DNA of 33,385 nucleotides from Alphaproteobacteria bacterium (GTDB lineage Bacteria; Pseudomonadota; Alphaproteobacteria; Micavibrionales; UBA2020): contig JAQSWE010000020.1 of the NCBI GenBank assembly GCA_029266795.1, positions 1-33,385 of the forward strand. Reading direction: 5' to 3'. A program made the position numbers and the translations under genes. Of this stretch, positions 1-33,385 are shown one piece after another. Numbering within the stretch: position 1 is the first letter of the stretch; each line of letters begins with the position of its first letter. The notes beneath the pieces are model-generated. The model did not search any database. It saw nothing but the letters and a program-made list of their open reading frames with translations, and was not told the DNA's origin.

Positions 1-644
1 ATTTCATTGCGGAAGGTCGTGTCGTTGAACATCGCCTTCACGAGGTCTTGACAATCGTCGAAGCTGCCGTCGATCGCGATATTGTGGACGTTATCGTCCA
101 GCACCGTTGTCATCTGGCGGCGCTGCACTTCCGATACGCGGCCCTTCGGGTGCAGGACGAAGATATCGACATTATCCTTGCCGCGGAACGCTTCGATGGC
201 GGCGGAGCCGGTATCGCCCGAGGTTGCGGCGATGATCGTCGTGCGCAGTTTTTTCTGGGCGAGGATATGGCTGAACACCTGCCCGAGGAATTGCAGCGCA
301 ACGTCCTTGAACGCCAGCGTGGGGCCGTGGAACAGCTCCAGCACATGGAAATTGTCGTCGAGCTTGCGCAACGGCGCGATTTCCTTGGTCGAGAAATTTT
401 TATACGACGCGCGCAACAGCTCGATCAGCTTTTCCGACGGGATATCGGCGCTGACGAAGGGCAGCATGACGCGCCACGCGACTTCCAGATAGTTCTGGCT
501 GTTCATGTTGCCGATTTCGGCTTCCGACAGATGCGGGACGGATTCCGGCACGTAGAGGCCGCCGTCGGAGGCGAGCCCCGCCAGCGTCGCGCCGGAAAAA
601 CCAAGGCGCGGTGCCTTGCCGCGCGTGCTGATATAGCTCAGCAT
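1..644 (-). CDS. thrC: Threonine synthase, N-terminal part (runs off the window edge)
   Basis: Minus-strand reading from ATG at 644 gives MLSYISTRGKAPRLGFSGATLAGLASDGGLYVPES...LELFHGPTLAFKDVALQFLGQ...ATSGDTGSAAIEAFRGKDNVDIFVLHPKGRVSEVQRRQMTT, with the typical SGDTGSAA PLP/phosphate motif. The ORF track lists only out-of-frame ORFs here. Confidence 0.93.
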   Translation of the reverse strand, partial: MLSYISTRGKAPRLGFSGATLAGLASDGGLYVPESVPHLSEAEIGNMNSQNYLEVAWRVMLPFVSADIPSEKLIELLRASYKNFSTKEIAPLRKLDDNFHVLELFHGPTLAFKDVALQFLGQVFSHILAQKKLRTTIIAATSGDTGSAAIEAFRGKDNVDIFVLHPKGRVSEVQRRQMTTVLDDNVHNIAIDGSFDDCQDLVKAMFNDTTFRNE

Positions 645-2140
645 GATCCCTCATATGCTTTTTCGAGATAGCGTTCGGTCACATGTTTCTTGAAGAAATG
701 CGTCGACATTTTCTGCCCCGTCACTTTTTCGACGAGTTCCTGCGGCTTGTAGAGGCAGCCTTTCGACTGCACATTGTCGCGCAGCCAGCCGTTGAAAGGC
801 TTGAAGTTGCCTTTCGCGGCGTCCTGCATCACGTTCGGCAATTGCTTTTTCATGGTGTCGACGAATTGCGCGGCAGTGAACGCGCCGAGCGCATAGGCGG
901 GGAAATAGCCGAACGCGCCGAAATACCAGTGGATGTCCTGCAGGCAGCCGCGGCGGTCGTCGGGCGGCGTCACGCCCAGCAGCGCCTTGAAGCCTTCGTT
1001 CCATGCCTCGGGCAGATCCTTTACCTGCAGCGTGCCTTCGACCATCGCCTTTTCGAGGCGGTAGCGCATGATGACATGGGCGGGATAGGTGACTTCGTCT
1101 GCTTCCACGCGGATAAAGCCGCGCTCCACCTTGATCGCGTGGCGGTAGACGTTTTCGGCATCCCATTCGGGACCCTTGCCGTTGAAAGCCTTCTGGATGA
1201 TCGGCGCGAACCACTGCCAGTATTCGCGGCTGCGGGCGAGCTGCATGTCGAGCGACAGGCTTTGCGATTCATGGATCGCCATGCCCATGTTCTGGCTTGC
1301 GCCCACCGGCTGGTGCTGCCATTCGCGGGGCGTGAAGCGGTCATAGAAACCATGGCCTGCTTCATGCGCCACAGCTTGCAGCGCGTTGATGAAGCTGTCG
1401 GTGTTATAGCGCGTGGTGATGCGCACATCGTCGCCAATGCCGGTCGAGAAGGGATGCGTCGAGGTATCGAGACGACCCCAGCTGGATTCAAAGCCGAGCG
1501 CTTCACACAACTGTTTGCCGAGTTTTTCTTGGATGTCTTGCGCGAACGGGCCGTTGAGCGGCAACGGCTCTTTTTGTTTCTCCAGAACCTGATCGAGGAA
1601 ACCGGGGACGAACGCCGCGATATCGTCAAAAATAACGTCGACGTCTTTGCTGGTCATGTGCGGCGCGTAGGGGTCCATCAGCGCGTCATAGAGCGGCTTT
1701 TTCAGCTTGGCCGCTTTCACTTCCGCCTGTTCGCGCACAATATCGAGCAACCGCGCGAGGTCGTCCTGCACGATTTTAAAGTCGCTTTCGGCGCGCGCCT
1801 TGCGCCAGATGACTTCGGTCTTGGTTTCCTGCCCCATCTTGCGCGATACGAGGTCGGCGGGCAGCGCGGTTGCATGGGTGTATTGCCACTGCATGATGTC
1901 GAGGTTCGCGCGTTCCCACTCGCTGAGGCTTTGCGTGTTCACGCCCGCCATCCAGTCGCCCAGCTGCGGATCGGTCGCCATTTCGTGGATCATGACGCCG
2001 AGGGTTTCAATCTGCTTGGCGCGCTGGTTGACGCCTTTTTCGGGCATCAGCACGGCTTTGTCCCAGTCCAGCACGCTGTCAATCTGGCGCAGCGTCATGA
2101 TTTTTTCAAAGCGTTCTTCGAGTTTTTTATACGCCTGCAT
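638..2140 (-). CDS. M32 family carboxypeptidase (carboxypeptidase Taq-like)
   Basis: 500 aa; HEAGHGFYD zinc-binding HExxH motif and IHESQS; full-length M32 character. Confidence 0.93.
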   Translation of the reverse strand: MQAYKKLEERFEKIMTLRQIDSVLDWDKAVLMPEKGVNQRAKQIETLGVMIHEMATDPQLGDWMAGVNTQSLSEWERANLDIMQWQYTHATALPADLVSRKMGQETKTEVIWRKARAESDFKIVQDDLARLLDIVREQAEVKAAKLKKPLYDALMDPYAPHMTSKDVDVIFDDIAAFVPGFLDQVLEKQKEPLPLNGPFAQDIQEKLGKQLCEALGFESSWGRLDTSTHPFSTGIGDDVRITTRYNTDSFINALQAVAHEAGHGFYDRFTPREWQHQPVGASQNMGMAIHESQSLSLDMQLARSREYWQWFAPIIQKAFNGKGPEWDAENVYRHAIKVERGFIRVEADEVTYPAHVIMRYRLEKAMVEGTLQVKDLPEAWNEGFKALLGVTPPDDRRGCLQDIHWYFGAFGYFPAYALGAFTAAQFVDTMKKQLPNVMQDAAKGNFKPFNGWLRDNVQSKGCLYKPQELVEKVTGQKMSTHFFKKHVTERYLEKAYEGSC

Positions 2141-2825
2141 GTTTTTGCTCCGTTGTCGCGGCCGGCTGGCGGCTCGCCATGAGATAGATCAGCAGCATGA
2201 CCGCAGCCATGCCGAACCAGAAAATCGCGTAGTTTTTGTGGTCATTCGGGATGTCGACGCGCAAAGACCCGCCCGCCGGATAAACGCCCGCCGGTTCCGC
2301 CACTGTGTCGACGACGAAGGCGGGCGCGGCGGCATCCATCGCTTTGGTGTCGATCCAGTACCACTGGTTTTTCGCGGGGTCATTCACGGGTGCGAACATG
2401 GTTTTGGCGGGGAAGCGCACGAAGCCTTCGACCTGCACGATGCCTTCGGGGCGGTTAATGGTTTTAATGTCGTCGGAAATCCAGCCGCGATTGACCAGCA
2501 CAGTGCCGCCAGATGCGCGGCGGAATGGCACCACCATGTCGTACCCGACCTTGCCGTCACGCACGCGGGGGCCGAGGTGAAATTCGCGGTCATAAAGGAA
2601 CTGCCCCGCCAGCGTCACGCGGCGGTATTCCCATGCGGTTTTGTCGTCGATGGCCTCCGGCAGCGGCACGGCGGCACCCGCCATCTGGCTGTCGAGCCGC
2701 GCCAGAAGCCCCTGTTTCCATTCCAGCCGCTCCAGCTGCCACACGCCCAGCCCGAACGCGACCGCGACGATGGCGATCGTCAGCAGGGTCGGAATCAGGC
2801 GGAACTGGAAGGTTTTGGCGGGCAT
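2127..2825 (-). CDS. SURF1 family cytochrome oxidase biogenesis protein
   Basis: MPAKTFQFRLIPTLLTIAIVAVAFGLGVWQLERLEWKQGLLARL... with WxxxRRVTLAGQF, VLVNRGWI and a C-terminal TM segment; likely start at 2825 rather than 2921. Confidence 0.9.
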   Translation of the reverse strand: MPAKTFQFRLIPTLLTIAIVAVAFGLGVWQLERLEWKQGLLARLDSQMAGAAVPLPEAIDDKTAWEYRRVTLAGQFLYDREFHLGPRVRDGKVGYDMVVPFRRASGGTVLVNRGWISDDIKTINRPEGIVQVEGFVRFPAKTMFAPVNDPAKNQWYWIDTKAMDAAAPAFVVDTVAEPAGVYPAGGSLRVDIPNDHKNYAIFWFGMAAVMLLIYLMASRQPAATTEQKHAGV

Positions 2826-2923
2826 GGGGGTATCCGTATATTTGGGCTTGCTTATATTAATGTTGTTCTGCAAAAAGGTGGAGTCATCTTTAGGTTTATA
2901 TTTTACAGAAAAGGCCGCCACCC

Positions 2924-3508
2924 ATGGTGTCCCGCCCGCTGACCATCGGCGAAACCGCGCTTGCGAAAAGCGTCTTCGGCGATTCCATCGATTACGCGGC
3001 CGTCACCATCAACGACGGGAAATTTGCCGGGTTCCATCCCGAAGGCACCGCGATGGCACCCAACGGCAACCTGTACATGTATGGCTGCTATTCCGACGAC
3101 TACTCAGCGCGCGAGCCGTATGGTCAGGCATTGTTCATCCACGAAATGACGCATGTCTGGCAGTACCAGAACAAGATTCTCGCCCCGATCGCGGAGGCGG
3201 TGAAGCTGAATCTTGCGCATAAATTCAATTACCGCGCGGCGTATGACTATACGCTGGAGCCGGGCAAGGACCTGATCGAGTACAACATGGAACAGCAGGC
3301 GAGCATCGTGCAGGACCGCTTCCTGCTGCAGCGCGAGCCCGGATCCGAATTCTGGAGCAATTGCCTCAACGTCGAATACGGCGCGCAGCGCATGGCGCTT
3401 TACGATCAGGTGCTGGCGAAGTTTGACGCCGACCCCAGTTACGCGAAACAGGCGCAGTTTCCGACGGCGGCGTCGAAGAAAAAGCCAGGCGCAAGCAAGG
3501 ACAAATGA
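2924..3508 (+). CDS. Putative zincin-like metallopeptidase (HEMTH motif; resembles 'vgr-related' proteins)
   Basis: 194 aa; ALFIHEMTHVWQYQN HExxH motif and E-rich downstream segment NMEQQASIVQDRF. Confidence 0.7.
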   Translation: MVSRPLTIGETALAKSVFGDSIDYAAVTINDGKFAGFHPEGTAMAPNGNLYMYGCYSDDYSAREPYGQALFIHEMTHVWQYQNKILAPIAEAVKLNLAHKFNYRAAYDYTLEPGKDLIEYNMEQQASIVQDRFLLQREPGSEFWSNCLNVEYGAQRMALYDQVLAKFDADPSYAKQAQFPTAASKKKPGASKDK

Positions 3509-3825
3509 CAAAAGAACTGACCAATAAGAGGAAATGGATTGCTGTTGGCCAGGTCCTCTTCGCTATTTTATTCCCTTTTTGTCTATTTTGGATTTCGCCT
3601 TTAGAGCGTTTCACAACTGACATGTTGAAAAATATCCCTTGGCAACCAGTCCGACAATTCCTTGCTATGGGCATCATTTTAGGCGGCGGCATTGCTGCTC
3701 TTGGGTGTCTGCCATGTAGCCGGCAGGCCAGAATATTTATTTTGATTGTTTACGCTGCTTTAATGACGCCGGCCATCTTGATTGCTGCCATCATTCACGC
3801 GTGCAATCGCGGCGACTGCCTTTAA
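3505..3825 (+). CDS. Small hypothetical membrane protein
   Basis: 106 aa with about three hydrophobic segments; ATGA overlap with the upstream gene. Confidence 0.55.
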   Translation: MTKELTNKRKWIAVGQVLFAILFPFCLFWISPLERFTTDMLKNIPWQPVRQFLAMGIILGGGIAALGCLPCSRQARIFILIVYAALMTPAILIAAIIHACNRGDCL

Positions 3826-4208
3826 CCTTTCCGATGCCGCCATTCCAATAAAATGATGTAAGCCTTCACCACCGGCAGCAGCAGCGCCATCGCGCCCAGC
3901 ATCACGGTAAGCCATAGCACCCCATGCAGCCAGAGCGGCGGGTGGGCGAGGTTTTCGAATGCCCAGGCCAGCGGAATGATCGTGATGCCGAAGAAGAAGA
4001 TCAGGAAGACGCTCGCCCCGTCGCCGATGTCATGCGCGCCAAGATCCGCGCCGCAGTCGGCGCAGGTTTTCACGACGGTGATCGAGCGCGACTGGAACAG
4101 CCGGCCTTTACGGCAGACGGGACAGCGCGGTTTCAGGCAGAAGCGGAGGTCCTGAACGATGCTCAGGCGTTGCCCCACCAGTAGATCGCGACGAAGAGGA
4201 ACAGCCAT
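3822..4208 (-). CDS. DUF983 family protein (two CxxC-type motifs plus two TM segments)
   Basis: FCLKPRCPVCRKGRLFQSRSITVVKTCADCGADLGAHDIGDGASVFLIFFFG; located next to ctaE; start codon uncertain. Confidence 0.85.
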   Translation of the reverse strand: MAVPLRRDLLVGQRLSIVQDLRFCLKPRCPVCRKGRLFQSRSITVVKTCADCGADLGAHDIGDGASVFLIFFFGITIIPLAWAFENLAHPPLWLHGVLWLTVMLGAMALLLPVVKAYIILLEWRHRKG

Positions 4209-5050
4209 ACAACGTCCACGAAATGCCAGTACCATGCGGCGGCCTCGAACCCGAAATGGCTCTTCGCGGTGAAATGCCCCTTCATGTTGCGGAACAGGCA
4301 GACCAGCAGGAAGATGGAGCCGACGAGGACGTGGAAGCCGTGGAAGCCCGTCGCCATGTAGAAGGCGGAGGAATAGATGTTGCCGCCGTTTTCGATCGAG
4401 AAACGGAAGGTGGCATGCATGTATTCATACACCTGGAAGCAGGTGAAGAACGCGCCGAGCAGCACGGTGATCAGCAGCGCCTTGGTTGCTTCCGCCTGTT
4501 TGTTTTCGAGGATCGCGTGATGCGCCCAGGTGACCGTGCAGCCGGACAGCAGCAGGATCAGGGTCATCAGGAAGGGAATGTCGAAGGCGTCGATCGGCAC
4601 GACGCTGGAGGGGGGCCATGCGAAGCCAATCGCTTCGGTCGGACGCAACGCGCCGTTGAAGAAAGCCCAGAAGAAGGCGACGAAGAACATGACTTCGGAC
4701 GAAATGAACAGCGCCATGCCGTAGCGGAAGCCGATTTTAGCGATGGGGCTATGCGCCTTTTCCACGACCGCTTCATGGATGACGTCTTTCCACCAGACCC
4801 AGAACACCGCACCGAGCAGGATGAAGCCCAGAACTACCCACCAGATACCGAATTGAAATTGGCCGATTGACGCGTCCTTCAGTGAGTTCGGGAACATGTC
4901 CACAAGCTTTACCTTGTGCATGTACAGGACCGCAAACAAAGCAAGAAGACCCGCCGCAAATGATCCCACGAAGGGCCACGGGCTTGCATTGACCAGATGG
5001 TAGGGGTGGGGCTTGCCGCCCTTCAGGTCATATACCGGTTCATCGGACAT
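4163..5050 (-). CDS. ctaE: Cytochrome c oxidase subunit III
   Basis: 295 aa, seven-TM subunit III; HPYHLVNASPWPFVGSFAAG, FFVAFFWAFFNGALRP, GFHGFHVLVGS, WYWHFVDVVWLFLFVAIYWWG. Confidence 0.97.
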   Translation of the reverse strand: MSDEPVYDLKGGKPHPYHLVNASPWPFVGSFAAGLLALFAVLYMHKVKLVDMFPNSLKDASIGQFQFGIWWVVLGFILLGAVFWVWWKDVIHEAVVEKAHSPIAKIGFRYGMALFISSEVMFFVAFFWAFFNGALRPTEAIGFAWPPSSVVPIDAFDIPFLMTLILLLSGCTVTWAHHAILENKQAEATKALLITVLLGAFFTCFQVYEYMHATFRFSIENGGNIYSSAFYMATGFHGFHVLVGSIFLLVCLFRNMKGHFTAKSHFGFEAAAWYWHFVDVVWLFLFVAIYWWGNA

Positions 5051-5066
5051 GGGTCGTTCCTTTTCG

Positions 5067-5663
5067 TTAGCCTTTGTCGTTCACAAAATCGTCCATCGCC
5101 TTCTGCAGTTCGGTACTGTCTTTGCGGAAGAAGGTGTAGGACAGGGTAATGGTGTCGATGCCTTTCAGGTCAGGGTCATCGACGATGGCGGGGTCGATAT
5201 AGAACACGACCGGCATGGAGACTTTCTGCTGCGGCTTCAGGATTTGCTCGCCGAAGCAGAAGCACTGCGTCTTGTAGAAATATTTACCCGCGCGGAACGG
5301 CGTGACGTTGTAGACCGCCGTGCCCGCAACGGTTTCGGTCGTCGGGTTGAGGGCGGAGAAAGACGCGAAACCATCCGCACCGATATTGAGCGTGACGGGC
5401 CCCTGCTCCGACTGGAAATCCCACGGCATGCCGGGCGATGTGTCGGCGTGGAAACGCACCGTGATTTTACGGTCTAGTTCGGCGTGCCGTTTTTTCGCGT
5501 CGGCGACTTGCGCCTCCTGCGTTGTGCCGCCCCAGCCCATCAGCTTGCAGGTAAGTTCGTACAAGGGGACGGAGGCGAAAGACAGCGCAACCATGAAGAA
5601 GACCACGCCGAGGGTAATCTTCAGAACTTTCGCGTTTTTCTGCTGGAGCGTCGGTTCCATCAT
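5067..5663 (-). CDS. ctaG: Cytochrome c oxidase assembly protein CtaG/Cox11
   Basis: 198 aa; single N-terminal TM, VPLYELTCKLMGWGGTTQ, KTQCFCFGEQ copper-binding motif. Confidence 0.96.
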   Translation of the reverse strand: MMEPTLQQKNAKVLKITLGVVFFMVALSFASVPLYELTCKLMGWGGTTQEAQVADAKKRHAELDRKITVRFHADTSPGMPWDFQSEQGPVTLNIGADGFASFSALNPTTETVAGTAVYNVTPFRAGKYFYKTQCFCFGEQILKPQQKVSMPVVFYIDPAIVDDPDLKGIDTITLSYTFFRKDSTELQKAMDDFVNDKG

Positions 5664-5782
5664 CAGCCGCCCTTCATGCGGATGATGGTCACGACAAACA
5701 CCGTGACCATGAAGGCGATGACGGAGAGGAACACCGCGTAGTTTTTAAGTTTCTTGCGCTTATGCAGTTCGGATTTCGGCAT
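5663..5782 (-). CDS. Short single-TM protein in the cox cluster (39 aa; CoxF-like small ORF)
   Basis: Minus strand ATG at 5782: MPKSELHKRKKLKNYAVFLSVIAFMVTVFVVTIIRMKGG*. Stop overlaps the ctaG start (TGATG). Below the ORF-track length cut-off. Confidence 0.75.
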   Translation of the reverse strand: MPKSELHKRKKLKNYAVFLSVIAFMVTVFVVTIIRMKGG

Positions 5783-5784
5783 GT

Positions 5785-6690
5785 TTACACCTTGTCCATC
5801 ATCATGACGGTGAACAGAGCAAACAGGTAGAATATCGAATAGCCGAACATCAGGCGCGCGAAGCGGTAGCCGGTTTCGCGCAGCACGCGCAAGGAACTGA
5901 CGATGAACATCAGGTGCAACAGCGACGCGATGACAAGATAAACCACGCCCGCCATGCCCATGAAATACGGGGCGAGGACGAAGGGGGTCATCAGAAGCGT
6001 GTAGAGCACCATCTGACGCTTGGTCGAGGCTTCGCCCGCCACGACAGGCATCATCGGCACATTCGCCTTTTTATAGTCGTCGTTGCGGTACAGCGCGAGC
6101 GCCCAGAAATGCGGCGGGGTCCAGAGGAAGATGAGCGTGAACATGACGATTGATTCAAGCGACACGCCGCCCGTCACCGCCGCCCAGCCGATCATCGGCG
6201 GGAAAGCGCCTGCCGCGCCGCCGATCACGATGTTCTGCGGCGTGATGCGTTTCAGCCAGATGGTGTAGATCACGACGTAGAAGAACGATGCGAAGGCGAG
6301 CAACGCCGCCGCCGTCCAGTTGACCGCAACGCCCATCAGGCCGACGGAGAGGAAGGTCAGCACGACGCCAAAGCCCAGCGCCTCCGCCGAATCCACGCGC
6401 CCCGTGACGATGGGGCGGTTTTTCGTGCGGTTCATGACGGCGTCGATATCCTGCTCGTACCACATATTGATGGCACCCGATGCCCCTGCCCCGACCGCGA
6501 TGCAGAACACCGCGACCAGTTGCAGGAACGGATGCAGGTGGCCGGGCGCGAGGACAATCCCCGCCACGCCCGAAAACACCACCAGCGTCATCACGCGCGG
6601 CTTCAGGAGCTCGATGAAATCGCGGATACGCGTTTCAGCGCGCGCGGCATCGGGCGCTACGTCGAAACTGTATGTCGCGAAATCGGTCAT
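5785..6690 (-). CDS. ctaB: Protoheme IX farnesyltransferase (heme O synthase)
   Basis: 301 aa UbiA-type prenyltransferase; LLKPRVMTLVVFSG, NMWYEQDIDAVMNRTKNRP, YTIWLKRITPQNIVIGGAAGAFPPMIGWAAVTG. Confidence 0.97.
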   Translation of the reverse strand: MTDFATYSFDVAPDAARAETRIRDFIELLKPRVMTLVVFSGVAGIVLAPGHLHPFLQLVAVFCIAVGAGASGAINMWYEQDIDAVMNRTKNRPIVTGRVDSAEALGFGVVLTFLSVGLMGVAVNWTAAALLAFASFFYVVIYTIWLKRITPQNIVIGGAAGAFPPMIGWAAVTGGVSLESIVMFTLIFLWTPPHFWALALYRNDDYKKANVPMMPVVAGEASTKRQMVLYTLLMTPFVLAPYFMGMAGVVYLVIASLLHLMFIVSSLRVLRETGYRFARLMFGYSIFYLFALFTVMMMDKV

Positions 6691-6698
6691 GGATCCTT

Positions 6699-9385
<2,687 letters not shown>

Positions 9386-9407
9386 GAGGGATAGGCCGGA
9401 CTCGACC

Positions 9408-9433
9408 ATGTGACAGTTATATACCTGTCACAT
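9408..9433. promoter_or_regulatory. Perfect inverted repeat ATGTGACAG-N8-CTGTCACAT upstream of ctaC (candidate operator)
   Basis: ATGTGACAG t TATA c CTGTCACAT: 9-bp perfect arms with a symmetric TATA centre, just upstream of the likely ctaC start. Confidence 0.5.
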
Positions 9434-9603
9434 ATGCTTGTGAAGCATCGCGCAACAAAATTTATATTACATAATATGCTGCGTCGCGGTTGTTTTTGAA
9501 GGGTTTATTGGGGATGTAACAAGAGCGGAATAGTGGCGTGCGAGCAGGCGTTCAATTTTAATCGGTTAATTGTCATAGATAACCCTCGTCCTCTAAGGCC
9601 GCA

Positions 9604-10416
9604 TTAGGGCGTGGGCTGCGCCTTGGGCTTGGTGTTCCGCGATGGATTCAAGCGGGTGGCGATGGCAGCTGCCACTGTCTCCTGCACCGCCTTCGACAAA
9701 TCCTCTTCCGTCCCCTGCCAGTAAGCGGGGCCGTTCACCACATGATGGCGCAGTCGGGTCGGGAATTCCTTCGCCAGCTGTTCGGACAAAAATTCCATCG
9801 AGGTATCCGTGCGGCCAAAGATCACGAAATCGACCGTCGCCCGCAATCCCGCGCGCAGCAGCTTTTCCATCTCCGCCTTCGCCGCCGGATAATCGTGGAA
9901 GCCGCCGTCAGAGATCACGATGAAATGAGAGGCCTTGCCGTTCAGCTTGTTCACGGCGGCCGTTTTAATCATCTCCGTCACCGCAGGCGCGAAGTCGCTG
10001 GAGGGGCCGCCCCTGAATAAATTTTTGCGCGTTTCGGGATCGAGGATATCGCCCCTCACCCATTCCGCCTCGCGCGGACCGGCATATAGGCATACCGGCG
10101 CAGCCAAAACCGCCGCACCATCCAGCGCCGCCGAAAACGGTTTCGCCGTGATGCTGCCGGATCTATCGATGAAAACGGCGAAAGCCGCATCCTTCGGCTT
10201 CGTGCGCAGCCCCTTGACGAATTGCGCGGCAACCGATGTGCGGTTGCGGTACTGCGCGGCGTTTTCATGCGCGCGCCGGCGTTCTTCCTGCTCAAGGCGG
10301 CCGATCAGGGCGTCAACCGTCTGCTCCATGCGCCGGCGGTCCTGCGCCTGTTCCTCGAACGCGCGCTTCAGCCGCTGTGCGTCTTTTTTCAGGTCGTCAG
10401 CATCGCCGGCGGTCAT
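9604..10416 (-). CDS. VWA-like domain protein with N-terminal coiled-coil region
   Basis: 270 aa; MIDAS-like FAVFIDRSGSITAKPFSAAL, later HFIVISDGGFHD; homologous to the adjacent gene. Confidence 0.7.
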   Translation of the reverse strand: MTAGDADDLKKDAQRLKRAFEEQAQDRRRMEQTVDALIGRLEQEERRRAHENAAQYRNRTSVAAQFVKGLRTKPKDAAFAVFIDRSGSITAKPFSAALDGAAVLAAPVCLYAGPREAEWVRGDILDPETRKNLFRGGPSSDFAPAVTEMIKTAAVNKLNGKASHFIVISDGGFHDYPAAKAEMEKLLRAGLRATVDFVIFGRTDTSMEFLSEQLAKEFPTRLRHHVVNGPAYWQGTEEDLSKAVQETVAAAIATRLNPSRNTKPKAQPTP

Positions 10417-10425
10417 GGTGTCCGC

Positions 10426-11236
10426 TTACGGTTTCGGCGCTGCGGGCTTTTTGCGGCGCGTCGTGTCTTCACGCAGGCGCTCCGACATGATCTCGATCAC
10501 TTTTGACTGGAGGTCTGACGACAGCTGTTGCGACAGGGTTGTGCGGTGCTGGCGCACGCGATCCGGGAAGTTGGCGATAATTTGATTCGCCATTCTTTCC
10601 ATGGAGGTTCCGGGCGGTGACATGATCAGGAAATCGACCGTCACTTTTTTATTACTTTTCAGCAGTGCTTCCAGTTCGTCCTGCGCCTTTTTTGGGTCGA
10701 AAACATCCCCGTCCGAAATCAGAAGAAAATGCGTTGTTTTTCTGGCGAGCGTATTTACTGCCGCAATTTTTTCCATGTCCGGCACGCTGGGCGCAAGATC
10801 CGAGCCGCTGTTCAATGTCTGCAGCAGCTTGCTGCGCAGCGAGGGCTGCGTAATGTCACCCTCAATCCAATAGGGCTTGCTGTCGCCGAACATGGCGAAG
10901 GCCGCCGGTTTCGCACGCGACAAGGTGCCGCCCTTGCGCACAACATCGACTGCATCCAGCGCGGCTGCGATAGGCGGGCCATTCATGCTGCCCGAGCCGT
11001 CAGCAAGCACGACAAATTCCGATCTTTTCTCTTTCCGCAGCTTCCAGAAGCGTCAGAGCATCTCCCACGGCATGCGCCATGCGTTCGTAATCCTGCGCCG
11101 TGTTGTTGAACTGCTGTTTCAACTGGCGCAGGCTATGAATCGTGCGCTGCGCATCGGGCTGCTCGCCATGGGTGCCTGCGGCATGGCCGCTGCTGAGGCC
11201 GTAATTGTTCGCGGCACGATAATGTTCGTTGGTCAT
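10426..11236 (-). pseudogene. VWA-like domain gene split by an apparent frameshift (N-terminal part 11000-11236, VWA part 10426-c.11040)
   Basis: Frame 1 ends ...LLEAAEREKIGICRAC*. The overlapping frame reads ...KEKRSEFVVLADGSGSMNGPPIAAALDAV, giving the expected N-terminal coil plus VWA layout of the paralogue at 9604-10416. The junction contains an A4 run (11025-11028 complement). Confidence 0.65.
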
Positions 11237-11343
11237 TAAAAAATCCTCTCCGGCGTGTTTTATGAATAGCCGCCTGTTTTATGACCAGCGGCAACCGGAG
11301 TCAACCCGCATTCTGAAAAAAAAGACGCTTTAAAACGAGGGTT

Positions 11344-11601
11344 TCAGGCGAGCCGCTGCTCCATCTCGAGATCGCGCAACAGGCAGATAACTTCCTCCAA
11401 CTCGCGGTCCATCGCACGCAATGCGCCGTAATCGAGGGGGTTCTGGCGCATCAGCCTTGCCCGCTCTATTTTCGCCTCCACGCAATACAACTTGAGAAGC
11501 TGCAGGTGAAATCCTGCGAGTGTCGCCACCGTCGCGCGTTCCAGGGCATGCTCCACCCCCAGCGCGGCGAGGAACTGGTTGGTCACCGCGTTCAGTGCCA
11601 T
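11344..11601 (-). CDS. Hypothetical protein (helical)
   Basis: MALNAVTNQFLAALGVEHALERATVATLAGFHLQLLKLYCVEAKIERARLMRQ...; plausible coding composition, no recognised family. Confidence 0.5.
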   Translation of the reverse strand: MALNAVTNQFLAALGVEHALERATVATLAGFHLQLLKLYCVEAKIERARLMRQNPLDYGALRAMDRELEEVICLLRDLEMEQRLA

Positions 11602-11793
11602 ATGTCCTGCCAAAATGTTTTAAACAATAGACCGAGTTTAGCAGAACCCCGTGGGGTGTCAAAATACCGCTTTCAAGCCGTTGATTATGTTGGAACATGA
11701 TTGAAGGAGCAACTCACGTCGCCCTCCCGAACAAAATACATATTTACATAATCCTAGTGATTGGGTATGATATGGCCTCATCTGGGGGGCTTC

Positions 11794-12813
11794 ATGATCG
11801 AGAACGTTATTTTCGGATATGGGACGGAGAGGCGCGGCGGGGGCGAGACCGCCAACCGTCTTGCCGCCGATCTCGATAAAACCGATCTGGGGCGCAAGCT
11901 CGTGCAGTTCCTGAAACAGCAGGGTTTTACCGTCCATGTCACCCGAGACCTCCCCAAAGGCCATGAGGGTTCTGCCGGTCTTGCGATACGGTCGGCCCGC
12001 AAGATTTATATCCGCGCCGGATATTCGCCCGCCGAAACCTTGCGCATCTTCGCGCATGAGACCCGTCATGTCGGCCAGTTCGCGGCGGAGCAATCCACTA
12101 CCAGCACCTTCCGCCTGTACCATCCGGTCAACCAGATCGCGCATAGCTGGCTGCGGGAGATGGATGCCGAGGCCTTTGCCGCGCATTTCATCAGCACGCA
12201 TGAACGCCGCGTCGGCGACGGCGTGATGTGGACGTTGATGGGCGATATAAGCACCAGATGGAAGAGCAGTTTTTACAAGGCTTATATGAAAGAGGTCGAG
12301 GCGACATCCGGCCGCGACGGCGCAAGCCCCATGCGCGCTGCCTTTTACTGTTTTCTTGAAAGCCCGGGACTGCGCCGCAGTTACGCCTTGGGGGCGATGG
12401 ATGACTGGAACACGCAATATCCCCAACTGAACCAGCAGACGGATTACCTGTCCCCCCTGCGCCGGCAGTTCATCGACCTTGCCGCCGACAGCCGCGGCGC
12501 ATCGGGCCGCGAGTTGCTGTTCGAGCGCGCGCTGGCCTATAGCAAGATTTTCAACGAATTCGGTTCGCCCGATTATTTAAGCGGACAGAAGCTGTCGAAG
12601 CTCGAGGAAAAAATGACGGGCGAGAAAACGGAATTACGCGGCACCGATGCGCACCGGCTGGAAAACGCCCTGTTCCAGTTCAACCAGATCGAAAGCCGCG
12701 TCATGCCGCCGAAAACGCCGGCACCGCAAAGCGGGCTGCTCTCGCGCCTGCTGAACCGCAGGGTCACGCCGGCAGAGCTGAACCTCCGCCACAATCCCTA
12801 TATGAATTACTGA
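11794..12813 (+). CDS. Putative metallopeptidase (DUF6782-like, HETRH motif)
   Basis: MIENVIFGYGTERRGGGETANRL...SARKIYIRAGYSPAETLRIFAHETRHVGQFAAE...REMDAEAFAAHF; HExxH followed by an EAxA-like third-ligand segment. Confidence 0.7.
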   Translation: MIENVIFGYGTERRGGGETANRLAADLDKTDLGRKLVQFLKQQGFTVHVTRDLPKGHEGSAGLAIRSARKIYIRAGYSPAETLRIFAHETRHVGQFAAEQSTTSTFRLYHPVNQIAHSWLREMDAEAFAAHFISTHERRVGDGVMWTLMGDISTRWKSSFYKAYMKEVEATSGRDGASPMRAAFYCFLESPGLRRSYALGAMDDWNTQYPQLNQQTDYLSPLRRQFIDLAADSRGASGRELLFERALAYSKIFNEFGSPDYLSGQKLSKLEEKMTGEKTELRGTDAHRLENALFQFNQIESRVMPPKTPAPQSGLLSRLLNRRVTPAELNLRHNPYMNY

Positions 12814-13472
12814 CCCGCGACAGGTTCCTGCGCGGCCTGCAGCAGGATCGCGCGCAATTCTGCGATGCCGATGTTTTTATCGGAGCTGGTGGCGAAAACC
12901 TGGCCATGGGCGGCGACGTGCTTAGCGCGCAACTCTTCCTCGACGGTCGCAATCGTGGTGGCAAGCTCCGCCGCTTTCGGCTTGTCGGCCTTGGTCAGGA
13001 TGACGATATAGCGCACGCCGGAGCGGTCGAGGATTTCCATGCTGTCTTTGTCGGCGGGCATGATGCCGTGGCGGGAATCCACCAGCAGGCAGACGCGGCG
13101 CAAGGAGCGGCGTTCGCGTAAGTAATCGTAAATCAGCCCGTTCCACGCGGCGATCTTTTCCTTCGACTCTTTCGCATAGCCATAGCCCGGCAGGTCGACG
13201 AGGCGGAATTTGCCGTCGATATCGAACATGTTGATCTGCTGCGTGCGGCCCGGCGTTTTCGATGCGCGCGCCAGCGCCTTGCGGCCGGTGACGGCGTTGA
13301 TGAGGCTGGATTTGCCGACGTTTGACCGTCCGGCGACCGCGATTTCCGGCATGCCGTCATCGGGCGGCATCGCCTCGTGATTGGCGACGCCCGCCACGAA
13401 TTTACATTCGCGCTGGAACAGCCGTTGTCCCGCCTTCAACGATTCCGGGTCGAAGACGAAACCCTGGGTCAT
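12807..13472 (-). CDS. engB: Ribosome biogenesis GTP-binding protein YihA/YsxC (EngB)
   Basis: 221 aa; GRSNVGKSSLINAVTGRK, RTQQINMFDIDGKFRLVDLPGYGYAKES, LTKADK. Confidence 0.96.
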   Translation of the reverse strand: MTQGFVFDPESLKAGQRLFQRECKFVAGVANHEAMPPDDGMPEIAVAGRSNVGKSSLINAVTGRKALARASKTPGRTQQINMFDIDGKFRLVDLPGYGYAKESKEKIAAWNGLIYDYLRERRSLRRVCLLVDSRHGIMPADKDSMEILDRSGVRYIVILTKADKPKAAELATTIATVEEELRAKHVAAHGQVFATSSDKNIGIAELRAILLQAAQEPVAGQ

Positions 13473-15325
13473 TCCGGCTTCACTTTTTTCTTGCGGCGGT
13501 CAGCATGGCCGCGGATGAGCGAAGTGTTTTCGCCGCCCACTTTTTTCAGGATGTAATACTGCTGGAAGATCGACAGCACGTTCGACCATGTCCAGTAGAT
13601 GATAAGCCCGACCGCAAACTGCGCCATCATCACGGTTGCGATGTAGGGGAACCATGTTTGCAGCCTTTCCTGCGTCGCATCGGCCATCGGGGGCGTGATG
13701 CGTTTTTGCAGGATCATGGTGAGGCAGAACAGCACCGGCCATGCGCCGATCATCAGCGCATGCGGCGGCGTCCAAGGGATCAGGCCGAACAGGTTGAAGA
13801 GCGATGTCGGGTCGGGCGCGGACAAATCCTTGATCCAGCCGGGGAACGGCGCATGGCGCAGGTCGACCGAGATCAAAATCACTTTATACAGCGCGAAGAT
13901 GATCGGTATCTGCACGATGATCGGCCAGCAGCCGGAAAACGGATTGGCGTTTTCCGTTCGGTATAGCTCGTAGATTTCCGTCTGCAGCTTGGTCTTGTCG
14001 TCCTTGTATTTTTCCTGCAGCTCTTTCAAGCGCGGCGCAATCACCTTCATCTTCGCCATCGAGCGGAAGGATTTACTTGCGAGCGGGAACACGACAATAC
14101 GCACGATCACGGTCATCAAAAGGATACCCATGCCTACGCTGCCCGTCATCTTGAACAGGTAATGCAGGATGTAATAGAAGGGCTTCGTGATGATGTAATA
14201 GATGCCGAAATCGATGCCGAGCTCCAGCTTGTCGAATTTGTACTTGTCCTGATAGGCGCGCATGACGTCGAGGTTCTTCACGCCCGCATAGACGTAAGTG
14301 ACTTCCGACGCTTCGCCGCCCGCAGGGATGGTGAATTCATCGGTGCGGATATCGGTCTGGAAATGCTGGGGCTGCGACTTGTCGAGACCGCCGGCGCAGT
14401 CGTTTTTGCCAAGCTTGCAGACCGCGCGCGCCTTGAATTCCATCGCGGGGTCGGGCAGCAGCGCGACCATCCAGTATTTTTCGGTGATGCCGATCCAGCC
14501 CTTGGCCTTGTCGATCAGCAGCCAGTCGGCGCGGCTTTCGGCGAGGTCGCTGTAGCCGGGCGCATGTTCTTTCTGGTTCAGGTAGGCGATGGGGCCTTCA
14601 TGCAGCGTGTAAAAACCTGTGAAATCGGGCGGCACGCCGCGGCGCGCGACCGCGTGATAGGCGCGCAGCTTCACTTCCGACGCACCGCTGTTGCGTACGG
14701 ACTGCTTGATGGTGAACAGGAAATTTTCGTCGATGCTGATATTGCGCTCGAAGCGCAGGCCTTCGCCGTTGTCCCACTGGAGGGTCACAGGGCCCTTGCC
14801 GGTACCGAGCTCGCCGGCGCTGCCGGGGGCGAGCGACCAGACAGTCTGCTCGTTCGGGACTTTCACATTGCCCTCCGCCAGCCAGCCGCTGTCGATATAG
14901 GCGGGCTGCGCCGCATCGTCTTTTTTCAGGAGCGCGACATGGTCGGCGGCGGGGTTGGTCTTGCAGGTTTCATCGACCTGCATGCAATGCTCGTTCAGCG
15001 TCAGGTCGTCGATGCGGCCGCCGGTCGTCGGGAAGGAACCGGAGACGCGCGCGCCTTTGATGGGAATGCGGATCGCGCTGGCGGCAGCAACGACTTCGCC
15101 GTCCGGCGTATCGCCGGTTGCGGCGACAGGCTTGGCCGCAGGCGTCATCGCGTCGACGCTTTTTTCCTGCTGCGCCTTGTCGCGCGCGGCGGCGGCGAGC
15201 TTTTCCTGGCGCGGCATCTCGACAAAGAAATGGAAGCCCAGAAGGATGAACAGCGAAATGACGACCGCCATCATCATATTGGCGCGGTCGCGGGCTGCGT
15301 TCGGGTCGTTGGGTTGGAAAGCCAT
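13469..15325 (-). CDS. yidC: Membrane protein insertase YidC
   Basis: 618 aa; N-terminal TM, periplasmic domain, GSVGMGILLMTVIVRIVVFPLASKSFRSMAKMKVIAPRLKELQEKYKDD, NPFSGCWPIIVQIPIIFALYKV. Confidence 0.98.
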   Translation of the reverse strand: MAFQPNDPNAARDRANMMMAVVISLFILLGFHFFVEMPRQEKLAAAARDKAQQEKSVDAMTPAAKPVAATGDTPDGEVVAAASAIRIPIKGARVSGSFPTTGGRIDDLTLNEHCMQVDETCKTNPAADHVALLKKDDAAQPAYIDSGWLAEGNVKVPNEQTVWSLAPGSAGELGTGKGPVTLQWDNGEGLRFERNISIDENFLFTIKQSVRNSGASEVKLRAYHAVARRGVPPDFTGFYTLHEGPIAYLNQKEHAPGYSDLAESRADWLLIDKAKGWIGITEKYWMVALLPDPAMEFKARAVCKLGKNDCAGGLDKSQPQHFQTDIRTDEFTIPAGGEASEVTYVYAGVKNLDVMRAYQDKYKFDKLELGIDFGIYYIITKPFYYILHYLFKMTGSVGMGILLMTVIVRIVVFPLASKSFRSMAKMKVIAPRLKELQEKYKDDKTKLQTEIYELYRTENANPFSGCWPIIVQIPIIFALYKVILISVDLRHAPFPGWIKDLSAPDPTSLFNLFGLIPWTPPHALMIGAWPVLFCLTMILQKRITPPMADATQERLQTWFPYIATVMMAQFAVGLIIYWTWSNVLSIFQQYYILKKVGGENTSLIRGHADRRKKKVKPE

Positions 15326-15356
15326 TTATATTGTCCTGTTGTCTTTGTCGGAATCG

Positions 15357-15626
15357 TCAGGGGGTTTTATCACAAGTGCCTGCATGGGAACAGATTTTAT
15401 CGGGAACGGGATCATGCCCGCCCGCATTGCCCGGATGGCAGCGCAAAATCCGTTTTATCCCCAGCCAGCCGCCCGCCCCTGCCCCGTGCTTGCGGATCGC
15501 TTCCGCCGTATAGTTGGAGCAGCTGGGATAAAAGCGGCACTGTTTTCCCATAATGGTGGAGAACGTAAACTGGTAGAGGCGGATTAGGGCCAGCAGAGCA
15601 CGCGCAACGATCGAGGGTCGGCTCAT
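15357..15626 (-). CDS. yidD: Membrane protein insertion efficiency factor YidD
   Basis: 89 aa; [66 protein letters not shown]. Confidence 0.96.
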
Positions 15627-15964
15627 TCCGCCACCTTCAGCGCGATCAGCCCCTTTTCAAAATCGGCAGTCATCGCTGCGAAGTCATGCGTGGTGGCGGC
15701 GGTTTTGCAGATGATCACGAGGTCGAAGCTCGAGAGCGTGCGGGATTTTAAAAGGAGGCGCACCATTTCGCGGATGCGGCGCTTGGCGCGGTTGCGCACA
15801 ACGGCGTTGCCCACCTTGCGGCTGGCCGTCAGGCCGAGGCGAAAAGCGGGAGTGTCAGTCTTCAGTACCTGCAGGATAAAAGCGGAACCGGACCATCTTT
15901 TGCCGTTCCGCGCGATGCGCTGGAAATCCGGCGACGCCTTGATCATCGTCACGGCGGCGCGCAT
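15623..15964 (-). CDS. rnpA: Ribonuclease P protein component
   Basis: 113 aa; [31 protein letters not shown]. Confidence 0.95.
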
Positions 15965-15978
15965 AAGGCAAATACCGG

Positions 15979-16113
15979 TTAGGCGGTCAGCTTTTTACGG
16001 CCTTTGGCGCGGCGTGCAGCAACGACCTTCTGGCCGCTCTTGGTTGCCATGCGGGCGCGATAGCCGTGGCGGCGCTTGCGGACCAGTTTGCTCGGTTGGT
16101 AAGTACGTTTCAC
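15979..16113 (-). CDS. rpmH: 50S ribosomal protein L34 (GTG start)
   Basis: Minus strand: [44 protein letters not shown] (44 aa), not in the ORF track because it is short. Confidence 0.97.
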
Positions 16114-16266
16114 AGCAGAATCTCCTCAGTCTCTACATAAATCCAAGTTAGGTGTATATGCCGTGGGCCCGAGCCATGTCAACCATTTAAATTCTTATGT
16201 GAATGTGTTAACGCCGCCAAAAGTTGACAGAACGCCGATTATCCCTGATAAGCTTAAAATAAGGCA

Positions 16267-16344
16267 AGCGCCCGTAGCTCAACTGGATAGAGCGTCGCCC
16301 TCCGAAGGCGAAGGTTGGGGGTTCGAATCCCTTCGGGCGCGCCA
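16267..16344 (+). tRNA. tRNA-Arg (anticodon CCG), CCA encoded
   Basis: GCGCCCG TA GCTC AACTGGAT AGAGC G TCGCC CTCCGAA GGCGA AGGTT GGGGG TTCGAAT CCCTT CGGGCGC G CCA: complete cloverleaf. Confidence 0.96.
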
Positions 16345-16380
16345 ATTTATCATTCACATAATAACTATGATTCGCTGCGC

Positions 16381-17511
16381 TTAAGGATGCGTCGACGCCG
16401 CTTGCGGCTGCGCGGGCTTCGGCGGGCGCTTGATGCTGAACATCCAGTTCCAGACGGCGCTGGTGTAGAAGTACGGCGATTCACATTCATGGCCGACGCC
16501 GCGGATTTCGCTGTAGAAGGCTGCCTTGCCGCCCGAACCGCGGATGACCTGCGCCAGCGTTCCGACAGCCGAGGGTGGCACAACCTTGTCATTGCCGCCA
16601 TGGATCATGAAGAGCGGTGTCTTGGCCAACTTCGGCGCATCGGCAAAGCTCCATTTGCCGCCGATGGAAACCCCCGCCGCGAAGACGCCCGCGTAATGCG
16701 CGAGCGCCCCCAGCACGCCGTCGCCGCCGGTGTCGCAGCCGATGATATACATGCGGCTGTCGTCGATCGGGTGAAGTTCGGTGAGCGACGCCAGCACGAT
16801 GATCGCATCGCGCAGCGACAGCGATGAAGCGCCCGGATGCTTCAACTCGCCCGCTTTGGGAAATTCCTGCCCTGTGTATCTCAAGGGCGCGTCCCAGATT
16901 TTTTCCTTGGGCGATAGCGGGATCATCAAATAGGACGGATAGGCCTTTTGCACGGCAGTCGCGCGCAGCTGAATTGCGGCCTGACTAACGCCGTCCTTGT
17001 CGTGCAGGATGACGACGACGGGCAGCTTGACATCATTGGGGTTGGGCGGCGCGTACCAGTAATAAAAAACTTCGCGCTTGATGCCGTTGTCCTCGATCAG
17101 GAATTTCTTTTTCTTGAACAGCGAGGGCGTGGTGTACTGGCCCATCGGGAAATCGTTGCGCGGCGCCTCCACATTCACCTGACCGCTCAAATTCGCAATC
17201 ACATTGCCGTTGCCGCCGAACAATTTGTGCCGCACCTGCGGGAACATCAGCGCCACGCCGCAGGCAAGCCCAAGGATCGTGAAGATCATGATCAGCTCGC
17301 CCTTTTTCTTGGCGGCCTGCGCTTCTTCCGGCGTCACTTCGTTCTGGCCGCCGGCGCCGGCGGTGCCCGCGCCGGGCTTCTTCTTGTTCTTGTCGGGTTT
17401 CTTGGTGAAGTAGGCGATGCCCTGCTTGACCATCTGGACGAAGGTCATGAAGATTTCGCCCATGACGCGCATGAGCTCAATCGTCATCTCGATCATTACT
17501 TCCCAAAGCAT
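16381..17511 (-). CDS. Membrane-anchored alpha/beta hydrolase (PHB-depolymerase/esterase-like fold)
   Basis: 376 aa; N-terminal hydrophobic segments, Lys-rich linker, PVVVILHDKDG oxyanion region, YIIGCDTGGDGVLG elbow, MIHGGNDKVVP, GVGHECE. Confidence 0.75.
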   Translation of the reverse strand: MLWEVMIEMTIELMRVMGEIFMTFVQMVKQGIAYFTKKPDKNKKKPGAGTAGAGGQNEVTPEEAQAAKKKGELIMIFTILGLACGVALMFPQVRHKLFGGNGNVIANLSGQVNVEAPRNDFPMGQYTTPSLFKKKKFLIEDNGIKREVFYYWYAPPNPNDVKLPVVVILHDKDGVSQAAIQLRATAVQKAYPSYLMIPLSPKEKIWDAPLRYTGQEFPKAGELKHPGASSLSLRDAIIVLASLTELHPIDDSRMYIIGCDTGGDGVLGALAHYAGVFAAGVSIGGKWSFADAPKLAKTPLFMIHGGNDKVVPPSAVGTLAQVIRGSGGKAAFYSEIRGVGHECESPYFYTSAVWNWMFSIKRPPKPAQPQAASTHP

Positions 17512-17617
17512 CGGGCGGGCAATCCTTCGCGCGTTCGTTCAACCCGATTGTGATGGATGGACGGGGGCGGTTACAAGGGGGAGATTGTATTCCATATCGG
17601 AAAGGGGCGGAAAATCA

Positions 17618-17652
17618 AAAGCCGGACCCGCTTTTCTGCGGTGTCCGGCTTT
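17618..17652 (-). terminator. Strong hairpin AAAGCCGGAC...GTCCGGCTTT downstream of the DUF882 gene
   Basis: 10-bp perfect stem plus inner CCGC/GCGG, followed on the minus strand by TTTTGATTTT. Confidence 0.75.
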
Positions 17653-17675
17653 GAATTTGGTATCCGATTACCGTG

Positions 17676-18290
17676 TTACCAGTGACGGACGCGGCCCGTA
17701 TCGACATGCACGAAGTTCGAGGACGGGTAATACCCCACGCCGCCCGAGTTCAGCTTGATCGCGGCCTGGCGCAGGCCCTTCAGCGGGGTGCCGGGCAGCT
17801 TGATGTCGATCGCCTGACCCGACATATGCAGGCTGCGGGTCGCGACGCCATGGCTTGCGACGCGCAGCTTGGCATTCGTCTTGGGTGAGCGGTAGCCCGA
17901 GAAAACGTCGAAGGTGTTGGTGTTCGACAGGCGGTGCTGCAGGACATACAAAATGTCCATCAGGCGCGGGTCGATGGGGAAACGCTCGCCGGTGCGGTGA
18001 TCGCGCATGACCGACTTGATTTCACCGAATGCGTCGGGCAGGTAACGCCCGCCATACCAGTATTCGCCGCGAAACTTTTCGCCGGTATGGATGTTTGTCA
18101 GTTGCATCTCGCGACCCACGTTTTTCAGCGCAGGGCCGGTCGAGGCCAGCGAGAGATCAGGCATCCAGCAGCCAAGGGCTGCGGCGGCAACAAGACCTGT
18201 TTTCAGAAACGAGCGGCGATCGGCATCGAAAGCGTCAGCGGCAGAGCTGTTTTTGGACATCAGCTCGGCGGGTTCGATAAAGCGGTTCAT
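17676..18290 (-). CDS. DUF882/YcbK-like (M15-type) protein with Tat-type signal
   Basis: DADRRSFLKTGLVAAAALG; FDVFSGYRSPKTNAKLR, SLHMSGQAIDIKLPG, GGVGYYPSSNFVHVDTGRVRHW; probable start MNRFIEPAEL at 18290 (ORF open to 18362). Confidence 0.9.
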   Translation of the reverse strand: MNRFIEPAELMSKNSSAADAFDADRRSFLKTGLVAAAALGCWMPDLSLASTGPALKNVGREMQLTNIHTGEKFRGEYWYGGRYLPDAFGEIKSVMRDHRTGERFPIDPRLMDILYVLQHRLSNTNTFDVFSGYRSPKTNAKLRVASHGVATRSLHMSGQAIDIKLPGTPLKGLRQAAIKLNSGGVGYYPSSNFVHVDTGRVRHW

Positions 18291-18529
18291 GAGTTTATCC
18301 CATGTATGGTTAATACTTTGCTTCTCTTCTCGTAGAGAATACCAAATTAACTGGGGTTTCAAGCAAAAATCTCAAGTTATTACATAATATTAGAAGGATT
18401 AACTTAGATTATAACTCAAATACGCAAGGAAATTACTGCGATGCACAAAAGTATTTAGACACCTGTTCAATATAAGGTGTCACCACCCGAAGAACGGCCA
18501 GATCAAGACCGCTTGAAAAGGAGGGATAC

Positions 18530-18973
18530 ATGATGAATACCGAACAGAAAATCCGCAAATTTTTCGACGACTACACGCGACGCTTTAACAACAACCTTGC
18601 CGCAGGCGCGGCAGTGGATGCGAAAGCCGTGCGTGATTCATTTGCCGACTATTTCGTGGAATCCAGCTCGAACGGCGTGCAGGGCAGCCGCAATAACCTT
18701 TTATTCGGCTTCGTCATCCCGCGCGGCTTCCGCCATTACCGGCGCCTGGGCGCGACCGGCATCACGCTGGCGCGTTTGCAGCTGACGCGCATCGACGATC
18801 ATCATTATATGGCGCAGGCGCATTGGGATGCGGCTTACAGGCGGAAAAACGGCACGTGCAGCATTGGTTTCGATGTCGTTTATTTCCTCACGCTGCATTC
18901 CGGATCGCCGAAAATATTTTCCTACATCACAGCGGACGAGAAAAAAGTACTGCGCGCGCACGGGATTGTTTAA
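18530..18973 (+). CDS. Hypothetical protein, possibly NTF2/SnoaL-like fold
   Basis: 147 aa; KIRKFFDDYTRRFNNNL...DSFADYFVESS...; RBS-like AAGGAGGG upstream. Confidence 0.6.
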   Translation: MMNTEQKIRKFFDDYTRRFNNNLAAGAAVDAKAVRDSFADYFVESSSNGVQGSRNNLLFGFVIPRGFRHYRRLGATGITLARLQLTRIDDHHYMAQAHWDAAYRRKNGTCSIGFDVVYFLTLHSGSPKIFSYITADEKKVLRAHGIV

Positions 18974-19896
18974 GCGCCGGCGTAGCGGCGGCACACATCC
19001 GAAATATATCCGCGATACCATTGATGGGCGGCATCGGCGTCGCGCCGCGCATGCCAGACCATATGCAGGTCGAATTGCGGAATATCGAAATCGGTTTTCA
19101 GCACGCGAAAACGTGCATTATCCTTCAGGAACCCTACATCGTTGCGGTCGATCAACAGCAGGTAATCCGTTTCCTGCAGCAATTCGATCTCCGCCCAGAT
19201 ATCCGGCACCGATACCAGCGTCTTTTGCAGCAGCCCCTCGCGCCGGAATTTGGCGTCGAGCAGCGACGGCGCAAAACTCGCCGTCGCCTTGATATGGGGG
19301 GTATCGAGATATTCCATCCTGCCGATAATGCCCTTTTTGAAATGCGGGTTTTTGTCGGAGCATAAAACCACCAGTTCTGTTTTGAACAGCTTCACCGACG
19401 AAAACTGCTTGTCGACCTTTTCGGAGACAAGGCCGATATAAATATCTGCCATCCCCTCCTCCACCTGCTGCAACGCCTGCTGCTCGCCGAGATTGATCAT
19501 GTCGGCCTTCAGCAGCGGGAATTTTTTCACGAGGTTGAGCGACAATTCCTCGAACAGCATCCGACCCTTCACGAACGGAATGACGACGGAGAATTGCGCG
19601 GCCATCGTTGCCGGATCGAACACCGCATTGCGCATCGACGCCAGAGATTGCAGCCGGTCGAGCATTTCCGATACCTGTTTCGCATAGGCATGGCAGAACG
19701 CGGTCGGTTCCAGCCCGCGCGGTGTGCGGATGAAAAGCTCGTCGCCCGTCAGCGCGCGCAGTTGTTTCAGGTACACCGAAATGCTGGGCTGCGCGAGGTG
19801 GAGCCGTTCGGCGGCCAGCGTTGTTTTGCGGGTGGCATAGAGCGCCTCCAGCACCGACAGCATCGTCACGTTGATTTTGTTGAGTTCCTGCCTCAT
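18970..19896 (-). CDS. LysR family transcriptional regulator
   Basis: 308 aa; MLSVLEALYATRKTTLAAERLHLAQPSISVYLKQLRALTGDELFIRTPRGLEPT winged-HTH. Confidence 0.95.
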   Translation of the reverse strand: MRQELNKINVTMLSVLEALYATRKTTLAAERLHLAQPSISVYLKQLRALTGDELFIRTPRGLEPTAFCHAYAKQVSEMLDRLQSLASMRNAVFDPATMAAQFSVVIPFVKGRMLFEELSLNLVKKFPLLKADMINLGEQQALQQVEEGMADIYIGLVSEKVDKQFSSVKLFKTELVVLCSDKNPHFKKGIIGRMEYLDTPHIKATASFAPSLLDAKFRREGLLQKTLVSVPDIWAEIELLQETDYLLLIDRNDVGFLKDNARFRVLKTDFDIPQFDLHMVWHARRDADAAHQWYRGYISDVCRRYAGA

Positions 19897-19919
19897 ATAT
19901 TGCGCCCCGTAACTGATAT

Positions 19920-19940
19920 TATAATTTATAATAAATTATA
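19920..19940. promoter_or_regulatory. Perfect 21-nt AT palindrome TATAATTTATAATAAATTATA between divergent lysR and 20018 gene
   Basis: Base-by-base symmetric around 19930; lies in the 121-bp divergent intergenic region. Confidence 0.5.
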
Positions 19941-20017
19941 TCATATTTCATTATTAGATTATATATCCATAATCTGGCATTCTGAAGATAGAGGGTAACG
20001 CAACAAGGGGAAATAAC

Positions 20018-20530
20018 ATGGCTGACGCAGATTTCAAACGCCGCGTGGAAATGATCGAAGCAGGCTCGGTGGATGATTTCCAGACCGTCAACAGCCTGCT
20101 CGCCGATGACAAATACCTGCATTCCTTCGGCGTCTATCTTGGTGTCATGTCCCGCGAAAATCCCTCCGCCGTTGAAAAAAGCCTGAACCTGCCGAACCTC
20201 GACCGCACGACCGGCTTCTTCCGCCAAATGATCTCGAATGCGGTTTCGAACGCCGCGTATAGCGGTGAAAAGGAATTCCTCGAAACGCTGTTGAAATACG
20301 CGCCGGAACCGGCAGACCAGGCACAAGACGGCTTGCGCCATATCTTTGACTCGATGGCGATGGACAGCCGCGACAACTTCTCGGCCGATACCGCCGCGAT
20401 CCTTGTGCGCGCGGGCGCGAACGTGCAAACCGCAGCGGCACCTTACGAAGCGCAACTGGTTGCGCAGCAGAACAAGGCGGCTGCGTCGCTGTCGAAAATG
20501 GCGCAGTTCAAGCAAAGCATCGCGGCGTAA
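20018..20530 (+). CDS. Hypothetical helical-repeat (ankyrin-like) protein divergent from the LysR gene
   Basis: 170 aa; ...ETLLKYAPEPADQAQDGLRHIFDSMAMDSRDNFSADTAAILVRAGANVQTAA resembles degenerate ankyrin repeats. Confidence 0.65.
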   Translation: MADADFKRRVEMIEAGSVDDFQTVNSLLADDKYLHSFGVYLGVMSRENPSAVEKSLNLPNLDRTTGFFRQMISNAVSNAAYSGEKEFLETLLKYAPEPADQAQDGLRHIFDSMAMDSRDNFSADTAAILVRAGANVQTAAAPYEAQLVAQQNKAAASLSKMAQFKQSIAA

Positions 20531-20550
20531 GATACGATTGATCCCGAATA

Positions 20551-21441
20551 TTACGGCTTCGGCCAGCGGCGATGCACCCAGAGCCATTGTTCCGGCTTTT
20601 CCCGGATCCAGCTTTCCAGCAGCAAATTTATATCGGTCAGGATGAGTTTGACGTCGGCATCTTTCCCGCCCGTCACGATCACCGGCAACGGGGGAAAAGC
20701 GGTCAGGCGGAAACGGCATCCCGCGATGCGCTCCACGCGAAACGGATAAAGCGGACAGCTGAATTTCAGGGCGAAATGGGCAATCGCGGGTGCGGTCATG
20801 GCATCATGACCAAAAAACGGAATCGCGACGCCCTCGTTCAGTTTCTGGTCCACCAGCATGCCCACAACGCCGCCGGCACGGAGCAGCGTGACGATGGCGC
20901 GCGCGCCGCCCGGGCCTTTTTCGATGTAACCGGCGCCGCCCAGCGACCGCGCATGCGACAGCAGCTTTTCGACCCACCGGTTGTTGGGCTTCCGGTAAAC
21001 GATATGCAGGTCGAGCCCCGTTTTCTGGCGGAGGATCGGCACTTCCCAATTCGCGGTATGCGCGCTGAATAGGATTGCGGCCTTGCCGTTGTCGCGCGCA
21101 GCCTCGAGATGCTCGATGCCGATGACTTCAGCACCCTTCCAGATATGGTGCAAATGCGGATATTCGGCGATGACGCGGCCGAGATTGTCCCACATGCCGT
21201 TCAGGATAATATTTTTTTCGTCTTGTGTTTTCTCTGGAAAGGCGCGGTCCAGATTGCGTCCCGCGATCTTCGCGCCCTTCAGGTGCGGGCCGGCCTTTGA
21301 CAGCAGATAGCCACCGAGGGATGACGCCTTTTCCATCGGCAGCAGCCAGAAGAAGCCATAGATGATATGCGCGAGCAAACCCTCGACGGCATATCGCACA
21401 TGTCGCAAAAATACGGGTTGCCCGAGGGCACGCGCAGTCAT
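20551..21441 (-). CDS. Lysophospholipid/lauroyl acyltransferase family protein (LpxL/HtrB-like)
   Basis: From ATG at 21441; FSAHTANWEVP (HxxxxWE-type motif), YRKPNNRWVEKLL, LVDQKLNEGVAIPFFG, EQWLWVHRRWP. The track ORF extends further upstream (to 21771), likely spuriously. Confidence 0.92.
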   Translation of the reverse strand: MTARALGQPVFLRHVRYAVEGLLAHIIYGFFWLLPMEKASSLGGYLLSKAGPHLKGAKIAGRNLDRAFPEKTQDEKNIILNGMWDNLGRVIAEYPHLHHIWKGAEVIGIEHLEAARDNGKAAILFSAHTANWEVPILRQKTGLDLHIVYRKPNNRWVEKLLSHARSLGGAGYIEKGPGGARAIVTLLRAGGVVGMLVDQKLNEGVAIPFFGHDAMTAPAIAHFALKFSCPLYPFRVERIAGCRFRLTAFPPLPVIVTGGKDADVKLILTDINLLLESWIREKPEQWLWVHRRWPKP

Positions 21442-21506
21442 TATCAATTCCTCGCGGCTCTCGATGTTGGGGGGCTCAAGCGGATTTAGTATATCAGAAC
21501 AAAGCG

Positions 21507-22319
21507 TTAAGGCGAGGGCGGAAGATAGGGCGGCTTGGTCAGCTTGGGGTTTTTGATCGCGTCGAGCTCTTCGGTCAGCTCTTTTACCTTCACCTGTAGG
21601 TCGCGGATGGCGAACATTTCTTCTTTTACCTCTTCGAGGAGGGCGCGGTTGCCGCGGAAGCCTTCTTTCTTCGCGCCTTCGATCGCCTCGTCGATATTCG
21701 CGCCGTGGCGCTCGACCAGATAGCGCACAACCTGTTTCTTGTCGCGGCTTGCCGCTTCGCGCAAGGCCCATTGCAGGTTTTTTGGGGGCGTGCCGATCGC
21801 CTCCACCAGCAGGGTATAGGCGCGCAACGCACCCTGTTGCAGCGCGGTTTCCGCCAGCCGTTCGGGGTTCTTGATATTGGCGACGCCGCCTTCGATCAGC
21901 CGCTCGACCAGCATCGCCTTGCGCCCGTCATCAATGCCGGAATGCAGCACGTTCGAGATAATATGCGACCAGCCGTCCGATTTGTTGAAATCGATGCCGG
22001 CGTCGAGGAAATGCTCGAAGGTGTCGTAGCGTTTATCGTTGATGGCGTTGCGGAACTGTTTTTCAAGGAAGCTGTCGCGCGCCGCGCGGTCTTCGAAGCC
22101 CCAGCGCGCCCAGTCTTCGTCGCTTGCCTCTTTCGCAAAAAACTTTATCGTCTCCGGCTGCAAGCGCCAGCTGTCATAGCGTCCATAGCCGCGCTTCTCC
22201 AGCTCTTCTAGCTGCTTTAAAATATTCTTGTCTTCATAGCCCAGCCAGTCGCGCAAACGCTCCACGTTGTTTTCGCGCGCGGCCTGAACGAATTCATAGG
22301 AACTGCCGACATACTTCAT
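21507..22319 (-). CDS. Ankyrin-like helical-repeat protein with C-terminal coiled coil and tail
   Basis: 270 aa; ALREAASRDKKQVVRYLVERHGANIDEAIEGAKKEGFRGNRALLEEV...LQVKVKELTEELDAIKNPKLTKPPYLPPSP. Confidence 0.75.
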   Translation of the reverse strand: MKYVGSSYEFVQAARENNVERLRDWLGYEDKNILKQLEELEKRGYGRYDSWRLQPETIKFFAKEASDEDWARWGFEDRAARDSFLEKQFRNAINDKRYDTFEHFLDAGIDFNKSDGWSHIISNVLHSGIDDGRKAMLVERLIEGGVANIKNPERLAETALQQGALRAYTLLVEAIGTPPKNLQWALREAASRDKKQVVRYLVERHGANIDEAIEGAKKEGFRGNRALLEEVKEEMFAIRDLQVKVKELTEELDAIKNPKLTKPPYLPPSP

Positions 22320-22870
22320 CTGCGGTCCGGCTCCGGCTGCTGCAGCATGAACGGCGGCGACCTGTCGATCAGGCCTTTCGTGGCGAAGAAGGCGACGACA
22401 TCGCGGAGATTGGCGCGGTTGGCAAAAGCGACGGCGCGCTCGGGAAAGGTCATGTTGCTGTGCCCTTGCTCCAGCATCTGCGCAATATAACGCAGCCTGT
22501 CCGAATCTTCGATGGGCGACAGGACGACACGCAGCATCGCTTCGGTGCCGTGCCGGCCGTTGAAATGATTTTTTTCTTTACGGATGATAACGTCCAGCGC
22601 CGGGATGTTCCGGGCTTCGAGCAGGCGCGACAGCACATGAAGGAACGGCGTGCCCTCGTCGATATCTTTCTCGTTGGCGGCGCCGTTTTTTCCCGTCAGC
22701 ACCGCCGCCATTTGCGGCGTCAGGGCGGCGGCAAGTTTTTCGTCCAGCAGTTCCGACAATTTGTAGCCCTTCACCTCGCGCGCCAGCCGTTCGGCGACCA
22801 GCACATCGTCCTTCAGAATGGCGTCGCGCAGCTTGCCTGCGGCGGTCTGGAAAACGCCTTTCATGCTCAT
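22316..22870 (-). CDS. Ankyrin-like helical-repeat protein, short paralogue
   Basis: 184 aa; ATGA overlaps at both ends; ...ARNIPALDVIIRKEKNHFNGRHGTEAMLRVVLSPIEDSDRLRYIAQMLEQGHSNM. Confidence 0.7.
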   Translation of the reverse strand: MSMKGVFQTAAGKLRDAILKDDVLVAERLAREVKGYKLSELLDEKLAAALTPQMAAVLTGKNGAANEKDIDEGTPFLHVLSRLLEARNIPALDVIIRKEKNHFNGRHGTEAMLRVVLSPIEDSDRLRYIAQMLEQGHSNMTFPERAVAFANRANLRDVVAFFATKGLIDRSPPFMLQQPEPDRR

Positions 22871-23709
22871 GGCGACGGGTTCCGCAGCACAGGCTTGTTC
22901 AGCGACGTATCCGGCTGCAGCTTCGCCAGCTTTTCCGTCAGCTCCCGCACGGTGTCCTGCAGCGACCCCACTTCGGCGGTCAGGGTTTCAACTGTGCGGA
23001 GCGCGGGCGCGGCAGGCAGCTTCTTTTTCAAATCCCCGAGGAATTCGAAAACATCCTTGTTACCCAGCGCCATTTCCGTCGAAATCGCAAGGTCGATATC
23101 CGCGCCATGGCGCGTTACTAAATGCAGTGCCATGTCCGTTGATTGGCCGCGCGCAGCGCCGCGCAGCAGTTGCTCGTTGTTCTTGTGCAAGTCAAGGCCG
23201 ATGGCGGCGAACAGGTCGACCGCTTCAGTAAATTTTTTATCTACCGCTATTTGCAACGATTTGTCCGTATCCTGCATCCCGTCATAGCCCTTGGCGAGCA
23301 TTTGTTTCATCATGCGCAGCTTCACATCGTCGGGAAACGCGCTTGCGATCACGATCCCCAGAAACCAGCTGCCCGTTTTCTGGTTAAAATCCGTGCCCCC
23401 CCTCTCCATCAGCATTTCGGCAATCTCCAACCGGTTACGGCGGATTGCGTCGCCGAGCATGGAATCGAGGATCGTCTGTTTCGAGCCCGGTTTCATCTCC
23501 CAGCGGCCCAGTACCGTGTCATCGAGCTTTTCGATCAGCAGCCCCGCCATGCGGGGCGTTATGTCGGCCACGTACTCGCCGCGCAGTAGTTCTATAAAAA
23601 AGTCGTAACTCTTTTTCTGCATCAGCTGCTCCATGCGCGGCAGGTCGTCGGTTTTCACCGTTTCGCGGAAGGCGTCTGATTTGGACTGGAAGATGCGGGA
23701 CAGTTTCAT
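22867..23709 (-). CDS. Ankyrin-like helical-repeat protein with C-terminal coiled coil and tail
   Basis: From MKLSRIFQSKSDAFRE at 23709 (ORF open to 23763); AIRRNRLEIAEMLMERGGTDFNQ, AARGQSTDMALHLVTRHGADIDLAIS...LTEKLAKLQPDTSLNKPVLRNPSP. Confidence 0.75.
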   Translation of the reverse strand: MKLSRIFQSKSDAFRETVKTDDLPRMEQLMQKKSYDFFIELLRGEYVADITPRMAGLLIEKLDDTVLGRWEMKPGSKQTILDSMLGDAIRRNRLEIAEMLMERGGTDFNQKTGSWFLGIVIASAFPDDVKLRMMKQMLAKGYDGMQDTDKSLQIAVDKKFTEAVDLFAAIGLDLHKNNEQLLRGAARGQSTDMALHLVTRHGADIDLAISTEMALGNKDVFEFLGDLKKKLPAAPALRTVETLTAEVGSLQDTVRELTEKLAKLQPDTSLNKPVLRNPSP

Positions 23710-23795
23710 GGCAAAACCAAAGGATCGGTTGGCGAAGGGAAGATGCCCTTGAGCGCCTGCCAAAACTTACGCCGGATGGGTGGATTATGTCAACT

Positions 23796-24506
23796 TTAAA
23801 GCTGAAACGGCTTATGCGGTTTTGCGTCGTTTTTAGGGGTGCTTTGCGGGGTGACCGTCAAGACGAAATCGCGCAGCAATTCCAATGCCTTGGGGCTGGC
23901 ATCATGCTTCTGGCCAGTGATGATTTCGGCCTCGGCCCTGAATTGCTGTTCCTTTAGAACGGTTTGGAACCACACCGCATGGGGCGCGCCGGAATAGTGC
24001 TGGTTTTCCAGCTCCCCCGCCACCAGCTTGACCGGCGGTTTTGATTTCACCTCGGCAAGGTCGAGCGCGCCGCCCGAAATGGCGAAGACGCCGGCGACTT
24101 CCGTTTCGCGGGAGAGGCCCGTATAAACCGCCATCGTGCCGCCCTGCGAAAAGCCCGCGATGACGACGCGGTTTTCCGGCAGGCCCGCTTCCGCCGCGAT
24201 TTTCGTGATGTAATCGTTGAGCTCAGCTGCGGTCGCCGGCGCGCGTTCCTGCGCAGTGCGTCGCAACAGGCCAATATCATCCTGCCGGTCGATCACGTCG
24301 CGCAGTTCGAACCAGCTGTGGTTGTTGAAGCCCATCTGCACGGGCGCATCGGGGAAATGCAGTTTCGCATTCGGCAGCATCGGCCCGAGGATGTCGCCGA
24401 CATACTGGCGCATCAGGTCGCCCGACGAGCCGTAGCCATGCATAAACACAACCAAAGTCTCGGGTTTCTTGCCGCTTTCGGGATCGCGCGAATAATCCTG
24501 AATCAT
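23796..24506 (-). CDS. Phospholipase/carboxylesterase family alpha/beta hydrolase
   Basis: 236 aa; LVVFMHGYGSSGDLM, VVIAGFSQGGTMAVYTGLS nucleophile elbow, QKHDAS. Confidence 0.88.
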   Translation of the reverse strand: MIQDYSRDPESGKKPETLVVFMHGYGSSGDLMRQYVGDILGPMLPNAKLHFPDAPVQMGFNNHSWFELRDVIDRQDDIGLLRRTAQERAPATAAELNDYITKIAAEAGLPENRVVIAGFSQGGTMAVYTGLSRETEVAGVFAISGGALDLAEVKSKPPVKLVAGELENQHYSGAPHAVWFQTVLKEQQFRAEAEIITGQKHDASPKALELLRDFVLTVTPQSTPKNDAKPHKPFQL

Positions 24507-24582
24507 GAACGCCCGTTGCCTAAATTGCTGAAAACAGGCACTACTTTATAATATTATGATAATTAAGTCAAGCGTCTGGATA

Positions 24583-25218
24583 TTATCCCAAAGGACGGGT
24601 ATTGCCCATCTGCGCCTGCGCCTTCTGCTGCATGGCCTGCGATTCCATGATCGCGCGGCGGAATTCGATGGGGGTTTCGATGGGCGGCAGAACGACCTCG
24701 CCCACGCCCATGCCGCGGATGACGACGTTGCCATAGCCGAAGATACGGCCCAGCACGCCCTGGCGAACCGACACACCCTCGATCCGGTCGATGTTCAGCT
24801 CACCCACGTTGCGGGCGATGAGGCCTTTTTTGTAGACGAGGCGCTCCGACGTGACCGCGATTTCGGTTGTCGCCTTCACGATCATCATATGCGCGAAGAA
24901 ATAAAGGCCGAGCAGGAACATGCCGAGGATGCTGAAGCGGATCAGCGGGTGCAGCGCCCAGAGGATTTTCAGGTAGCCGCCTTTTTTCGCGACGATCTGG
25001 TTCCAGGCCATGTCGTACATCTGCTTTTCCATGTCGGGCGGATACAGCGCGCGCATTTCCTGCGACACCACCCACCAGATCGCGACATAGCCGACCGCGA
25101 TGCCGAGCGCGAGGCCGAACATGATCCAGCCGATCGCCTGCAGCGTGTACATCCAGTGGAAGCGCGCCCCCATCAGGATTTCTTCTTTCGGGCCGAGTGA
25201 CTGCTGGACGTAAAGCAT
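24583..25218 (-). CDS. PH domain-containing membrane protein (bPH2/YdbT-like)
   Basis: 211 aa; two TM regions then TTEIAVTSERLVYKKGLIARNVGELNIDRIEGVSVRQGVLGRIFGYGNVVIRGMG. Confidence 0.9.
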   Translation of the reverse strand: MLYVQQSLGPKEEILMGARFHWMYTLQAIGWIMFGLALGIAVGYVAIWWVVSQEMRALYPPDMEKQMYDMAWNQIVAKKGGYLKILWALHPLIRFSILGMFLLGLYFFAHMMIVKATTEIAVTSERLVYKKGLIARNVGELNIDRIEGVSVRQGVLGRIFGYGNVVIRGMGVGEVVLPPIETPIEFRRAIMESQAMQQKAQAQMGNTRPLG

Positions 25219-25261
25219 GTGACTTCCTTAACCGTTCGACCCTATCTTAACCAAGGCCGTC

Positions 25262-26344
25262 TTAATCGCCAAGGCAAATGCCGAGCATGCGCGCGGTATG
25301 CACCAGCGGGCCTTTCACATCGACCTGCTGGTAGGACGCAATCGCGTCCTGAATCGGCACATCGATCACGCCGCGGTTCGACCAGGCGACCATTCTGTCA
25401 AATTTGCCTTCCGCAACCAGTTCAACCGCGCGCACGCCGAACGCTGCCGCCACAAGACGGTCGGACGGAATGGGCGGCGCGCCGCGCTGGACGTGGCCGA
25501 GGACGGTCACGCGTGTTTCGAAGCCCGTGAGTTCCGCAATTTGCTCGCCGATATGGTAGCCGATGCCGCCGAAGCGTTTTTCGCCGCCCTTGTATTCCAT
25601 CTGCTTGGCGCCGCCTTCAATCGTTTTCACGGCTTCAGAGACAACGACGAGCGCGAAGTTGCGCTGTTCGGTGTCGCGCACCTTGATGATCTTCTCGGCG
25701 ACTTTTTTGATGTCGTAGGGAATTTCGGGGATGAGAATCACATCAGCGCCGCCCGCGATGCCTGTGGAAATGGCGATATTGCCCGCGTCGCGGCCCATCA
25801 CTTCCAGCACCATCACGCGATCATGCGACGCGGCGGTCGGCTGCAAACGGTCCAGTGCTTCTGTTGCGACATAGAGCGCGGTTTCAAAGCCCACCGACAT
25901 TTCCGTCATGCCGACATCGTTGTCGATTGTTTTCGGCACACAGACGAGGCCGAATTTTCCGCGCTGCGCCAGCGTGCGCAAAATCGCCATCGAGCCGTCG
26001 CCGCCGATGCCGATCACGGCTTCGAGGCCCAGCTGCTGGATGCCGTCAATGATTTCGCCGGTGCGGTCTTTTTCCGTGCCGTCTTCCATCGGGAATTTAA
26101 ACGGGTTGCCCTTGTTCGTAGTGCCAAGGATCGTGCCGCCCTGGCGCATCACGGTGGTGTCGAACATCGCGCGGTTCAGCACCTTGTAACGCAAGGGACG
26201 GTCGAGCAGGCCGGCCGTGCCGTCTTCCAGCCCGATCACTTCCCAGCCCTTTTCCGCCGCCGCGTGGACCGCCGCGCGAATAACCGCGTTGAGTCCCGCG
26301 CAATCCCCGCCCGAAGTCAGGATGCCGATGCGTTTCTTTCCCAT
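25262..26344 (-). CDS. pfkA: 6-phosphofructokinase
   Basis: 360 aa; ILTSGGDCAGLNAVIRA, IGIGGDGSMAI, PKTIDNDV, EVMGRDAG, LGHVQRGAPPIPSDR. Confidence 0.95.
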   Translation of the reverse strand: MGKKRIGILTSGGDCAGLNAVIRAAVHAAAEKGWEVIGLEDGTAGLLDRPLRYKVLNRAMFDTTVMRQGGTILGTTNKGNPFKFPMEDGTEKDRTGEIIDGIQQLGLEAVIGIGGDGSMAILRTLAQRGKFGLVCVPKTIDNDVGMTEMSVGFETALYVATEALDRLQPTAASHDRVMVLEVMGRDAGNIAISTGIAGGADVILIPEIPYDIKKVAEKIIKVRDTEQRNFALVVVSEAVKTIEGGAKQMEYKGGEKRFGGIGYHIGEQIAELTGFETRVTVLGHVQRGAPPIPSDRLVAAAFGVRAVELVAEGKFDRMVAWSNRGVIDVPIQDAIASYQQVDVKGPLVHTARMLGICLGD

Positions 26345-26530
26345 ATTATATTTCCCTTAACGATTATGCCGTATATTTATTAGAGCGCCCCGTTGAATCG
26401 AACGGCTTTTTGCCATGAGAGTCGGGCTTGGCGCATTGCAACAAATAAAGCTTAAAAAAACAAGGGTTTCCTGATAATATATTTGTGCCTTATAACAAGG
26501 CCGACGAAAAAAAGGACTGTTACGGATCCG

Positions 26531-26737
26531 ATGCTGCAAGAAGACGAAAAAGACATCCAGAAAATGATGCACGAGCTCAAGACCGAGCACCGTGACCTCG
26601 ACATTATCCTCCAGCAGCTGAGCAACGCCACGCCCATCGACTTCCTGCGCCTTCAGCGCCTGAAAAAACGGAAACTGTTTTTGAAGGATTCGATCTCGAA
26701 GCTCGAGAGCATGCTGCTGCCGGATATTATCGCTTAA
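26531..26737 (+). CDS. DUF465 (YdcH-like) family protein
   Basis: MLQEDEKDIQKMMHELKTEHRDLDIILQQLSNATPIDFLRLQRLKKRKLFLKDSISKLESMLLPDIIA. Confidence 0.88.
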   Translation: MLQEDEKDIQKMMHELKTEHRDLDIILQQLSNATPIDFLRLQRLKKRKLFLKDSISKLESMLLPDIIA

Positions 26738-26750
26738 TTTTCATAAATAA

Positions 26751-26844
26751 TTGTCATTCTGAGCGAAGCGAAGAATCTCCCTTCGCGGGCGAGCACCGGA
26801 TTGCCTCGCGTCAGGGGGATTCTTCGCTCCGCTCAGAATGACAA
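26751..26844. repeat. Palindromic repeat with 31-nt inverted arms (TTGTCATTCTGAGCGAAGCGAAGAATC...)
   Basis: Arms 26751-26781 and 26814-26844 are reverse complements with 2 mismatches. Confidence 0.85.
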
Positions 26845-26880
26845 CTCTTTTCTCTCCCTCCCCTATTCCGCCACTTCACC

Positions 26881-26984
26881 ATGCCGGACTTGTTCCGGCA
26901 TCCAAAAGCGCGTCCGCGCGTCATATAAGTTTTGAGTCACTTGACGGCTGGACAGCCTTTTGGACCCCGCAACAAGCGCGGGGG
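26881..26984. repeat. Second, composite palindromic repeat (hairpins ATGCCGGA-cttgt-TCCGGCAT and CCCCGC-N7-GCGGGG flanking a TCCAAAAG/CTTTTGGA pair)
   Basis: Perfect inverted repeats at 26881-26901, 26901-26908/26957-26964 and 26965-26983. Confidence 0.75.
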
Positions 26985-26999
26985 GGCAGACGAGTTTTA

Positions 27000-27444
27000 T
27001 TATTTTCTCGAAGCTGTTGGCAGGCTTATCGTGTCGAGGGTGAGCCTATCCCCCGGTTCGATCGTGTAGACGGGAAGGTAAAGGTTTTTCGGAGCCGGAC
27101 CGTTACGTACACGCCCCGATTTATCGTAACTGGAACCGCAGCGTGGACACTGCCAACCACCCCATTTTCCGCGAGGGAAGTTTGCGTGTTCAAACATAAG
27201 TGGACAGTCATTAAGCGTACACATCCCGTTCACGACGAGCCATTCAGACAAAACTAATCCGTGCACCAGCTTTAATGTTTTTGAGATCAATATTGGTTAT
27301 GCCGCGACCCCACACATCCGCCGCCGGATTCATGCTGTTGATCATCACCAGTCCGGACGTGCCAACCGCAATCGCGCCCATTGCATAGGCGGTGTAGGTG
27401 AGGAAGCTGCGGCGGTTTTGGGGTTGGGCGTGGTCCATGACCAA
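27000..27444 (-). pseudogene. Decayed Rieske iron-sulfur protein (ubiquinol-cytochrome c reductase, petA-like)
   Basis: N-terminal frame [65 protein letters not shown] different frame follows: [61 protein letters not shown]. The usual segment between them is missing. Confidence 0.82.
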
Positions 27445-27567
27445 TCCTCGTAAAATTAATTAGTAAATTCAATTCAATAGTATCGGCGTGCTAGCTCACA
27501 TCGCGTAAAACTTGACATAACCACCCATTCCGCTACCCTGCCCCCGTATTCAAACGAGGGTTTTTTC

Positions 27568-28545
27568 ATGCCGTTCTATCTCGGCGTTGCGCAGCGCGAT
27601 GTGGTTGCATCCATTCACGATAATCTTGCCCTGCTGGAGACATATTCGGTGGGTCCGGCGGTGCAGGCGCAAATCGATGCGTTGCGCGCGGTTGACCCTG
27701 CCACCGGCACATCGAAACTGGGCGCGATTGCGGCGGCGCTCGACGATATGTCGCTGATCCATGCGGTAAAAAATTCGGGCGTGACGGATGTGTTTGGCGC
27801 CGTTGCGGAAGTGCTGCATTTCCACGCGCAGGCGAACACCGATAACAAAGGCACGGCGCTGTGGCAGTCGCTGATGAGCTGGAACGGGCTCGGCAATGGC
27901 CGCACGCTCAGCTATGGCGACACCGATGCGGAATGCGACAGCTGGCTGGCCGTGAACCGCGCGAAGCTGATCCCGATGACGCAGGAGAACCTCGATAAAA
28001 TCCACACCATCGCCCATGTGACGTCACAGAAGCAGGACGCGATTAACAACGCCATGGTCGTGATGACGTCGATGGTGTCCGTCCATCACACGGGCGGCGA
28101 TGTCGATAACATGAAGCATTTGTTCCTGAAACTCGACCTTCATGAGCGCCATATCGTGAACAAGACCTTTGCCGCGATCACGCAGGAAAACGCGCCGCAC
28201 ATCCACGCCCCCGGACCCTATGCGCTTTATGGCGTCGTGATCGACGACATGACATCGGGCAAGATCGGCTGGGGCGACGAGAGCCTGCAGCCGCTGGTGG
28301 AGCGCACCTCTGCCGCGCTGCAGCCGTATCAATCGACCGGCGAGGTGCAGCGTTTCATGGTCGGCCGCATCACGCCGCCGGAAGCAGCCGAGCAGCTGGA
28401 AGGTTTCCTGATCGTATCCACCCGCCGCGCGGGGCAGGCTGTTGCGAACGCTCTGCCGGAATTCCGCGTCGTCGACCGCGACGGCGTCACCCTGCCCGCA
28501 CAATCATCACCGCACCCGAAACCGGGCAGCCGCTTTTCAATTTAA
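27568..28545 (+). CDS. Hypothetical protein
   Basis: 325 aa ORF with good coding character; His-containing helical segments (VSVHHTGGDVDNMKHLFLKLDLHERHIVNKTF); no family recognised. Confidence 0.75.
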   Translation: MPFYLGVAQRDVVASIHDNLALLETYSVGPAVQAQIDALRAVDPATGTSKLGAIAAALDDMSLIHAVKNSGVTDVFGAVAEVLHFHAQANTDNKGTALWQSLMSWNGLGNGRTLSYGDTDAECDSWLAVNRAKLIPMTQENLDKIHTIAHVTSQKQDAINNAMVVMTSMVSVHHTGGDVDNMKHLFLKLDLHERHIVNKTFAAITQENAPHIHAPGPYALYGVVIDDMTSGKIGWGDESLQPLVERTSAALQPYQSTGEVQRFMVGRITPPEAAEQLEGFLIVSTRRAGQAVANALPEFRVVDRDGVTLPAQSSPHPKPGSRFSI

Positions 28546-28557
28546 GGAGAATAAAAA

Positions 28558-29055
28558 ATGACCGCCAAGAAACTTGATATCGGCTTCCAGCGCACGCTGG
28601 ATACCATTTCCCTCAGCGACGCTTTCCGCCGCCATGCCGGATACGGCGAGCCGCTGCTGGTGAAGGAAATGGTCAAGGAAGCGCGCCGCTTTGCCGCATT
28701 GGCGACATGGTACGATCCGGGCGAAAAATTCCGCCATGAAGACCTGAAGAAATCCTTCGCCGCCATCGTCACGCGCATGGCCGATCTGGGCAAGAAACTG
28801 GGCGCTGATAATATCGTGCTGCCCGTCAGCGGCGATCCGCGCAGTTCCTTCGCCCAGTTCTTTGAACAAAAAGTCCTGCCCGAATTGAAACTGCCCGTTG
28901 CCGTCAGCCTGCAAAAGGCCGAATACAAAACCGACCTGACGCGCCTTGGCAAGATCGACCATCGCATCAAGACCGCGATCGATAAAGGCGTGCGCGGCAT
29001 GGCCGATATCAACAGCAACCTGAAATACAAATGGGACCGCAACCCCGGCCGCTAA
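28558..29055 (+). CDS. Hypothetical protein
   Basis: 165 aa; 12-nt spacing to the upstream gene with RBS AAGGAG; no family recognised. Confidence 0.75.
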   Translation: MTAKKLDIGFQRTLDTISLSDAFRRHAGYGEPLLVKEMVKEARRFAALATWYDPGEKFRHEDLKKSFAAIVTRMADLGKKLGADNIVLPVSGDPRSSFAQFFEQKVLPELKLPVAVSLQKAEYKTDLTRLGKIDHRIKTAIDKGVRGMADINSNLKYKWDRNPGR

Positions 29056-29070
29056 AAGGAAACTTAAGCC

Positions 29071-29613
29071 TTGTTACGCCGCATCGCATATCTTTGCCTC
29101 ATATTGCCGCTGCTCGGCGCTTGCGCGCAGGCCATCGGGCCGGAGGCGACGACCGACAAGATGCGCGGCGATACTTCGATGACTTACGTCTTCAAGAATG
29201 ACGTGCAATTGCTGCCCCGCACGCGGATCAGCGGTGCGGTATTGCAGGAAGGACAGCATTACCGCGCGCGCGGGCTGCTGGAAATCGACGGCGATGTACC
29301 GCCGCACGGGTCGCTCACCGTCACGGACGGCAAGTTGGTGGTGACCGGCAATGTCGCCCGCAACAGCCGCATTACCGTCATGCAGGATGTGGATACCTTC
29401 GAGGAATTCCGCAACGTGCCATGTAATGCGCCGCTGGAAACCACCGTCTGCCATGAAAAGGTCGAGGTTGTGCGCCGCAAGTTCAGCGACGGCGACCCTG
29501 CCGTCGATATTCGCGGCGCGCTGGGGACGGATGCGAAAATCATCACCAACGGGGCGGTCTACGTCTCGGGCCGCCGCTTCGAACATCCCGGCTACGTCGC
29601 CACCCTCCCGTAA
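29071..29613 (+). CDS. Putative lipoprotein with beta-solenoid-like repeats (TTG start)
   Basis: MLRRIAYLCLILPLLGACAQAIGPEA lipobox LGAC; LTVTDGKLVVTGNVARNSRITV; paralogous to the next gene. Confidence 0.78.
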   Translation: MLRRIAYLCLILPLLGACAQAIGPEATTDKMRGDTSMTYVFKNDVQLLPRTRISGAVLQEGQHYRARGLLEIDGDVPPHGSLTVTDGKLVVTGNVARNSRITVMQDVDTFEEFRNVPCNAPLETTVCHEKVEVVRRKFSDGDPAVDIRGALGTDAKIITNGAVYVSGRRFEHPGYVATLP

Positions 29614-29695
29614 ATCAGGCACTTAGCCGAAAATCCGCGCGGTATCATGAAACCGTGTTATTATGTTCATATCGAGCATAACAACGGAGATTCGC

Positions 29696-30283
29696 ATGAA
29701 GGCTGGTGTGTTTCGCAAGATGGGTCTGGTTCTCGCTTTCGCAGCGGCGCTCGCCGGTTGCGGGCAGGCCCTCGGCCCGGGCGCCAGCACACCCGAGCTG
29801 CAAGGCACCACGACCCTGACACAAGTTTTCAACGGCGGTCCCCAGCAGCCCAGCACCACCATCCGCGCCGAAGCCCTTCAGGCGAAGGAAAGCTATCACA
29901 GTGAAGGCCAGCTGGTGATCGAAGGCAGCGTACCCGCCGGTGCCACCATCAACGTTGAATCCGGCAAGCTGGTGGTGACGGGCGATGTCGGCAACGGCGC
30001 GCGCATCAATGTCTCGCAGCCCACGACGACGCATAGCGAAACCTATACGGGTTATTGCTACGCCTATAGTTTCCGCGGGAAATTCGAATACAGCTTCAGC
30101 GCGTTTTGCAGCCGCACCATCGTCGACGGCCTCACCTATAACGACAGCGCGCCTGCCGTAACGGTGAAGGGGACGCTCGGCACCGATGTGCGGATTTCAA
30201 CCCCAGGTAGTATCACCGTGAACGGCCGCGAGATCGTAAATCCCGGCCGCATCCTGCCCGTGGCGATGAAACCGGGCGCGTAA
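29696..30283 (+). CDS. Putative lipoprotein with beta-solenoid-like repeats, paralogue
   Basis: MKAGVFRKMGLVLAFAAALAGCGQALGPGA lipobox LAGC; INVESGKLVVTGDVGNGARINV; TVKGTLGTDVRISTPGSITVNGREI. Confidence 0.8.
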   Translation: MKAGVFRKMGLVLAFAAALAGCGQALGPGASTPELQGTTTLTQVFNGGPQQPSTTIRAEALQAKESYHSEGQLVIEGSVPAGATINVESGKLVVTGDVGNGARINVSQPTTTHSETYTGYCYAYSFRGKFEYSFSAFCSRTIVDGLTYNDSAPAVTVKGTLGTDVRISTPGSITVNGREIVNPGRILPVAMKPGA

Positions 30284-30291
30284 ACATATAT

Positions 30292-30321
30292 TTGACATAA
30301 TTATAAAGTTTCCGCTATAGT
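30292..30321 (+). promoter_or_regulatory. Sigma70-type promoter TTGACA-N18-TATAGT
   Basis: Perfect -35 and 5/6 -10, 33 bp upstream of the 30354 ORF start. Confidence 0.6.
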
Positions 30322-30353
30322 CTCCGGACAATCCATGCCCGAAGGAGACAGCC

Positions 30354-30611
30354 ATGCCGATTAACCCCAATGCTAAAGGCGAAGTGAGCGGTGAATCCCT
30401 GTTCGGCGATGCGGGTAGCCCGGAGGCGCTGGCGATGCGCAATGCGTTCCCACCGGAACCAAAAGAGCGCTATTCCGGCCTAAAATCCCTGCTCGGCAAG
30501 CTCAAAAAGGCCTTTACGGTCGAAGCGTCGAAGGACGGTGCCACTTGCGATAGTCCGCAAGGTGCCTGCCCGTTTAAGCCGCACAGCAATTTCCGCAACT
30601 GGCCCTACTGA
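30354..30611 (+). CDS. Small hypothetical protein
   Basis: 85 aa; RBS AAGGAGA 7 nt upstream and an upstream promoter; Cys-containing C-terminus ATCDSPQGACPFKPHSNFRNWPY. Confidence 0.65.
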   Translation: MPINPNAKGEVSGESLFGDAGSPEALAMRNAFPPEPKERYSGLKSLLGKLKKAFTVEASKDGATCDSPQGACPFKPHSNFRNWPY

Positions 30612-30731
30612 CCCCCTTTTTTCGTGGAACTTAATCCCACTTCCTCCATTCGCTAGAGTGGAGAAGCCGGCCATCGAGCCGGTCTTTCAAATGCGCCGGT
30701 TTCTCCACCTTAACTTTTACCGGCGGCAATC

Positions 30732-30992
30732 ATGGAATCCACGCGTCAAAAATTTTGGGAGGCGGCGGACCTTCTTTCGACCGGCGACTGCCCTTTGCAG
30801 ATTCGCCTGCGCACCGCCGCCGAACATTTGCGCAGCGTCGATGCGTCCAAAATTCCCGCCCCCTTGCGCGCCGATTTCGAAAAAATCCAGAGCCTTACCG
30901 AAGCCGAGGCCGAACACCTCACCCGCGACGAAGCCGAAGCGCTCGCCTCAGCCATCTTCCACATCTATGCGGAAGTGCATGAGGGGATGTGA
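30732..30992 (+). CDS. Small hypothetical helical protein
   Basis: 86 aa; MESTRQKFWEAADLLSTGDCPLQIRLRTAAEHLRSV... Confidence 0.6.
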   Translation: MESTRQKFWEAADLLSTGDCPLQIRLRTAAEHLRSVDASKIPAPLRADFEKIQSLTEAEAEHLTRDEAEALASAIFHIYAEVHEGM

Positions 30993-31018
30993 GGGTTCTA
31001 TCCCCTTCGTAAATCTAA

Positions 31019-31702
31019 TTAAATCAAAACACCCTGCGCCTGCAAAATCTCCCGCGCCAAGGGCACGGTGACGGGGCGTTTTTGGGAGAGGGATTGTTTG
31101 TCGATTTCGGTCGCGATGGCGCGCAGCGCGGCGAAGCTGCGCTCAATGCGCTTGACGACAAACTCGATCACTTCAGCGGGGACGGATAGCTGGCGGTCGG
31201 AGAACAGTTTGGCCAGCACGATCGACATCAGCTGCTCATCCGGCTCCGAAATCGCAACGGCGGGCGCGGCCATGATGCGGGATTTCAAATCGGGCAGCGT
31301 GAAGCGCCACAGCGCGGGCGGATGTTCGGCGGTGAGCAGGATATGCGCCCCCTCTTCCTTCGCGCGGTTATAGGTGTGGAACAGCGCGGTTTCGCCGTCA
31401 TTACTGCCGATGAATTTTTCGGCGTCGTCGATGATCGTCGCCTGCGGGAAATCGTTGATGCCGCGCAGGTCGTTGATGTTTTGCGGCGTCACGTCCAGCG
31501 CATCTGTCTGTTTCTGCCAGACGCGCGCGAGATGCGTCTTGCCCGATGCGGGCGGGCCGTAGACGACCAGCGCGGGCGCGTTCCAATCCGGATACTTGTC
31601 GAGCCACGCAACGGCATCGGCATTCGATTGCGACACCCAGAGATCATCACGCTCGAAGGCTTCGCGGTGGCCGAGGTCGAAGGGAAGCTGCTGCGGCTTC
31701 AT
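31019..31702 (-). CDS. hda: DnaA-related regulatory protein Hda/HdaA
   Basis: 227 aa; LPFDLGHREAFERDDLWVSQSNADAVAWLDKYPDWNAPALVVYGPPASGKTHLARVW, TIIDDAEKF, LLTAEHPPALW, LKSRIMAAPAVAISEPDEQL; DnaA domain III-like. Confidence 0.92.
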   Translation of the reverse strand: MKPQQLPFDLGHREAFERDDLWVSQSNADAVAWLDKYPDWNAPALVVYGPPASGKTHLARVWQKQTDALDVTPQNINDLRGINDFPQATIIDDAEKFIGSNDGETALFHTYNRAKEEGAHILLTAEHPPALWRFTLPDLKSRIMAAPAVAISEPDEQLMSIVLAKLFSDRQLSVPAEVIEFVVKRIERSFAALRAIATEIDKQSLSQKRPVTVPLAREILQAQGVLI

Positions 31703-31703
31703 C

Positions 31704-33290
31704 TTACCGCGTCAGCGGCGCAAGGCGCAGGTCATAGACCGCGCGGCCGCCCGGCTGCACCGAAGGCGGGCGCAGTTCAACGCCGCGCGAATAAAGCGAC
31801 TGCTTCACCGCGCCCAAGGGGGCGGTCGAAGACAGCGTGAAGGTCGCGCTGTTGGCGCTGAGGGAGGAAATATCGACCTGCACTGGCGGGTTCATGCCGG
31901 CCAGGCGTTTTTGCATGTCCATCCAGCTGCGGCTGTCGTTGAACTGCATGGTAGCTTCAAGACGGGTTGCGCCGCCTGCGCCGGGGTTCATCGTGCTGCC
32001 GGCAAGCGCCGGGCTCCAAGCTTCACCCGGCACATAGCCGCCGCGCGGTTGCTCATAGGCGCCGCCCTGCTGCGTGATGAGCGACGGGCGTCCGCCGCCT
32101 GCCGGCACTTCGCCGCGGCTGTCGATGATAACCGTGTCGTTGGGGGATCGCGTCTGCGCGGTCAGCTCGCGGCTGATGCTTTCGGAGACGAGGGACGGGC
32201 GGCGCGGCACATAGGGTGCCTGCAGATAGCTGATCGTTTCGGTGATGCCCTTGCGATAGGCTTCCGTCGCCGTCATATCGGCGGCGAAGGGCTTCAGCGT
32301 ATCGCGGCGGCGCAGCTTGCCGTTCGAATAGGTGTAGATGTCGATGCTAAGCTCGGTGCCGGAGCGGTTGGCGACGGCCAGCACAGCCTGCTCCGCATGG
32401 TAATTCGCCAGCAGCTTGTCGACCGCGCGGTAATCGCCGTCCCAGATGCCGTTGCCCGCACCCGCCGCGATATCGCTGATATCGCCGAGCGGCACGTAGA
32501 ACTGGCGGCCATTCGCCGTCGATTTCGGCAGCGCGCCCTGCCACATCAGCAGCCAGGGGTTCTGTTCTTCCCACAGCAGCGTCTGCCCCGCCATATCTTC
32601 AAAATATGGCAGGATCAGCACGGATTTCGCGATGGGCTCGAATTCCTGCGGCGCGGGGGCGTTGCTGCGCACAAGTCCGGGGCGCGCCTTTTGGCCGTAG
32701 ATGGATTCTTTCCAGTCGGGGCGCGATTCCATCGCCGTTTGCGGATCTTCGTCGATTTCTTCCGCTGCGACAGGATCGGGATTGTCGATGGCGGCCCCCA
32801 TCTCGACATGGTTTTCGCCGCTTGTTTCTTCGGATGCGACATCGACCGCTTCCGGCGCGTCATCCTGCACGTTGATATAGCTGCGCACGGCATCGCGGAA
32901 GCGGATCGTGAAGGTGCCGACATAGCGCGTCGTCGACATCTGTTCGTCCTGAATCTCGAAATCCTGCACAAGCATCGCGATGTCGGAATCCTTCGGCATC
33001 TTGAATTTCTTGAATTCGGCGGGGGTCATGTTCCGCTCGGCCAGTTTCTTGAACGCCTCGATGCGTGAATCGTTGATGGCTTTTTCACGGGCCACGACCG
33101 AATTCTCGGCTTCCTTGTCGACCACCACATCGGCAACCACCAGCGGGTTGGCGACCGCAGGCGCAGGGCCCGGCAGGTTGGGGGTCCAGGTGTCGCCGTT
33201 TTTGGGGCCGATTTGCGACGAAACAGGCGAGGTTATGGCTAACAAGCCGAGGATTATAGAAAAAGAAGCGGGTAAAATGACTTTGGACAT
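31704..33290 (-). CDS. DUF2066 domain-containing protein
   Basis: Signal peptide MSKVILPASFSIILGLLAITSPVSSQ; ADVVVDKEAENSVVAREKAINDSRIEAFKKLAERN...; upstream neighbour of hda. ORF open to 33329. Confidence 0.85.
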   Translation of the reverse strand: MSKVILPASFSIILGLLAITSPVSSQIGPKNGDTWTPNLPGPAPAVANPLVVADVVVDKEAENSVVAREKAINDSRIEAFKKLAERNMTPAEFKKFKMPKDSDIAMLVQDFEIQDEQMSTTRYVGTFTIRFRDAVRSYINVQDDAPEAVDVASEETSGENHVEMGAAIDNPDPVAAEEIDEDPQTAMESRPDWKESIYGQKARPGLVRSNAPAPQEFEPIAKSVLILPYFEDMAGQTLLWEEQNPWLLMWQGALPKSTANGRQFYVPLGDISDIAAGAGNGIWDGDYRAVDKLLANYHAEQAVLAVANRSGTELSIDIYTYSNGKLRRRDTLKPFAADMTATEAYRKGITETISYLQAPYVPRRPSLVSESISRELTAQTRSPNDTVIIDSRGEVPAGGGRPSLITQQGGAYEQPRGGYVPGEAWSPALAGSTMNPGAGGATRLEATMQFNDSRSWMDMQKRLAGMNPPVQVDISSLSANSATFTLSSTAPLGAVKQSLYSRGVELRPPSVQPGGRAVYDLRLAPLTR

Positions 33291-33385
33291 ACGGGGACCG
33301 GGGCTTTGACAGATTCCATTGACTGACACTATCTCCAGATGCGCCTAAAATCCAGATATTCCAGTCATATTTTGTTAAAATTCTC

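What the first reader, a model, noticed from the sequence alone, without database searches (positions are those of the whole stretch)
21507..23709. Translationally coupled three-gene operon of divergent ankyrin-like proteins with a shared C-terminal coiled-coil + 'PSP' tail
Three consecutive minus-strand genes overlap by ATGA (22867-22870 and 22316-22319), so they are probably co-translated. The outer two share degenerate ankyrin-like helices (VTRHGADIDLAI / VERHGANIDEAI) and end alike: a coiled coil (VRELTEKLAKL / VKELTEELDAI) followed by a Pro-rich terminus (LNKPVLRNPSP / LTKPPYLPPSP). The middle, shorter gene keeps the N-terminal region but lacks the tail. Stoichiometric co-translation plus one tail-less subunit suggests a complex. 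The tail could be an assembly, localisation or secretion signal. I do not recognise this as a described system.
Basis: partly seen in the sequence, partly recalled or inferred. Interest (0 to 1): 0.62.

Follow-up and report, generated by a model that had tools for sequence, protein, structure and literature searches.

The report
Volatile tandem ankyrin-like gene family
Three overlapping bacterial genes are copies of one another and encode ankyrin-like binding proteins, most of which end in a coiled coil; related bacteria carry zero to three copies at the same chromosomal spot, so this looks like an ordinary, fast-changing duplicated gene family rather than a fixed three-part machine.

Summary
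The three genes, both ATGA overlaps and the shared tail of A and C are real, and all three are coding. A, B and C are paralogues (A-C 26% over 234 residues; A-B 24% over residues 1-172). The ankyrin homology is real but degenerate: Pfam scores fall below cut-off, while a family profile finds solved ankyrin proteins. The family is confined to one alphaproteobacterial family; one member genome is titled Micavibrio sp. It occupies a conserved slot: PFK > bPH2 > esterase > [ankyrin x 0-3] > Tat-exported DUF882/M15. Of 16 readable genomes, 7 have no copy, 5 one, 3 two and 1 (this one) three.

The three-subunit-complex reading is not supported. B occurs only here, as a long-branch truncated relative of A, and two sister genomes join A directly to C by the same overlap. 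The coiled coil plus an L-x-K motif is a family trait, also on single-copy members. Pro-rich ends are common in this lineage (12% of proteins), so 'PSP' is weak evidence for a sorting signal.

Unexpected: gene C is a recombination mosaic whose ankyrin body was exchanged while both ends follow the species tree. Best reading: cytosolic, coiled-coil-oligomerising ankyrin adaptors; partner unknown.

The parts
22867..23709 (-). ankyrin-like gene A (280 aa), full-length family member with coiled coil and tail
   Evidence: orthologues 81% and 78% identical in the sister genomes G003 and G004
22316..22870 (-). gene B (184 aa), truncated A-like paralogue without the last repeats and the coiled coil; found only in this genome
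   Evidence: coding signature; groups with the A genes on a branch of length 2.35
21507..22319 (-). ankyrin-like gene C (270 aa), full-length family member with coiled coil and tail
   Evidence: orthologues 91% (G004) and 78% (G003) identical
22867..22870 (-). ATGA stop/start overlap A-B
22316..22319 (-). ATGA stop/start overlap B-C
22918..22992 (-). coiled-coil helix of A, residues 240-264, hydrophobic a/d heptads V240 L243 V247 L250 V254 L257 L261 L264
22870..22917 (-). disordered Lys/Pro tail of A, residues 265-280 (pLDDT below 50)
21549..21620 (-). shorter coiled-coil region of C, about residues 234-257
21510..21548 (-). Lys/Pro tail of C, residues 258-270
21795..22274 (-). region of C (codons 16-175) matching the mosaic tract: this genome's ankyrin body is nearest to that of G004, against the species tree
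23796..24506 (-). conserved upstream neighbour: phospholipase/carboxylesterase (Abhydrolase_2)
24583..25218 (-). conserved upstream neighbour: bacterial PH domain (bPH_2) protein
25262..26344 (-). conserved slot border: phosphofructokinase
17676..18362 (-). conserved downstream slot border: DUF882/M15 peptidase with a weak Tat-signal match

Best explanation
This is a lineage-restricted tandem family of cytosolic ankyrin-like adaptor proteins at a conserved chromosomal slot. Each full-length copy has an N-terminal solenoid of degenerate ankyrin-type helix pairs that would bind a partner protein, then a 20-25 residue coiled coil that would let copies form homo- or hetero-oligomers, then a short disordered Lys/Pro end. 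The copies arise by tandem duplication and are kept in an ATGA-overlapping operon, so downstream copies are probably translated by termination-reinitiation. B is a fast-evolving, truncated relative of A. Copy number changes between species, and the ankyrin body can be replaced by recombination while the ends stay constant. Shown: paralogy, slot, copy-number variation, family-wide tail, mosaicism of C. Inferred: cytosolic location, oligomerisation, partner binding, translational coupling. Unknown: the partner and the benefit.
For: Paralogy. Ankyrin relationship: family profile against PDB sequences hits ankyrin proteins, best 1.1e-7, and Pfam hits just under cut-off. AF2 models with mean pLDDT 81 (A) and 78 (B) are all-helical hairpin repeats; A ends in one helix, residues 240-264, with perfect a/d heptads. 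No hydrophobic N-terminal stretch in A, B or C. Slot and copy number 0-3 in 16 readable genomes. The coiled coil plus L-x-K motif is present in single-copy members too. Purifying selection on A and C (dN/dS 0.10-0.24). Mosaic C: codons 16-175 support G000+G004, the rest G003+G004; 0 of 200 shuffles reach the signal, and two of three neighbouring control genes show nothing while the esterase is borderline at 12 of 200. B coding. B groups with the A genes.
Against: Foldseek finds no significant solved structure for either model (A best E 0.08; B best E 0.43, with ankyrin proteins among the weak hits at TM 0.4-0.46), so the fold may be an ankyrin-derived helical solenoid that no longer looks canonical. 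No interaction, expression or localisation data exist. Two sister genomes are few for the mosaic analysis, and all are draft metagenome assemblies. The grouping of B with the A genes carries a long-branch warning.
Confidence: 0.55

Rival explanations
1. One reading: A, B and C form one stoichiometric three-subunit complex, with B as a tail-less subunit.
For: Overlapping starts and stops, and the shared coiled coil in A and C.
Against: B is absent from every other genome of the family, including two sisters that keep A and C under purifying selection and directly overlapping. Five genomes carry a single copy at the same slot.
Confidence: 0.07
2. Self-protection or chaperone model, as for Bdellovibrio Bd3460: the ankyrin proteins bind and restrain the neighbouring Tat-exported DUF882/M15 cell-wall peptidase.
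For: The ankyrin slot directly precedes the M15 gene in most genomes that carry it. The peptidase has the twin-arginine stretch DRRSFLK. Bd3460 is an ankyrin protein that inhibits the endopeptidases Bd3459 and Bd0816 (PMC4686830). Micavibrio is a predator (own knowledge).
Against: A, B and C lack an export signal whereas Bd3460 is periplasmic. M15 is kept in genomes with no slot ankyrin gene: G001, G005, G007, G010, G012, G016, G017. In this window other genes lie between C and M15. DUF882 proteins are common housekeeping enzymes (own knowledge).
Confidence: 0.12
3. The Pro-rich tail is a dedicated secretion or localisation signal and the ankyrin proteins are effectors delivered to prey or placed at the envelope.
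For: The tail is conserved across the family, and a second tandem array in G017 ends in another Lys/Pro tail.
Against: Pro-rich ends are widespread in this lineage on unrelated proteins. The tail profile finds little beyond family members except weak, mostly coiled-coil, matches. Nothing in the slot resembles a secretion system.
Confidence: 0.1
4. The ankyrin proteins regulate or scaffold the upstream esterase and bPH_2 membrane protein.
For: The esterase is adjacent in 8 of the 9 genomes with slot ankyrin genes.
Against: G001 and G005 keep the esterase without the ankyrin gene, and G015 has ankyrin genes without the esterase; the pattern also follows genus, so it is not independent evidence.
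Confidence: 0.16

Closest known systems
Bacterial ankyrin-repeat proteins (Pfam Ank clan)
   Same: Helix-pair repeats with G-A-D/N-x-N/D-type signatures (RHGADIDLAI); profile hits to solved ankyrin proteins
   Different: Scores below Pfam cut-offs, no significant fold match, C-terminal coiled coil and tail
Bdellovibrio Bd3460 ankyrin self-protection protein
   Same: Small ankyrin protein of a (probably) predatory lineage, encoded near a peptidoglycan peptidase
   Different: No export signal here; tandem paralogues; coiled-coil tail; peptidase conserved without the ankyrin genes; sequence relationship not tested directly
Wolbachia ankyrin gene repertoires (PMC3563639)
   Same: Many divergent ankyrin genes; a paper on their diversity and evolution that mentions intragenic recombination was found (abstract and counts only)
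   Different: Symbiont of arthropods, dispersed genes; here a single slot with 0-3 copies
Tandem ankyrin/coiled-coil/KPYP-tail cluster of G017 (C187)
   Same: Three tandem ankyrin-type genes each ending in a coiled coil and Lys/Pro tail; profile-profile probability 94%, E 1.5e-7
   Different: Other locus (next to a TldD-like gene), different tail sequence

Membership tests
Ankyrin-repeat protein | Repeats recognised above the curated Pfam ankyrin cut-off | tested here: not met
   Best A 25.0 bits against 27.3, best C 21.3 against 22.3, none in B
Ankyrin-repeat protein | Profile homology to known ankyrin proteins | tested here: met
   hmmsearch of A2 against PDB sequences, E 1.1e-7 to ANK-N5C-281, many further ankyrin chains
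Ankyrin-repeat protein | Ankyrin fold (stacked helix pairs with beta-hairpin fingers) | tested here: inconclusive
   Helix pairs predicted confidently, no strands of 3 or more residues, no significant Foldseek match
Bd3460-type self-protection protein | Exported to the periplasm (signal peptide) | tested here: not met
   N-terminal 19-residue hydropathy maxima -0.43, 0.35, -0.51 for A, B, C
Bd3460-type self-protection protein | Binds and inhibits a peptidoglycan endopeptidase | not testable with these tools
   Needs a binding assay; the neighbouring peptidase occurs without the ankyrin genes
Obligate three-subunit complex | All three genes conserved together | tested here: not met
   B only in this genome

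The most novel reading that the evidence does not exclude
The slot is a recognition repertoire: constant N-terminal cap and C-terminal coiled coil, with an exchangeable ankyrin body swapped between species by homologous recombination and multiplied by tandem duplication, used in a conflict such as phage defence or predator-prey recognition.
Probability: 0.12. Interest if true: 0.6.

Novelty: new member of a known kind. Interest (0 to 1): 0.3.

Why it matters
If the recombination pattern holds in more genomes, it gives a free-living alphaproteobacterial example of ankyrin repertoires diversifying by body exchange between constant ends, and a small, tractable set of proteins for finding the partner. 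As it stands it is a clear case of lineage-specific paralogue expansion, and a caution against reading co-translated paralogues as subunits of one complex.

Tried and rejected
Three-subunit complex: rejected as a conserved unit because B is unique to this genome. PSP tail as specific sorting signal: weakened by the proteome control. B as pseudogene: coding signature and an open frame argue against it (neutral simulation leaves 172 codons stop-free in 0.4-8% of runs, assumed substitution levels). P0004 (20018-20530, +) as a fourth member: no BLASTP similarity to A, separate distribution. Defence-system or phage protein: PADLOC and PHROGs give only weak hits (best 0.0024 and 0.043). Foldseek against PDB: nothing significant. 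No paper on ankyrin arrays in Micavibrio was found in the held library.

Full report
What is there. Codon-position GC and an in-frame hexamer score place all three among real genes. A and C align over 234 residues at 26% (E 4e-15), tails included; B matches A over residues 1-172 (24%, E 3e-12) and then stops, so it lacks the last repeats and the coiled coil.

Ankyrin relationship. Pfam ankyrin models hit A and C just below their cut-offs and miss B. A profile of twelve family members finds solved ankyrin proteins in a PDB sequence search (best E 1.1e-7). AlphaFold2 models of A (mean pLDDT 81) and B (78) are all-helical repeats; A ends in one helix at 240-264 and a disordered tail from 265. The helix has hydrophobic residues at V240 L243 V247 L250 V254 L257 L261 L264, a clean heptad pattern. 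Foldseek against PDB gave nothing significant for either model, so I call the fold ankyrin-like, not proven ankyrin.

Where it occurs. The profile finds full-length members only in the window's own taxonomic family among 142 genomes of the order; hits elsewhere cover only part of the profile. Titles of matching records include Micavibrio sp. and unnamed Alphaproteobacteria MAGs, so this is probably a Micavibrio-related lineage; predation by this organism is not shown. The genes sit in a slot: DUF465 | PFK > bPH_2 > esterase > [ankyrin] > DUF882/M15, then, where the stretch reaches that far, rnpA, a YidD-like gene and YidC. Readable slots in 16 genomes: three copies here; two in G003, G004 and G015; one in G002, G006, G008, G009 and G011; none in G001 and G005 (esterase kept) and in G007, G010, G012, G016 and G017 (esterase also missing). 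G013 is cut by a contig end and G014 gave no orthologous bPH_2 locus.

The middle gene. B has no counterpart elsewhere in the family beyond its similarity to A, apart from one short 51-residue hit in G012. In G003 and G004 the A and C orthologues overlap each other directly by ATGA. Neighbouring genes show G003 and G004 to be sisters with this genome outside. In the tree B groups with the A genes (99/100) on a branch of 2.35, with a long-branch warning. The simplest reading is a duplicate of A that was truncated and evolved fast in this lineage; loss in the ancestor of G003 and G004 is not excluded. Its frame stays open, which could reflect its own function or the need to keep C translated (inference).

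The tail. All twelve aligned full-length members keep Lys at position 272 of A after the coiled coil, mostly in an L-D/N/T/E-K context. A search with the tail alone finds the family members strongly and little else. The Pro-rich end is not distinctive: 38 of 324 predicted proteins in 400 kb of G003 have three or more Pro in the last 12 residues, as do 24 of 321 in 400 kb of G052 from another family, against about 2.6% of internal windows.

Mosaic of C. For G000, G003 and G004, informative sites in C split by position. Codons about 16-175 group this genome with G004 (G000-G004 up to 97-100% amino-acid identity in codons 61-120, G003-G004 63-70%), while the first codons and codons from about 181 group G003 with G004 as the neighbouring genes do. 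A maximal-segment scan gives z 7.8, reached in 0 of 200 shuffles. The controls ABH376 (123 of 200) and YidC (35 of 200) show nothing; the esterase is borderline (12 of 200) and A is weak (5 of 200). The Fisher value of 7e-14 uses boundaries chosen from the same data and should be read with that in mind. The exchange is therefore well supported for C and only suggestive for A.

A parallel. G017 has, at another locus, three tandem ankyrin-type genes that also end in a coiled coil and a Lys/Pro tail; the two families match at 94% probability, E 1.5e-7, over 137 columns including the coiled coil. Short ankyrin-coiled-coil proteins in tandem thus recur in this lineage.

How it likely works. No member has an export signal or membrane segment by hydropathy. 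The most economical model is a cytosolic adaptor: ankyrin body for a partner, coiled coil for oligomerisation, ATGA coupling for balanced synthesis. The partner is unknown. The esterase is next to it in most carriers but neither depends on the other. A Bd3460-like restraint of the Tat-exported peptidase (PMC4686830) is possible but lacks the export signal and the co-occurrence.

Verdict. It is a new, lineage-restricted member of the bacterial ankyrin world, with an interesting recombination pattern.

Noticed in passing
window 20018-20530 (+): A 170-aa gene with ankyrin-like wording near its end (AAILVRAGANVQTA) but no Pfam ankyrin hit; relatives only in G001, G005 and weakly G015, at other loci.
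   Followed up: partly
window 18970-21441: A lipid A acyltransferase, the 170-aa gene and a LysR regulator lie between C and 18530-18973 here; G003 and G004 have instead a single 196-aa gene of unknown function (L047:7730-8317) in that place.
   Followed up: partly
G003:C4:1-400000 and G052:C1:1-400000: C-terminal Pro is unusually common: 11.1% and 9.3% of predicted proteins end in Pro against an overall Pro content of about 5%.
   Followed up: partly
L149 (G017:C187), 177-2533: Three tandem ankyrin/coiled-coil genes with KPYP-type tails, upstream of a TldD-like gene; two of them share similar sequence before the start codon.
   Followed up: partly
L147 (G001:C103), ORF 1000-1611: A short ankyrin-like protein elsewhere in a genome that lacks the slot copy ends in a coiled coil and PKLDKPRPSLKR, close to the tail of C.
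   Followed up: no
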